Shown here: positions 1-64,000 of the stretch, one piece after another
Layout: the number at the start of each line of letters is the position of its first letter
How positions within the stretch are numbered: the first letter of the stretch is position 1
DNA from: Thalassospiraceae bacterium LMO-SO8
Lineage (GTDB): Bacteria > Pseudomonadota > Alphaproteobacteria > Rhodospirillales > Casp-alpha2
Length of the DNA: 64,000 nucleotides
NCBI GenBank assembly: GCA_031655335.1
Contig: CP134226.1
Coordinates: 1,364,001-1,428,000 of the forward strand
Direction: 5' to 3'
The notes under the pieces: model-generated
The model's input: only the letters and a program-made list of their open reading frames with translations
Database searches by the model: none
What the model was told of the DNA's origin: nothing
Program-made: the position numbers and the translations under genes

Positions 1-263
1 GGCGTTCCGGTGGACGCCAGGGTCGCCGCGATCTTGCGCCCGACATGGCCGCTTTTGCCCATGCCGGTGACGACGATGCGGCCCTGGGCGGCGGCCATGA
101 TCGCGACGGCGCGCACGAAGACCTCGCCCAGGCTCGCCGACAGGGCCTTCAGTCCGTCGCTTTCGGCGGCCAGGACGCGGCGCGCCACGGCCAGGTCATC
201 GGCGCCTGCCGGGTCTTCGCCGAAGGTGGCGGTCGCATGGGTGTTGGCTTGGTCCGCGCTCAT
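1..263 (-). CDS. kdsD: arabinose-5-phosphate isomerase, N-terminal part (cut by window edge)
   Basis: The 87 visible codons encode the start of a KdsD/KpsF-type SIS-domain isomerase, which converts ribulose-5-phosphate to arabinose-5-phosphate for Kdo and lipopolysaccharide synthesis in the cytoplasm. The diagnostic segment is GMGKSGHVGRKIAATLAST at about residues 68-86, the sugar-phosphate loop of the family. The ATG at 261-263 is preceded by a GGGAT stretch. The rest of the SIS domain and the CBS domains lie outside the window. A promoter-like pair lies upstream at 347-375. Only the N-terminus can be judged, but the motif is highly characteristic. Confidence 0.85.
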   Translation of the reverse strand, partial: MSADQANTHATATFGEDPAGADDLAVARRVLAAESDGLKALSASLGEVFVRAVAIMAAAQGRIVVTGMGKSGHVGRKIAATLASTGT

Positions 264-346
264 GATCCCGTTCTTGTTCGTTGCCGATCGGTTTCAGCCG
301 AGGCCACGCCAGAGGCGGGACCTCGGGCGCCAGCAATCTTCATGCC

Positions 347-375
347 AATATGTCTAATATACTGGCGAATCGCAA
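347..375 (-). promoter_or_regulatory. candidate sigma70-type promoter for kdsD
   Basis: On the minus strand TTGCGA (370-375) and CATATT (347-352) are separated by exactly 17 bp, about 75 bp upstream of the kdsD ATG. Each hexamer matches the consensus at 4 of 6 positions. An imperfect dyad, GCCAATAT-7 bp-ATACTGGC (344-366), overlaps it and could be an operator. Neither element was tested. Confidence 0.35.
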
Positions 376-480
376 AAAATACGTCGCCTAAATATGCGCC
401 GCCGATTCCCGAGCGTCAACCGGAGGCCGCCGCACGGCAAGGGCCGGTCCGTGATGGAACCCGCCGGCGGCAACGCCGGC

Positions 481-1119
481 TTAATGATGAAAGACGTCGA
501 CCGCCCCCCAGCCGGCGAGGTCGAGGTCGACCCGCGTGGGCAGGAAATCAAGGCAGGCCTGGAGCAGGTGCTGCCGCCCTTCGCGGGCGATCATGGCGTC
601 GAGTTCCGCCTTGACCCGATGCAGATAGAGCACATCGTTGGCCGCATAGCCCTGCTGGGCCGGGCTGAGGGTCGCGCGCGCCCAGTCGGAGGACTGCTGC
701 TGCTTGTCCAGATCGACGCCGACCAGCTCGCGCACCACGTCCTTGAGGCCGTGGCCGTCGGTATAGGTGCGCACCAGCTTGGAAGCGATCTTGGTGCAGT
801 AGACGGGCGTGCAGTCGATGGCGAGCCAGCGTTTCAGCGCCGCGATGTCGAACCGGGCATAGTGGAAGATCTTGACCACCGAAACGTCTTCCATCAGCGC
901 CTTCAGGTTCGGCGCGGACGTCTGTCCGGCCGCGATCTGCACCAGATGGCAGACCCCGTCGCCGCCCGAAAGCTGCACCACGCACAGCCGGTCGCGGCCG
1001 AGGTCCAGACCCTGGGTCTCGGAATCGACGGCGACCGATCCGGTGAAGGTCACGCCGTCGGGCAGATCGCCTTGGTGAAGATGAATGACGGGAGTTCCGG
1101 ATTGACTTGGCGCGTCCAT
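481..1119 (-). CDS. rnd: ribonuclease D-like 3'-5' exonuclease (short form)
   Basis: A 212-residue DEDDy exonuclease. The first motif is VDSETQGL (D32 and E34 supply two metal ligands), the second is in FHYARFDIAAL, and the third is YAANDV (Y-x3-D). The length covers only the nuclease domain. The HRDC domains of E. coli RNase D are absent, as is common for short alphaproteobacterial versions. It probably trims 3' ends of tRNA or other structured RNA. The ATG at 1119 was chosen because AAGGGCGG lies just upstream. An in-frame ATG at 1146 would add nine residues. The gene lies between kdsD and tRNA-Leu on the same strand. Confidence 0.88.
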   Translation of the reverse strand: MDAPSQSGTPVIHLHQGDLPDGVTFTGSVAVDSETQGLDLGRDRLCVVQLSGGDGVCHLVQIAAGQTSAPNLKALMEDVSVVKIFHYARFDIAALKRWLAIDCTPVYCTKIASKLVRTYTDGHGLKDVVRELVGVDLDKQQQSSDWARATLSPAQQGYAANDVLYLHRVKAELDAMIAREGRQHLLQACLDFLPTRVDLDLAGWGAVDVFHH

Positions 1120-1179
1120 GACACTGCCGCCCTTATGTTCAATCAATCTTTAAGCCGCCCCCCCGAAACGGGGGAAAGA

Positions 1180-1266
<87 letters not shown>

Positions 1267-1374
1267 ACGGGCCCCGCGCAACGCCCCGCGAAAACGCCCG
1301 GGGAGGCACGGGAAAGCCGAAAAAACGGCTTGGAACTTGACCCGCCGGAGCAATTCCCCGGCGTGAGCGGCCTT

Positions 1375-1402
1375 CGTTAAAGGTAGGGCTGTGACTTGTC
1401 AA
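1375..1402 (-). promoter_or_regulatory. candidate promoter for tRNA-Leu
   Basis: A perfect -35 hexamer TTGACA on the minus strand (1397-1402) is followed after 15-16 bp by TTTAAC/TTAACG (1375-1381), about 110 bp upstream of the tRNA. The -35 match is strong and the -10 is mediocre. The rest of the 1267-1588 gap holds this site, the plus-strand promoter listed next and no supportable gene. Confidence 0.4.
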
Positions 1403-1487
1403 GCATCGCCTCGCGGGGGCGCGCCCCGGACCGGACGCCGGCCCGCCGCCGACGCCGGAATTCAGGCCCCTTTGGCCGCTTAGACAA

Positions 1488-1516
1488 TCGACACATCCGT
1501 TTGGCGTTGCTATGTT
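1488..1516 (+). promoter_or_regulatory. candidate sigma70-type promoter for the NDUFA9-like gene
   Basis: TCGACA (1488-1493, 5 of 6 matches) and TATGTT (1511-1516, 4 of 6) are separated by 17 bp. A predicted start near 1523 would leave a leader of about 65 nt before the ATG at 1589. Confidence 0.5.
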
Positions 1517-1588
1517 TTCCCTGAAAAACAACCCGCCGGAACCGGCCGGGGCCTCCCGCGGGGGGCTCCCCCTTAGGAGGAACAATCC

Positions 1589-2551
1589 ATGGATCGACGC
1601 ATCGCCACCGTTTTCGGCGCTTCCGGGTTCATCGGCCGCCATGTGGTGCGCCGCCTGGCCGCCGCCGGCTACGGTGTCCGCGCCGCCGGCCGGGATCCCG
1701 AATCCGCCCTGTTCCTGAAACCCATGGGCGATGTCGGCCAGGTCGTGCCCTGGCCCGCCGACGTCGCGCGGGCCGACACGGTCGCCGGCGCCGTCCAGGG
1801 GGCCGACGTGGTCGTCAATCTGGTCGGCATCCTGTACGAGCGCGGCCGCGCGACCTTCCGGAAGATCCATGAGGAAGGGGCCGGCAACGTGGCAAAGGCA
1901 GCCGCCGACGCCGGAGTGAAACGTCTGGTTCATGTCTCCGCCCTGGGCGCCGACGCCGCGTCGCCCGCCAAATACGCGCGCAGCAAGGCCGCCGGCGAAG
2001 CCGCCGTGAAAGCCGCCTTCGCCAAGGCGACGATCCTGCGCCCCAGCATCGTGTTCGGACCCGAGGACGATTTCTTCAACCGCTTCGCCTCCATGGCGCG
2101 GCTGTCGCCGGTGCTGCCGGTGATCGGCGCCGCCTCGGCCAAGGACGGCGGGCCGAAGTTTCAGCCCGTTTACGTGGGCGACGTGGCCGACGCGGTGATG
2201 GCGGCGCTGAGCGACGCCAAGGCCCCCGGCCAGGTGTTCGAACTGGGCGGACCCACGGTCTATTCCTTCCGCGAGCTGATGCAGCTGGTGATGACCCAGA
2301 CCGGGCGCAAGCGCTGCCTGCTGCCGCTGCCCTATTGGGCGGCCGAGATCCAGGCCGCCGTGCTGGGTCTACTGCCCGTGCCGCCGCTGACGTCCGATCA
2401 GGTACAGTTGCTGCGCCGGGACAATGTGGTCGGCGACAAGGCCAAGACCCTGAAAAATCTGGGCATCGCCCCCCGGGCGGCCGAGGCGATCCTGCCGACC
2501 TATCTCATGCGGTTCCGCAACAATGCCTGGCAGGGCGTGCAAAACGCCTGA
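1589..2551 (+). CDS. NAD(P)-binding Rossmann protein of the complex I NDUFA9 family
   Basis: A 320-residue atypical short-chain dehydrogenase/epimerase fold. The nucleotide-binding glycine motif GASGFIG is at residues 10-16. The body resembles the NDUFA9 (39 kDa) accessory subunit of respiratory complex I, which binds NADPH and stabilises the enzyme in mitochondria and alphaproteobacteria. The catalytic YxxxK of active SDRs is not obvious, in line with a structural role. A strong AGGAGG lies 8-9 nt before the ATG. It is a single-gene unit between tRNA-Leu and a convergent MarR gene. A generic NAD-dependent epimerase is the alternative. Confidence 0.85.
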   Translation: MDRRIATVFGASGFIGRHVVRRLAAAGYGVRAAGRDPESALFLKPMGDVGQVVPWPADVARADTVAGAVQGADVVVNLVGILYERGRATFRKIHEEGAGNVAKAAADAGVKRLVHVSALGADAASPAKYARSKAAGEAAVKAAFAKATILRPSIVFGPEDDFFNRFASMARLSPVLPVIGAASAKDGGPKFQPVYVGDVADAVMAALSDAKAPGQVFELGGPTVYSFRELMQLVMTQTGRKRCLLPLPYWAAEIQAAVLGLLPVPPLTSDQVQLLRRDNVVGDKAKTLKNLGIAPRAAEAILPTYLMRFRNNAWQGVQNA

Positions 2552-2608
2552 TTCCCCATCCTCGCGCCGCAATGTCTTCGCGGGGCCGGAACGGCGCAAG
2601 ACGGCGGA

Positions 2609-2688
2609 TTCGATCCCGGTCCGGTTCGATTTCCGGTCCGTTCGATCTTGTGGCGGTTCGATGGGCTTTCGGTTTGATCCCGATGCGG
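2609..2688. repeat. 16-bp tandem repeat, five units
   Basis: Five consecutive units begin at 2609, 2625, 2641, 2657 and 2673, exactly 16 bp apart. Units 1-4 begin TTCGAT and unit 5 begins TTTGAT. Most units end in a CCGG, GTCCG or GCGG cluster. The array fills half of the gap between the convergent NDUFA9-like and MarR genes. Confidence 0.75.
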
Positions 2689-2717
2689 GCCGAATCCCCG
2701 GCCCTCCGGGGGCCGGC

Positions 2718-3092
2718 TCAGTACCCTGGCGGCAGCCCCGTGTCGTCCGTCGCCAGACCCAGCTTGGCGGCGGCGGTGATCAGTTCGCCGAATTCGCGCA
2801 GGAACACGGAACCCGGCACCGTGCGCTGGATCAGCACGCTGCGGCGGTCGTTTTCATCGACCTTGCGGCGCACGAAATTCAGTTCGGACAGGCGGTCGAC
2901 GGCGCGGGTGACCGCCGGCTTGGACACCTTGAGGATATCCGCCATGCCGCGCACCGTATGGGGCGGCGGCGTCAGATAGACGGTCAGCAGCAGCGCCATC
3001 TGGCGCGCCGACAGGTCCGGGGCGTCCAGACGGACGCTCGAGACGATCGCCCGGCGCCAGATGTCCAATGCCTGAAGTTCGTTTAATTCCAT
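2718..3092 (-). CDS. MarR-family winged-helix transcriptional regulator
   Basis: A 124-residue protein with the MarR winged helix-turn-helix core. Helices cover LSARQMALLLTVYL and ILKVSKPAVTRAVDRL (residues about 35-75), and the wing carries the family signature DENDRRS near residue 87. Such proteins act as homodimers that bind palindromic operators and are relieved by small ligands. It is slightly short, with little C-terminal dimerisation helix. An AAGTTC-12 bp-GAACTT inverted repeat straddles its own start codon, suggesting autoregulation. The next gene upstream is the aminopeptidase on the same strand, and no obvious target is adjacent. Confidence 0.85.
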   Translation of the reverse strand: MELNELQALDIWRRAIVSSVRLDAPDLSARQMALLLTVYLTPPPHTVRGMADILKVSKPAVTRAVDRLSELNFVRRKVDENDRRSVLIQRTVPGSVFLREFGELITAAAKLGLATDDTGLPPGY

Positions 3093-3098
3093 GAACTT
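3075..3098. promoter_or_regulatory. inverted repeat over the MarR start codon (possible operator)
   Basis: AAGTTC (3075-3080) and GAACTT (3093-3098) are perfect inverted hexamers with a 12-bp AT-rich spacer containing the start codon of the MarR gene. The position fits autorepression, but short repeats of this kind also arise by chance. Confidence 0.3.
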
Positions 3099-3200
3099 AA
3101 TTCCCCTGTCCGGGCCATCCCGTTGCCGTTCGTCCTGGCCCGCCGACTTTCATTACGTTGTCGCAACTTCTAATTCATTTGGCCGCCCCTGACAAGCCGC

Positions 3201-4595
3201 CTAGGCGAACCGTTTCAGGATCATCGCCGCCATGGCGCGCAGCCCCATGGCCTCGCCGCCCATGGGGCGGCCGGGCCGCGACTTCAGGTTCCAGGCCATC
3301 AGGTCGACATGGGCCCAGGGCACGGGCTTGCCCTTTTCCGGGGTCGCGAAATGTTCCAGGAACAGGGCCGCGGTGATGGCCCCGGCATAGCCGCCTTCGG
3401 GCGAATTGGTGAGGTCCGCCTGCGATCCCTCGACCATGGACCGGTAGCCGTCCCACAACGGCAGACGCCACAGGGGATCCTCGACCGCCTGCCCGGCCGC
3501 GGTGATGTCGGCGGCCAATGCGTCGTCGTTGCAGAACAGGGCCGGCAAGTCGGTGCCGAGCGCCACCCGCGCCGCGCCGGTCAGGGTCGCGAAGTCGATC
3601 AAAAGGTCCGGCGCCTCGGCCGCCGCGTCCCACAGGGCGTCGGCCAGGATGACCCGGCCCTCGGCGTCCGTGTTGCCGATTTCGACCGTGGTGCCGCGCC
3701 GGGTCGCGACGATGTCGAGCGGCCGCATGGCGTTGCCCGAGATCGAATTTTCTACCGCCGGGATCAGCACGCGCAGCCTGATCCTGGCCCCCGCCGCCAT
3801 CAGCACGTTGGCGATGCCCAGCACGTGGGCGGCGCCGCCCATGTCCTTTTTCATGAACTTCATGCCGGCCGCGGTCTTGATGTCGAGCCCGCCCGTGTCG
3901 AAACACACGCCCTTGCCGACCAGGGTCACCTTGGGCGCGTTGGCCGGGCCCCAGGTCAGGTCGATCAGCCGGGGGGCGCGGTCCGACGCACGGCCGACCG
4001 CATGGATGGCCGGAAAGTTCTTCTTGAGCAGCTGGTCGCCCTCGATCACCCGCACCCGGGCCTTGAAGAGGCGGCCCAGGGCCCGCGCCGCGTCGGCCAG
4101 GTCACCCGGCCCCATGTCGTTGGTCGGCGTGTTGATGAGGTCGCGGCACAGGATCGTGCCCTTGGCTTCGCGTTCGACCCTGGCGCGGTCGCAGGCTGCC
4201 GGCCAGACCAGCTTGGCCGCGATCTTGCCGCCCGCCTTGTAGCGCCCGAAATGATAACTGCCGAGCGCCCAGGCCAGCGCCGCCGCCGTGGCGGCGTCCG
4301 CGTCCTTCTTGGCGTTCAGGCCATCGAGCACATAGCGCCCGGCCGGCAGTTTCTTGGGCAGATCGCCGAAATCCCACATGCTGGCGGCAGCACCCCGGCC
4401 CAGCACGACGCGGCCCAGGCCGCCCTTGGCGTTGGGGATCACGAGATGCCCCCCGGCCACGGCCGTGAAGCCGTTGCCCGTGACCCAGGCGCGGGTCGGC
4501 GCGTCCTGCTTGGCGAGCCAAGCCTTGAAGTCCTTGGCGGCGACGGGGGTGATGGGGACGGCGGCCGCCCCCGGCTTGGCGAAACAGTCCATCAT
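3201..4595 (-). CDS. leucyl aminopeptidase family (M17) metallopeptidase
   Basis: A 464-residue M17 peptidase that removes N-terminal residues from peptides using two divalent metals and forms hexamers in the cytoplasm. The catalytic block is visible: the lysine/aspartate segment GVCFDTGGLDIKTAAGMKF around residues 230-250, followed by KKDMGGAA, and the signature NTDAEGRVILADAL around residues 310-325. The N-terminal domain is divergent. The start MMD... is uncertain by one codon. It is followed 17 bp downstream on the plus side by the upstream gene's stop, so the PLP enzyme gene and this one are probably co-transcribed. Confidence 0.92.
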   Translation of the reverse strand: MMDCFAKPGAAAVPITPVAAKDFKAWLAKQDAPTRAWVTGNGFTAVAGGHLVIPNAKGGLGRVVLGRGAAASMWDFGDLPKKLPAGRYVLDGLNAKKDADAATAAALAWALGSYHFGRYKAGGKIAAKLVWPAACDRARVEREAKGTILCRDLINTPTNDMGPGDLADAARALGRLFKARVRVIEGDQLLKKNFPAIHAVGRASDRAPRLIDLTWGPANAPKVTLVGKGVCFDTGGLDIKTAAGMKFMKKDMGGAAHVLGIANVLMAAGARIRLRVLIPAVENSISGNAMRPLDIVATRRGTTVEIGNTDAEGRVILADALWDAAAEAPDLLIDFATLTGAARVALGTDLPALFCNDDALAADITAAGQAVEDPLWRLPLWDGYRSMVEGSQADLTNSPEGGYAGAITAALFLEHFATPEKGKPVPWAHVDLMAWNLKSRPGRPMGGEAMGLRAMAAMILKRFA

Positions 4596-4612
4596 GGTCT
4601 TTCCCTAAGGGG

Positions 4613-5707
4613 TCATCGTTCTGGTTCTGGTTGCGGTTGCGGGCCCGCGGCGGCGAGAGCCTCGTCGATGGCGGCCTCGTAAGCGAACAGGGCCGGCAGG
4701 CCGCCGGTGTGAAGATAGAGCACAGCACCACCCGCCATGGCGTCAGGGTCATCGGCCATGGCCAGGGCGCCGGCGAAGGATTTCGAGGTATAGACAGGGT
4801 CGAGCAGCAGGCCCTCCCGGCGCGCGGCGGCCAGGAAGGCGTCCCAGGTTTCCGGCGAATTCTTGCCGTAGCCGGGGCCGAGGAAACGGTCGGTGACGAT
4901 CACGTCGTCGGGCCCGACCAGGTCCGGGCGGCCGATCAGGCGGCCCAGGTTGCCGCAGATCTGGGTGATGCGGGCGTGCTGCTGGACCGCGTCGCGGCGC
5001 ACGCAGACGCCGGTCACCGGCAGGGTCGAGCCCGCCAGGCGCAGGCCGGTCAGAAGCCCCGAATGGGTCTGCCCGCTGCCGGACGCCGTGACGACCTGGG
5101 TCACCCTGACCCCGGCCTGGGCGATCTGGTCGAGGATTTCCCGGGCCGCCAGGATGTAGCCGAGGGCGCCGCGCGGTTCGAACGCCGCCCCCAGATGAAT
5201 GACGTAGGGCCGCCGCCCCTTGGCCCGCAAGTCGTCCGCGATGGCGTCGAGCCCCGCGTCGGCGTCGGCCTCGGATGCCTCGGCCGGCAGGTGGTGCAGG
5301 GTGGCGCCGTACAGGCGGTCGAGCAGCACGTTGCCGCCCGTGCGGTAGCCCGCGTCCATGCCGGCGACCCGGTCTTCCAATTGGATGTGACAGTCCAGGC
5401 CGGCGGCGCAGGCCGCCGCCGCCGTGACGCGCACGTAATTGGACTGCACGGCGCCGGTGATGATCAGGGTGTCGCAGCCCTGGGCGAGCGCCTGGCCGGT
5501 ATAGAATTCCAGCTTGCGCACCTTGTTGCCGCCGAGCCCCAGGCCCGTCAGGTCGTCGCGCTTGACCAGAATCGGCGCACGGCCGTCCCGGCCGGACAGG
5601 TTGGCCAGCCGTTCCAGCGGCGGGGTGCCGGAAATCAGCCGGCGGCGCGGAAAATCGGCATTGCCGATCCGCACGGTTTCAACGGAGGACGAAGCGGCGG
5701 CGGTCAT
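4613..5707 (-). CDS. D-cysteine desulfhydrase / ACC deaminase-family PLP enzyme
   Basis: A 364-residue fold-type II PLP enzyme. The PLP lysine lies in GLGLGGNKVRKLEFY (residues about 58-72). The substrate-binding serine/asparagine lies in TGAVQSNYVR, and the phosphate-binding loop is SGSGQTHSG. The family includes D-cysteine desulfhydrase, L-cysteate lyase and ACC deaminase, and sequence alone does not separate these activities here. The substrate is probably a D- or modified amino acid, released as ammonia plus a keto acid. It lies between an RraA-like gene (22 bp upstream) and the M17 peptidase, suggesting a small amino-acid salvage operon. Confidence 0.85.
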   Translation of the reverse strand: MTAAASSSVETVRIGNADFPRRRLISGTPPLERLANLSGRDGRAPILVKRDDLTGLGLGGNKVRKLEFYTGQALAQGCDTLIITGAVQSNYVRVTAAAACAAGLDCHIQLEDRVAGMDAGYRTGGNVLLDRLYGATLHHLPAEASEADADAGLDAIADDLRAKGRRPYVIHLGAAFEPRGALGYILAAREILDQIAQAGVRVTQVVTASGSGQTHSGLLTGLRLAGSTLPVTGVCVRRDAVQQHARITQICGNLGRLIGRPDLVGPDDVIVTDRFLGPGYGKNSPETWDAFLAAARREGLLLDPVYTSKSFAGALAMADDPDAMAGGAVLYLHTGGLPALFAYEAAIDEALAAAGPQPQPEPER

Positions 5708-5729
5708 GTTAGCGGGCGTCCTTGCGGAT

Positions 5730-6392
5730 TTAGGGAAGCAGTTCCGGTTCCGGCAGGCCCATCATCTGGGCCGTGGTTTCGCCGGCCTTGATGCGGGCGA
5801 TGGTCGCCTCCTCGTCGGCGATCTTCTTGATCGAGGCCGCCAGCAGTTCGGTGGCGCGGGCCAGCGGCACCACGGCCACGCCGTCGTCGTCGCCGATCAC
5901 GATGTCGCCCGGCGACACCGCCGCCCCGCCGCAGGAAATGGTGCCGTCGATGACCCCGCCGAAGCCCTTGTGCGGGCCCTGGGGGACATGGGCGGCGCAG
6001 AACGCGGGCAGGCCCATCTCGGCGATTTCGGCGACGTCGCGCATGGCCCCGTCGATGACCACGCCGCCCGCCTGCTTGGCGACGGCGCCGTGGGTCATGA
6101 TGCCGCCCCAGATCGCGACGTCGGCATAGCCGCCGGCGTCGATGACCAGGATCTCGCCCGGGTTGAGCAGGCCGATGGCGTAATGCGCCGCCGAATTGTC
6201 GCCGACCATGCAGGTCACCGTGCGCGCCTGACCGCAGACCGTCATGCCCTTCTTCACCGGCTTGATGCGCCCGGCCATGCATTGGGTCCGGTTCATCATG
6301 TCGGACACGATGGCGGGCGGAATGGCGCGCCATTGGGCGAGCACGTCGTCGGACAGGCGGTCAAAGGTCACGTTGTGGCGTTGGATGGCCAT
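5730..6392 (-). CDS. RraA-like protein (HMG/oxaloacetate aldolase-type)
   Basis: A 220-residue member of the RraA fold. The conserved GGYADVAIWGGIMTHGA (residues about 89-105) and VIDGAMRD (about 113-120) provide the G-x(n)-R-D metal/pyruvate site seen in 4-hydroxy-4-methyl-2-oxoglutarate aldolases and oxaloacetate decarboxylases. An enzymatic role is more likely than RNase E inhibition because the arginine and aspartate are kept. It is the first gene of the three-gene run ending with the M17 peptidase. The substrate cannot be told. Confidence 0.82.
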   Translation of the reverse strand: MAIQRHNVTFDRLSDDVLAQWRAIPPAIVSDMMNRTQCMAGRIKPVKKGMTVCGQARTVTCMVGDNSAAHYAIGLLNPGEILVIDAGGYADVAIWGGIMTHGAVAKQAGGVVIDGAMRDVAEIAEMGLPAFCAAHVPQGPHKGFGGVIDGTISCGGAAVSPGDIVIGDDDGVAVVPLARATELLAASIKKIADEEATIARIKAGETTAQMMGLPEPELLP

Positions 6393-6422
6393 GGAGGGCT
6401 CCCGTTCGGTCGTTTCTTGGAG

Positions 6423-6441
6423 GCCGCCCGTTGCGGGCGGC
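6423..6441 (-). terminator. GC-rich hairpin downstream of the usher operon
   Basis: GCCGCCCG-TTG-CGGGCGGC forms a perfect 8-bp stem between the end of the usher gene (6496) and the start of the RraA-like gene (6392), both on the minus strand. There is no U tract, so it would be an atypical or Rho-assisted terminator. Confidence 0.35.
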
Positions 6442-6495
6442 GTGTCCCGCCACTTAAACCCAGCGGGCGGGGCCTGCCAACCCCCTTCTGCCGAA

Positions 6496-9336
6496 CTATT
6501 GCGGCGGGGCCGGGGTCACCGGGACGACAGGCACCGCCGGCGGGGGCGGCGGCAGGTCGGCCGGGTCGGGGGCCGTCGCGGGAGCACGGTCCGGCGCCGG
6601 CGTCCCGGCCGGGACATCCGTGCCCTGCGGCCGCAGCACGAAATCCTGGCCGCCGATCACCGTGCCGTCGCCTTCGATCGTCGCCCGGCGCACACCCCCG
6701 GTGACGAGGCCCAGCTTGGTCAGTTGCTCTGGATTGATGCGCAGGCTGTAGGCGCCGGGAGGCACGAATTCCATCAGGTAGAAGCCGTCGAAGGCGGAGC
6801 GCAGTTCGCGCACCACGTTGCCCTCGGCGTCGAGCATCTGGATTTCGGCGCCGGACACGGGAAACACCTTGGTGCCCTCGACCTTGAACACGGTGCCGTC
6901 GATTTCGCCCGTCGTGACCACGGGGAAATCGACCCGCGCCGTGCCGCCCGGATGGGTCACGATCGACACGCCCTTTTTCGACGGCACCAGGAACGGGTCG
7001 CCCAGGCTGTCGGGGTCGAGCTTGACCACCAGGTTGCGGTTGGGCGAGACCGAGGGGATGTAGACGAAGCCCTCGGCATCGGTCTTGTCGCGCTGAATGC
7101 CGCGGTCGATTTCCAACCGCACCCCTTCCATGGGCTTGTCGCCGTCGTCGAACACGCCGTTGCCGTTGTGGTCGAGGAACACCCGGCTCATCAACGCCCC
7201 CTGGGTGGCGATGCGGTCGGCGGTGACGGTCGGCCGCATCGTCACCGGGTTGACGCCGAAGGACATGGCCATGTTGACCCGGGCCTGGAACACGGCGTCG
7301 TCGGAATATTCCAGATCCAGGCCCCAGGCCGACCATTCGGTCAGCCGGTTGAGCCCGAAGGAAATGGAATTGACCACGTCCGGCGGGGCAGAACGCTCAA
7401 GCCCGACGCTGATTTCCAGGTCCTTGGAAATGCGCTTGTCCGCCGTCACGGTCATGGTGCCGTAATCCGTTTCCGGCAGCACCTTGTAGCCGACCGTGCC
7501 GCGCAGCCGCACGTCGCCGACCCGCCCGCCCAAAAGAAAGGTGCCCGACGCCGACTTGTCCACGCCCGTCGATGTCTTGGTCCGCGAATAATCGAGGGTA
7601 TGGGTCACCGACAGGCGGCCGATCGGCACGGTCACGCGGTTGGACAGGGTGGTCGTCTTGTCGCCGTTGACGAAACGGTCGTGGTCCAGGGTCAGGCTGA
7701 CCGGCATCTGCGGCAGGTCGAACACGGAGATCGCGCCGTCGATGCGCATCGTGGTCGAGGAATTGAGCTTCGAGGTCCCCGTGCCCGTGAACTGTTCGCT
7801 GACGAAGTTCTTGGTGATGTTGTGCTCCAGGATCGTCGAAAATCCGAGGATCGAGGTCTGCGCGATCATCCGCGTCGCCCAGCCGCCGTCCTGCTGATTG
7901 ACCAGATCGACCTTGCCGAACAGATTGCCGAACGAGGTCGCCAGCGTCGTGCCCACGTAGGTGTCGCGGCCGCCGTCGTCGCGCGGAATGGCGACGATGC
8001 TGCCGCCCAGCGACAGGTTCTTGCTGAGCCCCGTCTGCACCCGCGCCATCACGCGCGCCTGGTCGCGCCGGGTATCGGTGCCCGACACGCGCTGATTGGC
8101 GATCAGACGGTCGTCGTGCAGGCCGGCGGAGATCTCGTACTTGACCTCGCCGGGCTTGATCTGGTCGAGACCGACGCGGATCTGGCGGGTTTCCTCGCGG
8201 ACCTGACCCTGCGGCCCGTAGAACACCAGGCGCACCACGTTGACCCCGAACAAGAGCGGCACGTCGGTGAATTCATAGCGCCCGTCGGACCGCGCCTCGG
8301 CGAAGTCGATCAGGGTTTCGTTGCGGTAGACCTCCATCTCCCAGCCCAGCGGCAGGTCGCCGGTCAGGGTGATGCGGTCGAATTCGTCGGGCGTGCCGCC
8401 GACGTCAAAATTGGTGACCGTCGCACCGTTGGCGACCTGGCTGCGCGTGGTCAGGGCGAACTGCGGCGTATAGATGTCGCCGCCCCTGATCTGCGTGGCG
8501 CCCAGGTCGCCCAACAGGCTTTCGCCCAGGCGGCCGTCCAGGTCCGTGCGCTCGAAGGTCGTGCGGATGTCGGATACGGCCTGGCCGTTCTGGCCGCTCA
8601 CGAACACGCTGGCGTTGGTGCCCGCGACATCGGCGGCGCCGGTCATGTTGTAGGAATAGGTGTAGCGTTTGGCCTGCGATCCGTGGGTCGCCCGCGTGCC
8701 CTGAACATAAATATCGGCGCGGGGGACCGAGATCAGGCCCGGCGGCTGTTCTTCCTTGGGATAGTCGCGGTCCGGGCCGCGTTGACGCAAGGCGCGTTCG
8801 CGCGCGTCTTCCCGGGCCAGCCGGGATTCGATGGGCAGCGGTTCGCGCGAGGTCAGGGTCGTGGTCAGGTTCGGCAGGTCGAAGGCGATGTCGATGGGGA
8901 ACCATTGCGACAACAGGCGCACGTCGACGTAGATATCCCCGTCGGCGGCATGCACCAGGGCCGGATCGAAGGTCCGCGACTTGCCCTCGATGGTCACTTC
9001 CCGGCGGCTCAGGGACAGGGAGAACAGGCGATTTTCCGCGAGGAACCAGCCGCCGGCGATGCCCGCCTGGGCATCGGCGGTGATGGGGAAGTCAAGCGCC
9101 CGGGCAAGATCGCCCAGGGGCAGTTCCAGGGACGAGCCGGACAAAAGAGCCGGGAACCCGTCACTGAGCCGCAGGCCGCCGAGACGCAGTTCCAGGATCA
9201 GGGGTTCGCGCAGGTTGAGACGATGGCGATTGTCGCCGCTTTGCGCCCAGGCCGCCCCGGCCGACAGGCAGATCGCCGCCCAGACAAGAAGAAACGCCAC
9301 CCAGGCCCCCTTGCGGCGGGCCGGCAGACGGCGCAT
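6496..9336 (-). CDS. usher-like outer-membrane protein with SdrD-B-like C-terminal modules
   Basis: With the ATG at 9336 the protein has 946 residues. A signal peptide begins MRRLPARRK and is followed by a hydrophobic core ending AWAQS. The N-terminal third looks like a soluble domain. The middle is rich in alternating beta strands expected for an outer-membrane barrel of the fimbrial usher type. The C-terminal part has FLDHNGNGVFDDGDKPMEG, a calcium-binding SdrD-B-like motif, then a carboxypeptidase-regulatory/CNA-B-like module and a proline-rich tail. A PapD-like chaperone gene lies directly upstream, which supports an assembly/export role for surface fibres. An in-frame GTG at 9462 overlaps the chaperone stop and would add 42 residues ahead of the signal peptide, which I consider less likely. 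Confidence 0.75.
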   Translation of the reverse strand: MRRLPARRKGAWVAFLLVWAAICLSAGAAWAQSGDNRHRLNLREPLILELRLGGLRLSDGFPALLSGSSLELPLGDLARALDFPITADAQAGIAGGWFLAENRLFSLSLSRREVTIEGKSRTFDPALVHAADGDIYVDVRLLSQWFPIDIAFDLPNLTTTLTSREPLPIESRLAREDARERALRQRGPDRDYPKEEQPPGLISVPRADIYVQGTRATHGSQAKRYTYSYNMTGAADVAGTNASVFVSGQNGQAVSDIRTTFERTDLDGRLGESLLGDLGATQIRGGDIYTPQFALTTRSQVANGATVTNFDVGGTPDEFDRITLTGDLPLGWEMEVYRNETLIDFAEARSDGRYEFTDVPLLFGVNVVRLVFYGPQGQVREETRQIRVGLDQIKPGEVKYEISAGLHDDRLIANQRVSGTDTRRDQARVMARVQTGLSKNLSLGGSIVAIPRDDGGRDTYVGTTLATSFGNLFGKVDLVNQQDGGWATRMIAQTSILGFSTILEHNITKNFVSEQFTGTGTSKLNSSTTMRIDGAISVFDLPQMPVSLTLDHDRFVNGDKTTTLSNRVTVPIGRLSVTHTLDYSRTKTSTGVDKSASGTFLLGGRVGDVRLRGTVGYKVLPETDYGTMTVTADKRISKDLEISVGLERSAPPDVVNSISFGLNRLTEWSAWGLDLEYSDDAVFQARVNMAMSFGVNPVTMRPTVTADRIATQGALMSRVFLDHNGNGVFDDGDKPMEGVRLEIDRGIQRDKTDAEGFVYIPSVSPNRNLVVKLDPDSLGDPFLVPSKKGVSIVTHPGGTARVDFPVVTTGEIDGTVFKVEGTKVFPVSGAEIQMLDAEGNVVRELRSAFDGFYLMEFVPPGAYSLRINPEQLTKLGLVTGGVRRATIEGDGTVIGGQDFVLRPQGTDVPAGTPAPDRAPATAPDPADLPPPPPAVPVVPVTPAPPQ

Positions 9337-9442
9337 CACACCGGCCACACCAAACGGCGCATTTTCGCTGGTGTTTCCGTCATGCCGTTCCGCCCCGCTT
9401 CCGGGACCTGGCGCCGCCCCCGCCGGGGGCCCGTCGTCTTGG

Positions 9443-10291
9443 TTATGGCAGCGTAACTTCACCCGAGGCCAGTGTCGTATCTCCGTCCACCTGACGATAG
9501 AGGACCTTCAACATCCCCTTGCCCAGGGTGCTTCCCGGAGGCACGACAAGCGGCACCTCCACCATTCTGTCCGTGTTGGGCGTGAACACCGCAAGACGCG
9601 TGACCTCGCCCACGACGACCGGCGCGCCGCCGCCGGCGGGCAGGTATTCGACCTTCACGTCGCCATAGGCGGACTTGGCGCCCTGGCGCGTGAGTTTGAA
9701 CGTCAGCTTCTTCTTGTCCTTGTCCGGCACCACGGCGAGGTCCGACATCGCGACCTTGAGGTCAAGGTCCCCATGGCGGACGATGACCGGAATGGTGATC
9801 CCGAAGATCGGCGTCAACTTGATGGAAACGCCGCCCTGGCCGGCTTTTTCGTCAACGGCGCGGCCGGCATCCTCGGGCGGAACGGCGCGGAAGAACATGT
9901 GCGAGCGGTATTCCCCCGCCGCCAGGTCCGTCGGCTTGCGCAGGATCAGGCGCACCGTCTGCGTGCCGCCCGGCGGGATATCGACCTGGCGCGGCGCATA
10001 GCGAACCAGTTCCTCGGCCGTCTTCATCCCGGCCGGCGGCTGGTCGACGGCCTTCAGGCTGCCTTTTTCATCCATTTCCATGGCGATCAGGGAAATCCGG
10101 AACAGGGCCGTTTCCGATCCCCGGTTGGTCAGCGTGACGGTGGCGGACCGATTTCGGCCTTCAAGTTCGACACGGGTCGGCGACACGACCAGGTCGCCGA
10201 AACCCTGCGCCGCCGCGGGGCGGGCATGGCCCGCCAATCCGGCGATCATAAGCGCCAGGGCGATCCCCGGGATCAATCTGGTTGGACGCAT
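9443..10291 (-). CDS. PapD-like periplasmic pilus chaperone
   Basis: A 282-residue exported protein. The signal peptide ends near ARPAAAQG (about residue 29). It is followed by a first immunoglobulin-like domain with LVVSPTRVELEGRNRSATVTL, a G1-strand region with alternating hydrophobics, and a second domain. The layout matches pilus chaperones that complete subunits by donor-strand exchange. The Shine-Dalgarno GGGGAG lies 7 nt before the ATG. It sits between the three DUF4402-type subunit genes and the usher gene. It is longer than PapD (about 215 mature residues), with an extended C-terminal strand region. Confidence 0.82.
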   Translation of the reverse strand: MRPTRLIPGIALALMIAGLAGHARPAAAQGFGDLVVSPTRVELEGRNRSATVTLTNRGSETALFRISLIAMEMDEKGSLKAVDQPPAGMKTAEELVRYAPRQVDIPPGGTQTVRLILRKPTDLAAGEYRSHMFFRAVPPEDAGRAVDEKAGQGGVSIKLTPIFGITIPVIVRHGDLDLKVAMSDLAVVPDKDKKKLTFKLTRQGAKSAYGDVKVEYLPAGGGAPVVVGEVTRLAVFTPNTDRMVEVPLVVPPGSTLGKGMLKVLYRQVDGDTTLASGEVTLP

Positions 10292-10357
10292 GCCGACACT
10301 CCCCTAAACCATTGTTTTGTATAACGCGCCGCGTGTGCTCAAGGTTTATCCGAACAT

Positions 10358-11047
10358 TCAGTTATAGGAAACCATAACGGTGAAAAACTTTTCCCCGAAA
10401 ATGGTCGGCCCGAAGTTGTCCGGACGTTGAATTTGAATGACCTGCGGGCCTTCGGCCGTCTGCACGGTCACGGCGACGATATTCGGATCGATGCCGCCGT
10501 CCGCGCCGGGGGCCGGGCCGCCCGCGTTGGTCGTCAACTGCTGCAGGCTCGCCGGCGATCCGCTTTGCGACTTGGCGCCGATGGCGATCTGCGCGGCGCC
10601 GTCGCCGCCGATGGTCGGGCTGCTTCCCGCGTTGTGATCGAAATTGGTGACCACCAGTTCGCCCGTATCGGTCACCACCACCAGGGAGTCCGTCAGGGTC
10701 AGCGAAAAGCTTTGATTGGGGGCGCCCGAAATGGCGATTGCCGCGGCCAGCGCGCCGCCCGATGGCGGCGGGGCCACGGGTCCGCGCCGCGCGGGACTGG
10801 CGGCCTGCGTCAAGGGATCGGTGCCGCCCGCATCCGGCGCCGCCAGAAAGCCTTGCGCATTCGACAATTCCTGCAACCCGATCACGCCCGCGGGGCGCAC
10901 GATCTGGACGGTGACGCGGGAGGAAACCGCGGAATCGGCAACGGCGGAACCGGCCGTACCCGGCACGCCGGTCAGGGCCAGCCCGGCCAGCAGGGCGGCC
11001 GCGGCGTATCGCAAGCCGGCAGATTTCAGGTTACGTCGCGCCGTCAT
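10358..11047 (-). CDS. secreted DUF4402-like surface-fibre subunit (possible tip protein)
   Basis: A 229-residue protein with a signal peptide (MTARRNLKSAGLRYAAA..., cleavage near AVADS). It has a low-complexity insert of alanine, glycine and proline, and a beta-rich second half ending in FTVMVSYN. That ending resembles the FTVYVDPQ and YTVSVNYQ ends of the two upstream DUF4402 proteins and could be a donor-strand-exchange terminus. It is larger and more divergent than the other two subunits, which would suit a tip or anchor subunit. The ATG at 11047 is preferred because it starts the signal peptide. An in-frame ATG at 11146 overlaps the upstream stop codon. Confidence 0.65.
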   Translation of the reverse strand: MTARRNLKSAGLRYAAAALLAGLALTGVPGTAGSAVADSAVSSRVTVQIVRPAGVIGLQELSNAQGFLAAPDAGGTDPLTQAASPARRGPVAPPPSGGALAAAIAISGAPNQSFSLTLTDSLVVVTDTGELVVTNFDHNAGSSPTIGGDGAAQIAIGAKSQSGSPASLQQLTTNAGGPAPGADGGIDPNIVAVTVQTAEGPQVIQIQRPDNFGPTIFGEKFFTVMVSYN

Positions 11048-11145
11048 TATTCTTTCGAACCTTCGGCCGGGAATGGCGTCGGCGCAGCATAGCATAATCG
11101 GCGCGGCAGGGCCGCCTGCTTCATCACGGTTCGCACGCCCGGCCA

Positions 11146-11667
11146 TCACTGCGGATCCACGTAGACGGTGAACGAGCCGGTGTACTCCGCACCCGGCAGG
11201 TTGGTGCCCAGGTTCAAGGTCGCGCCGACGGAAATGTCGACGCGTCCGCGCCGCCCCAGATCGATGGGATTGGTCAGATTCATCGTGAAGTTGCTGAGGG
11301 TCCCGCTGCCGCCGCCGCCGGTGACCGTCGCCGTGGTCGGCAGGGTCACGATGACCAGCGCATTGTCCGGTCCGGTAATGCGGAATTCGGCCTCGCGGTG
11401 GTTCTTGCCCAGGTCGATGACGCCGCCGGTCACGGACTTGTTGCCCGACGGCGAGATCACGACCGTGCCGGGGGTGTTCGACGTCGCGACCTTGCCGAAC
11501 AGCAAGGTACGGCGTTCCGTGATGTTGAGGGATTGGGCCTGGGCCTGTCCCCAGCCGGGAACGACCCCTGCCGCCAATCCATCGATCAGCGGGGCGGACA
11601 GAATGAACATGGCCGCCAGAAGAGCGGCCGCGCGCAATCGTCTTATAATGGTGCGTGGCTTGGTCAT
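11146..11667 (-). CDS. secreted DUF4402 protein (fibre subunit)
   Basis: A 173-residue exported protein. A long signal segment runs to about residue 45 (GWGQAQAQS). The mature part contains the DUF4402 pattern: LLFGKVATSNTPGTVVISP, then VTGGVIDLG, an EFRITG strand, and the terminal EYTGSFTVYVDPQ. The DUF4402 fold is an all-beta secreted module of unknown function. The ATG at 11667 has GAAGG five nt upstream, and a TTG at 11679 would add four residues. It follows the first DUF4402 gene by about 100 bp and precedes the third. Its co-occurrence with chaperone and usher genes is the main reason to call it a pilin-like subunit. Confidence 0.75.
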   Translation of the reverse strand: MTKPRTIIRRLRAAALLAAMFILSAPLIDGLAAGVVPGWGQAQAQSLNITERRTLLFGKVATSNTPGTVVISPSGNKSVTGGVIDLGKNHREAEFRITGPDNALVIVTLPTTATVTGGGGSGTLSNFTMNLTNPIDLGRRGRVDISVGATLNLGTNLPGAEYTGSFTVYVDPQ

Positions 11668-11765
11668 GACGACCTTCAACCTAGCACGGGATCAACGGGC
11701 ATCGGCAATCGCGCACACATGGCCGGCCCCGGATTGGCGCCGGGGCCGGGCCATGCGCTGCGGAA

Positions 11766-12260
11766 TTACTGATAGTTGACGGAGACCGTGTAGGTGCCCG
11801 AATAGCTGCCGGCGGTCTGGTTGGCGCCGACCGCGAGCGTGCCGCCCACGTTGAAGGTGTCGGTGCCGCCCGTGAGGGTGCCGGAGCCGGGATCGGTCAA
11901 GGTCACGGTCATCGCCGTGCCCGGGCCGCTCAAGCTGACGGTGCCCGGAATGGTCACGCTGTAGGTCGCGCCGCTGGCGCCGGTCACCGTGAAGGCACCC
12001 GCGGCCGGCGAGCCGCCCAGGTCGCTGACGCCGCCCGTGACGCTTTTGGCGCCGGCAACCGAAACGGTAACCGTACCGGAAGCGGCGCTGGGGCCGACGT
12101 TGCCGAAGGCCAGGGCCGTGTCCTGCACGATGGACACCGGGGCCGCGATTTCGACGCTGGCGCCGGCGGTAACGGAATTGGCGGCCTGCGCCTGGCCCGC
12201 ATACAACGCGGCGGCCATGACGGCGCCGAGCACAGTTACTTTTTTCATATTGGTGGTCAT
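11766..12260 (-). CDS. secreted DUF4402 protein (probable major fibre subunit)
   Basis: A 164-residue exported protein. The signal peptide ends QAQAAN near residue 27. The mature chain is rich in glycine, threonine, serine and valine and is almost lysine-free. It contains the DUF4402 elements ALAFGNVGPSAASGTVTVS, VTGGVSDLGG and FTVTGASGATYSVTIPG, and ends YSGTYTVSVNYQ. GGAG lies about 9 nt before the first ATG, and the ATG four codons later has no such site. It is the first gene of the fibre operon, so it is likely the most abundant subunit. Assembly by the downstream chaperone and usher is inferred from context. Confidence 0.78.
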   Translation of the reverse strand: MTTNMKKVTVLGAVMAAALYAGQAQAANSVTAGASVEIAAPVSIVQDTALAFGNVGPSAASGTVTVSVAGAKSVTGGVSDLGGSPAAGAFTVTGASGATYSVTIPGTVSLSGPGTAMTVTLTDPGSGTLTGGTDTFNVGGTLAVGANQTAGSYSGTYTVSVNYQ

Positions 12261-12690
12261 TCTAATTCACTCCGCAAAGTCGTCTTCGTTTCGAGGAAAT
12301 CCGCGACACTCAATCACCGGCGTGTTTGGCCCGCCGTGCGACCGATGCGTTATGCGGATGTTGGCCCAAGACCTTCCCATCAAGAAAACCGTCCCGGAGG
12401 CAAGAGCACCAAGCCCCCCGAACGGCGCAACCGAAGTTGCACGTCTTATGCCAGACCCTCCTGACACCAGCCTGACGCCTAGCTGACATGAAGCTTACAA
12501 AGCCGTTGAATTTCTTAGCTTATTCGTGGCGGCGGAAAGGTCGACAAACGGCTCTGTTCCGCGCGATTCTCTCTCCCGGCGGCCTTTCCGCAGGCCTTCC
12601 GGCGGCATCCACGGCACATGGCCAAGATGACAAAATTATTCGGCATTACCGATCTGCGACGCAGAACGCGAGACCGCCGCCCCGCCGGAA
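12261..12690. other. intergenic region upstream of the fibre operon
   Basis: This 430-bp stretch separates the first DUF4402 gene from the AMIN-like gene, both read leftward. It should contain the fibre-operon promoter and any terminator of the AMIN-like gene. A more AT-rich patch at about 12480-12535 is the likeliest promoter zone. I found no convincing -35/-10 pair, and the open frames here look spurious. Confidence 0.4.
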
Positions 12691-13485
12691 TCACCGAAGC
12701 GGCACGGCGGGCCGGCGGTACTTGGGCGGCAAAACCAGTTGCGGCGGCGGCGGCAGGTCCGCCTCGGGCGCCTGATGATCCTGCAATTCGCGCAGGATAC
12801 GGCTGGCCCGCGCCCAGGAAACCTCGACCTGCGCCGGGCCGGAGGCATGCGTTGCTTCTGGGGATGTTTCGGGGATCACGGCTGTCGGGGCCTCGGCCAA
12901 CGGCGCCGGGCGCGGCACCGGGCCGGGCGCGCCGGTTGCATCGGGGACAATGCCGTGAAGCGGCGGCAGCGCCGCCAGCACCTTGCCGCCGTCCTCGGCC
13001 GGGGTTCGCTGTCCCGGCCGCGGCACGATGTCGAGGACCAGACGCCAGGGGCCGGCGCCCGCATCCCCGCCGCCCTTGGGCGGGTCGAGAAGGAAGGCGC
13101 GGCGGATGAAGGCGTCGAAGCGGCTGGCCACCCGAAAGCGGAGCGGCCCGTCGCCCTCGGCCGGGCGGACGATCAGATCGGGCGCGAGCGGATCGCCCGC
13201 CAAGGCCGCGTGGCCTTCGGGCGGCAGGGCCACGTTCGGCAGGCTGATCTCGAAGGTGCGCCGGCCCGTGGCCCGGGCGTCATAATCAGGGGGCGCCGTC
13301 AGATCGAACACCAGGCGCAGGAAGCCGGCATGACGGCCCAGACGCAGGCCGGTGACGTCCGCCGCCTCGGCCGCGCGAACCGGCGCGGACACGACCGTGC
13401 CCGCCGCCAGAACGACCGGCAGCAACAGAAGAAAGGCCGCGCTTCGCACAGCCCATCGGCGGAATACATGCCCAGAATGCCGCAT
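12691..13485 (-). CDS. exported AMIN-like domain protein of unknown function
   Basis: A 264-residue protein with an N-terminal signal peptide (RRWAVRSAAFLLLL..., cleavage near VRAAEA). Its first half, LRLGRHAGFLRLVFDL followed by FEISLPN and LVLDIVPRP, has the strand pattern of AMIN-type domains. Those domains bind peptidoglycan or secretin partners at the cell envelope. The second half is proline/alanine rich and probably disordered, ending in a basic PPPPQLVLPPKYRRPAVPLR-type tail. The ATG at 13485 has AAGGGA 7 nt upstream. The in-frame start at 13548 would place 21 residues before the signal. It is divergent from the small membrane protein gene at 13736. No specific function can be assigned. 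Confidence 0.7.
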   Translation of the reverse strand: MRHSGHVFRRWAVRSAAFLLLLPVVLAAGTVVSAPVRAAEAADVTGLRLGRHAGFLRLVFDLTAPPDYDARATGRRTFEISLPNVALPPEGHAALAGDPLAPDLIVRPAEGDGPLRFRVASRFDAFIRRAFLLDPPKGGGDAGAGPWRLVLDIVPRPGQRTPAEDGGKVLAALPPLHGIVPDATGAPGPVPRPAPLAEAPTAVIPETSPEATHASGPAQVEVSWARASRILRELQDHQAPEADLPPPPQLVLPPKYRRPAVPLR

Positions 13486-13735
13486 CTTGGCATCCCTTTT
13501 AGGCGCCGGGGGGCGGGCGCCGCAAGGTCCGCGCACGCCCGGCAACATCGATATGCGAAGCCCTTGGAAACAATCACATTTCCCTAATGTGTCAGTTGTC
13601 TGTCAGCATTTCGCGGTATAAGCTTCTCCGCTCGCGTGACGATTTTCCGGGAATCGTGCCCCCGGGCGTGGCGCACCGCCGGAAAGCAAGGCGGCGTCGG
13701 GGCAAACCTGCGGGGACCACGCAAAGGAGGTCACG

Positions 13736-13999
13736 GTGGAACTGATCAAACAACTGGGCTGGCTGCCCATCGGCATCGTGCTGATTGTCGCGACGGTCGT
13801 CGCGGGCGTGCTGCTGAAGATGACCTCGCCCAAGAAGCCGGACATCGACAAGCTGAGCGACCGCGAAAAGTGGGAAATGTACGGGATCGGCTCGGGCCCC
13901 AAACCCGGCGACGATGTCGAGGAATACTGGCGCGACTACGAGCTTATCAAGCAGGGCGGCGGCCGCGACGACGAGTATTTCCGCGACGATCAGATCTGA
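13736..13999 (+). CDS. small single-pass membrane protein of unknown function
   Basis: An 87-residue protein. One transmembrane helix (about residues 9-27, LPIGIVLIVATVVAGVLL) is followed by a strongly charged cytoplasmic-type tail. The tail contains DKLSDREKWEMYGIGSG and a run of D, E, Y and R residues. The start is GTG, decided by a strong AGGAGG about 6 nt upstream. TTGTCT-15 bp-TATAAG at 13596-13622 is a weak promoter candidate. It lies alone between the AMIN-like gene and egtB. No family was recognised. Confidence 0.72.
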   Translation: MELIKQLGWLPIGIVLIVATVVAGVLLKMTSPKKPDIDKLSDREKWEMYGIGSGPKPGDDVEEYWRDYELIKQGGGRDDEYFRDDQI

Positions 14000-14167
14000 C
14001 CGTTCCGCCACCTTGCCGCGCCCAACACCGGCCACGCGGCCGTAACGCAACTGTGAAAAAATAATCCACACAGGATCGGACCCGTCCGTTAAGGTTTGGG
14101 CGAACCCTGCCGCGTGGCCCAAGCCGCGCGCCCCGAACAAGCGGAAACATTCACGAACAGCGTATTC

Positions 14168-15484
14168 ATGGCATCCCAGAACCGACGCGCCGAATTGAAA
14201 AGCACCTCGGCGGCCGAGGCATCGGAAGCCCTCCTGCGGCGGCTTCAGACGATGCGCGCCGAAACCCTGGCCCTGACCGAAGGCCTGTCCGACGCCGACG
14301 CCACGGCCCAGTCCATGGCCGACGCCAGCCCCGCCAAATGGCACCTGGGACACACCAGCTGGTTCTTCGAGGCCCTCGTCCTGGAACCCGGGCTTCCCGG
14401 CTACACCCTGTTCGACGACCGCTTCGCCTATCTGTTCAATTCCTATTACGACAGCGTCGGCCCGCGCCAGCCGCGGCCGCAGCGCGGCCTTTTGACCCGC
14501 CCGCCGCTGGCCGACGTGATCGCCTATCGGCGCCATGTCGATGCCGGCCTGGCCGACCTGATGACCGGCGGCAACTGTGATGAAGCCCTTCTGAAAACCA
14601 TCGAACTGGGCCTGCATCATGAACAGCAGCATCAGGAACTGCTGCTGACGGACATCCTGCACCTGTTCGCGCAAAACCCGCTCAGGCCCGCCTACCGCGC
14701 CGCCGAGCCGCTGGCCGCGGGCGGGGGTGCGCCGGACCTGACGTGGATCGCCTTCGACGGCGGCATCCTGCCCATCGGCGCCGACACGGGCGCCGGCGGT
14801 TTCGCCTTCGACTGCGAAACACCGCGCCACGATGCGCTCATCCGGCCGTTCCGTCTGGCGTCCCGCCCGACGACCAACGGCGAGTGGATGGCCTTCATCG
14901 CCGACGGCGGCTACGCCGACCCCTTGTTATGGCTGTCCGACGGCTGGGCCACGGTTCAGGCCGAGGACTGGGTCGCCCCCTTGTACTGGGAGAACCGCGA
15001 CGGCGGCTGGTGGACCATGACCCTCAAGGGTCCGCAGCCCGTCGACCCGGACGCCCCCGTGACCCACGTCAGCCTGTTCGAGGCCGACGCCTTCGCCCGC
15101 TGGTCGGGCAAGCGCCTGCCGACGGAATTCGAATGGGAGGCCGCCGCCCGCGACATCCCGGTCGCCGGCAACTTCGCCGACACGGGCCGCCTGCGCCCGG
15201 CCCCGGCGCCAAACCCGGACCACGACCAGGACCGTGACGGATTGCAGCAGATGTTCGGCGACGTCTGGGAATGGACGGCCAGCGCCTATGCCCCCTATCC
15301 CGGCTTCCAGCCCACGGACGGGGCCGGCGGCGAATACAACGGCAAGTTCATGTCGGGGCAGAACGTGCTGCGCGGCGGATCCTGCGCCACGCCGCAAGGC
15401 CATGCGCGCGCGACCTACCGCAACTTCTTTTATCCGCATCAGCGTTGGCAGTTCACCGGCCTGCGCCTGGCCGAGGATGGGTGA
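14168..15484 (+). CDS. egtB: ergothioneine biosynthesis sulfoxide synthase EgtB
   Basis: A 438-residue iron-dependent enzyme that couples hercynine with a cysteine-type thiol and oxygen to give a sulfoxide intermediate of ergothioneine. The N-terminal DinB-like domain supplies the histidine ligands (HLGHTSWFFE and HHEQQHQE, H-x3-H). The C-terminal formylglycine-generating-enzyme-like domain shows RLPTEFEWEAAAR, GDVWEWTASAY and VLRGGSCAT. The ATG at 14168 is preferred over an in-frame TTG at 14096. egtD follows immediately. No egtA or egtC is nearby, which suggests free cysteine or imported gamma-glutamylcysteine as sulfur donor (inference). Confidence 0.95.
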   Translation: MASQNRRAELKSTSAAEASEALLRRLQTMRAETLALTEGLSDADATAQSMADASPAKWHLGHTSWFFEALVLEPGLPGYTLFDDRFAYLFNSYYDSVGPRQPRPQRGLLTRPPLADVIAYRRHVDAGLADLMTGGNCDEALLKTIELGLHHEQQHQELLLTDILHLFAQNPLRPAYRAAEPLAAGGGAPDLTWIAFDGGILPIGADTGAGGFAFDCETPRHDALIRPFRLASRPTTNGEWMAFIADGGYADPLLWLSDGWATVQAEDWVAPLYWENRDGGWWTMTLKGPQPVDPDAPVTHVSLFEADAFARWSGKRLPTEFEWEAAARDIPVAGNFADTGRLRPAPAPNPDHDQDRDGLQQMFGDVWEWTASAYAPYPGFQPTDGAGGEYNGKFMSGQNVLRGGSCATPQGHARATYRNFFYPHQRWQFTGLRLAEDG

Positions 15485-15491
15485 GACGACG

Positions 15492-16460
15492 ATGGACGCC
15501 TTTGCCGATGTTGAGGACACAGGATTGGACGACGACGGCAGGGAAGCCTTCCTGCGCGACGTGATCGAGGGGCTGTCCGCCGCCACCAAGACCCTGCCCT
15601 GCAAGTGGCTCTACGACGTGCGCGGCTCGGCCCTGTTCGAGGAAATCACCCATCTCGACGAATACTATCCGACGCGCACGGAGCTTGCCCTGCTGGCCGA
15701 CATCGCGGACGACCTGGGATCGGCCCTGCCGGCCCGGGCCTGGGTGGTGGAATTCGGATCGGGGTCCAGCCGCAAGTCGGACCTGTTCCTCAACGCGCTG
15801 GACGCCCCCCACGGCTACGTGCCCATCGACGTCGCCGGCGATTATCTGGAGGCCGCCGCCAGCGCCTTGGCCGACCGCCTGCCGCATCTCAAGGTCGTTC
15901 CCGTGGTCGGCGATTTCACGGCCGAGCTTCCCCTGCCGTCCGCCCTCGACGATGCGCCCACGGTCGGCTTCTTTCCCGGCTCCACCATCGGCAATTTCGA
16001 ACCGCCGCAGGCGGCCCGCTTCCTGGCCCGCGCCCGGCGCATGCTCGGCGACGGCGCCTTCATGGTGGTCGGCGTCGACCTGAAAAAGGACCTGGGCGTG
16101 CTGCTGCCCGCCTACGACGACGCCCGGGGCGTGACCGCCGATTTCAACCTGAACCTTCTCGACCGCATCAACCGCGAGTTGGGCGGCGGCTTCGACCGCG
16201 ACCGCTTCGCCCATCGTGTGCGCTACGACGACGACGAAGGCCGTGTCGAGATGCATCTCGAAAGCACGGTCGATCAGACAGTGCACATCGACGGCCATGC
16301 CTTCGACTTCCGCGCCGGCGAGACCATCCACACGGAAAATTCCTACAAATACGCGGTCGGCGATTTCCACCGCGTGGCCGGCGGCGCCGGCTGGCGCGCG
16401 CAGCGGCACTGGACCGACGCCGACGGCCTGTTCTCCATCCATCTGCTTGCCGCCGCCTGA
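15492..16460 (+). CDS. egtD: L-histidine N(alpha)-methyltransferase EgtD
   Basis: A 322-residue SAM-dependent enzyme that trimethylates histidine to hercynine, the substrate of EgtB. Features are KWLYDVRGSALFEEIT near the N-terminus, the SAM motif VVEFGSGSSRKSDLFL, FFPGSTIGNFEP, and HTENSYKYAVGDF near the C-terminus, where histidine-binding residues lie. An ATG at 15477 overlaps the egtB stop codon and would add five residues, and the ATG at 15492 directly follows it. The two genes are thus translationally coupled. The neighbourhood supports ergothioneine production for redox protection. Confidence 0.95.
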   Translation: MDAFADVEDTGLDDDGREAFLRDVIEGLSAATKTLPCKWLYDVRGSALFEEITHLDEYYPTRTELALLADIADDLGSALPARAWVVEFGSGSSRKSDLFLNALDAPHGYVPIDVAGDYLEAAASALADRLPHLKVVPVVGDFTAELPLPSALDDAPTVGFFPGSTIGNFEPPQAARFLARARRMLGDGAFMVVGVDLKKDLGVLLPAYDDARGVTADFNLNLLDRINRELGGGFDRDRFAHRVRYDDDEGRVEMHLESTVDQTVHIDGHAFDFRAGETIHTENSYKYAVGDFHRVAGGAGWRAQRHWTDADGLFSIHLLAAA

Positions 16461-16498
16461 GACTTGCGCCATCCTGAGACCAGCAGGGAGGCAACGCC

Positions 16499-17041
16499 AT
16501 GCGGCGTGCGTTCATCGGCACATTGGCTTTGGTCTTGGGCCTGGTTCTGGGCCCCACGGCGCGCGCCTGCGGGCCCGAGGTCGTCATTCAGTTCATCGAT
16601 TCCAGCCCCGACCTGTTCATCATCGAAAACAAGAGCCTGGAAGCCTGGACCCTGCTGAGCCTGGAATTCCGCGCACAGAAGTCCGCCGGACGCGTGGTGT
16701 TCGACACCGACCTGGGCGGCGCCGGCGCGTCGGAGCCCTATCAGTTCGAGGTGGTCGAAGGCGAGGTCGGCCTGATGAAGGCGCCCGTCGTCGCCGACGG
16801 GGCGGAAGAACTGAGCCTGCATTTCGCCAACTTCGCGCCGGGCCGGAAATTCGTCTTCACGATCGACCTTGACGACCGCCTCGAGAATTCGCCCATGGGC
16901 CAGGCCTACGTGACCGGCGAGGAAATCGCGGGGGCCGAGGTCCTGGGCCTGTTCACCCATCCCAAGATCGGCAAAGGCAACGCCCGGGGCACCTTCGGCA
17001 GCGACGGCAAGGCGCACCTGCGCGGCGCGACCTGCGCGTAA
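16499..17041 (+). CDS. secreted protein of unknown function downstream of egtBD
   Basis: A 180-residue protein with a clear signal peptide (MRRAFIGTLALVLGLVLG, cleavage near ARACG). The mature chain is acidic and beta-rich, with segments such as VIQFIDSSPDLFIIENKS and FVFTIDLDDR. It has cysteines only near the mature N-terminus and at the C-terminus (ATCA), which could form a disulfide. The pattern suggests a small periplasmic beta-sandwich. GGGAGG precedes the ATG. It lies 38 bp after egtD on the same strand, so it may be co-transcribed, but no link to ergothioneine is shown. No family was recognised. Confidence 0.72.
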   Translation: MRRAFIGTLALVLGLVLGPTARACGPEVVIQFIDSSPDLFIIENKSLEAWTLLSLEFRAQKSAGRVVFDTDLGGAGASEPYQFEVVEGEVGLMKAPVVADGAEELSLHFANFAPGRKFVFTIDLDDRLENSPMGQAYVTGEEIAGAEVLGLFTHPKIGKGNARGTFGSDGKAHLRGATCA

Positions 17042-17056
17042 GCCGATGGCGAAACG

Positions 17057-18070
17057 TCAGGTCAGCTTGACAAGCTGTTTGCCGACGTTCTTGCCCTGCA
17101 ACATGCCGATGAAGGCCTCGGGCGCCGTTTCGATGCCCTGGGCGATGGTTTCGCGGTACCTCATGCGGCCATCCGCGACCATGGCTTCCAGTTCCGCCCG
17201 CGCCTGGGGCCAGATGGCCTTGTGAGCGTTGAGCACGAAGCCTTCCATCTTCAGCGACTTGTCGAAGAACAGGTGCATGTTGCGGTTGCCGTGGGCCGCG
17301 CCCGTTTCGTTGTAGCGGGCCAGCACGCCGCACACCGGAATGCGGGCCAGGCGGTTGCACTGCCCCATCACCGTTTCCAAAATCTCGCCGCCCACGTTGT
17401 CGAAATAAACGTCGACGCCGTCGGGGGCCGCGGCCTTCAACTGGCCCGCAAGGTCGGGCGCCTTGTAGTCGACGCAGGCGTCGAAGCCGAATTCGTCCAC
17501 CACCAGTTTGCATTTATCCGGCCCGCCGGCGATGCCGACGGCGCGGCAGCCCATGTCCTTGGCCAACTGGCCGACGCAACTGCCGACCGACCCGGCGGCG
17601 GCGGACACCACCACCGTCTCGCCGGCCTTGGGCTGGCCCGTGATCTTGAGCCCGACCCAGGCCGTCACGCCCGTGGACCCGCAGACGCCGAGATAGGCCG
17701 AGAGCGGCACGCGGTCTTTCGGTTCGACGACGAAATCCAGGTCCGCGCCGTCCGACACCACATGGGTCTGCCAGCCGAGCCGCCCGACCACGTGGGTCCC
17801 GACGGGAAAATCGGGATGGTTCGTCTTCACCACCTCGCCCAAAACGCGCCCGACCATCAGGTCGCCCGGCTTCAGCACGTTGGGGCTGTAGGTCCAGCCG
17901 CCGCCCATCAGCATGCGCTGATAGGGATCGAGCGAGAGATACAGATTGCGCAACAGGAACTGCCCGGCGCCCGGTTCCGGCACGGGGGCCTCCTCCAGGC
18001 GGAAGTTGTCGGGCGTGGGTAGGCCCTCGGGCGTCGAGTTGAACAGCACCCGGGTGTTGGTCTCGGTCAT
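17057..18070 (-). CDS. NADP-dependent zinc-free medium-chain oxidoreductase (CurA/PTGR type)
   Basis: A 337-residue MDR-family enoyl reductase. The N-terminal half includes LYLSLDPYQRMLM, typical of the leukotriene B4 dehydrogenase/curcumin reductase group. The NADP loop is AAAGSVGSCVGQLAKDMG around residues 155-172. There are no structural or catalytic zinc cysteine clusters. It reduces activated C=C bonds of enones. The ATG at 18070 starts MTETNTRVLF, and the longer open frame upstream belongs to the neighbour in another frame. It is the last gene of a five-gene minus-strand run (21547 to 17057) with short gaps. Confidence 0.9.
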   Translation of the reverse strand: MTETNTRVLFNSTPEGLPTPDNFRLEEAPVPEPGAGQFLLRNLYLSLDPYQRMLMGGGWTYSPNVLKPGDLMVGRVLGEVVKTNHPDFPVGTHVVGRLGWQTHVVSDGADLDFVVEPKDRVPLSAYLGVCGSTGVTAWVGLKITGQPKAGETVVVSAAAGSVGSCVGQLAKDMGCRAVGIAGGPDKCKLVVDEFGFDACVDYKAPDLAGQLKAAAPDGVDVYFDNVGGEILETVMGQCNRLARIPVCGVLARYNETGAAHGNRNMHLFFDKSLKMEGFVLNAHKAIWPQARAELEAMVADGRMRYRETIAQGIETAPEAFIGMLQGKNVGKQLVKLT

Positions 18071-18087
18071 GGGCAGGCTTTCTTCGT

Positions 18088-19128
18088 TTATTTGGTCAGT
18101 TCCGCGCGCACGATGGCGGCCCCGTCGGCCATGGCCTTCATCTTGCCGAAGGCGACGTCGCGGGGCAGGTACTTGAGGCCGCAATCGGGGGCCACGATGA
18201 TCTTTTCCGCCGGATGGTGGGCCAGGCCCTTGCGGATGCGGTCGGCCACCGTTTCCGGGCTTTCGATGTCGTGGGTCGACAGATCCAGCACGCCCAGGAT
18301 GATGTTCTTTTCCGGCAGGGTTTCCAGCACGGCGCAGTCCAGATGCGACTGCGCCGTCTCGATGGAAATATCGCACACGGAACAGGCGGCCAACTGCGGC
18401 AGGAAGGAATAGCCCTCGGGCCGTTCGTGGATGATGGCGGCATAGCCGAAGCAGATATGCACGGCGGTCTCGCCCTCAATCCCGTCGAGCGCGCGGTTGA
18501 GCGCGTCCAGCCCGAACTCGCCGGCCTTTTCCGGCCGCGCCTGCATGTAGGGCTCGTCAAGCTGCACCACGTCGGCGCCGGCGGCGAACAGGTCGCGGAC
18601 TTCCTCGTTCACGGCGGCGGCGTAGTCCATGGCCAGGTCGGCCTCGGAGGCATAGAAATCGTTCTGCGCCTGCTGCGACATGGTGAAGGGGCCGGGCACG
18701 GTGATCTTGATCTTGCGGTCCGTATTGGCGCGCAGGAACTTCACGTCCTCGACCTCGACCGCGTGCATGCGGGTGATCTTGCCGGTGATGCGCGGCACCG
18801 GGTTCGGGTGGCCGGAACGGTCCAGCGCCGTGCCCGGATTGTCGATGTCGACGCCCGACAGCGCCGTGGCGAAACGGTTGGAATAGCTTTCGCGGCGCAT
18901 TTCGCCGTCGGTGATGATGTCCAGCCCGGCCCGTTCCTGATCGCGGATCGCCAGGATGGTGGCATCGTTCTGGGCCTCTTCCAGATATTCCGGATCGACG
19001 CGCCACAGCTCCTTCGCCCGCGTGCGCGGCGGGAAACGCCCGGCCAGCTTGGCGCGATCGAGCAGCCAGTTGGGCTGGGCGTAGGAGCCGACCAGCGAGG
19101 TCGGCAGCAGGGTGTTGATGGTGGTCAT
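18088..19128 (-). CDS. cobalamin-independent methionine synthase (MetE C-domain) family protein
   Basis: A 346-residue TIM-barrel protein of the UROD/MetE-like superfamily. Conserved features include VGSYAQPNWLLDR at the N-terminus, ITDGEMRRESYSNRF, QLDEP, HICFGYA and APDCGLKYLPRD. The last two supply the histidine/cysteine zinc site used to activate a thiol. It is half the length of true MetE and lacks the N-terminal domain, so it may methylate another thiol or use a modified substrate. GGGAGGA lies 7 nt before the ATG. It lies between the MBL-fold gene and the oxidoreductase in the same operon. Confidence 0.85.
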   Translation of the reverse strand: MTTINTLLPTSLVGSYAQPNWLLDRAKLAGRFPPRTRAKELWRVDPEYLEEAQNDATILAIRDQERAGLDIITDGEMRRESYSNRFATALSGVDIDNPGTALDRSGHPNPVPRITGKITRMHAVEVEDVKFLRANTDRKIKITVPGPFTMSQQAQNDFYASEADLAMDYAAAVNEEVRDLFAAGADVVQLDEPYMQARPEKAGEFGLDALNRALDGIEGETAVHICFGYAAIIHERPEGYSFLPQLAACSVCDISIETAQSHLDCAVLETLPEKNIILGVLDLSTHDIESPETVADRIRKGLAHHPAEKIIVAPDCGLKYLPRDVAFGKMKAMADGAAIVRAELTK

Positions 19129-19200
19129 GTCGGTATCCTCCCAAAAATGTTTTGCCGACCCTAGCACGCGGGCCGGTGCGCCGGTACAGCCCCGGCGCGG

Positions 19201-20112
19201 TTAACCGGCGACGCGCATCCGCCCGGCCGCGTCGAGAATCAGGGTTTCGAAATGCCGCGGCACGAAGACCTCCGTATCCGGCGCGGCGGCCTTGACCTCG
19301 GCGATGAAGGCGTCGGTCTGCGCCAGGGCCTTGTCCTGGGGCGCACCGAAGGGCAGGCCCTGATCGTCCCAATGGGTCGCGACGACCAGCGGCGGGCGGC
19401 CCAGACAGCGCATCAGCCGCGCCGTGTAGTCATGGATGTCGAGGCGCGGGGGGGCGGCGGCGATGAACGCGATGTCGGGGCGCAAACCCTCGATCTCGCG
19501 CTCGATGAAGTTCATGGAACCGAACAACAGAACCTCGCGCCCGGCGATGCGGATCAGGTAGGCGAGGGTGCCGCCCTCGACATAGTCGTCGAGGCAGAGC
19601 GGCGTGTCCTGCACCGGGATGGTGCCGAAATCCTTGTACAGCTTGCACGACAGGGCGGAATGCAGGCTCGGGATCACGCGGATCGAGAATTTTTCGTAAG
19701 CGTAATCCTCGCCGCCCCGCACGGCATGGATCTGTTCATCCGGCACGCCGCCGTTGATCGCGATGTTGCAGGTACTTTCCGTGCCGATCACCACCGCGCC
19801 GGTCTTGTTGGCGATGTAGGGCACGTCCATGGCGTGGTTGAAATGGGAGTGGGACAGGATGATGTAGTCGGCCTTGGGCACGTGGCGGTCGATGGTCGCC
19901 GTGTCGTGGCCGGCCGGCTCGCTCATCTTCACCACCGGGCGCGGATCGTCGGGAATTTCCGTCGCGTCGTGGGGGCCGTAGCGCCGCCCCTGAAAACGCA
20001 CCCGCGACAGATAGGGGTCGAGCAGGATCACCGTCTCGCCGTCCGTGATTTTCCAGCCCGCCGCCCCGAAATGGGTGAACTGCAACGGGCGCATGTTGCC
20101 GCCGTCGGTCAT
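19201..20112 (-). CDS. MBL-fold hydrolase-like protein with altered metal motif
   Basis: A 303-residue metallo-beta-lactamase-fold protein of the UlaG-like type. The N-terminus FTHFGAAGWKI and LLDPYLSR are typical. The metal motif reads SHSHFNHAMD (about residues 86-95), i.e. HxHxNH. Asparagine replaces the usual aspartate of HxHxDH, so metal site 2 may be weakened or the protein may be inactive. Later metal ligands are suggested by IPSLHSAL and ATHWDDQG. It lies in the operon between the peroxiredoxin (24 bp) and the MetE-like gene. The substrate is unknown, and lactone or phosphodiester hydrolysis are possible. Confidence 0.82.
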   Translation of the reverse strand: MTDGGNMRPLQFTHFGAAGWKITDGETVILLDPYLSRVRFQGRRYGPHDATEIPDDPRPVVKMSEPAGHDTATIDRHVPKADYIILSHSHFNHAMDVPYIANKTGAVVIGTESTCNIAINGGVPDEQIHAVRGGEDYAYEKFSIRVIPSLHSALSCKLYKDFGTIPVQDTPLCLDDYVEGGTLAYLIRIAGREVLLFGSMNFIEREIEGLRPDIAFIAAAPPRLDIHDYTARLMRCLGRPPLVVATHWDDQGLPFGAPQDKALAQTDAFIAEVKAAAPDTEVFVPRHFETLILDAAGRMRVAG

Positions 20113-20135
20113 CGGTCTCTCCTTGGGGTGTCGGG

Positions 20136-20624
20136 TCAGCCGAGGGCCGCGAGAATCTGTTCCGCCGAGGAGACGTTGAGCCCGGGCTCCGTCTCCAGCG
20201 CGAAATGGGTGATCACGCCGTCCTCGACGATCATGGCATATCGCTTGGACCGCTTGCCGTAGCCCTTGGCCGACATGTCGGAGGCGATCCCCATGGCCTC
20301 GGTCAGCGCGCAGTTGCCGTCGGACAGCATGGTGACCTTGCCGGGCGCCTCATGGGCCACGCCCCAGGCGGTCATGACCATGGCGTCGTTGACCGACAGG
20401 CAGGCGATTTCGTCCACGCCCTTGGCCAGGATGGCATCCGCCTGGGCGACGAAGCCCGGCAGGTGCTTGGCCGAACAGGTGCGGGTGAAGGCCCCCGGCA
20501 GGCCGAACACCACGACCTTGCGGCCCTTGAAAAAATCATCGGTGGAAACCGCTTCGGGTCCGCCGTCGTCGCCCATCTTGAAGATGGTGGCGGAAGGCAC
20601 GCGGTCGCCGGTCTTGATGGTCAT
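20136..20624 (-). CDS. peroxiredoxin, Prx5 (AhpE/type II) subfamily
   Basis: A 162-residue thiol peroxidase. The peroxidatic cysteine lies in GLPGAFTRTCSAKHLPGF (C50), which is the PxxxTxxC motif in its Prx5 form. A further cysteine near residue 75 is in DEIACLSVND, a position not universal in the family. It reduces H2O2 and organic hydroperoxides in the cytoplasm with thioredoxin, glutathione or glutaredoxin. AAGGAG precedes the ATG by 10 nt. It lies between mmsB (35 bp) and the MBL-fold gene. The length is normal. Confidence 0.93.
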   Translation of the reverse strand: MTIKTGDRVPSATIFKMGDDGGPEAVSTDDFFKGRKVVVFGLPGAFTRTCSAKHLPGFVAQADAILAKGVDEIACLSVNDAMVMTAWGVAHEAPGKVTMLSDGNCALTEAMGIASDMSAKGYGKRSKRYAMIVEDGVITHFALETEPGLNVSSAEQILAALG

Positions 20625-20659
20625 GGATGGATGCTCCTTAGGTCGTATTGCTTTTGGTG

Positions 20660-21547
20660 TTACTTCGCGCGGTCGCGGATCAGGTTGATGATGCCGGAGA
20701 AATCCTTTCCGGCCTGCCCCGCGTCGGCGTAATCCTGGTACAGCGACGCTGCCTTTTCGGCGACCGACACCTCGGCGCCGGTGCTGTGCGCGGCGGCGAT
20801 GGCGAGGCCCATGTCCTTCAACATCAGGGCCGCCGCGAAGCCGGGGGCATAGTCCCGGTTGGCGGGCGAGGTCGGCACCGGGCCCGGCACCGGGCAATAT
20901 GTCGTGAGCGACCAGCACTGGCCCGACGCCGTGGACGACACGTCGAACAGGCGCTGCGCGTCGAGGCCCAGTTTTTCCGCCAGCACGAAGGCCTCGGCGA
21001 CCGAGGCCATCTGAATGCCCAGCATCATGTTGTTGCAGATCTTGGCCGCCTGGCCGTTTCCCGGGCCGCCGCAATGGACGATGGTCTTGCCCATTTTCTC
21101 CAGGATCGGCTTGGCCCGGGCAAAGGCGTCATCCGCGCCGCCGACCATGAAGGTCAGGGTCGCACCCTCGGCCCCGCCGACACCGCCGGACACGGGCGCG
21201 TCGACCATGGCGAAGCCCTTGGCCGCCGCCGCCGCATGCACCGCGCGCGAGGTATCGACGTCGATGGTCGAACAGTCGATCACCAGGGTGCCCGGCGAAA
21301 GCGTGTCGAACAGACCGCCCAGGCAGACCTCCTTCACATGCTTGCCGGCGGGCAGCATGGTGATGACGACCTCGGCCCCCTGGGCCGCATCGGCCGCACT
21401 CTCGGCCGCCCGCGCGCCCGCTTGTGCCGCCTTGGCCAGCAGGTCCGCCGACAGGTCGAAGGCCGCGACCGCGTGCCCGGCCTTGATCAGATTGGCCGCC
21501 ATGGGATTGCCCATGTTGCCGACGCCGATGAATGCGATGTTGGTCAT
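20660..21547 (-). CDS. mmsB: 3-hydroxyisobutyrate dehydrogenase
   Basis: A 295-residue NAD-dependent beta-hydroxyacid dehydrogenase. The nucleotide-binding motif is FIGVGNMGNPMAANL at residues 5-19. The substrate signature is VDAPVSGGVGGAEGATLTF (about 112-130). The catalytic lysine lies in GNGQAAKICNNMML (about 169). It oxidises 3-hydroxyisobutyrate to methylmalonate semialdehyde in valine breakdown. It is the first gene of the minus-strand operon that ends at 17057. Tartronate semialdehyde reductase is the main alternative, but the motif order and length fit MmsB. Confidence 0.9.
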   Translation of the reverse strand: MTNIAFIGVGNMGNPMAANLIKAGHAVAAFDLSADLLAKAAQAGARAAESAADAAQGAEVVITMLPAGKHVKEVCLGGLFDTLSPGTLVIDCSTIDVDTSRAVHAAAAAKGFAMVDAPVSGGVGGAEGATLTFMVGGADDAFARAKPILEKMGKTIVHCGGPGNGQAAKICNNMMLGIQMASVAEAFVLAEKLGLDAQRLFDVSSTASGQCWSLTTYCPVPGPVPTSPANRDYAPGFAAALMLKDMGLAIAAAHSTGAEVSVAEKAASLYQDYADAGQAGKDFSGIINLIRDRAK

Positions 21548-21889
21548 ATGCGGTGTCCTTCAGGCAGATGCCCGCCCGGCGCGGCTGAACCCGCGACCAG
21601 GGGCGGAGGAAATGGAAGGCCGGAACATTAGCAACCCCCGTCCGGGGCCGGAAGGGGGACCGCAACAATTCCGCCGTCCAAATGAAATTTTTCTTTTACC
21701 TAATATTCGAGAGACCGTCATGTCGGTCGAATAGATGAGAAGCTCCCGCCATCGTGCAGGCGGCCCCTCCGAAGCCGAAGGGGCGGGAGTGACGACACCA
21801 AAACGCCCACGGCCGGGCACGACCGGCCCGCATAGGCCCCCGCCGACGCGGGGGCTCACGCCAACATAAAATATAAGGAGTGCCGATAC
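21548..21889. other. divergent intergenic region mmsB / HD-domain gene
   Basis: This 342-bp region carries the control sequences of both divergent units. It has an AT-rich patch at 21678-21712 and a GC-rich half. A perfect hairpin, GCCCCCGC-CGAC-GCGGGGGC (21836-21855), lies in the presumed 5' leader of the plus-strand gene. AAGGAG at 21875-21880 is the ribosome binding site of that gene. No gene was seen in it. Confidence 0.45.
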
Positions 21890-22942
21890 ATGCTACGGAA
21901 AGCGCTTTATCTTGCCGTATTCCTGGCCTTTGGGGCCATGGGGACACAGGTTTCCGCCGCCGAAATTTCAAAGTCGCGGGTCGATCGGATTCTCGCCATG
22001 ACGCCCACGGACATGGCCAAGACCGGCGCCTGGACGCGGGCCGCCTATGACCGCCTCATGGGCTACATCAATTCCATCCAGGACAAGGAACTGCGGGATG
22101 TCGTGCTGGACATGTACACCAACCCGGAAACCACCGTGTTCAAGGCCAAGGCGAACGCCGATGCCCTGCGCACGGCCCCGGCCACCGGCGGCCCCGGCCA
22201 CCATCATTATCCAGGCGGCCTCGCTGTTCATCTGGTCGAGGTGATCGAGATCGCGCTCGGCTGGCTCAACACCTTCGAGCAGGTCCACGGCATCGGCAAT
22301 TCCGACCGCGACCTGGTGATCGCCCAGCTCGCCCTGCATGACTGGAGCAAGCTCTGGTACAACTGGGACGAAAGCATCGGCAAAGTGAAGAAGCCGGAAT
22401 GGTTTCCCGGCTCCTGGGGCGGTAAGGACGGCCTCGCGAAATGGGGCTGGATGGGCGAACACGGCGCCGTCGTCTACTCGGAACTGCTGAAACGCAAGGC
22501 CCCGCAACGCCTGCTGTTCGGCGCCGCCTCGACCCATTTCGACCCGCAGTGGGATGTCGACCTGACCGCCAAGGACGGCAAGAAGGAAGGCTTCAACGCG
22601 GCCATGATCGAGGCCGCGGCCTATGCCGGCACCGCAGCCCCGCAGATGGACATGGACAAGCGCCGGGCCGAGTGGTTCCTCTCGGCCTATTCGGACGGCA
22701 GCTGGTCGTTCTCCCACTATGTCGCCGGCAAATCGGCCCATAAGTGGATCCGCCTGGTCGCCAAGGATATCGGCGTCGACCCGGACTCGCCCAAGGCCGC
22801 CAAGCTGGCCTGGTTCGTGCTGTCGCGGGTGTCGGATTTCAAGCTGTACAAGATCTACCAGGACGCCGATTTCTCCGTCGATGCGGTGAAACAGGCGATC
22901 CACGGGATCCTGGCCGATTCATCGGCCTACGAAGTGATGTAA
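21890..22942 (+). CDS. exported HD-domain protein (putative metal-dependent phosphohydrolase)
   Basis: A 350-residue protein whose first about 23 residues form a signal peptide (cleavage near QVSAAE). The mature protein has GGPGHHHYPGGLAVHLVEV around residues 100-120 and ALHDWSKLWYNW around residues 148-160. Together these give the H...HD metal-site pattern of HD hydrolases. A periplasmic location is unusual because classical HD enzymes act on cytoplasmic nucleotides. AAGGAG precedes the ATG. It is convergent with a diheme cytochrome c gene. The substrate is unknown. Confidence 0.75.
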   Translation: MLRKALYLAVFLAFGAMGTQVSAAEISKSRVDRILAMTPTDMAKTGAWTRAAYDRLMGYINSIQDKELRDVVLDMYTNPETTVFKAKANADALRTAPATGGPGHHHYPGGLAVHLVEVIEIALGWLNTFEQVHGIGNSDRDLVIAQLALHDWSKLWYNWDESIGKVKKPEWFPGSWGGKDGLAKWGWMGEHGAVVYSELLKRKAPQRLLFGAASTHFDPQWDVDLTAKDGKKEGFNAAMIEAAAYAGTAAPQMDMDKRRAEWFLSAYSDGSWSFSHYVAGKSAHKWIRLVAKDIGVDPDSPKAAKLAWFVLSRVSDFKLYKIYQDADFSVDAVKQAIHGILADSSAYEVM

Positions 22943-22950
22943 CCCGCCCA

Positions 22951-22979
22951 GCCGCCGCCCGTATACGCCGGGCGGCGGC
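22951..22979. terminator. strong hairpin between convergent genes (possible bidirectional terminator)
   Basis: GCCGCCGCCCG (22951-22961) and CGGGCGGCGGC (22969-22979) form a perfect 11-bp stem with a 7-nt loop. It lies 8 bp after the HD-domain gene stop and 115 bp from the end of the convergent cytochrome gene. It lacks a clear T tract on either side. Confidence 0.45.
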
Positions 22980-23093
22980 ACCGGGTGCAGGAGGGTGCGG
23001 GGCAGAGACCAGCACCCCCCGGCGCGGGCCGAAAGTGAGGATGCGGTCCGGGCGGGCATGAACGGCGCCACGCCCGGACGGCATTGGGCGGGC

Positions 23094-23837
23094 CTATTTG
23101 GCCGGCAGGGTCTGGGAGTAGGCCAGAATATCGACCTGGTCCTGGACCGACAGGGCGCTCAGGGCGACCATCGGAATGCCGGGCTGGCCGTTGCGGATCT
23201 TGTGCAGGGTCTCCCACGGATTGGCCTGGGCCACGGTGCCGATGTATTCGATCTTGGGCGCTTCCTTGAAGTTGATCGCGCGGCCGTCGACGCCGTGGCA
23301 GATCGAACAGATCGTCTGGTAGAAGCCGGCCCCACGGCGGATGTCGCCCTTGGCCTTCTTGGTCGCCCGGTCGATGTAGGTGTCCATTTCGATCTGCCCC
23401 TTGGTCACGAACAGGGCGAGCTTGCGCGCCGCCGAGTCCGAGATCATCGCCGGCGTATACCCGTGCAGCTTGCCGCGCAGAGTAGCGACCACCTTGTCCG
23501 GATCGCCGCCGTCCCAGCTGCGCAGGCCCTTGATGCCGGTGGCGTGGGAGCCCTTGGCGTAGGCGCCGTCCTTGCCCTTGTAATCCCAGCCGTGGCATTC
23601 CTTGCAGCGCCAGGTGCTGGCGCCCTTCTGCTTGCCCGCGGGGGGATAGGCGGGATGGGTGCCGGACGGCTTGTCGGCTTCGAGCGCCGACATCCAGTTG
23701 TCGTAAATCTGGCCGCCCCTGGAGATGGTGAACAGTTCCGTCTCGGAAATGTCATCGGCGTTGGCAGCCCGCAGAGGCGCTCCTTGGACGATCGCCCAGG
23801 TGGCGGCGGCTGCCACGACGGCAGTTACTGCTTTCAT
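23094..23837 (-). CDS. exported diheme c-type cytochrome
   Basis: A 247-residue periplasmic electron carrier. The signal peptide (MKAVTAVVAAAATWAIVQG...) ends near residue 25. Two heme-binding CxxCH motifs, CKECHGWD (about residue 77) and CSICHGVDG (about 174), define two cytochrome c domains. ISDSAARKLALF and PWETLHKIRNGQPGIPM are the usual helices and distal methionine region (GIPM). AAAGGAA precedes the ATG at 23837, and an in-frame start at 23945 would precede the signal. It might accept electrons from a periplasmic dehydrogenase, but the partner is not evident. It is convergent with the HD-domain gene. Confidence 0.9.
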   Translation of the reverse strand: MKAVTAVVAAAATWAIVQGAPLRAANADDISETELFTISRGGQIYDNWMSALEADKPSGTHPAYPPAGKQKGASTWRCKECHGWDYKGKDGAYAKGSHATGIKGLRSWDGGDPDKVVATLRGKLHGYTPAMISDSAARKLALFVTKGQIEMDTYIDRATKKAKGDIRRGAGFYQTICSICHGVDGRAINFKEAPKIEYIGTVAQANPWETLHKIRNGQPGIPMVALSALSVQDQVDILAYSQTLPAK

Positions 23838-24102
23838 CGGAATGTTTCCTTTTACCCGATGCCGCCACCTCTCCGCCCGGTGTTCCATCGCCGGTGCGCG
23901 GTCACGGCTGGTTGCGATTGTAGGACGCGGGCCGGGCCGAAACATTGACCTGGGTCATGTCCGCCCTTTCGGCACGGCGACATCGGCTGCGCCAACATCG
24001 CCGGGCACTCGGTGTCCATGGGCTCCAAGGCCTGGGCGCCGGCATTGTTCACCCTGGCGTTCTAGCGCCGGGCCGGGCCGCAGGGCCGGATTTAGGGAAA
24101 TT

Positions 24103-24192
24103 TGGCGGAGGGAGAGGGATTCGAACCCTCGATAGAGTTTCCCCTATACACGCTTTCCAAGCGTGCGCCTTCAGCCACTCGGCCACCCCTCC
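24103..24192 (-). tRNA. tRNA-Ser (anticodon GGA), CCA encoded
   Basis: On the minus strand the 5' acceptor GGAGGGG pairs with TCCCTCC (one G-T pair), followed by discriminator G and CCA (24103-24105). The D-arm contains TGGCCGAGTGGCTGAAGGC, the anticodon stem-loop is CGCTTGGAAAGCG with GGA, and a long variable arm follows, all characteristic of serine tRNA. The T-arm has GGTTCGAATCC. Confidence 0.97.
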
Positions 24193-24241
24193 GCGCGTTC
24201 CGCCACCGGGGCCTTGGCGGCCCCCGGGGAACAGGGGGCGG

Positions 24242-24270
24242 AAAATAGCGGGCGGCGGGGTGGCATGCAA
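24242..24270 (-). promoter_or_regulatory. candidate promoter for tRNA-Ser
   Basis: TTGCAT (24265-24270) and TATTTT (24242-24247) on the minus strand are separated by 17 bp. Transcription would begin roughly 40 bp before the tRNA 5' end. Match quality is moderate. Confidence 0.4.
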
Positions 24271-24362
24271 CGGTTAAAGCGGCATCGGCGTCCGTAAACC
24301 GCGCACGGCATCGTGTCCCGATAATCATTGCCCGGATTGTGTGCCGGCCCCATAACAAAACC

Positions 24363-24905
24363 ATGATGACCGGCTGGACCATAAAGCGCGTGGCGTTCTA
24401 CCTGGGCTGGGCCCTGCTGCTGACGGCCTTTGCCGCCGGCGCGGCCGAAGCCCTGGTCAAGGCCGAGCCCGGGCGCGGCCTGCATTTGGTCTCCGCCCAC
24501 GACATTTGGTACACGGCCTGGCCCGGCAACCTGGTGATCACGCAGATCAGGATCGAACGCCTGTCGCCCGAACTGTGGTCCGCCGTGATCCGCCCCCTGC
24601 TCGACCTGCCGGCCTGGCTGTTGACCGGCGCGCCCGGCGGGCTGCTGACCTGGTTCTGCCGGCCGCGGCGGCCCTTGACGGCGGACGAGGCGCGGGATTT
24701 GCAAGAGCGCGAGGATTCCCTGTTTCTGTATGACGAGCTGGCCGAGCAGGCCATGCGCGACGGCTACGGCGAGGGCGACGACATGGCGCCGAGCCACGAA
24801 ACCCAGCATTTCCTGGACGAAGCGGGGCTGACGTATGCGGAATCGGAAGCGGATTTCGACATCGACGTCGACAGCCTGCCGCCGCCGCCGGGGGCCGGCC
24901 GCTAG
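24363..24905 (+). CDS. membrane protein of unknown function
   Basis: A 180-residue protein. The N-terminal helix (about residues 8-28, AFYLGWALLLTAFAAGAAEAL) looks like an uncleaved membrane anchor. A second hydrophobic region lies around residues 77-100 (PLLDLPAWLLTGAPGGLLTWF). After that comes an acidic tail with many D and E residues. The ATG at 24363 is preferred; a GTG at 24339 would add eight residues. Its stop codon overlaps that of the convergent membrane-protein gene by 4 bp (CTAG). No family was recognised. Confidence 0.65.
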   Translation: MMTGWTIKRVAFYLGWALLLTAFAAGAAEALVKAEPGRGLHLVSAHDIWYTAWPGNLVITQIRIERLSPELWSAVIRPLLDLPAWLLTGAPGGLLTWFCRPRRPLTADEARDLQEREDSLFLYDELAEQAMRDGYGEGDDMAPSHETQHFLDEAGLTYAESEADFDIDVDSLPPPPGAGR

Positions 24906-25201
24906 GGCTGACCGGGCGTTCCCGGGCCGCCACGCCGCCTGGCCGCCCAGCGCATCGCCACCACGGACACGATGGGCAGGGCCAGGGCGCCGAAAATCAG
25001 GGCGTACCAGACCAGGCCGTTGAGAAGGAATTCCGCCGTCGGGCGGCACAGGCCGAACACTTCGCCGCCGCCCTCAAGGCAGTATTGCGCCTCGTCAGCC
25101 TGACGCAGGGTCCAGACCATGAGCGCCGCCGTGACCAGGGCCGCCAGGAACAGACAGCCGGTGAGGAACGAGCGGATCGGGGCCTTGGGATTGGGCAGCA
25201 T
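24902..25201 (-). CDS. small two-helix membrane protein of unknown function
   Basis: A 99-residue protein with two predicted transmembrane helices (residues about 12-31 and 59-83). The loop between them contains two cysteines (YCLEGGGEVFGLC) that could form a disulfide or bind metal. The tail is basic, ending RRRGGPGTPGQP. It starts 20 bp after lepA on the same strand, so it is probably read from the lepA transcript. Its end overlaps the convergent plus-strand gene. No known family was recognised. Confidence 0.65.
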   Translation of the reverse strand: MLPNPKAPIRSFLTGCLFLAALVTAALMVWTLRQADEAQYCLEGGGEVFGLCRPTAEFLLNGLVWYALIFGALALPIVSVVAMRWAARRRGGPGTPGQP

Positions 25202-25221
25202 GTCGGATCGCCCCGGCCCGG

Positions 25222-27024
25222 TTATTCGCCGGTCTTGAGCGCGGCCAGGAAGGCCGACTGCGGGATTTCCACGTTGCCGAACTGGCGCATGCGCTTCTTG
25301 CCCTTCTTCTGCTTTTCCAGAAGCTTTTTCTTGCGCGTGATGTCGCCGCCGTAACATTTCGAGGTGACGTCCTTGCGCATGGCGCCGAGCGTCTCGCGGG
25401 CGATGACCTTGCCGCCGATGGCCGCCTGGATGGCGATCTTGAACAGCTGGCGCGGGATCAGGTCCTTGAGCTTTTCGCAGATCTGGCGGCCGCGCGCCTC
25501 GGCATGGGATTTGTGGACGATGAAGGCCAGCGCGTCCACGGGCTCCAGGTTGACCAGGATCGAGACCTTGGCCAGATCGCCCTCGCGGTAGCCTTCCAGT
25601 TCGTAATCGAAGCTGGCGTAGCCGCGGCTGACCGATTTCAGCCGGTCGTAGAAGTCGAACACGATTTCGTTGAGCGGCAGGTGGTAGACGACCAGCGCCC
25701 GGTTGCCGACATAGGTCAGGGTTTCCTGTTCGCCGCGGCGGTCCGTGCACAGTTGCAGCACGGCGCCGAGATATTCGTCGGGCACCATGATGCTGGCCTT
25801 GATCCAGGGCTCCTCGATGAAATCGATGGCCGACGGGTCCGGCATGTCCACGGGGTTGTGCAGTTCGCGCATCACGCCGTCGGTGCGGTGGACCTTGTAG
25901 ACCACGCTGGGCGCGGTGGTGATGAGGTCGAGGTCGAACTCGCGCTCCAGCCGTTCCTGGACGATTTCCAGATGCAGCAGGCCGAGAAAGCCGCAGCGGA
26001 ATCCCAGGCCCAGGGCGGCGGAGGATTCGGCCTCGAAATGGAAGCTGGCGTCGTTCAGGTGCAGCTTTTCCAGGGAATCGCGCAGATCCTCGTAATCGCC
26101 GGCATCGGTCGGAAACAGGCCGCAGAACACCACGGGGACCGAGGGCTTGAACCCGGCCAGCGGCTTGGCCGCCGGCTTGCGGTCGTCGGTGATGGTGTCG
26201 CCCACGTTGGTGTCGGCGACCCGCTTGATCGCGGCCGTGAAATAGCCGACCTCGCCCGGGCCCAGTTCGTCGACCTTGGTCGGCTTGGGCCGGAGATAGC
26301 CGACCTGATCGACCTGATAGGCGGCGTTGTTCGCCATCATGCGGATGCGCTGACCGCGTTTCAGGGTGCCGTCGACGACCCGGACCAGGATCATCACGCC
26401 GAGATAGGGGTCGTACCAGCTGTCGACCAGCAGAGCCGTGAGCGGCGCCGCCGGATCGCCCTTGGGCGCCGGCAGGCGGGTGACCACGGCTTCGAGCACG
26501 CTGTCGATGCCGATGCCGGTCTTGGCGGAAATTTCCAGGGCGTCCGAGGTGTCGAGGCCGATCACGTCCTCGATCTGCGCCTTGACCCGTTCCGTCTCGG
26601 CCGCCGGCAGGTCGATCTTGTTGAGCACGGGAATGATTTCGTGATCGACGTCGAGCGCGAGATAGACGTTGGCGAGCGTCTGCGCCTCGACCCCCTGGGT
26701 CGCGTCGACGACCAGGAGCGAGCCCTCGCAGGCGGCCAGCGAGCGCGAGACCTCGTAGGTGAAGTCGACATGGCCCGGCGTGTCGATCAGGTTGAGGACG
26801 TATTTTTCCCCGTCCTTGGCCGTGTAGTCCAGGCGCACGGTCTGCGCCTTGATGGTGATGCCGCGCTCGCGCTCGATATCCATGCTGTCGAGCACCTGTT
26901 CCGACATCTCGCGGTCGGTCAGCCCGCCCGTCATCTGAATCAGACGGTCGGCCAACGTCGACTTTCCGTGGTCAATGTGGGCGATGATCGCGAAGTTGCG
27001 GATATGGCTGAGATCGGTGGTCAT
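25222..27024 (-). CDS. lepA: elongation factor 4 (LepA)
   Basis: A 600-residue translational GTPase that acts on ribosomes, affecting back-translocation or initiation and 30S assembly. GTPase motifs are G1 AHIDHGKS (residues 15-22), G3 DTPGHVDF and G4 NKID. Domain IV and the C-terminal LepA domain follow, with [20 protein letters not shown] and the basic end [18 protein letters not shown]. The ATG at 27024 gives the normal N-terminus [10 protein letters not shown], and an ATG at 27036 is in frame. The gene is divergent from a LysE-type exporter. Length and motifs are complete. Confidence 0.97.
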
Positions 27025-27136
27025 GGCGGGCGTCATGTAGCATCGGCGGCGGGCCGTAGCAAAGGGGAATCGCATTTACGGCGCCCCCCGCCTTTGCTAA
27101 GCAAATCGGAGACGACTGGACAAGGACCGGCCCACC

Positions 27137-27757
27137 ATGAACTGGACGCTGTTTTCCGCCTTCATCGCCGCCACGGCGGTACTGATCATCATCCCCGGAC
27201 CCAACGTGATGCTGGTGATTTCCCGGTCCATGCGGTTCGGCGTCAAGGCCGGGCTGATCACCGTCGCCGGCACGGCCTTCGCCCTGGCGCAGCAGTTGGC
27301 GATCACGGCGCTGGGCCTGGCCTCGGCCATGGCGGTCCTGTCCGACGGGTTCGAGGTGCTGCGCTGGCTGGGCGTGGCCTATCTGGTCTATCTGGGCGTG
27401 CAGGCCTTCCGTGAAAAGCCGGTCCCGCCGGAAGCCGCCGCCGTCACCGCCCCAGGCACCGGGCGCATGTTCTTTCAGGCCGCATTCGTGGCCTGGACCA
27501 ATCCGAAGCTGCTTGCGTTCTACGCCGCGTTCTTTCCCCAGTTCCTCGACCCCGCCCTGCCCGCGGGCCCGCAGTTGTGGGCGATGTGCGGCGCGTTTCT
27601 CGCGATCGCCGTCCTGTTCGACAGCGGCTATGCGGTGATCGGCGGGCGGCTGCTGGGGGCGGTCAAGAGCGAACGCGCCCAGCGCATCCGCAACCGGATC
27701 ACCGGCGGCATGCTGATCGCCGCCGGCGCCGGTCTGGCCATGGTGCGGCGAACCTAG
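27137..27757 (+). CDS. LysE/RhtB-family amino-acid exporter
   Basis: A 206-residue inner-membrane protein with five to six hydrophobic helices. The N-terminal signature PGPNVMLVISRSMRFGVKAG and the later WTNPKLLAFYAAFFPQF are typical of the RhtB/LysE group. That group exports amino acids such as threonine, homoserine lactone or lysine using the proton gradient. The substrate cannot be told. It is divergent from lepA, and its stop codon overlaps by 4 bp the end of the convergent tautomerase gene. Confidence 0.9.
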   Translation: MNWTLFSAFIAATAVLIIIPGPNVMLVISRSMRFGVKAGLITVAGTAFALAQQLAITALGLASAMAVLSDGFEVLRWLGVAYLVYLGVQAFREKPVPPEAAAVTAPGTGRMFFQAAFVAWTNPKLLAFYAAFFPQFLDPALPAGPQLWAMCGAFLAIAVLFDSGYAVIGGRLLGAVKSERAQRIRNRITGGMLIAAGAGLAMVRRT

Positions 27758-28158
27758 GGCGCGTCCGCGCGGCGCTTGCGCTCGGCCTGGGTCAGCCCGC
27801 CGTAGCCCCAGTCCGTGGCCGGAATTTCATCGATCACCACATAGGCGACCTCGCTTAGACCGGGCAGGACGCGCAGCAGCAAGTCCCGCATGGCGGCGAT
27901 CATGGCCGCCTTTTCCGCCGCCGTGTTGGTGCCTTGGGTGATCTTGATGTCGGCGTGGGCCGTGACCCCGCCCGAGCCGGCGAGGGCCCGGCCCCCGACC
28001 GACCAGCGGGACGCCGGGGCGTCTTCCACCAGCACGGCCGTGACCTCGGCCTTCTTGCCCATGATCTTGGCCATGAGGGCCGTGGTCTCCTGGTGCAGGG
28101 TTTGAATGTCGGCGGGGCCGAGGGTTTTTCCCGAGGTCTTGATGGCGATGAAGGGCAT
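27754..28158 (-). CDS. 4-oxalocrotonate tautomerase-like protein
   Basis: A 134-residue tautomerase-superfamily protein. After removal of Met the N-terminus is proline (MPFIAIKTSGKTL), the general base of the superfamily. It is roughly twice the length of 4-OT (62 residues), so it is probably a fused two-unit form or a member with a C-terminal extension. The second half (YVVIDEIPATDWGYGGLTQAERK) is the usual conserved tail in which VIDEI and WGYGG recur. It is divergent from a LysR gene with an 18-bp palindrome between them, so LysR control of this gene is likely. Confidence 0.82.
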   Translation of the reverse strand: MPFIAIKTSGKTLGPADIQTLHQETTALMAKIMGKKAEVTAVLVEDAPASRWSVGGRALAGSGGVTAHADIKITQGTNTAAEKAAMIAAMRDLLLRVLPGLSEVAYVVIDEIPATDWGYGGLTQAERKRRADAP

Positions 28159-28216
28159 GACGGGTCTCCTGTCTGTCGAGGAAGGGGGTGACCCGGGATG
28201 TAGCAGGCGATAACAT

Positions 28217-28234
28217 ACAATAAAATTTTATTGT
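28217..28234. promoter_or_regulatory. 18-bp perfect palindrome, probable LysR operator
   Basis: ACAATAAAATTTTATTGT is a perfect dyad in the 106-bp AT-rich gap between the divergent tautomerase and LysR genes. Divergent LysR genes usually bind T-N11-A dyads in such gaps. The sequence stands out in a GC-rich genome. Confidence 0.5.
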
Positions 28235-28243
28235 TTTAACCAT

Positions 28244-28259
28244 ATTGATAAGTATTAAT
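28244..28259. promoter_or_regulatory. second imperfect dyad next to the lysR start
   Basis: ATTGATA-AG-TATTAAT is a near-perfect dyad (6 of 7 pairs) that lies 10 bp from the 18-bp palindrome and 5 bp before the LysR start codon. It could be the autoregulatory half of the LysR binding region or overlap the promoter. Confidence 0.35.
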
Positions 28260-28264
28260 TATGT

Positions 28265-29137
28265 ATGAGTGATCTTGATCCCGATCTGCTGCGCACCTTC
28301 GTCGCCATCGCCGACACGGGCCGCTTCGGCGCGGCGGCCGACCGCGTCCACCGCACCCAGGCGGCGGTCAGTCTGCAGGTGCGGCGGCTCGAGGACCGCG
28401 CCGGCGCGGCCCTGTTCCGCCGCCGCGGGCGGCTCATGGAACTGACCGAGGCCGGGGAGACCCTGCTGGGCTATGCCCGGCGGATACTGGAGCTGAACGC
28501 CGCCGCGTTGGCCGCCGTGCGCCGGGGGCCGATGGCCGGCGAGGTTCGTTTCGGAACCGTACAGGACTTGGCGGAAACCCTTCTGCCGGGCGCGCTGCGG
28601 CGGTTTTCCCAGGCCCATCCCGCGGTCAAGGTGACCGTTTCCGTGGCCGGCAGCGCCCAATTACGGGCCGAGGTCACGCGCGGCGCGCAGGACATGGCCT
28701 TCGTCACCAGCGGCCCGGGCGACCGGCGGGACGGTCCCCGCATCGAGGCGCCGCTGATATGGATCGCCGGCGACGGCTGGCGCATGCCCGCCGGCCGGCC
28801 CCTGCCGCTGGCCGTGATCGACGCACCCTGCCCGTTCCGCAACGCCGCCCTGCAAGCCCTGGACGACGCCGGCCTGCCGTGGGAAATCGCCATGACCAGC
28901 CCGTCCCTGCCGGGGGTTCTGGCAGCGGTGCGGGCGGGGCTGGGCATCACCCTGCGCACGGCCCTGTCCCTGGCGCCGGGGCTGTCGCCGCCGGCGGCCC
29001 CCTTGCCCGGCCTGGACCCGGACCGGGTCGCCTTCCGCCTGATGGCGGGTGAACCCCTTACGCCGGCGGCGCAGGCGCTGCGCGCCGCCGTCGCCGAAGA
29101 GGCGCGGGCCGGCATCCGGTCTCTGCCGATGGGATGA
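28265..29137 (+). CDS. LysR-family transcriptional regulator
   Basis: A 290-residue regulator. The N-terminal winged helix (residues about 5-65) contains LLRTFVAIADTGRFGAAADRVHRTQAAVSLQVRRLE, split here into its two helices. The C-terminal periplasmic-binding-like effector domain covers about 90-290. It most likely controls the divergent tautomerase gene and itself through the dyads at 28217-28259. The start is ATG at 28265. The effector is unknown. Confidence 0.92.
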   Translation: MSDLDPDLLRTFVAIADTGRFGAAADRVHRTQAAVSLQVRRLEDRAGAALFRRRGRLMELTEAGETLLGYARRILELNAAALAAVRRGPMAGEVRFGTVQDLAETLLPGALRRFSQAHPAVKVTVSVAGSAQLRAEVTRGAQDMAFVTSGPGDRRDGPRIEAPLIWIAGDGWRMPAGRPLPLAVIDAPCPFRNAALQALDDAGLPWEIAMTSPSLPGVLAAVRAGLGITLRTALSLAPGLSPPAAPLPGLDPDRVAFRLMAGEPLTPAAQALRAAVAEEARAGIRSLPMG

Positions 29138-29161
29138 TGGAACGGTTTTGGGATCGGGCCG

Positions 29162-29377
29162 TCAGTTGCGCCGCAGCGGCACCACGTTGGACCCCGGCTT
29201 GCGCCGGGCCGTGGCCTGGGCCAGGCCGCTCAGGTAGTCATCGCGCGTGAAGTTGTTGCCGCAGACCATGCAGGTCACGGGCCCGAACGGCGCGCGGTCC
29301 GGGTCGAAGCCGCCCGGCATGACGTTTTGCGCCTCGCCGCACTGCGGACAGGACACGGGATAGAGTTCCCTGGCCAT
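29162..29377 (-). CDS. small zinc-ribbon protein
   Basis: A 71-residue protein with two CxxC knuckles, SCPQCGE (about residues 9-15) and TCMVCGN (about 35-41), typical of a zinc ribbon. The C-terminus is basic (TARRKPGSNVVPLRRN). The ATG at 29377 begins MARELYPVSC; the longer upstream frame has no support. It might bind nucleic acid or protein. It is convergent with LysR and downstream of the cold-shock gene on the same strand. Confidence 0.68.
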   Translation of the reverse strand: MARELYPVSCPQCGEAQNVMPGGFDPDRAPFGPVTCMVCGNNFTRDDYLSGLAQATARRKPGSNVVPLRRN

Positions 29378-29550
29378 GGGCCAAACGCTCCCAGATAATA
29401 TTAACAATCGGCACGAAAAGCGCAGGGACGGACGCCGCGCGAACGCGGCGCCCGCTTCTGCGATATATCTCCCGCCCGTCGCCGGACAGAGCCCGGAAAC
29501 GGCCGCCGCCCGGCCGACCAAGAAATTATCGGGGCGGTGTCAGGAGATTT

Positions 29551-29760
29551 TTATCCGATGGCTTTCAGGTTTGCGGCCGCTTCACGGCCATCACGCCCAG
29601 GCACCAGTTCATATTCCAGCTTCTGTCCTTCGGCGAGTGTTTCCATCCCCGAATCACGAACAGCGGAAATATGCACGAAAGCGTCCTTACCGCCCTCATC
29701 GGGCGTAACGAAGCCAAATCCCTTGGTTACATTGAACCACTTCACGGTTCCAGTAGGCAT
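29551..29760 (-). CDS. cold-shock protein, CspA family
   Basis: A 69-residue single cold-shock domain. RNP1 is KGFGFVTP and RNP2 is DAFVHIS. The start MPTGTVKWFN is the family consensus. It binds single-stranded RNA and DNA as a chaperone, and expression often depends on a long structured leader. AAGGAAG is 10 nt before the ATG. The 276-bp region upstream (29761-30036) has no other gene and could include such a leader. Confidence 0.95.
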   Translation of the reverse strand: MPTGTVKWFNVTKGFGFVTPDEGGKDAFVHISAVRDSGMETLAEGQKLEYELVPGRDGREAAANLKAIG

Positions 29761-30036
29761 CTTTGATCAACTTCCTTTGTCGAGTGGAGTAACAGACCCC
29801 CAGGATCTTCGCCTTTTTGGGGCCGTGCCATGTTCCATGGCCGGCGCGCCCAGGTCCGGTTCGGCCCAACGAAAGATACCCCCCTTCGCCGCCCGAAATC
29901 CGGGACTCCCCAAGCGATGCCGTGATTATCATCATACGGTAATGAATGAAACGCAACCGAAACCCGCAGATGCCGTAGGGGCAACCTGTGCCGGGATTTC
30001 ATATCGTGGAAACGGCGTGGGGCGCCGGGACCGGGC

Positions 30037-30936
30037 CTAAAGCGCCGGCGCGTCCAGCCCCGCCTGGCGGCAGGCGGCGACCACGGTGTTGCGCAGCAGG
30101 CAGCAGATGGTCATCGGCCCGACGCCGCCCGGCACCGGCGTGATGGCACCGGCCACCTTGACCGCCGCGTCGAAGTCGACGTCGCCGACGATGCGCGTCT
30201 TGCCGGGGCCTTTTTCCGGTGCGTCGATGCGGTTGATGCCGACATCGATCACCGTTGCCCCCGGCTTGACCCAGTCGCCCGGCACCATGCGCGGACGGCC
30301 AACGGCGGCGACCAGAATGTCGGCTTCCCGGCAGCGCGCGGCCAGGTCCTGGGTCCGCGAATGGGCGACCGTCACCGTGCAGCTTTCGCCGATCAGAAGC
30401 GCCGCCATGGGCTTGCCGACGATGTTGGAACGGCCGAGCACCACGGCCCGCTTGCCCGTCATGTCACCCAAGGTTTCCTTGAGCATCAACAGGCAGCCGT
30501 AGGGCGTGCAGGGCACCAGGGCGCGCGGATCGCCGGACCACAGGCGGCCGACGTTGACGGGGTGGAACCCGTCGACGTCCTTGGCCGGGTCGATGGCGGC
30601 GATCACCGCGCCCGCGTCGATATGATCCGGCAGGGGCAGCTGCACCAGGATGCCGTGGACGGCGGGATCGGTGTTGAGCGCATGGATGAGAGCGAGCAGC
30701 TCGGCCTCCGGCGTCGCCGCCGGCAGGCGGTGTTCGATGGACCCCATCCCGGCCGCGACGGTCTGCTTGCCCTTGGCGCCGACATAGACCTGGCTGGCCG
30801 GGTCGTCGCCGACCAGCACCACGGCGAGCGCCGGCACGATCCCCGGACCGTCCTTCAGGCGCCGGACTTCGGCCGTGACCTTTTCGCGCAAACGGTCCGC
30901 ATGGGCTTTGCCGTCGATGATCGCAGCAATGGTCAT
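30037..30936 (-). CDS. folD: bifunctional methylenetetrahydrofolate dehydrogenase/cyclohydrolase FolD
   Basis: A 299-residue cytoplasmic enzyme interconverting 5,10-methylene- and 10-formyl-THF via methenyl-THF, with [13 protein letters not shown] holds the cyclohydrolase lysine, VQLPLPDHI the substrate site, [16 protein letters not shown] the Rossmann motif, and [10 protein letters not shown] the family signature. The ATG at 30936 overlaps the stop of the DUF167 gene (ATGA), indicating translational coupling in a yggT-DUF167-folD operon. Confidence 0.97.
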
Positions 30937-31301
30937 TGTGTCTTCAGTCCTTTGCTTTCGCACCAGTCGGTAAGCCGGCGCATTAAGGTTGTCCCCTCGC
31001 CCCGGATCAAGAGCGTCTTGGTCCGGGACGCCGCGCCCTGGAGAACTTCCAGGTCGGATTTCGCGAGCCCCCATTCCTTGGCCAAAAGCTTGATCACGGC
31101 GGCGTTGGCCTTGCCCTTGTCGGCCGGGGCCGTGACCGAAACCTTGAGAACCTGTCCGCCCTCCGCATCGGCGGCAAGGCCGGTGAGCCGGTTGGCCGCC
31201 GCCTTGGGCGTGACCTTGAGCCCCACGCGCACGCCCTCCGCCGCCGCCCGGAACGGCAGGGCCGCCGCGGGCCGGGAAGCGTCAGACGATCTTGTGGGCA
31301 A
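30933..31301 (-). CDS. DUF167 (YggU-like) protein
   Basis: A 122-residue protein of the DUF167 family, function unknown, commonly next to yggT. The conserved core is VKVTPKA-like: [15 protein letters not shown], then [25 protein letters not shown]. The start is a TTG (31301) overlapping the end of yggT by 20 bp. No in-frame ATG lies before the core, and a GTG 23 codons later would clip it. The Shine-Dalgarno is weak, so the start is uncertain. It is coupled to folD by a 4-bp overlap. Confidence 0.85.
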
Positions 31302-31581
31302 GACGGATCAGGAATTCCTTGAGGAACACGAGCCCCAGGATCAGCACCACCGGCGAAATGTCCAGGCCGCCCAGATTGGGCAGAAAGCCGCGAATCCGCC
31401 CGAGCAGGGGTTCCGTCGCCCGGTAGCAGAAATCACCGACCATGTAGACGAACTTGTTCGATGTGTTGACCACGTTGAAGGCGACCAGCCAGCTCAGGAT
31501 CACGCCGATGATGACGACCCAGGTGTAGAGGTTGAGGGCGATCAGAAGGATCGAAATGACGGGGCCGGTGATGACGTCCAT
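31282..31581 (-). CDS. YggT-family membrane protein
   Basis: A 99-residue inner-membrane protein of the YggT/CcmL-like family. Two hydrophobic segments lie at residues about 8-32 and 75-94. The conserved segment YRATEPLLGRIRGFLPNLGGLDISP-type is split by TEPLLGRIRGFLP and GLDISPVVLIL. The family has been linked to osmotic and cell-division processes, but the function is not settled. It is the first gene of a three-gene operon with DUF167 and folD. Confidence 0.9.
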   Translation of the reverse strand: MDVITGPVISILLIALNLYTWVVIIGVILSWLVAFNVVNTSNKFVYMVGDFCYRATEPLLGRIRGFLPNLGGLDISPVVLILGLVFLKEFLIRLAHKIV

Positions 31582-31666
31582 GTTGGTCTCCGAATGTGCG
31601 GGCCGAGGCCGCACAAACGTAGGGGCAAGGGCTCGCCGCCGCAAGGTTTTAGGCTGAAACCGCGGC

Positions 31667-31695
31667 TTGACAGTGCGGATCGGCGGAAGCATTAT
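31667..31695 (+). promoter_or_regulatory. sigma70-type promoter for tRNA-Ala
   Basis: A perfect TTGACA (31667-31672) and CATTAT (31690-31695, 4 of 6) are separated by 17 bp, giving a start about 80 bp before the tRNA. Confidence 0.55.
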
Positions 31696-31780
31696 CCGGC
31701 CTCCCAAAACGACCGCCGGTCCGGTTTCGACCGCGCACGGGCGGTTGACCCGGGATCCCCGTCAGGCCGGGAATCTTCAA

Positions 31781-31856
<76 letters not shown>

Positions 31857-32052
31857 CCCTTCGCCCCGCGGGCTTCGGGTGGCAAGCCACCCGGAACCGC
31901 CCCTTGGCCGAAGGCGCGCCGGCGCCACGCGCGGCATCCCAGACTTTCGGCCTAATTGAGGCTGTTTCGCAAATGCAATACCATCCCGCCCCATAAATGG
32001 CTTGGCTGCCGCGTGCGGGGGAATGGAGCGCGCGGCGGAATTGGAGAAAAAA

Positions 32053-32454
32053 ATGCCGAGTGTGCTGGTTGTCGATGACAATGAGCTGGCGCGCAACTTG
32101 ATCGCCATGCCGTTGACGGAAGTCGGTTTCCACGTGGAAACCGCGTCGGGCGGCTTTGAAGCCCTTGAGAAATTCAAGGCCGGGCACCATCAGATGGTGA
32201 TCACCGACATCCTGATGGCCGACGGCGAAGGCATCGGCCTGATCCGCTCGCTGCTGGAAGACAGCCCCGACCTGCCGATCGTCGCCGTATCGGCCGACCC
32301 GCGCACCAGCGAAGGCTCGTCCCTCGCCATGGCCACCAAGATGGGCGCCAGAAAGACCCTGTCCAAGCCGTTTTCCGCGCTCGATCTTCTCGCCGTGGTC
32401 GGCACCCTGCTGGCGGGCGAGGACGAACCGGCCCCGCGGCCGCAGCCGGTCTGA
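32053..32454 (+). CDS. single-domain response regulator (CheY-like receiver)
   Basis: A 133-residue stand-alone receiver domain. The acidic pocket is VVDDNELAR (residues 6-14), the phosphorylation aspartate lies in VITDILMADG, the conserved serine in AVSAD, and the lysine in TLSKPFS. With no output domain it should act by protein contact, for example as a phosphorelay intermediate or motility modulator. GGAG lies before the ATG at 32053. No histidine kinase gene is near. The C-terminal tail EDEPAPRPQPV is short and flexible. Confidence 0.9.
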   Translation: MPSVLVVDDNELARNLIAMPLTEVGFHVETASGGFEALEKFKAGHHQMVITDILMADGEGIGLIRSLLEDSPDLPIVAVSADPRTSEGSSLAMATKMGARKTLSKPFSALDLLAVVGTLLAGEDEPAPRPQPV

Positions 32455-32509
32455 CGCCTTTCTCTATCTGCTTGGCCCTATCCGCCTGGCCCTAGCTTCC
32501 TGGCGGGCG

Positions 32510-33406
32510 TCAGGCGTCTTCCCGTCGGCCTTCGGGCATGCCGTCGCCCGACAGGCTGTCGCCCAAGACCGCCGGCTGCACGCCCGACAGCAGCGCCACC
32601 CCGGCCCCGCGCAGGGCCTCCAGAATCGCCCGGTTGACCGCATAGCGCAGTTCGTAATAGCGGCTGGACGGCACCCAGAACCGCACGCCCAGAACCAGCC
32701 CGCCGAAGGTGAAATCGTGCAACCCGACCTGGGGCTGCGCGCCGCCGGCATCTTCCTCGGCCGGGGGCAGGGCATCGATGACGGCCTTCCGCACAGCCTG
32801 GGCCGCGCGCTCCAGATCGGCGTCGGCGGCCAGCGCGATCTTGGTCTGGACCACGCGCCGCGTTTCCGAATTGACGATGACCCGGCCGACGATGTCCTTG
32901 TTCGGGATGGTGATGCGCTCCCCGTCCTCGCCGAGCAGGCGGGTATGGGCCATCTTGACCTCATCGACCACGCCCGAGGTGTCGCCGACCGTGATGGTGT
33001 TCCCGACCACGAAGGGCCGGGCCAGGATGATCGACAGCCCGGCGCCGTAGTTCGACAAGGGCCCCTGCAACGCCATGGTGGCGCCGAAGGCCGACGCCCC
33101 GGCGAGCGCAATCAGGGGCGCGATGGAAATGCCGAAATTGCCCAGCGTGATGATGGCGAGGATGGTCAGGATCAAAATCTTGACCGCGTTGCCGATGAAG
33201 CGGGACAGGGTGACGTCGATGCCCTTGGCCTCGCAGACCGCCTGGATTCGCCGTGACATCCAGCCGCCGGCCTTGAGCCCGACGATCAGGAACAGCAGCG
33301 CCCCCAGAATCTGGAAACCGTAGGTCACGCCGAATTGGATCAACACGTCGACCCATTTGGCGACCTGCTCGACGTTCTGTTCCAAGGTCTTTTCGACGTC
33401 GTTCAT
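32510..33406 (-). CDS. MscS-family small-conductance mechanosensitive channel
   Basis: A 298-residue inner-membrane channel. Two N-terminal helices (about residues 24-45 and 68-92) precede the pore helix TM3. TM3 is glycine/alanine-rich: ALAGASAFGATMALQG then LSNYGAGLSI. The beta domain follows with PFVVGNTITVG, TRLLGEDGERITIPNKD and VIVNSETRR, and then the C-terminal alpha/beta domain. It releases solutes during hypo-osmotic shock. The ATG at 33406 begins MNDVEKTLEQ. The next gene on the same strand, upstream at higher coordinates, encodes a small zincin. Confidence 0.94.
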   Translation of the reverse strand: MNDVEKTLEQNVEQVAKWVDVLIQFGVTYGFQILGALLFLIVGLKAGGWMSRRIQAVCEAKGIDVTLSRFIGNAVKILILTILAIITLGNFGISIAPLIALAGASAFGATMALQGPLSNYGAGLSIILARPFVVGNTITVGDTSGVVDEVKMAHTRLLGEDGERITIPNKDIVGRVIVNSETRRVVQTKIALAADADLERAAQAVRKAVIDALPPAEEDAGGAQPQVGLHDFTFGGLVLGVRFWVPSSRYYELRYAVNRAILEALRGAGVALLSGVQPAVLGDSLSGDGMPEGRREDA

Positions 33407-33514
33407 GGATGCCCCCTTAACAATGTTGCCCCGGCCCCGGTCGAGGCCCCGATTAAGGCAGGAAAAAAGCATACCCGAATTCGTCCGGGCGGGAAGCCGA
33501 AACGGCGGCGGCAC

Positions 33515-33922
33515 TCAGCCCTCGCCGGCGGCGTCGGCCTGGGCCTCCAGGGCCTCCATGTCGGCGTCGGAAAAGCCGAAGTGGTGGCCGATCTCGTGGA
33601 TCAGGACATGGCGGATCAGGTGTGTCAGGTCCTCGCCCGTCTCGCACCAGTAATCCAGAATCGGCCGACGGTAGAGGAACACCATGTCAGGCGTCCCCCC
33701 GGGGTCGCTCACGCTCTTGTCCGTCAGGGCGATGCCGCGGTAGAGGCCCAAGAGGTCGAAGGGGCTGTCCAGATTCATCTCGCGCTCGGTCTCTTCGTCG
33801 GGGAAGTCCTCGATGCGGATGATGACGTCGGCGGCGAGGCGGCGCAGATGGTCGGGGATCAGGGCCAGGGCGTCCTCGGCCATGTCCTCGAAATCGGCAA
33901 GATTGGGTGCGGTCAGGGTCAT
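33515..33922 (-). CDS. small zincin-type metallopeptidase (HExxH family)
   Basis: A 135-residue protein of the metallopeptidase family formerly annotated as DUF1025-like. The zinc motif is LIHEIGHHFGFSD (HExxHxxGxxD) near residue 110. The upstream part includes MNLDSPFDLLGLYRG and DMVFLYRRPILDYW. It is a minimal zincin fold and could act on a small substrate or be a regulatory remnant. It is divergent from phhB with a 54-bp gap and lies upstream of the mscS gene on the same strand. The substrate is unknown. Confidence 0.85.
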   Translation of the reverse strand: MTLTAPNLADFEDMAEDALALIPDHLRRLAADVIIRIEDFPDEETEREMNLDSPFDLLGLYRGIALTDKSVSDPGGTPDMVFLYRRPILDYWCETGEDLTHLIRHVLIHEIGHHFGFSDADMEALEAQADAAGEG

Positions 33923-33976
33923 GCGCTAAGCTAGCGCCAATCGCCGACGAGTGAAACGCCAACAGGGAGAGCCGAG

Positions 33977-34267
33977 ATGACCGAAAAACTGACCGGAGAC
34001 ACGCGTGCAAAGGCGATCGCCCAGCTGGACGGCTGGGTCGAGGTGCCGGGCCGCGACGCCATCGTCAAGACCTTCACCTTCAAGGATTTCAACGCCGCCT
34101 TCGGCTTCATGAGCCGCGCCGCCCTGAAGGCCGAGAAGATGGATCACCATCCCGAATGGTACAACATCTACAACCGGGTCGAGGTCACCCTGGCGACCCA
34201 CGACGCCGGCGGCGTGACGCAGAAGGACATCGACCTCGCCGCCTTCATGGACAAGGTGGCCGGCTGA
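33977..34267 (+). CDS. phhB: pterin-4a-carbinolamine dehydratase
   Basis: A 96-residue cytoplasmic enzyme that dehydrates 4a-hydroxytetrahydropterin produced by aromatic amino-acid hydroxylases. The active-site motif [18 protein letters not shown] (residues about 53-70) contains the H-H-P-E-W signature, followed by TLATHDAGG. No phenylalanine hydroxylase gene is in the window. It lies between the divergent zincin gene and the convergent SDR gene. The length matches the family. Confidence 0.95.
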
Positions 34268-34290
34268 CAACGCTGATCGGCTTTTTTTTA
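34258..34290 (+). terminator. possible intrinsic terminator of phhB
   Basis: A short GCCG...CGGC stem immediately precedes an uninterrupted run of eight T residues (34282-34289) on the plus strand after the phhB stop. The stem is weak, so this is only a candidate. Confidence 0.4.
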
Positions 34291-34345
34291 ATTTCGCGCA
34301 AATCGTCGTCGCGGACCTGACCGGCCCGCTCGGGATTTGCGTCAA
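34291..34345. repeat. dispersed palindromic element, copy A
   Basis: The 55-bp element has outer arms CGCAAATC (34297-34304) and GATTTGCG (34334-34341). The inner stem GCGGACC-TGACC-GGCCCGC has one mismatch. The first 23 and last 19 bases are identical to copy B at 43897-43953. Its right end contains the stop codon of the minus-strand SDR gene (34342-34344). Confidence 0.8.
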
Positions 34346-35103
34346 ATCGGCTGCATGCGGAGCGCGCCGTCGAGGCGGATGACCTCGCCGTTGAGCATGG
34401 CGTTGGCGCAGATCGCCAGCACCAGGTCGGCGTATTCCGCCGGGTCGCCCAGGCGCGGCGGGAACGGCACGTTGGCGGCGAGGCTCGCCTGCACCTCGTC
34501 CGACAGGCCCGCCACCATGGGCGTCTTGAACACGCCGGGGGCGATGGTCATGACGCGGATGCCCGATTTGGCGAACTCGCGCGCCGCCGGCAGGGTCAGG
34601 GCCGCGACGCCGCCCTTGGACGCCGCATAGGCGGCCTGGCCGATCTGGCCCTCGAAGGCGGCGACGGAGGCCGTGTTGACGATGACGCCCCGTTCGCCCG
34701 TCGCCAGGGGGTCGAGCCCCTGCATGCCGTGGGCGGCCAGACGCATCAGGTTGAAGGTGCCGATCAGGTTGATCTGGATGGTGCGGGCGAACACGTCCAA
34801 GGCCTGCGGCCCGTCGCGCCCGACGATGCGCTTGGGCGGCGCGATGCCGGCGCAGCTGACGGCGATGCGGGCCGGGCCGTGGACATCGGCGGCGGCGGCG
34901 ACGACGGCTTCCAGCGAGGCCGCGTCCGCGACGTCGGCCTGGAACGCCTTTCCGCCGATGGCGCTTGCAACTTCCTCGGCGCCGGCCAAATTAAGATCAA
35001 GGCAGGCGACCTTCGCCCCCTTGGCCGCCAAGGCGCGGGCCGTGGCCGCACCCAGGCCCGAGGCCGCGCCCGTGACCAGGGCCGCGTGACCGGAAATGTC
35101 CAT
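34342..35103 (-). CDS. SDR oxidoreductase, 3-hydroxyacyl-CoA dehydrogenase type II-like
   Basis: A 253-residue classical short-chain dehydrogenase. The cofactor motif is GAASGLGAA (residues 12-20). The active site has NTASVAAFEGQIGQAAYAASKGG (S...YxxxK), given here as NTASVAAFEG and YAASKGG. The usual NAG is SCAGIAPP (serine in place of asparagine). The sequence resembles HSD17B10/HSD10-type enzymes that oxidise short-chain 3-hydroxyacyl-CoA with NAD. Overlap of its start with an upstream plus-strand ORF is discussed under DUF1232. Its 3' end forms part of the dispersed element copy A. Confidence 0.88.
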   Translation of the reverse strand: MDISGHAALVTGAASGLGAATARALAAKGAKVACLDLNLAGAEEVASAIGGKAFQADVADAASLEAVVAAAADVHGPARIAVSCAGIAPPKRIVGRDGPQALDVFARTIQINLIGTFNLMRLAAHGMQGLDPLATGERGVIVNTASVAAFEGQIGQAAYAASKGGVAALTLPAAREFAKSGIRVMTIAPGVFKTPMVAGLSDEVQASLAANVPFPPRLGDPAEYADLVLAICANAMLNGEVIRLDGALRMQPI

Positions 35104-35173
35104 GGAAGTCCTCCGTCGTTGGAAGCCGGATGGCAGGGATCGACTTCTAGCAAAGCAGGAAGAGGCCGACAAC

Positions 35174-35542
35174 GTGCGACGCAAACCGGAAGACCGAGAC
35201 GACGGCGACGCGGACCTGGTGGAACGGGACCTGGGCGGCAAGGTGCGCCGGACCATCGGCAAGGTGCCGTTCACCCGCGACGCCGTGGCGGCGTTCTACG
35301 CGGCCCGCGACCCGGCGACGCCGACGGGCGTGAAGGTCGCCGTGATGAGCGCGCTCGCCTATTTCATCGTGCCCGTCGACGTGGTGCCCGATTTCATCGC
35401 CGCCCTGGGATATACGGACGACGCCACCGTGTTCTACGGCGCCTGGCGGCTGCTTGCCCCCTATCTGAAGCCGCATCACGAAACCAAGGCGCGGCAGTTT
35501 CTGTTGCAGGAAACGGACGGCGACGCCCCGCCCGAGGATTAG
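35174..35542 (+). CDS. DUF1232 (YkvA-like) membrane protein
   Basis: A 122-residue protein with the DUF1232 core ATPTGVKVAVMSALAYFIVPVDVVPDFI (split as VAVMSALAYFIVP and VDVVPDF), which is membrane-associated and of unknown function. The core is preceded by a charged N-terminus. The start GTG at 35174 has AGGAAGAGG upstream and avoids overlap with the divergent SDR gene. An ATG at 35096 in frame would overlap the SDR start and add 26 residues. It is convergent with cobQ. Confidence 0.72.
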   Translation: MRRKPEDRDDGDADLVERDLGGKVRRTIGKVPFTRDAVAAFYAARDPATPTGVKVAVMSALAYFIVPVDVVPDFIAALGYTDDATVFYGAWRLLAPYLKPHHETKARQFLLQETDGDAPPED

Positions 35543-35554
35543 GCGCCCAAGGGT

Positions 35555-37075
35555 TTAAGTAAAGGCTGCCGCCAGGGCCTCCATGTCGAGATGGGTTTCC
35601 AGGTGAGCCGCCAACGCATCCAGGGTTTCCTCGACCCGGGCCGCGTGAGATGCCGCCGCGTAATCGCCCGCCCGCAGGGCCGAAAGAAACGCACGGCGAA
35701 AGCCGTCCGCCGCGAACAGCCCGTGGACGTAAGCCCCCATCACCCGACCGTCGGCGGAAACCGCCCCGTCCGTGCCGTCCGCCAGCGTCAACCAAGGCCG
35801 GGCCAGACCGGGCCCCGTCGTGTCGCCCATGTGCATCTCGTAGCCGGTGATGGCCTGATCGAAAACCGTATCGCGGCCCGTCGCCGGACACAGGGTCTTG
35901 GCCCGGCCGATCACCGTCTCCACGTCCAGCAGCCCCAGCCCCGGCACGGCCGCCGCCGCGCCCTCGATGCCGTCCGGGTCGGCGACGGTTCGCCCCAGCA
36001 TCTGATAACCGCCGCATAATCCCACGACGACACCACCCCGGCGATGGTGGGCCAGGATGTCGATGTCCCAGCCTTCGGCGCGCAAGGCGGCAAGATCCGA
36101 CAGCGTCGCCTTGGAGCCCGGAATCAGGATCACGTCGGCGTCGGCGGGGATGACCGCCCCCGCCTCGACGATCACGACCGCGACCCCGTCCTCGGCATTC
36201 AAGGGGTCCAGGTCGTCGAAATTGGCGATGCGCGGCAGGCGCGGCACGGCGATGCGGACGCGGTCCGCTGCGGGTCCTTTTTGGGTGGCGCCCGCGTCCA
36301 GCGCGACCGCGTCCTCCGCCGGCAGCAGCCGGGCCGCCGCGAAATGAGGCACGACGCCGAAGCAGGTCATGCCGGTGCGGTCCTTGATGATCTGGATCGC
36401 ATCGTCGAACAACGTCACGTCGCCGCGGAACTTGTTGATGACGTAGCCGCGCACGCAGGCGCGCTCCTCCTCGGTCATCAATTCCCAGGTGCCGACCAGG
36501 CTGGCGATCACGCCGCCCCGGTCGATGTCGGCGACCAGCACCACGGGCACCCGGGCGGCCAGCGCGAAGCCCATGTTGGCGATGTCGCCGGCCCGCAGGT
36601 TGACCTCGGCCGGGCTGCCCGCCCCCTCGACGATGACCAGGTCAGCGCCGTCCCGCACGACGGCGAAGCTTTCCAGCACGGCGGCCAGCAGTTCGGGCTT
36701 GAGCGCGTGATAGTCCCGCGCCTTGGCGTTGCCCTTGACCTTTCCTTGCACGACGACCTGGGCGCCGATGTCCGTCTGCGGCTTCAGCAGCACCGGGTTC
36801 ATATGGACCGACAGCGGCTGGCGCGCGGCCATCGCCTGCAACGCCTGGGCGCGGCCGATCTCGCCGCCGTCGCCGCCGTTCAACGAAGGAACCACGGCGG
36901 CGTTGTTGGACATGTTCTGCGGCTTGAAGGGATGCACGCGCAGGCCCCGGTTGGCGAACAGCCGGCACAAACCCGCGACGATCAGCGACTTGCCCACGTC
37001 CGAGCCCGTGCCCTGAACCATCAGGGCCCTGGCCGGCCCGATTGGACCGGCGGCGGGGTTATTTATGAGCGGCAA
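35555..37075 (-). CDS. cobQ: cobyric acid synthase CobQ
   Basis: A 506-residue ATP- and glutamine-dependent amidotransferase that amidates four carboxyl groups of adenosylcobyrinic a,c-diamide. The N-terminal synthetase domain has [16 protein letters not shown] and [11 protein letters not shown]. The C-terminal glutaminase domain has the nucleophile cysteine in [11 protein letters not shown]. The TTG at 37075 is used because the family has several residues before the [10 protein letters not shown] motif; an ATG at 37021 would start only at MVQGTG. The TTG start overlaps the SYLF gene stop by 17 bp. It is the last gene of the cobalamin operon. Confidence 0.94.
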
Positions 37076-37748
37076 GAGCCTGGATCAGAGGATCGGCGGC
37101 GGGGTTGGACTGCCGTCCCGCGAGGATGCTGTCCGGCGTGGCGCCGGCACCATAGAAGGCTTCGTTCAGGTCGCGTCGGCGGATGAACACGGCCCCTTCC
37201 AGGGAGAACCCGGCGTACAGCCCCGACTTGGAATTGGCGAAGGCGATGATGTCGGCCCCCGCGTTGGTCGTCATCGCCCCCTCGATCCCGGCCCCGTAGA
37301 CGGCCATGGTGATGCCGCTGTCGGCGCCGATCGAGCCCTGGTTTTCCAGCACGGCCTTCAGCGCCCCGTCGGAACGGATGGCCAGCACGACCTCGGTCTG
37401 CTGAATGCCCGCCTGCAAGCCGAAGCTGGCGACGCCGAGGGACAGGAACACCGGGGCGGACCAGGACCCGTCGGGGGCGCGCGCCAAAAGCACGCCGTTG
37501 CCGCCCTCGCCGCCGGCGATGAACCCGGCCTTGACCAGATCGGGGAACACCACCACGGCGCGCGCCGTCGGGATATGTTTGGCCGCCTCGGCCAACTGCG
37601 GAACCGTGGTGAAGCGTTCGACCGTCGCCGTCGCCGCCGCGACGATGTGGCGCGCCGCCACCGGCGGCTCCGATTCCAGGCGGGTGCAGCCGGCCAGCAC
37701 CATGAGGGCCAGGGCCAGGGCCGTCAGTCCGCGAATACCTGTGGTCAT
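37059..37748 (-). CDS. SYLF-domain lipoprotein (YSC84-like)
   Basis: A 229-residue lipoprotein. A lipobox LMVLAGC (cysteine about residue 21) follows a hydrophobic signal. The mature domain is SYLF/YSC84-like, with [22 protein letters not shown] and [17 protein letters not shown]-type motifs (given split as [13 protein letters not shown] and [11 protein letters not shown]). SYLF domains bind lipid in eukaryotes, and the bacterial role is unknown. It sits between cobO and cobQ with short gaps, so it is transcribed with cobalamin genes for no obvious reason. Confidence 0.88.
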
Positions 37749-37767
37749 CGTCTTGTCCCCCGCCCGT

Positions 37768-38415
37768 TCAAAATTCGATCCCCGCCTGGGCCTTCACGCC
37801 CGCGCGGAACGGATGCTTGATCATCTCCATCTCCGTGACCAGATCGGCGGCCTCGATCAGCGCCTCCTTGGCGTTGCGCCCGGTGACCACGACATGCAGG
37901 TCGCGGGGTTTGTTCTTCAGCGTCTCGACCACCTCGTCCAGCGGCAGGTTGTCGTAGCGCAGCACGATGTTCAGTTCGTCCAGGATGACCATCTTGTAGC
38001 TGGGATCGGCCATCAGTTCCTTGGCCGCGTCCCAGGCCTGGCGCGCGGCGGCCAGGTCGCGCTGACGGTCCTGGGTTTCCCAGGAAAAGCCCTCGCCCAT
38101 GGCCTTGATGGTGACCTGATCGGGGAACTTGGCCAGCACGTCGCGCTCGCCCGTTTCCCACACGCCCTTGACGAACTGAACGATGGCGACGCGCATGCCG
38201 TGACCGACGCAGCGCATGGCCATGCCCATGGCGGCGGTCGACTTGCCCTTGCCCTTGCCCGTATGGACGATGAGCAGGCCGCGTTCCTCGGTCTTGGTCG
38301 CCAGAATCTTGTCCCGCGCCGCCTTCTTCTTGCGCATCTTCTCGGCGTGGCGGGCGTCGAGCTCCGCCTCGGTCATCGAATCCTTGGGTTTTCCGTCCAT
38401 CGGGGAATGCCTCAT
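37768..38415 (-). CDS. cobO: cob(I)yrinic acid a,c-diamide adenosyltransferase CobO
   Basis: A 215-residue ATP:corrinoid adenosyltransferase of the CobA/CobO type. The P-loop is HTGKGKGKSTAAMGMAMR around residues 51-68. ILDELNIVLRYD and VVVTGRNAKEAL are the other signatures. It attaches the 5'-deoxyadenosyl group to the cobalt of cob(I)yrinic acid a,c-diamide. The N-terminus is charged and probably disordered. It follows cobN by 43 bp and precedes the SYLF gene by 19 bp, in one operon. Confidence 0.96.
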   Translation of the reverse strand: MRHSPMDGKPKDSMTEAELDARHAEKMRKKKAARDKILATKTEERGLLIVHTGKGKGKSTAAMGMAMRCVGHGMRVAIVQFVKGVWETGERDVLAKFPDQVTIKAMGEGFSWETQDRQRDLAAARQAWDAAKELMADPSYKMVILDELNIVLRYDNLPLDEVVETLKNKPRDLHVVVTGRNAKEALIEAADLVTEMEMIKHPFRAGVKAQAGIEF

Positions 38416-38458
38416 CTGTCGGCTGATCGTAACTTATCCCGGCTTCCGGCACCCGCCG

Positions 38459-41400
38459 TCAACCGTCACGGGCCAGACGCTCCAGAAGCGGGCGCGTCGA
38501 GTTGAGCCGCGGGCTCCACAACCCCCGGTCCTGGGCCTCCAGGAACCGGGCCGCCATGTCCTTCAGCGCCGCCGGATTGTGCTCGGCCAGAAAGTCCAGA
38601 ACCTCGGCATCTTCCAGATAAGCCTGGAATACGGCATCGAAATGGTGGTCGGCGACGCAGCGCGCCGTGGCGGCGAAGGCGAACAGATAATCGACCGTGG
38701 CCGCCATCTCGAACGCGCCCTTGTAGCCGTGGCGCATGACGCCCCTGATCCATTTCGGATTGGCGGCCCGGGCGCGCACCACGCGGGAAATTTCTTCGTC
38801 CAGCGTGCGCACACGGGGGCTTTCCGGGCGCGCATGGTCGCCGAAATAGATGGCGGGCTGCGCCCCTTTCAGGCTGCGCACGGCGGCGGTCAACCCGCCC
38901 TGGAACTGGTAATAGTCGTCGGAATCCAAAAGGTCGTGCTCGCGGTTGTCCTGGTTCTGCACCACCGCGTCGGTCGCGCGCAGCCGCGCCTCGAACAGAC
39001 CGTGGGCGGCCTTGCCTTCCGCGCCCGCGCCGTAGGCATAGCCGCCCCAGGCGACATAGGCCTTGGCGAGATCATCCTCCGTCTCCCAGCCCTTTTCGTC
39101 GATCAGGGCCTGCAGCCCGGCCCCGTAGGCCCCCGGCATGGAGCCGAACACCCGATGGGTCGCCAGGCGCAGCGCGTCGTCGCCGCCCAATGCCGCTGTG
39201 TCCGCTTTCACCCGGGCGGCTAGCGGGTTGTCGGCTTCGCCTTCGTCCAGGGCCGCCACGGCGCGCACGGCGGAATCGAACAGGTCGATCAGGCCCGGAA
39301 AGGCGTCGCGGAAAAAGCCCGAGATGCGCAGGGTGACGTCGACGCGCGGGCGGCCCAGGACGGTGACGGGCAGAACCTCGAACCCCGTGACGCGGCGGGA
39401 CGGGCCGTCCCATTGCGGCTTCACGCCCAAGAGCGCCAATGCCTGGGCGATGTCGTCGCCGCCCGTGCGCATGTTGGACGTCCCCCAGGCGGAGATCGCG
39501 ATGGATTTCGGCCAGTCGCCGTGGTCCTGGGCGTGACGTTCGACCAAAAGGGACGCGGCCTTCCAGCCCAGTTGCCAGGCGGCGGGGGTCGGCACCGTGC
39601 GGGTGTCGACGGAATAGAAGTTGCGCCCCGTGGGCAGCACGTCGGGACGCCCGCGCGTCGGCGCGCCGGAGGGCCCCGGCGGCACGAAGCGGCCGTCCAG
39701 GCCCGCCAGCACGCCCCGGATTTCGGCGTCGCCCGAAGCCTGAACGGCCGGGCGCAGGTGATCGCGGATGAAATCGAGCACGGGCGGGGCGGCGGTCCAG
39801 GCCGGATCGGCCACGGCGTCGCCCGCGACCAGGGACGCCGCCAAAATCTCCAGCCGTTCCACCGCATCCCCCGCCGTGCGCCAGGGGCCCTCGGCATTGT
39901 CCAGAACGGCGGGACGCGCCCCCGTCCAGGGCGCCGCCATGTCGCAGTCCAGGGGATCGAACGCCCGGCCCAGGTCCAGGTCCGCCGCCAGCGCCCGCAG
40001 CAGGGACGCGTCCTCGGGCGCGGCGCCCCGCGGCACGCGGGCGAGCGCCACCAGCAGGTCCGTGAGCAGGCGGCCCGTCGGCGAAACGCCCAGGATGTGC
40101 AGGCCGTCGCGGATCTGCATCTCCTTCAGCTCGCACAAATAATTGTCGAGCTTGGCCAACTGGTCGCCGGACGCGTCGTCCGCCGTCATGCCGCAGTCGG
40201 CGCCGATGCCGGTGGCGGCGCACAAGGAGAGAATGTCCTTTTCCAGCACCTTGAGGCGCCGGCGGTCGACCCCGGCGGCCTCGTAATATTCATCGACCAG
40301 CGCCTCCAGATCCTTGAGCGGCCCGTAGCTTTCGGCGCGGGTCAAGGGCGGGGTCAGGTGGTCGACGACGACGGCCGCCGCCCGGCGCTTGGCCTGGGTG
40401 CCCTCGCCGGGATCGTTGACGATGAAGGGATAGATGTTGGGCAGGGGGCCCAGGGCGGCTTCCGGGAAGCAGTCCTGCGACAGGGCGAGCGACTTGCCCG
40501 GCAGCCATTCCAGATTGCCGTGCTTGCCCATGTGCACCACGGCGTCGGCGCGGAAGGCTTCCCGCATCCAGGCGTGGAAGGCGAAGTAGCTGTGCGGCGG
40601 CACTAGGTCCGGGTCGTGGTAGCTTGATTTGGGATCAATGTTGTAGCCGCGCGCCGGCTGCAAGCAGACCGCCACGTTGCCGCAGCGAAAGGCCGCGACG
40701 GCGAAATGGCCGCAGTCGAGAGCCCCCGGGCGGAAGAAGGGATCGGTTTCCGCCGGACCCCAGCGGTCCGTGACCGCGTCCTGCACGGCGCGGGGCAGGC
40801 CGCCGAAGAACATCTGGTATTCGTTGAAGGGCAGGGTTTCGTCCCAGGCGCGGGACGCCAGCGCCCGTAGGTCGTTGGTCGGCCCGGCCAAAAGCCGTTG
40901 CACCAGGGCGTCGCCATCGGCGGGCAGATCGCGCAGCGCGTAGCCCGCCGCCGCCATCTCGCCCAGCACCTTGACCGTCGCCGCCGGGGTGTCCAGCCCG
41001 ACGCCGTTGCCGATGCGCCCGTCCCGGTTGGGATAATTGGCGAGCACCAGGGCGACGCGGCGGTCTTCCCGCGCTTTCCCTGCAAGCCGCGCCCAACCAG
41101 CCGCCAGGTCGGCCACGAAATCGACCCGGTCGGGCACGGGCTCGTAGCGCACGATGTCCGTCTCGGTCGCGGCGTCGCGCCGGGCCCGGCCCTTGAACGA
41201 CACGGCGCGGGTGAAGAGGCGCCCGTCCACTTCCGGCAGGGCCACGTTCATGGCAATGTCGCGGGGGCCGAGGCCGAAGGTGCCCGATTGCCAGCTTTCC
41301 AGGTTGCCGCCGGAGAACACCGCCTGCAACACGGGCGCCCCCGGTTTGTCCAGCGGACCCGGCGCGCGCCCGCCGCCGAGCTTGTCCGTGCCCGGCGCGG

Positions 41401-42220
41401 TCACCGCGAAACCCGTGGTGTTCAGGACCACGGCGGGCGGCGCATCGGCGAAAAAGCCTTCCAACGTCGCCGCCGAAACCGGGTCCTTCAGGCTTTTCAC
41501 GTAGACCGGCAGCGCGTTGAGCCCGGCCCGGCCGAGGGAGGCGATCACCGCATCGACGGCGTCCAGATTCCCCGCCTGCATCAACGCGCGATAGAACACC
41601 AGCGCCGCCACGGGCGCATCGTCCCGCCAAAAGGCGCGCAGCGCGTCCAGATCGGGCGCGGCGGCACCCGGCCAGTAGAGCCCGCAGGCGAGCAAAGGTT
41701 CCGGCTCCAGCCAATCATCGCCGCCGCCGATCAGCGACGCGGCGTAATCCAGAAACCGGCCCGCGTTGGCCGGCCCGCCCTGGACCAGATATTGCCACAG
41801 GCGATGCTGAGCCTCGCGCGGCAGGGTCGACCAGTCGGCCAGTTCCGCGTCGGGCGCGTCGTCGCCGGGCAGAATCGCCAGCGGAATGCCCTGTGCCATA
41901 GCCGCCTGGGCGATCTGTTCCACCCCGTAGGGCCAATAGGCCCGCCCGCCCAGAAGCCGCACCAAGATCAGCCGCGCGTGGCGGACCACAGCGTCGACGT
42001 AAAGATCGACGCTCATGTTATGGGACAGGTGCATGACGTTGGCGAGGCGCAGGGACGGCGCCGCCGCGTCGTCCGCCAGCCGCCGTGTCTGGGCGTCGGC
42101 CAAGGCCGCCAGTTCCGTGTCGGCGGCGGACAGCACGACGATGTCGCCCGGCGTCTGACCCAGGTCGAGGGCTTCCGTTCCGTCGTCGACGAGGCCAGGT
42201 TGGGCGGCGAGAAGATGCAA
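38459..42220 (-). CDS. cobN: cobaltochelatase subunit CobN
   Basis: The 1253-residue large subunit of the aerobic cobaltochelatase. It binds hydrogenobyrinic acid a,c-diamide and inserts Co2+ with ATP hydrolysis by partner subunits CobS/CobT (chelatase) or ChlI/ChlD types, which are not in this window. The start is a TTG giving MHLLAAQPGLVDDGTEALDLGQTPGDIVVLS in two family-typical pieces (MHLLAAQPG and LDLGQTPGDIVVLS). CGGAG lies 6-7 nt upstream. The body has VHMGKHGNLEWLPGKS, AISAWGTSNMRTGGDDIAQAL and EGEADNPLAARV. It is in the same operon as cobW and cobO. Confidence 0.97.
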   Translation of the reverse strand: MHLLAAQPGLVDDGTEALDLGQTPGDIVVLSAADTELAALADAQTRRLADDAAAPSLRLANVMHLSHNMSVDLYVDAVVRHARLILVRLLGGRAYWPYGVEQIAQAAMAQGIPLAILPGDDAPDAELADWSTLPREAQHRLWQYLVQGGPANAGRFLDYAASLIGGGDDWLEPEPLLACGLYWPGAAAPDLDALRAFWRDDAPVAALVFYRALMQAGNLDAVDAVIASLGRAGLNALPVYVKSLKDPVSAATLEGFFADAPPAVVLNTTGFAVTAPGTDKLGGGRAPGPLDKPGAPVLQAVFSGGNLESWQSGTFGLGPRDIAMNVALPEVDGRLFTRAVSFKGRARRDAATETDIVRYEPVPDRVDFVADLAAGWARLAGKAREDRRVALVLANYPNRDGRIGNGVGLDTPAATVKVLGEMAAAGYALRDLPADGDALVQRLLAGPTNDLRALASRAWDETLPFNEYQMFFGGLPRAVQDAVTDRWGPAETDPFFRPGALDCGHFAVAAFRCGNVAVCLQPARGYNIDPKSSYHDPDLVPPHSYFAFHAWMREAFRADAVVHMGKHGNLEWLPGKSLALSQDCFPEAALGPLPNIYPFIVNDPGEGTQAKRRAAAVVVDHLTPPLTRAESYGPLKDLEALVDEYYEAAGVDRRRLKVLEKDILSLCAATGIGADCGMTADDASGDQLAKLDNYLCELKEMQIRDGLHILGVSPTGRLLTDLLVALARVPRGAAPEDASLLRALAADLDLGRAFDPLDCDMAAPWTGARPAVLDNAEGPWRTAGDAVERLEILAASLVAGDAVADPAWTAAPPVLDFIRDHLRPAVQASGDAEIRGVLAGLDGRFVPPGPSGAPTRGRPDVLPTGRNFYSVDTRTVPTPAAWQLGWKAASLLVERHAQDHGDWPKSIAISAWGTSNMRTGGDDIAQALALLGVKPQWDGPSRRVTGFEVLPVTVLGRPRVDVTLRISGFFRDAFPGLIDLFDSAVRAVAALDEGEADNPLAARVKADTAALGGDDALRLATHRVFGSMPGAYGAGLQALIDEKGWETEDDLAKAYVAWGGYAYGAGAEGKAAHGLFEARLRATDAVVQNQDNREHDLLDSDDYYQFQGGLTAAVRSLKGAQPAIYFGDHARPESPRVRTLDEEISRVVRARAANPKWIRGVMRHGYKGAFEMAATVDYLFAFAATARCVADHHFDAVFQAYLEDAEVLDFLAEHNPAALKDMAARFLEAQDRGLWSPRLNSTRPLLERLARDG

Positions 42221-42294
42221 GGCGGGCTCCGCTGGTCAGAAAGGGGCGGACATTTATATAGGAGGAGGCGGGCGGGAACCTAACCCCCGAGCGT

Positions 42295-43317
42295 CTAACC
42301 TTGCAGGGCGCGGGTCACGGCGGCGCGGTCCAGGCCGTGCAGACCGATCACGACCAGACGGGTTTCCGGCACCTCGCCGGCCGTCCACGGGCGGTCGTAA
42401 TAGCCGTCGACGCGCGATCCCACGCCCTGGATGACGTGGCGGCGCGGCTTGCCCGCGACATGGACGAAGCCCTTCACGCGCAGGATGCCGTGGTCGCGGG
42501 CGGCGGCCTCGATGCGGGATTTCAGGGCGTCCGGGTCGGCCGATCCGGCGATCCGCACCTCGAAGCTGTCGAAATCGTCGTGGTCGTGGTCGTCCTCGCC
42601 TTCGTGATGGGACGGGCGGGCGTCGAGATCGTCCTCGGCCCCGGCCTTGAGGCCCAACAGGACATTGATGTCGACTTGGCCGTGGCGGGTTTCGACGATC
42701 TTCACCTGGCGCGGCAGTTCGGCCTCGACCACGGCGCGCGCGGCGGCCAGACCCGCCGCGTCGGTCAGGTCGGCCTTGTTCAGCAGCACCATATCGGCGG
42801 ACAGCAACTGGTCCTCGAACACCTCTTCCAGGGGCGAATGGTGGTCCAGGTTGTCGTCGGCTTCGCGCTGTTCGGCGACGGCGGCCGGATCATGGGCGAA
42901 GCGGCCCGCCGCGACGGCCGGCGCGTCGACCACGGCGATCACGCCGTCGACGGTGACCCGGGCGCGGATTTCCGGCCAGGTGAAGGCCTTGACCAGGGGT
43001 TTGGGCAGGGCCAGCCCGGACGTTTCGATTACGATATGATCCGGCGGCGTGTCGCGGTCGAGCAGCATTTCCATGGTCGGCAGGAAATCATCGGCGACGG
43101 TGCAGCAGATGCAGCCGTTGGCCAGTTCGACCACATCGTCCGCGTTACAGCCCTCGATGGCGCAGCCGTTGATGACCTCGCGGTCGACGCCCAAATCCCC
43201 GAATTCATTGATCACCAGGGCAATACGCCGCCCGCCCGCGTTCTGCAGCAAATGGCGGATGAGGGTCGTCTTGCCGGCGCCGAGGAAGCCGGTGATCACG
43301 GTGGCGGGAATTTTCAT
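42295..43317 (-). CDS. cobW: cobalamin biosynthesis GTPase CobW
   Basis: A 340-residue G3E GTPase thought to deliver cobalt to cobaltochelatase. The P-loop is GFLGAGKT (residues 10-17), the metal motif is CICC in ANGCICCTV (about residue 72), and the guanine motif is NKADL. A histidine-rich stretch SHHEGEDDHDHDD (about 230-245) is a likely metal reservoir. The C-terminal CobW_C domain follows. It lies between cobU (28 bp) and cobN (74 bp). Confidence 0.95.
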   Translation of the reverse strand: MKIPATVITGFLGAGKTTLIRHLLQNAGGRRIALVINEFGDLGVDREVINGCAIEGCNADDVVELANGCICCTVADDFLPTMEMLLDRDTPPDHIVIETSGLALPKPLVKAFTWPEIRARVTVDGVIAVVDAPAVAAGRFAHDPAAVAEQREADDNLDHHSPLEEVFEDQLLSADMVLLNKADLTDAAGLAAARAVVEAELPRQVKIVETRHGQVDINVLLGLKAGAEDDLDARPSHHEGEDDHDHDDFDSFEVRIAGSADPDALKSRIEAAARDHGILRVKGFVHVAGKPRRHVIQGVGSRVDGYYDRPWTAGEVPETRLVVIGLHGLDRAAVTRALQG

Positions 43318-43345
43318 GAATGCAGGGAACCTTGTCTGACGTGAA

Positions 43346-43879
43346 TTAAAGAGGACGGCCCTTGAGCACGAGGGGCAGGCCGGCCGCCGTGAATACCACA
43401 CGGTCGGCGCGGGCGGCCAGCCGCTGATTGGCCAGCCCCGCCGCGTCGGCGAAGGATCGGGCCAGGGCGTTGGCGGGAATGACGCCCAAGCCCACCTCGT
43501 TGGAGACGAAAACCACGGGTCCGCCGAGGCCGTCGAGCCCCCGGGCGAGCGTTTCGACCTCGGATTCGGGATCGCGCCCGGCGGCCATCAGGTTCGACAG
43601 CCACAACGTCACGCAATCGACCAGCACCGGGCGGCCGGGGGCGGCGTGCTCGCGAATCTGTTCGAGAATATCCAAGGGTTCCTCGATGGTTTCCCAATCG
43701 GCGCCCCGGCGCGCCCGATGGGCGGCGATGCGGTCGGTCATCTCGCCGTCCCGGGCCTCGGCCGTGGCCAGGTAGAGCCCGCCGCCGGCCGCGTCCTCGA
43801 TCAGGGTTTCGGCGAGCCGGCTTTTGCCCGAACGCTGGCCGCCCAGGATCAGGGTGACGGGGGGTAAAATTTCGTTCAT
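43346..43879 (-). CDS. cobU: adenosylcobinamide kinase / adenosylcobinamide-phosphate guanylyltransferase
   Basis: A 177-residue bifunctional enzyme of the CobU (CobP) family. The P-loop is GGQRSGKSRLAE (residues about 13-24). The guanylyl-transfer region is ESEVETLARGLDGLGGP, and the conserved tail is VSNEVGLGVIPANALAR. It phosphorylates adenosylcobinamide and then transfers GMP from GTP. The copy B palindromic element lies just upstream of its start. It is in the cob operon between the histidine phosphatase and cobW. Confidence 0.96.
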   Translation of the reverse strand: MNEILPPVTLILGGQRSGKSRLAETLIEDAAGGGLYLATAEARDGEMTDRIAAHRARRGADWETIEEPLDILEQIREHAAPGRPVLVDCVTLWLSNLMAAGRDPESEVETLARGLDGLGGPVVFVSNEVGLGVIPANALARSFADAAGLANQRLAARADRVVFTAAGLPLVLKGRPL

Positions 43880-43896
43880 CGAATTTCCATGTGTTT

Positions 43897-43953
43897 ATTT
43901 CGCGCAAATCGTCGTCGCGTGCCTGGAGTCGGCACGCTCGGGATTTGCGTCAA
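43897..43953. repeat. dispersed palindromic element, copy B
   Basis: The 57-bp element has outer arms CGCAAATC (43903-43910) and GATTTGCG (43942-43949). The inner stem GCGTGCC-TGGAGTC-GGCACGC is perfect (43917-43937). It shares its first 23 and last 19 bases with copy A at 34291-34345. Its right end contains the stop codon of the histidine phosphatase gene (43950-43952), in the same relative arrangement as copy A. Confidence 0.85.
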
Positions 43954-44624
43954 TGCCCCCCCTTGACCAGCGGCGTCACCGCATGGGGCGGGGCGTTGAC
44001 CCGCACGATCCGCCAAGCCCCGCCGCGCCCGCGCAAAAGCCCGCCCGCGACGTGTTCCAGGCAGGTCACGGACAGGGTCGAGACGGAAAACGACATGGCC
44101 CCTTCCGGCGTCAGGCCCAGCGAATGGGCCATGGCCGCGCGGATGGTCCCACCATGGGTGACGGCGACGATGTCGCGGCCCGCATGGTCGGCGGTGTAGC
44201 GGTCGATCACCCCGGACACGCGGGCGATCTGGTCGGCGAAGCTTTCGCCGCCGGGCGGACGGGACCGCGCCGGCGTTTCCCAGAACAGGCGGAAGGCGTC
44301 GGGGTCGCGGGCCTCCATCTCGTCCCAGGTCGATCCCTGCCAGTCACCGAAGGACTGTTCGCCCAGGTGTTCCTCGGCGATGGGGTCGGGGAATGCCAGG
44401 CCTTCCTCGCGAATCGCCTGGGCGGTCTTGTGGGTGCGCGTGAGGTGGCTGGTCAGCCACACCGCGTCGGCGGGCAATGCCGTCGCCAGGGCGCGGAAGC
44501 TGTCCCGGTCGGACACGTCGCAGGGCACATCGTTGCCGCCGTAGATGGTGCCGACCACGGAGGGCACGGGCGCGTGGCGCACCCACCACCAGCGGGTCAC
44601 GGAGTTTTCGGGGGTCTTGGTCAC
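43950..44624 (-). CDS. histidine phosphatase family protein (CobC-like alpha-ribazole phosphatase candidate)
   Basis: A 224-residue phosphoglycerate-mutase-fold phosphatase. The phospho-accepting histidine lies in WVRHAPVPS (RHA instead of the usual RHG), and the second histidine is in VAVTHGGTIRAAM. EEHLGEQSFGDWQG is the conserved insertion in alpha-ribazole phosphatases. Placement between cobS and cobU, with a start GTG overlapping the cobS stop codon, supports a role in nucleotide loop assembly (alpha-ribazole-5'-phosphate dephosphorylation). The RHA change is worth checking. Confidence 0.82.
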   Translation of the reverse strand: MTKTPENSVTRWWWVRHAPVPSVVGTIYGGNDVPCDVSDRDSFRALATALPADAVWLTSHLTRTHKTAQAIREEGLAFPDPIAEEHLGEQSFGDWQGSTWDEMEARDPDAFRLFWETPARSRPPGGESFADQIARVSGVIDRYTADHAGRDIVAVTHGGTIRAAMAHSLGLTPEGAMSFSVSTLSVTCLEHVAGGLLRGRGGAWRIVRVNAPPHAVTPLVKGGH

Positions 44625-45418
44625 AGGTTGATCTCCGCCGTTGCGGCCGCCAGATAGACGGCGATTTCCACGATCTGTTGCTGCGCGCCCAGGGTGTCGC
44701 CCGTGTGGCCGCCGACCGCCGCCTGCATCGCCCAGCAGGCGAACAACCCCGCCGCCAGACCCGCCGCCGCCAGGGTGCCGACCCCGGCTCCCAGGACCGG
44801 CAGGAGCGGAGCCAGGGCCGCGACGCCCAATGCCAGGGCCAGCCCCGCCGCCCAGACGGGCGGCCGTCCGGCGTCCTTGGCCAGGCCGTCGGCCCGCGCG
44901 GGGGCCAGGACGGTCATCGTCGGCACCACGGCCGCCCGGGACAAGGCCCCTGCGGCGACCAGCACCAGGGCCGCCGTGCCCGGCCCGGCGAGGGACGCCA
45001 GCGCCGCCGCCTTCAGCCCCGTCGCGAACACCAGGGCGAGCACACCGAAGGTGCCGATATGGGAATCGCGCATGACCTCCAGCCGCCGGTCGCGGCCCGC
45101 GACGCCGAGCCCGTCGGCGAAATCGGCCAGGCCGTCTTCGTGCAGCGCGCCGGTCACGATGGCCATGACGGCGAAGGCGAGCAGAGCGGCGGCGAGGGGA
45201 TGCAGGCCCGAACCCGCCGTCACCATGAGCACGCCCGCCCCGGCGCCGCCGACCACGCATCCCGCCAGGGGAAAGGCCCAGCCGGCGCGGGCCAGGGCGC
45301 CCGCCCCGCCGTCGTGACGCGCGGGCACCGGCAGCCGCGTGAGGAAGGCCAGCGCGAGAAACGCATCGTCCCAGGGGCGCCAGGGCCGGGCGGCAGGATC
45401 GGGATCGTCCGTCGCCAA
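44621..45418 (-). CDS. cobS: adenosylcobinamide-GDP ribazoletransferase CobS
   Basis: An integral membrane enzyme of about 265 residues that joins adenosylcobinamide-GDP and alpha-ribazole to form adenosylcobalamin. Five to six hydrophobic helices follow DAFLALAFLTRLPVP near the N-terminus. Signature elements are HEDGLADFADGLG (about residues 90-102) and MRDSHIGTFGV. The TTG at 45418 is chosen because a strong AAGGAG is 7 nt upstream; a GTG at 45463 in frame has no Shine-Dalgarno. The stop overlaps the next gene's start. Confidence 0.92.
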   Translation of the reverse strand: MATDDPDPAARPWRPWDDAFLALAFLTRLPVPARHDGGAGALARAGWAFPLAGCVVGGAGAGVLMVTAGSGLHPLAAALLAFAVMAIVTGALHEDGLADFADGLGVAGRDRRLEVMRDSHIGTFGVLALVFATGLKAAALASLAGPGTAALVLVAAGALSRAAVVPTMTVLAPARADGLAKDAGRPPVWAAGLALALGVAALAPLLPVLGAGVGTLAAAGLAAGLFACWAMQAAVGGHTGDTLGAQQQIVEIAVYLAAATAEINL

Positions 45419-45461
45419 AGGGCAACTCCTTGAAGGATCAGGCGGGACCGCGACGCCGGTC

Positions 45462-45476
45462 ACGGGAAATTCCCGT
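45462..45476. promoter_or_regulatory. 15-bp dyad between divergent cobS and cobT
   Basis: ACGGGAA-A-TTCCCGT is a perfect inverted repeat with a 1-bp centre in the 116-bp gap between the divergently read cobS and cobT genes. A shared regulator could bind it. No cobalamin riboswitch fits in this gap. Confidence 0.45.
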
Positions 45477-45534
45477 CACCAGCACGGCCGATTGGGTTAT
45501 ATGTGACCGACCCCGGAAAAGGAAACAAGACCTC

Positions 45535-46551
45535 GTGCCGCAAATCGACCCCCCGCGTGATCCCGCTGACCTGCTGACCGACCTGCCGGGACCGGATGTG
45601 GACGCACAGACCGCCGTGCGCGCCCGCGAGGCGGTGCTGACCAAGCCCGCCGGATCGCTGGGCCGGCTGGAGGAGATCACCGAATGGCTGGCCGGCTGGC
45701 AGGGCCGCGCGACCCCGCGCGCCGACACGATCCAGGCCCTGGTGTTCGCCGGCAATCACGGCGTCGCCGCCCAGGGGATATCGGCCTATCCGCCCGAGGT
45801 GACGGCCCAGATGGTCGCCAACTTTCAGGCCGGGGGGGCGGCCGTGAACCAGCTGTGCCGCACCTTCGGTGTCGATCTCGCCGTGATTCCCCTGGATCTG
45901 GACAACCCCACCGCCGACATCGCGCAGGGTCCGGCCATGACGGCGGATGAATTCGCCGCCGCCTTCCAGGCCGGGGCCGACGCCGTCAATGCGGGGGCGG
46001 ACCTTCTCTGTGTCGGCGAAATGGGCATCGCCAACACCACCGCCGCCGCCGCCATCTGCCTGGGCTTGTTCGGCGGCACGGGGGCGGATTGGGCCGGGCC
46101 GGGCACGGGCCTGCCCGCGGCGGGCGTATCGGCCAAGGCGGACGTGATCGCCCGCGCCGTCGCGGTCAACGGCATCGCGCCCCAAGATGGACTGGGCGTT
46201 CTGCGCGCCCTGGGCGGCCGGGAACTGGCGGCCATGGCCGGCGCCGTGGCCAGGGCCCGCCGTCTGGGCATCCCCGTGCTGCTTGACGGCTTCGTCTGCG
46301 GCGCGGCGGCGGCCTGTCTCGACGCGGCCCGGCCGGGGGCCCTCGACCATTGCCGGGCGGCACACCTGTCGGCGGAGCCGGGACACGGGCGGCTGCTCGC
46401 GAAACTCGGCATGGCGCCGCTGCTGCAACTGAACATGCGGCTGGGCGAGGCGTCGGGGGCGGTGTTGGCGGTCGCCCTGGTGCGGGCGGCCCTGGCCTGT
46501 CACCGGGGCATGGCGACCTTTGAAAGTGCCGGCGTCAGCGGCAAGGACTAG
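45535..46551 (+). CDS. cobT: nicotinate-nucleotide-dimethylbenzimidazole phosphoribosyltransferase CobT
   Basis: A 338-residue enzyme that makes alpha-ribazole-5'-phosphate from nicotinate mononucleotide and DMB. Motifs are KPAGSLGRLEEI near the N-terminus, FAGNHGVAAQGISAYP, GEMGIANTTAAAAI and LSAEPGHGRLL with the catalytic glutamate. The GTG at 45535 has AAAGGAAAC upstream, and upstream in-frame sequence is not family-like. It is divergent from the rest of the cobalamin operon. Note that in other nomenclature CobT and CobU are exchanged. Confidence 0.95.
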   Translation: MPQIDPPRDPADLLTDLPGPDVDAQTAVRAREAVLTKPAGSLGRLEEITEWLAGWQGRATPRADTIQALVFAGNHGVAAQGISAYPPEVTAQMVANFQAGGAAVNQLCRTFGVDLAVIPLDLDNPTADIAQGPAMTADEFAAAFQAGADAVNAGADLLCVGEMGIANTTAAAAICLGLFGGTGADWAGPGTGLPAAGVSAKADVIARAVAVNGIAPQDGLGVLRALGGRELAAMAGAVARARRLGIPVLLDGFVCGAAAACLDAARPGALDHCRAAHLSAEPGHGRLLAKLGMAPLLQLNMRLGEASGAVLAVALVRAALACHRGMATFESAGVSGKD

Positions 46552-46569
46552 GTCCAGCGGCATGTCCGC

Positions 46570-47877
46570 CTAGTCGACCATTTCCTCTTCGTCGTCGCCG
46601 GCGGTGCCGCGCTGAATACGGTGTTTCAGCTTAAGCAAATCGCGGCGCCGGCCGTCCTCGGCGATCAGGCCTTCGATGAACCGGCCCTGGAACCGGTCGA
46701 TGCCGACGGAGCGGCCGAATTCGACGGATTCGCGGGTGTCGCAGCGACACATGATCATCCTGCCGCCGCCGCCCGAGGCGGCGATCTGGCGCAGCCGTTC
46801 CTTGACGTCGTCGCTGGAATCGGCGAGGGCCGGGGTCCAGATCAGCTTGGCGTGATCGCAGCCCAGTTTTTCCCGGTCGACCAGGAACATGGTCTGCATG
46901 GTCAGGCCGTCGAGCAGCACCCGATAGCCCCGTTCCTGCACGAACTCGCGGGCGATCAGGAAGGCCGGCAGGTCGGCGAAGATGTCTTCCTTCTGCAACT
47001 CGATCACCATCGCCCCCCGGCGCGAGGCCGAGACGTTGTCGTCGAAAACCTGGAATTCATCCGACAACAGAGTCTTTACGTTGGCGTTGATGGAAATCTC
47101 GCCGGTGATGGTGATGGCGTCGGTCTTCGACAGCATGGACAGCATGCGCTTATCCAGGGTTTCCGTCAGGTGATAGAACAGCCAGCGGTTGGAGGTCAGG
47201 TTGACCCCCGGCATCAGCGTTTCGCGCAGGTCGTTGATGGAAATGAACAGTTCGGAAAATTCCTGTTCGGGAATCAGCTTGCTGTCGACCTTGCAGACGA
47301 ACTGGCGGCGCACGTAGTTCGACAGGTCGGCGCGGCCGAGCGCATCCTCGACCCGGGCCAGAATATCGGGCGTCAGGGGCTCGCCCTGTTCCTGCTTGGC
47401 GCGCAGGGACGAGCGCGCGTCCATGCGCGAGCGCACCTTGGTCAGGCGCACTTCCTCTTCCTCGGCCAATTCGCGGGCCAGGCGCAAAATCTCGTCGTAG
47501 TCGTTGACCGCGTCGTACCAGGTCGCGAAGGGCTTTTCGTGGGTCGAGGCCTCGGCGATCAGGGGGTCGTCGGAAAACAGAAAGCGCACCTTCTGAACCA
47601 CGGTTTCCACCTGGGGCCGGGCTTCGGCCTTGAAGGCGAAGATCAGGTCGGCGCTGCGCAGGGCGAACAACTGGCCCATGGTGGTCGAGATCAGGGGATC
47701 GAAGCTGGAGGTCGCGGCGCGGATATGCTGTTCGCGCCGATTGAACGGGCGCAGCTGCGACAGATGGACATGCACGACCTGGCGCCCGCCCCGGTGCTTT
47801 TCCAGGCGACGCACATAGTCCAGCAGCAGGTTTTCCTGGCTGGGGATTGCTTTCTGTGCATCGGGCGCCGTCGCCAT
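46570..47877 (-). CDS. degenerate EAL-fold protein 1
   Basis: A 435-residue soluble protein. The C-terminal half (about residues 240-420) keeps the outline of an EAL domain: ISINANVKTLL, VIELQKEDIF, YRVLLDGLTM, and FGRSVGIDRFQGRFIEGL as the QG loop region. It lacks the EAL signature, the ExxE pair and the DDFG loop of active c-di-GMP phosphodiesterases. The N-terminal part has a charged helical segment (ELAEEEEVRLTKVRSR). It is a paralogue of the upstream gene at 47924-49195 and probably forms a pair with it. It may bind c-di-GMP or act as a scaffold. Confidence 0.72.
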   Translation of the reverse strand: MATAPDAQKAIPSQENLLLDYVRRLEKHRGGRQVVHVHLSQLRPFNRREQHIRAATSSFDPLISTTMGQLFALRSADLIFAFKAEARPQVETVVQKVRFLFSDDPLIAEASTHEKPFATWYDAVNDYDEILRLARELAEEEEVRLTKVRSRMDARSSLRAKQEQGEPLTPDILARVEDALGRADLSNYVRRQFVCKVDSKLIPEQEFSELFISINDLRETLMPGVNLTSNRWLFYHLTETLDKRMLSMLSKTDAITITGEISINANVKTLLSDEFQVFDDNVSASRRGAMVIELQKEDIFADLPAFLIAREFVQERGYRVLLDGLTMQTMFLVDREKLGCDHAKLIWTPALADSSDDVKERLRQIAASGGGGRMIMCRCDTRESVEFGRSVGIDRFQGRFIEGLIAEDGRRRDLLKLKHRIQRGTAGDDEEEMVD

Positions 47878-47923
47878 GTTTCCGCCGTTTCCTGTTTCGC
47901 TACCGGGTGCCGGTGTCCGCGCC

Positions 47924-49195
47924 TCAGCGCGCCGCCGCCGCCCGTTCCTTCTTGATGCGCGCGCGCCGCCCTTGCGAGCGCACGGTGTCGATCAGCCGGT
48001 CCATGAGGAAGCCCTGGAACCGGGTGATGCCCAGGTTCAGGCCCCATTGGATCGCCTGTTCGGAATCGACCCGGGACAGGATGATCGATTCCTTGCCCGC
48101 ATCGCGGATGATGCGGCGCAGGTCCTCGACCTTGCTGTCGTCCTCTTCCTCGTTCTCGAATTCCGAGCCCCAGCCGACCTTGATGAAGTCCGCGCCCAGA
48201 ATCGCCGGGTCGAAGAACTGCATGGATACGGGCGAAATGCCGTCAACCAGCACGCGGTACCCGTTCTGTTGCAGCATGTTGCGGGCGATGGTGAAGGCGT
48301 CGACGTCGGAGAAGATGTCGATCACCTGCATTTCGATGATGACGTTGTCCTCGTGCCCGGCGACGGCGCGGTGGAAGTTCTGGAAATCGCGCGACAGCAC
48401 GGTGCCGATGTTCAGGTTGAGCGAGATCGGCTCGTTCATCTTTTCGAAGTTGCGCCCGGCCATGTTGGCCAGGATGACCCGGTCCAGGCCCTCGGTCAGG
48501 TACTGGAACAGCCAGATCGACGAGAACAGGTTGACCCCCGGCGCCACCCGCTTCTTCAGATCGCCGATGGAAATGAAGTGTTCGCGGAAGATCACGCCCT
48601 CGGGCCCGTGGGCGCCGATGTGCAGGCAAAGCTGTTCGCGGATCAGGTCGTCGATGGGCACGCGCGGCAGAACCTGGGAAAGCGCCGTCAGATGTTGCGC
48701 CGTCAACGGCTGGCCCACGGATTTCTGCTGCGCCGCCGCCTCGGCGGCCTCGCGCTTGGCGGTTTCCTCGGCCTCCAGCACCAGCGAGCCGACGACCCGC
48801 ACGAAGGCGCGGAAATCCTCATTCTCCGACAGATCGTACCAGGTCGACAGGCGGTCCTCGCCCAGGCCCGTCTCGTCGATGTGGGTCAGCGGGTCTTCGG
48901 AGAACAGCGCGCGGACCTTCTCGACGGGGTTTTCCACCTCGTGCACGGGCACGGTGCGGCACAGAAGGATCTGGTCCGCGTTCTTCATCTGGAACAAGGT
49001 CGCTTCGTGCTGATTGGTCAGATTGTCGAAGTTGCGCGCCGCCAGACGGATGAAATGGGGCTTGCGGTTGGAACTTTTCAGTTCCGACAAATGCAGATGC
49101 ACGGCGTAATAGCCGGGCGCGCCCGCCTCCATTCGGTTGAGGCGGTCCAGCAGAAGTTTTTCCTCGAGCGTATCCGGTGAAGGAATCTCGGCCAT
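47924..49195 (-). CDS. degenerate EAL-fold protein 2
   Basis: A 423-residue paralogue of the downstream gene with a similar layout. The start is the ATG at 49195 with GGGAG 7 nt upstream. The C-terminal half keeps SLNLNIGTVLSRDFQNF, VIIEMQVIDIF, YRVLVDGISPV, GADFIKVGW, and LNLGITRFQGFLMDRL as an EAL-like scaffold. The catalytic EAL, DDFG and paired-glutamate motifs are absent. The N-terminal half has a long helical, glutamate- and alanine-rich insert. A 46-bp gap separates the two genes. No clear N-terminal sensor domain such as PAS or receiver is visible. Confidence 0.72.
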   Translation of the reverse strand: MAEIPSPDTLEEKLLLDRLNRMEAGAPGYYAVHLHLSELKSSNRKPHFIRLAARNFDNLTNQHEATLFQMKNADQILLCRTVPVHEVENPVEKVRALFSEDPLTHIDETGLGEDRLSTWYDLSENEDFRAFVRVVGSLVLEAEETAKREAAEAAAQQKSVGQPLTAQHLTALSQVLPRVPIDDLIREQLCLHIGAHGPEGVIFREHFISIGDLKKRVAPGVNLFSSIWLFQYLTEGLDRVILANMAGRNFEKMNEPISLNLNIGTVLSRDFQNFHRAVAGHEDNVIIEMQVIDIFSDVDAFTIARNMLQQNGYRVLVDGISPVSMQFFDPAILGADFIKVGWGSEFENEEEDDSKVEDLRRIIRDAGKESIILSRVDSEQAIQWGLNLGITRFQGFLMDRLIDTVRSQGRRARIKKERAAAAR

Positions 49196-49542
49196 GGTGC
49201 TCCCGTTCGCCCCCGGACCCCGCGTGTGCGGAACCCCGATGTCGACAGTCATTCCAGGGGCCCTTCCCGCAGCCCCGGAGGTTTCGCCGTAATCGGCAAG
49301 GTGCGCCAATGCTAAAGTGAAATCGTTAAAAAAGTCATTTCATTTCCGGCGCTTGGTTCGGCGGTTCGGATTCCGCGCCGCGGCCGCCCGAGCCCCGGCG
49401 GCGCGCCGGGTCAGGCACCTTGACCTCGACCCCGCTTGAGGGTCATAAGCGACGGTTTCTTAATACTTGGCGGGCATTATGGATCGCGGATTTGGCGGTT
49501 TTTTGCCCATAATGCGGCAAAATCGGAACGGGTAACTCATTC
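49196..49542. other. divergent intergenic region EAL-like / UDP-xylose synthase
   Basis: The 347-bp gap must hold both promoters. It contains an AT-rich patch at 49318-49345 and a perfect 9-bp inverted repeat, GCATTATGG (49474-49482) and CCATAATGC (49507-49515), 28 bp before the plus-strand start. No gene was seen in it. Confidence 0.5.
49474..49515. promoter_or_regulatory. inverted repeat upstream of UDP-xylose synthase gene
   Basis: GCATTATGG and CCATAATGC are perfect 9-bp inverted arms separated by 24 bp, starting about 70 bp before the ATG. The spacing of about three helical turns between arm centres suits a cooperatively bound operator; an RNA hairpin is the alternative. Confidence 0.45.
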
Positions 49543-50484
49543 ATGGCCCTACGCAAGACCATCCTCGTCACCGGCGGGGCGGGCTTTATCGGCTCGCATC
49601 TCTGCACACGCCTGTTGGAGTCGGGGGCCGGCGTGATCTGCGCCGACAATTTCTATACCGGCTCCAAGGACAACATTCTGGGCCTGTTGGACAATCCCCA
49701 TTTCGAGGTCATGCGCCACGACGTGACCTTCCCGCTCTATGTCGAGGTCGACGAGATCTACAACCTGGCCTGCCCGGCCTCGCCCGTGCATTACCAGTAC
49801 GATCCCGTGCAGACGACCAAGACCTCCGTGCACGGCGCCATCAACATGCTGGGCCTGGCCAAGCGCACCGGCGCCAAGATTTTGCAGGCCTCGACGTCCG
49901 AGGTCTACGGCGATCCGGAAGTCCATCCGCAGACCGAGGATTACCGCGGCCGGGTCAACCCCATCGGGCCGCGCGGCTGCTACGACGAGGGCAAGCGCTG
50001 CGCCGAAACCCTGTTTTTCGACTATTACCGTCAGCACAGCCTGAACATCCGGGTCGCGCGCATCTTCAACACCTACGGCCCCAACATGCACCCCAATGAC
50101 GGGCGCGTGGTGTCCAACTTCATCGTCCAGGCGCTGAAAGGCGAGGACCTGACCGTCTACGGCGACGGCGGGCAGACGCGGTCGTTCTGTTATGTCGACG
50201 ACCTGGCCGACGGGCTGATCCGGCTGATGAACGCCCCCGACGCGGTGACCGGGCCGATCAACCTGGGCAATCCCAACGAATTCACCATCCTGGAACTGGC
50301 CGAACTGGTGATCGAGATGACCGCCGCCAAATCCAAGATCGTCAAGATGCCGCTACCCCAGGACGACCCCACGCAACGCTGCCCGGACATCTCGCTCGCC
50401 AAGGACAAACTGGGCTGGCAGCCGACCATCCAATTGAAGGACGGTCTGGCCAAGACCATCGCCTATTTCAAAGGGGTCCTGTGA
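49543..50484 (+). CDS. UDP-glucuronate decarboxylase (UDP-xylose synthase) family
   Basis: A 313-residue NAD-dependent SDR of the UXS type, which makes UDP-xylose from UDP-glucuronate for surface polysaccharides. The NAD motif is GGAGFIGSH (residues 10-18). The active site is [14 protein letters not shown] then [13 protein letters not shown] (YxxxK). [21 protein letters not shown] and [16 protein letters not shown] are characteristic of UXS. It precedes gmhA and hldE in a likely envelope-sugar operon. Confidence 0.92.
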
Positions 50485-50524
50485 CCGGCCAAATCACGCG
50501 CACAGGGAAAAACAGGCTTTTCTC

Positions 50525-51103
50525 ATGGACTTAGCCGCATTTTTTAACAGCGAAATGGAACAGCACGCGGCCGTCGCCAAGGCGACCCAAGGGGCCCTGG
50601 CCGCGCCTTTCCAGGCGCTTGTAACCGCCGCCGCCAAGTCGTTGAGAGACGGCGGAAAATTGCTTTTCTTCGGAAACGGCGGCAGCGCCGCCGACTGCCA
50701 GCACCTGGCGACGGAACTGACCGTCCGCTACAAGACCGACCGCGCGCCGATTGCCGCCATCGCCCTGACCACGGACTCGTCGGCCCTGACCGCCGGCGCC
50801 AACGACCTGGGGTTCGAGCAGGTATTCGCCCGCCAGATCCAGGCGCTCGGCAAGCCCGGCGACATGGCCGTCGGGATTTCCACCTCGGGCCAAAGCCCCA
50901 ATGTGCTGGAGGCCCTGCGCGCGGCGCGGGCGGGCGGGCTGATCGCGGCCGGCCTGAGCGGCCGCGGCGGCGGCAAGATGGCCGGCCTCGCCGACCCCCT
51001 GCTGATCGTGCCCTCGGACGTCACCGCGCGCATCCAGGAAATGCATATTACCTTGGGTCAAATGCTCTGCGGCGCGCTTGAAATCGAATTGGGTCTGATA
51101 TGA
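50525..51103 (+). CDS. gmhA: sedoheptulose-7-phosphate isomerase GmhA
   Basis: A 192-residue SIS-domain isomerase forming D-glycero-D-manno-heptose-7-phosphate, the first step of ADP-heptose for lipopolysaccharide. FFGNGGSAADCQHLATEL (residues about 46-63) and GISTSGQSPNVLEAL (about 118-132) are the sugar-phosphate sites. The C-terminal glutamate and histidine lie in [15 protein letters not shown] (about 171-185). The gene is followed by a 31-codon ORF whose start overlaps its stop codon and whose end overlaps the hldE start. Confidence 0.95.
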   Translation: MDLAAFFNSEMEQHAAVAKATQGALAAPFQALVTAAAKSLRDGGKLLFFGNGGSAADCQHLATELTVRYKTDRAPIAAIALTTDSSALTAGANDLGFEQVFARQIQALGKPGDMAVGISTSGQSPNVLEALRAARAGGLIAAGLSGRGGGKMAGLADPLLIVPSDVTARIQEMHITLGQMLCGALEIELGLI

Positions 51104-51155
51104 TGATCCTTGGTGACGGGCGCCTTGGGGGCCAGATGCTCTGCGGCGCGCTTGA
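51062..51155 (+). repeat. direct repeat: gmhA 3' end and its copy
   Basis: The two copies of the 20-base block atgctctgcggcgcgcttga lie at 51062-51081 and 51136-51155. Flanking bases remain recognisably related (cttgggtcaa versus cttgggggcc), indicating an old tandem duplication of about 74 bp. Confidence 0.85.
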
Positions 51156-51195
51156 GGTTGAATCGGGCCTGGTGACGTTGGACATGGGACAATGA
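51100..51195 (+). CDS. 31-residue ORF from duplicated gmhA 3' end
   Basis: This ORF starts at an ATG overlapping the gmhA stop codon and ends with a TGA overlapping the hldE ATG, so all three are coupled. Its residues 11-25, [15 protein letters not shown], match the GmhA C-terminus [15 protein letters not shown] at 12 of 15 positions. A 20-bp block (51062-51081 and 51136-51155) is identical, 74 bp apart. The ORF reads the duplicated segment in the same codon phase as GmhA, although the offset is not a multiple of three. It may be a translation-coupling relic and not a functional peptide. Confidence 0.5.
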
Positions 51196-52661
51196 CGGAA
51201 CGCACGGACCTGATCGCCCTGGTCGAGGCGCTGGCGGACACCAAGGTGGTCTGTCTGGGCGACGTCATGTTGGACACTTTCGTTCATGGCGAGGTCGAGC
51301 GGATCTCCCCGGAAGCCCCGATCCCCGTGCTGCGCGTGACCGGCGAGACCCGCATGCTGGGCGGGGCCGGCAACGTGGTGCGCAACCTGGCCGCGCTGGG
51401 GGCCAAGACCCGGTTCCTGTCCGTCGTCGGCGACGACGCCGCGGGCGCGGAAGTGCGGACCCTTCTGGCCCGCGAGGCGGGCGTGACGGGCGACCTGAAA
51501 ACCGACGCCGGGCGCCAGACCACGATCAAGACCCGCTTCGTCGCCGGCACACAGCAGATGCTGCGCGCCGACCGGGAAACCAGCCGGGCCACGAGCGACG
51601 CGCTTCAAGCTCAACTGGCCGCCGAGGCCGAGGCCGCCGTGCGCGACCACAAGGTCGTCGTGCTGTCCGATTACGGCAAGGGGGTCCTGGCCGACGCCAC
51701 CCTGGCCCATGTGATCGCCGCCGCCGGCAAGGCCGGAGCGACCGTGATCGTCGATCCCAAGGGCAGCGATTACGGGCGCTATCGGGGGGCCGGAATCCTG
51801 ACCCCCAATCTGAAGGAACTGGCCGCCGCCACGGGTAAGCCCGTGCACACGGACGACGCCGTGATCGCCGCCGCCCGCGGGCTGGTCGACGATCTGGGCC
51901 TGACCGCCGTGCTGGTCACCCGGTCCCGCGACGGCATGACCCTGGTGCCGGCCGAGGGCGCGGTCGTCCACCTGGCCGCCGAGGCGCAGGAAGTTTTCGA
52001 CGTGTCCGGCGCCGGCGACACGGTGGTCGCGACCCTGGCCGCCTGCCTGGCCGCGGGCGCCGATCTGGGCCGGGCGGCGGCGCTCGCCAATCTCGCCGCC
52101 GGGATCGTCGTCGCCAAGGTCGGCACCGCCGTCGCCTACGCGGGTGATCTCATCGCCCAATTGCACCATCAGGACCTGAGCGACGCCGAGGCCAAGGTGC
52201 TGACTTTCGAACAGCTGCTCGACCGGGCCGCCGCCTGGCGCCGCCGGGGTCTCACGGTCGGCTTCACCAACGGCTGCTTCGATCTGTTGCATCCGGGCCA
52301 TGTGTCGCTGCTGCGCCAGGCCAAGGGCCAGTGCGACCGGCTGGTCGTGGGGCTCAATTCCGATGCCTCGGTCAAACGCCTGAAGGGCGAGGACCGCCCG
52401 GTCCAGGGCGAGGCCGCGCGGGCCGCCGTGCTGGCGTCGCTGGCCGGGGTCGATGCCGTCGTCCTGTTCGCCGAAGACACGCCGCTGGCCCTGATCGAGG
52501 GCTTGTTGCCCGAGGTTCTGGTCAAGGGCGCCGATTACCGCGTCGATCAGGTGGTCGGCCGCGCGGCCGTCGAGGCCGCCGGCGGGCGCGTGCATCTCGC
52601 CGATCTGGCGCCGGGCCACAGCACCACGGCGACCATCGCCAAGCTGGCCGGCCAGGGCTAA
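51192..52661 (+). CDS. hldE: bifunctional heptose-7-phosphate kinase / heptose-1-phosphate adenylyltransferase HldE
   Basis: A 489-residue two-domain enzyme. The N-terminal ribokinase-type domain phosphorylates heptose-7-phosphate at C1 ([15 protein letters not shown], and [14 protein letters not shown] with the catalytic aspartate, about residues 272-285). The C-terminal domain transfers AMP, with [16 protein letters not shown] around residue 357 as the nucleotidyltransferase HxGH motif. The ATG overlaps the stop of the 31-codon ORF, and a weak GGGACA precedes it. The stop overlaps the end of the convergent PBP gene. Confidence 0.96.
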
Positions 52662-54625
52662 TCCCCGGCCCGGTTCTCGCCCACGGGATCAACTGTTTCG
52701 GACCCGGAACCGACAAGGTTTTTCAACCGCCCCCAGAATGATCCTGATCCGGGTTTGCCGTCGTCCCCGATGTCGTCGAAGGCCAGCACCGGCAGGCCCT
52801 GATGCGCCGCGCCCATGAACCCGGCCCAGGTGCGCGCCGGCAGGCCGCCGCCGGTCACCCGTTTCATGGGCGACCCGTCGTCGTTGCCGAACCACACGCC
52901 GGTCACCAGTTGCGGCGTGAAACCGACAAACCAGGCGTCGCGGTAGTTCTGGCTGGTCCCCGTCTTTCCCGCCGCCGGCCGGCCGATGGCGGCGTGCTTG
53001 CCCGTGCCGCCGTCGATCACCTTGGTCATCATGGCGGTCAGGGTGCGGGCCGCCGCCGCCGGCACGGCGCGGCCGGGGCCGGAGCCCTGGCGCTGATACA
53101 GCGGCGTGCCGCCGGGGCCGATGATTTCCGTGATCGCATAGGGCCAGACCCCCATCCCCGCCCGCGCCAGCACGGCATAGGCGGTCGTCAATTCCAGCAG
53201 CGACACCTCGCCCGTGCCGAGCGCCAACCCCGCGTCCTTGGGCAGGTCCGTGGTGATGCCCAGCGCCCGGGCGGTGTCGATGATCCTGGCCGGGCCGACC
53301 TGCTGCGCCAACTGCACCGCGATGGTGTTCACGGAATGGGCCAACGCGTATTCCAGGGTCATGCGCCCTTCGTACTTGCCGGAGAAATTGGACGGCTGCC
53401 AACCGCTCAAAGAGACCGGCCTGTCGACCACCGGGGTCGCGGGCGTCATTCCCGTCTCCAGCGCCGCGAGATAGACCACGGGCTTGAACGCGGATCCCGG
53501 CTGGCGCAGCGCCTGAACGGCGCGGTTGAACTGGCTTTTGCCGTAATCCCGGCCGCCGACCATGGCGCGCACCGCGCCCTGCGGGGTCAGCGCGATAAGC
53601 GCCCCGTCGCCCGCCCGCATGCCCGCCCGGTCCGCCGCCAGGAAGGCGCGGCCGATGGCCGTTTCCGCCTGGCGCTGCAAGGCGGGGTCGAGCGTCGTCC
53701 TGACCACCAGATCGCGGCCGCCGGCGGTCACGTAGTCGGAGACCGCTTCGAGCACCCAGTCGACGAAATGCCGCGCGTTGCCCGTGGGCGCCGAGACGGC
53801 GGCGACCTGGATGCCCCGGGCCGCTTCCGCCGCCTTGGTTTCCGTCAGATATCCGGCGGCGACCATGTTGGCGAGCACCGTGCGGGCCCGGGCATGGGCG
53901 CGTTCCGGCGAGGCCACGGGGTTGTAGCGCGACGGCGCCTTGAGCAGGCCGGCCAGCACCGCCGCCTCGTAGGTATTGACCCGGGCGGCGGGTTTTTGGA
54001 AGAAACGATGGGCCGCCGCGTCGACCCCGTAGGTCCCCGCCCCCAGATAGACCCGGTTGAGGTAAAGGGTGAGGATCTGGTCCTTCGAAAACTCCCATTC
54101 CAGCCATAGCGCCACGACCATTTCCTGGAGCTTGCGCGTGATCGTGCGGGCCGGGGTGAGGAACAGGTTCTTGGCCAGTTGCTGGGTGATGGTCGATCCG
54201 CCCTCGACCACCCGTCCGGCCCGGATATTGCGCACCATGGCCCGGCCCAAGCCGATAGGATCGATACCGAAATGATTATAGAACCGCCGATCCTCGGTCG
54301 CCAGGACGGCCTGTATCAGATGCGGCGGCAGGTCCTTGAGGTCCACCGTTTCGCCGACCAGATCGCCGGCGCGGTAGATTTCCGTGCCGTCCTGGCTAAG
54401 AATCGTCACGGTCGGCCGGCGTTCGGTCTTCAGCGCCTCATCCAGGTCCGGCAGGCCGATGGACACCCAGACCCCGGCGCCAAGGGCCGCGATCACCCCC
54501 CAGACGGCCGCCGCCCCGGCCCATTTCAGGATCGTGGCGAGACGGCCGCGGCGGCGCGCGGCGGGGGCACGCTCGGGAGTCTTTTTCGCCCGTGGGCGGG
54601 AACGGGGACGCGGTGATTTGGCCAT
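52658..54625 (-). CDS. class A penicillin-binding protein (PBP1A-type)
   Basis: A 655-residue bifunctional peptidoglycan synthase. A basic N-terminus ([10 protein letters not shown]) precedes one transmembrane helix (about residues 33-52). The GT51 transglycosylase domain has [13 protein letters not shown] (catalytic glutamate), [15 protein letters not shown] and [13 protein letters not shown]. The transpeptidase domain has GSAFK (S378, K381), SVN, and [12 protein letters not shown] (K554). It is shorter than alphaproteobacterial PBP1A enzymes of about 800 residues because it lacks the large OB-type insertion, so it may be PBP1-like or PbpC/PbpF-like. It is convergent with hldE. Confidence 0.92.
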
Positions 54626-54649
54626 TTGCGTCTTATGGGCGGATGGGCG

Positions 54650-55093
54650 TCAGTATTTGGTTAACGCAAAGTAGGCGGAGGTTTCATCGGGTTCGCGGCA
54701 GTCGAGCAGGGTATGCAGCGTGATCGGATCGATCACGGCACCCTTCAGGTTGGCGCGCCACATGTCGACGCCGTTGAGCGAGGCCCCCGTGAAGTTGGCG
54801 CCGCGCAGGTCCGTGTCGGTCATGTCCGTGAAATCGAGCAGCGCGCTGGTGAAATTGACCCCGACCATGACCGACGAGATCAGGGACGAGCCCCTGAGAT
54901 CGGCCCCCGACAGATCCGAGCCCGTGAGATCGCATTCCCGGATGTTGGCGTTGGCGAGGGACGCCCCCCGCAGGTCGAGGTCCCGCATGTTGAGGCGCAG
55001 CATGTCGCCGCGCTTGCCGGTATCGCCGCCGCCGCGCAGCCAGGCCTCGTGCGCCTCGATCAAGGCCGCGACCGACGTGTTCGTATCCGCCAT
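54650..55093 (-). CDS. pentapeptide-repeat protein
   Basis: A 147-residue protein. After a short N-terminal helix the centre (about residues 30-110) has repeated A(D/N)LxX units, for example NMRDLDLRGASLANANIREC (as NMRDLDL and RGASLANANI), then DLTGSDLSGADLRG and DLRGANFTGASLNG. These form a right-handed quadrilateral beta-helix. The family includes gyrase-protecting Qnr/MfpA proteins that mimic DNA. Its location directly downstream of gyrB on the same strand (129 bp) makes gyrase interaction worth testing. The repeat count is lower than in Qnr. Confidence 0.9.
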   Translation of the reverse strand: MADTNTSVAALIEAHEAWLRGGGDTGKRGDMLRLNMRDLDLRGASLANANIRECDLTGSDLSGADLRGSSLISSVMVGVNFTSALLDFTDMTDTDLRGANFTGASLNGVDMWRANLKGAVIDPITLHTLLDCREPDETSAYFALTKY

Positions 55094-55222
55094 CGGGAAA
55101 TCCCCCCATGAACCCAGTTCAATGCCCGACCGCCCTTCCCCCCGGGTTGGCCCGGTGTTGGGCGATCATAGGCGGAAGGCCGGGGCGGAGTAAACCGCCC
55201 CGCCGGTTGCCGGCCGGGGCCG

Positions 55223-57721
<2,499 letters not shown>

Positions 57722-57781
57722 TCACGCTCTTCAGATTGGGGCCGGCAAAAGCGCCGCCCGGGAAAATTCAATGTTGGCCGG

Positions 57782-59002
57782 TCATGGGTCCTGACGGCGG
57801 ACCTTGGCCTCGGCGACGTGGAAGAAGGCCGCCCGTCCGGCAAGCGGGCCGAACAGATCCAGGTCCGTGCCGGTCATCCAGGCCTGCAAACCCAGGGCTT
57901 CGATCTCGGCGAACAGGGCGGCGCGGCGGTCGGCATCCAGGTGGGCGGCGACCTCGTCCAGCAGCAGGATGGGCGCGCGCCCCTGTTCCGCCGCCTGTAG
58001 GCGCGCCTGCGCCAGCACCAGGGAAATCAACAATGCCTTCTGTTCGCCCGTGGAACAGTCGGCCGCCGGACGGCCCCGGCTTTTGTATTCGACATAAAGG
58101 TCGGAGCGATGCGGCCCGTGGGCCGTGCGCCCGCTGTCGCCGTCGCGTCCGCGCGCGGATTTCAACGCGGCCTTCAGGCGGTCCTCGGCGTCGAGGGCCG
58201 AGCCGCCGTTCAGCCAGGCCTCGACCTCGCCCTCGACGGCCAGGTCGGCGGCCGGAAACGGGCCGTCGCCGGCGGCCTCCAACTGGCCGGCCAGGCGTCC
58301 GGCCATGTCGAGCCGGGCCGCCGCGATGGCGACGCCGCGTTCCGCCATGGTGGCTTCCAGGGCCGAGACCCAGGCGTCGTCGCACCCGCCCCGCGCCGTC
58401 AGCAGGCGCAACCGTTCGCGCATCGCCTGCTCATACCCGCCGACGCGCCCCGCATGGGCCGGATCGCGGCCATAGACCAGACGGTCGAGAAACCGCCGCC
58501 GGGCCGAGGCGCCGTCGAGAAACAGGCGGTCCATCTGCGGCGTCAGCCATTGCAGGGAAACATGTTCGGACAGGACGGCCTGGGCCCGCTGGGCCGCGCC
58601 GTCGACATGGACCAGGCGTTTTTCCGCGTCGCCCGCCTCACCGGCGGCAAGGCCCGTGCCGACATCCGTTTCGCCGTCCGGGCCGGCCACCGTCGCCGCC
58701 ACGGCCCAGGGCCGGGGGCGGGGGGGCGCATCCTCGCCGGGGTCGCGGCGAGCGGCTTCCGACAGGCGCGCGCGGCGCAGCCCGCGGCCCGGGATCAGGA
58801 ACGACAAGGCTTCGAGGATGTTCGTCTTGCCCGCCCCGTTGGGCCCGGCCAGCACGACCGGCCCTTCGGGCACGTCAAGCCGCAGCGCGGCATAGCAGCG
58901 GAAGTCGCTCAGCGTCAGCCGGCGGACCGCAAGAGAGCCCGCAACGGCGGCGGCGGTTTCCGGGTATGCCCCATCGGCGGCAAATGTGGGTTGGACGTAC
59001 AG
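57782..59002 (-). CDS. recF: DNA replication and repair protein RecF, apparent CTG start
   Basis: The visible ABC-type ATPase motifs are GPNGAGKTNILEALSFL (Walker A), STGEQKALLISLVLAQA (signature) and LLLDEVAAHLDADRR (Walker B). RecF needs the N-terminal segment RLTLSDFRCYAALRLDV before Walker A, and this is encoded upstream of the first in-frame GTG (58873). No ATG, GTG or TTG occurs in frame between that GTG and the in-frame TAA ahead of it. A CTG at 59000-59002 lies 6 nt after AAGGA, so I use it, giving 406 residues. A frameshift or sequencing error is the alternative. It lies between dnaN and gyrB. Confidence 0.85.
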   Translation of the reverse strand: MYVQPTFAADGAYPETAAAVAGSLAVRRLTLSDFRCYAALRLDVPEGPVVLAGPNGAGKTNILEALSFLIPGRGLRRARLSEAARRDPGEDAPPRPRPWAVAATVAGPDGETDVGTGLAAGEAGDAEKRLVHVDGAAQRAQAVLSEHVSLQWLTPQMDRLFLDGASARRRFLDRLVYGRDPAHAGRVGGYEQAMRERLRLLTARGGCDDAWVSALEATMAERGVAIAAARLDMAGRLAGQLEAAGDGPFPAADLAVEGEVEAWLNGGSALDAEDRLKAALKSARGRDGDSGRTAHGPHRSDLYVEYKSRGRPAADCSTGEQKALLISLVLAQARLQAAEQGRAPILLLDEVAAHLDADRRAALFAEIEALGLQAWMTGTDLDLFGPLAGRAAFFHVAEAKVRRQDP

Positions 59003-59024
59003 GATCGTTCCTTAAAAAACCCGT

Positions 59025-60140
59025 TCAAACACGCATGGGCATGAGCACGAACAACGCACTTTCGTCGCCCGCTTCGCGCAACACCGTGGGCGAGGCCGCG
59101 TCGGCCATGGCCAGCGACGCCGTGTCGCCCTCGATCTGGCGGGTGATGTCGAGCAGATAGGCCGCGTTGAACCCGATCTCCAGGCCATCACCGTTGTAAT
59201 CGACCTCGATCTCTTCCTCGGCCAGCCCGTGTTCGGGGCTGGAGGCCGACAGCTTGAGCACGCCCGCCCCCAGGGTCAGCTTCACGGCGCGGGATTTCTC
59301 GGAGGAAATCGCCGACACGCGGTCGACGGCCGCGGCCAGAAGCTTGCGGTCGACGTCGAGCATCTTGTCGTTGTCGCGCGGGATGACCCGTTCGTAATCG
59401 GGGAAGGTGCCGTCGATCAGCTTGGACGTGATGACGATCTCGTCGATGGCGAAGCGCGCCTTGGTTTCCGACAGGCCGACGAAGACATCGCCGACGCTTT
59501 CGTCGATCAGCTTGCCCAGTTCCGTCACCACCTTGCGCGGCAGGATCACGCCGGGGATGCCGTCGGCGCCGTCCGGCAGGGGCACTTCGGCCGAGGCCAG
59601 CCGATGGCCGTCCGTGGCGACCGCGCGCAGCACCTTGGTGCCGTCCCGTTCGGCGACATGCAGATAGATGCCGTTCAGGTAATACCGCGTTTCCTCGGTC
59701 GAGATGGCGAACCGGGTGCGGTCGAGCAGCGTGTTCAGGTCGTGCACCGGCAGCTTGAACTGATGCGGCAGTTCGCCCGAGCCAAGAACGGGAAAATCCT
59801 CGGTCGGCAGGCAGGAAAGCGCGAATCGGGAGCGCCCGGCCTTGAGCACCAGTTGCCCGCCGCTTTCCTTTTCCATCACCACCTGCGCCCCTTCGGGCAG
59901 CTTGCGCACGATGTCGTAAAGGGTATGGGCGGGGGCCGTCGTCGCACCCGCTTCGGCGACATCGGCGGCCACGGCCTCGACGATGTCGAGATCCATGTCC
60001 GTGGCGTTGAGCGCCAGCTTGCCGTCGCCGGCTTCGATCTTCACGTTGGAAAGGATGGGGATGGTATTGCGGCGCTCTACAACGCTTTGCACGTGCCCAA
60101 GGCACTTCAGCAAGGCGGCCCGCTCGATTGTCAGTTTCAT
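59025..60140 (-). CDS. dnaN: DNA polymerase III sliding clamp (beta subunit)
   Basis: A 371-residue ring-forming processivity factor made of three similar domains. MKLTIERAALLKCLGHVQSVVERRNTIPILSNV is the typical N-terminus (here split as MKLTIERAALLKCL and RRNTIPILSN). The C-terminus ALFVLMPMRV is the family end. It binds polymerase, ligase and Hda through the cleft between domains 2 and 3. It lies 22 bp before the recF CTG and is separated from dnaA by a 305-bp gap. Confidence 0.97.
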   Translation of the reverse strand: MKLTIERAALLKCLGHVQSVVERRNTIPILSNVKIEAGDGKLALNATDMDLDIVEAVAADVAEAGATTAPAHTLYDIVRKLPEGAQVVMEKESGGQLVLKAGRSRFALSCLPTEDFPVLGSGELPHQFKLPVHDLNTLLDRTRFAISTEETRYYLNGIYLHVAERDGTKVLRAVATDGHRLASAEVPLPDGADGIPGVILPRKVVTELGKLIDESVGDVFVGLSETKARFAIDEIVITSKLIDGTFPDYERVIPRDNDKMLDVDRKLLAAAVDRVSAISSEKSRAVKLTLGAGVLKLSASSPEHGLAEEEIEVDYNGDGLEIGFNAAYLLDITRQIEGDTASLAMADAASPTVLREAGDESALFVLMPMRV

Positions 60141-60445
60141 ATGTGCCGTCTATCGCCGTTCAAAATTACATGCCGTTATGACGCTTTCGGCGGGATGTTC
60201 CGGCGTCCGGCCGGCCCTTTTCCGGGCCGGTCCGGCGGCAACGAAACCGGGGCAGGAACCCTCCGCCCCGGGCGCTGAAATGCCGATCCAAAGCCCCCAC
60301 CGAGAGCAGCGTGAAGGCACCCGGACGGGCACCCTCTGACCAAGGCGGCATTATAGCAGAGGCCCTTGGATTCCGAAGCCTTTTCCCCGAAATTCGGGTC
60401 ACGGTCGCGACTTTTGAAGCGGACCCGGCAGGGCCCCCGAAGGGA
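60141..60445. other. dnaA-dnaN intergenic region
   Basis: This 305-bp gap lies between two same-strand genes and probably contains a dnaN promoter. It contains a GC-rich hairpin, CCGGCCC-TTTTCC-GGGCCGG (60211-60230), with no clear U tract. No consensus DnaA box or gene was seen. AT content rises at about 60350-60400. Confidence 0.5.
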
Positions 60446-61861
60446 TCAGCCCTCGAGCATCCGGCGCAGCAGTTCGACGTCCTCGTTGAAGCTGGAATCC
60501 AACTCGCGCAGTTCTTCCACCTTCTTCACCGCATGCATCACCGTGGTGTGATCGCGGCCGCCGAATTTACGCCCGATTTCCGGGAGCGAGCGGGACGTCA
60601 GCTGCTTCGAGAGATACATCGCGACCTGGCGCGGGCGGGCGACGGAGCGCGCCCGGCGGGCCGAATGCATGTCCGACACGCGGATGTTGAAATGGGTCGA
60701 TACCCGTTTCTGGATTTCCTCGATGGTGACCCGCCGTTCCGACGCCTTGAGAAGGTCGTGCAACACGTCCTGGCTGGTTTCCAGGGTGATGTCCCGGCCG
60801 ACCAGCTGATGATGGGCGACGACGCGGTTAAGCGCCCCTTCAAGCTCGCGCACGTTCGACGTGATCTTGTGGGCGAGGAATTCCATCACCTTCAGCGGCA
60901 CCTCGACGCCCATCTGCTCGCCCTTGGCCTGTAGAATGCCGAGCCGCAGTTCGTAGGTGGTCGCATGAATGTCGGCGACCAGCCCGCAGTTAAGGCGCGA
61001 GATCAGGCGCTCTTCCATGCCTTCCAGGTCGTTGGGCGACTTGTCGGCGGAGATCACGATCTGGCGGCCCTGATCGACCAGGGCGTTGAAGGTGTGGAAG
61101 AACTCTTCCTGGGTCGACTCCTTGCCCGAGATGAACTGGACGTCATCGACCATCAGCACGTCGACGGAGCGGAACTGCTCCTTGAAATCGACCGTGTTGT
61201 GTTCGCGGAGTGCGCGCACGAAACGGTACATGAACTTTTCCGCCGACAGGTAGATGACCGAGCGGTCGGGGCGGGTCTTGCGCAGGTGCCAGGCGATGGC
61301 GTGCATCAGGTGGGTCTTGCCGAGCCCGACCCCGCCGTAGAGGAACAGGGGGTTGAAGGGCACGACCTCGGCCTCGGCCACGCGGCGCGCGGCGGCATAG
61401 GCGAATTCGTTCGGCTTGCCGACGACGAAACGGTCAAAGGTGTAGCGCTGGTCGAGGGGGGCGCCGATGTCGTCGGCGTGGGGGCCGTTGCCGATGCCCG
61501 TGCCGTTCACCGGACCGGCGGGGACCGCGTCTTCCTTGCGCGCCTCGGCGGGCTTGGTCTCGGCCCGGCCCGACGCCGCGTGTTCCTGATGAATGACCAC
61601 GTCGAGCCCGCCCGACAGCCCCCGGCCGTCCAGCAGCTCCGACAATCGGTCCTGGTAATGGGCCTGAATCCATTCGCGCATGAAACGGGTCGGGACGCCG
61701 GTGCGCACGGCGCTGCCGTCCTTCCCGATGAGCCGCATGGGCTTGATCCAGCTTTGGTAGGAGGCTTCGCCGATCTCGGCGCGCAGGGATTCACAAATTT
61801 CCAACCAGGTTTCCTGCAGGTCCTGGCAGGGCTCTACGTTTCGGCTCTGCTGTTCCGTCAT
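60446..61861 (-). CDS. dnaA: chromosomal replication initiator DnaA
   Basis: A 471-residue AAA+ initiator. Domain I (TWLEICESLRAEIGEASYQSWIKPM) is split here as WLEICESLRAE and YQSWIKPMRL. The Walker A is GGVGLGKTHLMHAIAW (about residues 175-190) and the Walker B is VDVLMVDDVQFI. The arginine-finger region and the DNA-binding domain with RDHTTVMHAVKKVEEL (about 440-455) complete it. An in-frame ATG at 61861 follows a GGTGG. The next gene upstream on the same strand is rpsT, more than 700 bp away. Confidence 0.98.
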   Translation of the reverse strand: MTEQQSRNVEPCQDLQETWLEICESLRAEIGEASYQSWIKPMRLIGKDGSAVRTGVPTRFMREWIQAHYQDRLSELLDGRGLSGGLDVVIHQEHAASGRAETKPAEARKEDAVPAGPVNGTGIGNGPHADDIGAPLDQRYTFDRFVVGKPNEFAYAAARRVAEAEVVPFNPLFLYGGVGLGKTHLMHAIAWHLRKTRPDRSVIYLSAEKFMYRFVRALREHNTVDFKEQFRSVDVLMVDDVQFISGKESTQEEFFHTFNALVDQGRQIVISADKSPNDLEGMEERLISRLNCGLVADIHATTYELRLGILQAKGEQMGVEVPLKVMEFLAHKITSNVRELEGALNRVVAHHQLVGRDITLETSQDVLHDLLKASERRVTIEEIQKRVSTHFNIRVSDMHSARRARSVARPRQVAMYLSKQLTSRSLPEIGRKFGGRDHTTVMHAVKKVEELRELDSSFNEDVELLRRMLEG

Positions 61862-62540
61862 TTTGCCACCAACATTCGGTCCCGCCCATTCAGGCGGTGC
61901 TTGTTTTCATTATCAGGGGGGACCGGCGGCCACACGGCCAAGGTTCCCCCTCCCTGGGTGTTGGGAGGCGATAAGGCCCGGTGGGGACAACCACCGGCCG
62001 GCGCTGTCGCGGCTTGTCTTTCTTCACGCCCGCCGCCATGTCGGGAACCTGAATGCGGTTCCGTCACGCCGCCGCCTCTCTAGAGCCGCGAGAGCCGACG
62101 CCGCATGAGCGGCGAACACGTTAGACCTTGTCCGCGACACACCCCCCTTAGATTTGGCTTTTTAGCCTATTATTAAATAACGAATTTTTTAGGCACATCA
62201 GTAATAGCAAGTAATTTTATTATAAATTATTGAAGTCACGCGGGATCGCAAAGAAAAAGGATTTATCTTTCTCTCAAAGCTCCTTTCTTTTTATTGGCTT
62301 GTATCGGCCGGACGTCGTCTTAATGAGTCCGCTGGCGGGCGCGAAGCCCCCAACGACGACGGGGATATTACGGACGCGCGCCGCCGATGGCAATGAGACG
62401 AATCGCGAACGCCCCCCAAATTTGCAAAATAATTCCCTTGACAAAAATGGCCCCGAGAGTCCCCCGAGGGCCCTTCGCGGCGGGCCGCGGCGGGCGTGTT
62501 TTTCCGAGTCTCAGCAATGGGTTGAGAGCCCCTTCGGGCA
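61862..62540. other. dnaA-rpsT intergenic region with AT-rich core
   Basis: The 679-bp stretch upstream of dnaA contains an AT-rich core at about 62155-62300 in a high-GC genome. A candidate minus-strand -10 TATAAT (62219-62224) lies in it. No consensus DnaA box (TTATCCACA) was found on inspection, so I do not call it an origin. The open frames here look non-coding. It may hold the dnaA promoter and a small regulatory RNA or leader. Confidence 0.55.
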
Positions 62541-62569
62541 AAGAAAAAGGCCGTGCTTTCAGCACGGCC
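62541..62569 (-). terminator. Rho-independent terminator of rpsT
   Basis: On the minus strand GGCCGTGC-TGAAA-GCACGGCC (62549-62569) forms a perfect 8-bp stem followed directly by TTTTTCTTT (62541-62548 region). It lies 34 bp after the rpsT stop codon. This is the clearest intrinsic terminator in the window. Confidence 0.9.
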
Positions 62570-62602
62570 CTTTCGGTGTTTGGTCGCGGTCGGGGACAGC
62601 CG

Positions 62603-62869
62603 TCAGGCGGACAGGCCCTTGATCTGCTTGACCAGGCGCGACAGCTTCCGCGACGCCATGTTGGCGTGCAGGATGCCCTTCTGCGCGCCACGCATGACGA
62701 GCGGCTGCGCGTTCTTGAAGGCTTCCTGGGCGGCGGCGGCGTCGCCGCCGGCGATGGCCGCCTCGACCTTGCGGATCGAGGTGCGCACGGCGCTCAGGCG
62801 CGTGCGGTTGACCTGCGTGCGGCGGGCCGTTTGACGAATGCGTTTCTTGGCCGAGGCATGATGTGCCAT
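62603..62869 (-). CDS. rpsT: 30S ribosomal protein S20
   Basis: An 88-residue ribosomal protein that binds 16S rRNA in the 30S body. It begins [20 protein letters not shown], the family signature (split as [11 protein letters not shown] and [11 protein letters not shown]), and has two long helices. It has its own promoter and terminator, which fits a single-gene unit. It lies on the same strand as dnaA and downstream of the enoyl-CoA hydratase gene. Confidence 0.98.
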
Positions 62870-62913
62870 CTGGACACCCTTTTCTAACTCTGGGTCTGAA
62901 TTCGGAAGGCCGG

Positions 62914-62942
62914 GTTATATCGGCGGGCCGGGGCCAGGTCAA
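62914..62942 (-). promoter_or_regulatory. sigma70-type promoter of rpsT
   Basis: TTGACC (62937-62942) and TATAAC (62914-62919) on the minus strand have a 17-bp spacer, with predicted transcription start about 40 bp before the ATG. It is one of the best promoter matches in the window. Confidence 0.75.
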
Positions 62943-62943
62943 G

Positions 62944-62979
62944 CCCGGAAAACAAGGTCCCGCGCAAGCGTTTTCCGGG
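62944..62979 (-). terminator. 10-bp inverted repeat after the enoyl-CoA hydratase
   Basis: CCCGGAAAAC (62944-62953) and GTTTTCCGGG (62970-62979) are perfect 10-bp inverted arms with a 16-bp loop. They are immediately downstream of the enoyl-CoA hydratase stop on the minus strand and abut the rpsT promoter. No U tract follows. Confidence 0.45.
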
Positions 62980-62994
62980 CCCCGCGCCGTCCGC

Positions 62995-63771
62995 TCAGCG
63001 GTTCTTGAATTCCGGCTTCCGTTTATCGGCGAAGGCGGCCATGCCTTCCTTCTGGTCCTCGGTCCCGAAGGTCGCGTGGAACATGCGCCGCTCGAACCGC
63101 ACGCCTTCGGAAAGCGTCGTCTCGAAGGCCCGGTTGACGGCCTCCTTGGCCAGCATGGCAAGCGGCCGCGACATGCCGGCGATGGCCTGCGCCGTCTTGA
63201 CCGCGTCCTCGACCAGATCGGCCGCGGGCACGATGCGCGCGACCAGGCCCGACCGTTCGGCCTCTTCCGCGTCCATCATGCGCCCGGTCAGGCACATCTC
63301 CATGGCCTTGGCCTTGCCCACGGCGCGGGTCAGGCGCTGCGTGCCGCCGGCCCCCGGGATGGTGCCGATGGTGATTTCCGGCTGCCCGAACTTGGCGTTG
63401 TCCCCGGCGATGATCAGGTCGCACATCATGGCGACCTCGCAGCCGCCGCCCAAGGCATAGCCCGCCACGGCGGCGATGGTCGGCTTGCGGCAGCTTGCCA
63501 GACGCTCCCAATCGACGGTGATGAAGTCGCTTTTATAAGCGTCCATCCAGCTTTGGCCCTGCATCTCCTTGATATCGGCGCCGGCGGCGAAGGCCTTTTC
63601 CGATCCGGTGACGACGATGGCGCCGATCGCGTCATCGGCCTCGAAGGCGTCGACCGCGGCGCGCAGTTCGCCGACCAGGGCCTTGTTCAGCGCGTTCAGC
63701 GCCTTCGGCCGGTTGAGGGTGATGAGCCCGACGGCGCCGCGGGTTTCGACGATGATGTTTTCGTAAGCCAT
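62995..63771 (-). CDS. enoyl-CoA hydratase/isomerase family protein
   Basis: A 258-residue crotonase-fold enzyme that hydrates trans-2-enoyl-CoA during beta-oxidation. The oxyanion-hole motifs are [10 protein letters not shown] (about residues 62-71) and [16 protein letters not shown] (about 104-119). The second glutamate lies in [19 protein letters not shown] (about 132-150). Both catalytic glutamates appear to be present (CEVA and PEIT), so hydratase activity is likely. It is near rpsT and dnaA, an arrangement also seen in related genomes. The ATG is at 63771. Confidence 0.95.
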
Positions 63772-63830
63772 GGGTGTCGCTTCCGTTCCTTGTAAAGAAG
63801 TGGTCTCGATGTGGCGGCGGCGCGGGCCGG

Positions 63831-64000
63831 TCAGGGACCCGGCGCCAGACGGAACCGCACGGTCGGCACGGGGCCGTCCGGGAATTCCAGATGCAGGGTT
63901 TCCCCCTCGCGGCGGTACTGGCCGCTTTTGATCTTTTCCCAGCCGAGCTGCGGCAGGCTGGCGTCATAGAAGTCGAGGACCTGGGCGCGGGCTTGGGCGC
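63831..64000 (-). CDS. C-terminal end of an unidentified protein (cut by window edge)
   Basis: About 55 codons on the minus strand end in TGA (63831-63833). The translation includes [26 protein letters not shown] and VRFRLAPGP, with good codon bias. It resembles the small C-terminal domain of conserved alphaproteobacterial proteins near the enoyl-CoA hydratase gene, but the family cannot be named from the fragment. Confidence 0.6.

Follow-up and report, generated by a model that had tools for sequence, protein, structure and literature searches.

Conserved non-canonical start codons have been described for several bacterial genes. The sigR gene of Streptomyces starts at GTC in 32 of 34 species, with a conserved Shine–Dalgarno sequence (PMC5472188). 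The gene for initiation factor 3 (IF3), infC, has a weak start (ATT, ATC or ATA) in distant bacteria and takes part in an autoregulatory loop on IF3 (PMC5472188, PMC13009471). In S. aureus, cvfC1 (AUU) and ccpN (AUA) have conserved non-canonical starts behind strong Shine–Dalgarno sequences, and reporters of these starts gave ∼10%, and up to 30%, of AUG (PMC13009471). In sigR, as in the S. aureus genes, the non-canonical start reduces expression (PMC5472188, PMC13009471). CTG starts occur in the alphaproteobacterium Caulobacter crescentus, where they make up 0.7% of the mapped starts; recF is absent from the main text of that report (PMC4117421). No report of a CTG start of recF was found in the openly licensed literature, as judged by titles and the beginnings of abstracts.

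The recF gene considered here lies in a window of 64,000 nucleotides (the whole stretch of DNA that was analysed, to which all positions refer) from Thalassospiraceae bacterium LMO-SO8. It is located between dnaN and gyrB in a dnaN–recF–gyrB cluster with all three genes on the minus strand. From its sequence, recF is predicted with a probability of roughly 0.9 to start at the CTG at 59002–59000, positioned by AAGGA. As in sigR, the non-canonical start is kept across a genus and is preceded by a Shine–Dalgarno sequence, and that of sigR lowers one protein relative to its cotranscribed partner; unlike sigR, in which the codon is GTC and repression involving IF3 was shown by experiment, the codon is CTG and is known here from sequence (PMC5472188). 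A weak non-canonical start is also shared with infC, but recF encodes no initiation factor (PMC5472188, PMC13009471). The S. aureus starts are similarly conserved and differ in codon, gene and phylum (PMC13009471). The features of the locus are as follows.

57782–59002, minus strand: recF coding sequence read from the CTG start, 406 amino acids plus stop; open frame, TIGR00611 score above the cut-off.
59000–59002, minus strand: putative CTG start codon, presumably decoded as fMet; CTG in 8 of 8 genus genomes searched, this one included, with order-wide counts given below.
59009–59013, minus strand: Shine–Dalgarno sequence AAGGA with a 6 nt spacer to the CTG; duplex energy −5.1 kcal/mol here and −3.8 to −9.4 across the genus.
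59012–59014, minus strand: in-frame TAA closing the recF frame upstream, read from the sequence.
58925–58999, minus strand: N-terminal extension, codons 2–26, ahead of the RecF core, as the TIGR00611 match starts at residue 27.
58871–58873, minus strand: GTG at residue 44, the first canonical start codon in the recF frame; it is not conserved, the relative L012 having CTG instead.
59025–60140, minus strand: dnaN (sliding clamp), upstream neighbour, with an ATG start and the stop TGA at 59027–59025.
55223–57715, minus strand: gyrB, downstream neighbour, with an ATG start.

The frame encoding RRLTLSDFRCYAALRLDV was traced back by direct reading to the TAA at 59014–59012. It comprises 409 stop-free codons, beginning GGA ACG ATC CTG TAC GTC CAA CCC ACA TTT GCC, and contains no ATG, GTG or TTG before the GTG at 58873–58871, such that the conserved segment RRLTLSDFRCY is reached without any of them. 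Direct reading thus bore out the first-pass annotation on two points: that the N-terminal frame of recF runs back to a TAA without a canonical start, and that the CTG sits 6 nt past AAGGA. The dnaN stop lies 22 nt from the CTG. The 406-residue product scores 219 bits against the TIGR00611 (RecF) cut-off of 172, with residues 27–379 matching positions 2–339 of the 339-position profile; a start at the CTG would therefore add about 25 residues ahead of the core.

Eight genomes of the genus were searched, this one included, each with a long RecF match (66–100% identity). CTG TAC is present at the homologous place in all eight, although the RecF proteins differ by up to 34% from that of the window. 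Its neighbourhood varies, with ATC, GAC, GCC or TCT before the CTG and GTC, GCC or GCG after the TAC. The CTG follows a Shine–Dalgarno sequence throughout, with sites ranging from weak to strong; such conservation among relatives had been proposed as a test of the CTG start, and the contrary outcome named with it, a canonical start in close relatives and a frameshift in this genome, was looked for and not seen. As expected of a gene with a conserved non-canonical start, the conserved protein is reached without a canonical start codon in this genome, in five of the eight genus genomes and, in the order-wide sample described below, in 8 of the 126 recF genes. Canonical codons are present in the other three: L014 and L015, which are sister species, share a late TTG, to which L015 adds a GTG. 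L016 carries two GTG codons, one late and one located nine codons ahead of the CTG, so that an upstream GTG start is possible for L016. The dnaN stop and the CTG are 22, 22, 22, 20, 30, 29, 29 and 19 nt apart in the eight genomes, values that as a set are not multiples of 3, and the CTG and the RecF core are separated by 28, 27, 27, 27, 27, 45, 45 and 31 codons, always whole. Whole-codon lengths on one side and out-of-frame gaps on the other are expected for a start at the CTG. An in-frame stop is located four codons ahead of the CTG in seven of the eight. In pairwise comparisons within the genus, 116 of 336 sites differ in the 12 nt before the CTG and 101 of 672 in codons 2–9. Purifying selection on the extension residues was not found in codons 2–9 across the genus, where the 92 codon differences counted pairwise comprise 85 that change the residue and seven that are silent.

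Other placements of the start have to be weighed against this arrangement. The ATC at 59005–59003 and the ACG at 59008–59006 are near-cognate, in frame and downstream of the TAA, and ATA, ATC or ATT also precedes the CTG in some other genera; were recF to begin at either, the CTG would be an ordinary leucine codon. However, the ATC lies only 3 nt past AAGGA, and within the genus the codon before the CTG varies (ATC, GAC, GCC, TCT), as does the one further back (ACG, GCG, GCC), whereas the CTG is found in all eight genomes. Both codons were dropped as neither is conserved in the genus, and a start at one of them is very improbable. Even less credible is a shorter RecF from the GTG at 58873, or synthesis by readthrough or frameshifting out of dnaN, for which that GTG being the first canonical codon in the frame and the dnaN stop being only 22 nt from the CTG might be adduced. 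This GTG is replaced by CTG in L012 and is located past the first conserved strand of RecF; initiation there would drop residues 1–43, including Arg35, which is invariant among 48 aligned RecF sequences, and the nearly invariant Leu31 and Phe34. It was therefore rejected, as was passage out of dnaN, given the in-frame stops between dnaN and the CTG in seven of the eight genomes. The faintest chance is given to a canonical start hidden by a frameshift or sequencing error, with the true start an out-of-frame ATG or TTG. Two such codons do lie near the start, an ATG whose first base is 58975 and a TTG whose first base is 58983, but seven other genus genomes have the same layout, L012 reads GCC GAA CGG in place of the ATG at 58975, and the stretch between the CTG and the core differs among species by whole codons. 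A slip in this genome is unlikely since CTG TAC is present in all eight genomes, five of which have no canonical start.

The comparison was extended to the order with 126 recF genes from 125 of the 224 genomes that were given handles (one, G034, gave two); these are mostly the higher-scoring matches, so that near relatives are over-represented. Some canonical codon is present in 118 of the 126 leaders. Among 117 distinct loci, recF lacks a canonical start in frame ahead of the core in 8. The neighbouring genes served as controls: an ATG is directly ahead of the first conserved residues of dnaN in all 87 loci where the pattern matched, and an in-frame ATG, the candidate start of gyrB, lies within 60 codons of the motif in all 101 loci that have it. 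In another genus (g52), the codon aligned at the start site is CTG in L130 and L156 and ATG, a canonical codon at the homologous place, in L123 and L124, and all four species continue with Ile-x-x-x-Gly-Leu-x-Arg-Gln. The first-pass annotation had placed the start of recF at the CTG, and this alignment adds to the support that the claim receives from conservation in the genus and from the order-wide Shine–Dalgarno association described below. In G034 (83% complete, 6% contamination), the two recF genes, L120 (contig C52) and L145 (C45), are 58% and 55% identical to that of the window, and their presence likely reflects contamination.

Many recF genes of the order open with a short motif, roughly start-x-G-x-Q-G-L-A. 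This N-terminal motif is common to many genera (e.g. L112, L122, L133 and L134) and is followed by a linker of variable length; one guess at its role is a contact with the clamp or the replisome. A motif model seeded from QGLA reached its score threshold in 76 of the 126 genes, with 50 below, and some of the 76 matches are other stretches (e.g. RLAV of the core itself in f29). The model mis-registers the genus of the window, whose six matches add nothing to the count at codon −4 and whose other two genomes fall below the score. Counted from the motif, CTG is found at codon −4 in 22 of the 76 genes, three times each at −7 and −1 and never at −8, −6, −5, −3 or −2. TTG occurs ten times at −3, and ATG and GTG five and four times at −2, so that the usual start codons occupy neighbouring places in other species. 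The leucine codons at −4 are CTG in 22 cases and others in 4, compared with 20 and 44 for the leucine of the motif itself (p = 5e-6). The glutamine of the motif is encoded by CAA in 33 of 38 cases, compared with 120 of 339 for glutamines of the gene body, which fits the A-rich bias that is usual just after start codons.

A Shine–Dalgarno sequence was taken as strong at a duplex energy of −6 or lower, a cut-off of which the site in this species (−5.1) falls short. In the recF leaders, a strong site precedes CTG in 37 of 98 cases, which come from 24 of the 42 CTG-containing genera, compared with 10 of 77 for the other CTN codons (CTC 2/24, CTT 8/43, CTA 0/10) and 407 of 3657 for all codons. The same count gives 2 of 61 for CTG in the dnaN and gyrB leaders (1/22 and 1/39, respectively), where ATG has a strong site in 7 of 100 and 24 of 133 cases. 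CAC is as enriched as CTG in the recF leaders (10/26) and ATC reaches 16 of 66, with some of these ATC and CAC codons adjoining a CTG; the count for TTG is only 13 of 91, and neither ATG nor GTG falls within the top 16 codons. Genes with an assigned CTG start account for 29 of the 37 strong CTG sites; the remaining 8 belong to other genes. A codon-blind search for Shine–Dalgarno sequences settled on a CTG in 20 of the 126 genes, and in six of the eight genus genomes, this one included, it picked a place other than the CTG. A start caller allowed any fourth codon selected CTG in 48 of the 126 genes, but the decoys GCG and GCC in 31 and 29; per occurrence, GTC (0.44) was selected as often as CTG (0.41), and genome G007 was called GTG. 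These two procedures are too noisy to stand alone, and the position-anchored and normalised tests were relied on instead.

Starts were assigned by eye, unblinded, for 86 of the 126 genes from position, motif and Shine–Dalgarno sequence. Among the 40 left open, L119 (genome G036) has CTT at the start site, or ATA before it, in a leader without ATG, GTG or TTG, and L188 and L192 (G097 and G120) have ATC. The assigned starts are CTG in 40 genes, TTG in 20, GTG in 15 and ATG in 11. The CTG had been called rare, which holds among genes in general but not for recF of this order, where CTG is the commonest single codon in this unblinded set. By these hand labels it occurs in 12 of the 24 families and 23 of the 62 genera sampled, whereas the account of sigR gives no sign of its non-canonical start in the other actinobacterial genera that it names (PMC5472188). 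Strong Shine–Dalgarno sequences accompany 29 of 40 CTG, 8 of 20 TTG, 0 of 15 GTG and 2 of 11 ATG labels, a ranking that is partly circular because the Shine–Dalgarno sequence was used in the labelling. A RecF tree of 125 rows and 85 states (L151 was dropped as too short) requires at least seven changes between CTG and other starts under the hand labels, two of them forced by well supported branches. On this tree CTG could either be old and have been replaced several times or have arisen several times. Taken together, conservation in the genus, the CTG/ATG alignment, the position anchored by the QGLA-like motif and the Shine–Dalgarno association make the CTG a very probable start of recF, which very probably recurs in the lineage as an inherited feature.

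What the codon does for the cell is a further question. Mechanistically, fMet-tRNA would initiate recF at the CUG slowly, aided by AAGGA, and little RecF would be made from the dnaN–recF–gyrB cluster. By comparison, RecF of the lineage has a short N-terminal extension with CTG, TTG, GTG or ATG as first codon by species, CTG being common. In E. coli, CUG works at ∼1% of AUG. CUG has been quoted at 0.86% of the efficiency of AUG and at 0.024% of bacterial starts (PMC11497404), and among 36 triplets of close genomes, CUG had replaced 2 of 61 358 ancestral AUG starts (PMC5622118). Whether the weak codon holds the synthesis of RecF to a lower level than that of its cluster partners DnaN and GyrB appears evenly balanced, and it may also make recF sensitive to IF3. 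RecF binds DnaN; it is estimated at 50 per cell in E. coli, where ∼14-fold excess caused a ten-fold loss of survival (PMC10287930). If an excess of RecF destabilizes replisomes, RecF might be held low, and we tentatively suggest that the CUG has been kept or re-acquired through much of the order as a throttle, with the Shine–Dalgarno sequence, and perhaps a hairpin, limiting RecF to a small proportion of the DnaN level that would be sensitive to IF3. The predicted hairpin (58999–59012, minus strand) has four base pairs, AGGA/UCCU, by which the Shine–Dalgarno sequence pairs with bases 1 and 2 of the CTG. This pairing is predicted in all eight genus genomes (the window and L010–L016; AGGU/ACCU in L013) with a probability of 0.58–0.86 and would lower initiation further. 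The hairpin in this genome was not more stable than shuffled sequences (z = −0.17 and −0.64), and the prediction is weakened because C and U pair with a purine-rich Shine–Dalgarno sequence by composition.

A neutral origin, to which we give the same tentative weight, would leave the CTG as the start and deny only the throttle: CUG would initiate tolerably, little RecF would be needed and the NTG codon would drift without regulation. The repeated switching of recF among CTG, TTG, GTG and ATG, with the seven or more changes on the hand-labelled tree, is consistent with such drift, and the 0.7% of Caulobacter starts that are CTG suggest that CUG may work better in this lineage (PMC4117421). Against it, CTG is kept in all eight genus genomes despite the divergence of their RecF proteins and, by hand labels, in all four of genus g6, and ATG is used less often than the three other recF starts (11 of 86, hand labels) in contrast to the uniform ATG of the neighbouring dnaN (87/87).

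In the same genome, the frame of infC (L217, contig C1, ∼1798548–1799045, minus strand) reads AGG AGC AAG GCA ATA GCA CGC CGC CCC ATG. The ATG has no close Shine–Dalgarno sequence and the ATA comes after AGGAGCAAGG; IF3 of this genome may thus start at ATA, as has been reported for S. aureus (PMC13009471).

Start prediction commonly assumes ATG, GTG or TTG (PMC5472188), and recF annotations of these genomes therefore probably carry a wrong start, leaving the N-terminal extension unseen. Judged from sequence comparison, recF is unremarkable as a gene but has a highly unusual start codon, which is kept in the genus and reappears across the order, in contrast to the rarity quoted for CUG (0.024% of bacterial starts; PMC11497404). 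Alongside infC and sigR, it would offer a natural, testable case of translational throttling, here of a repair protein linked to the replisome.
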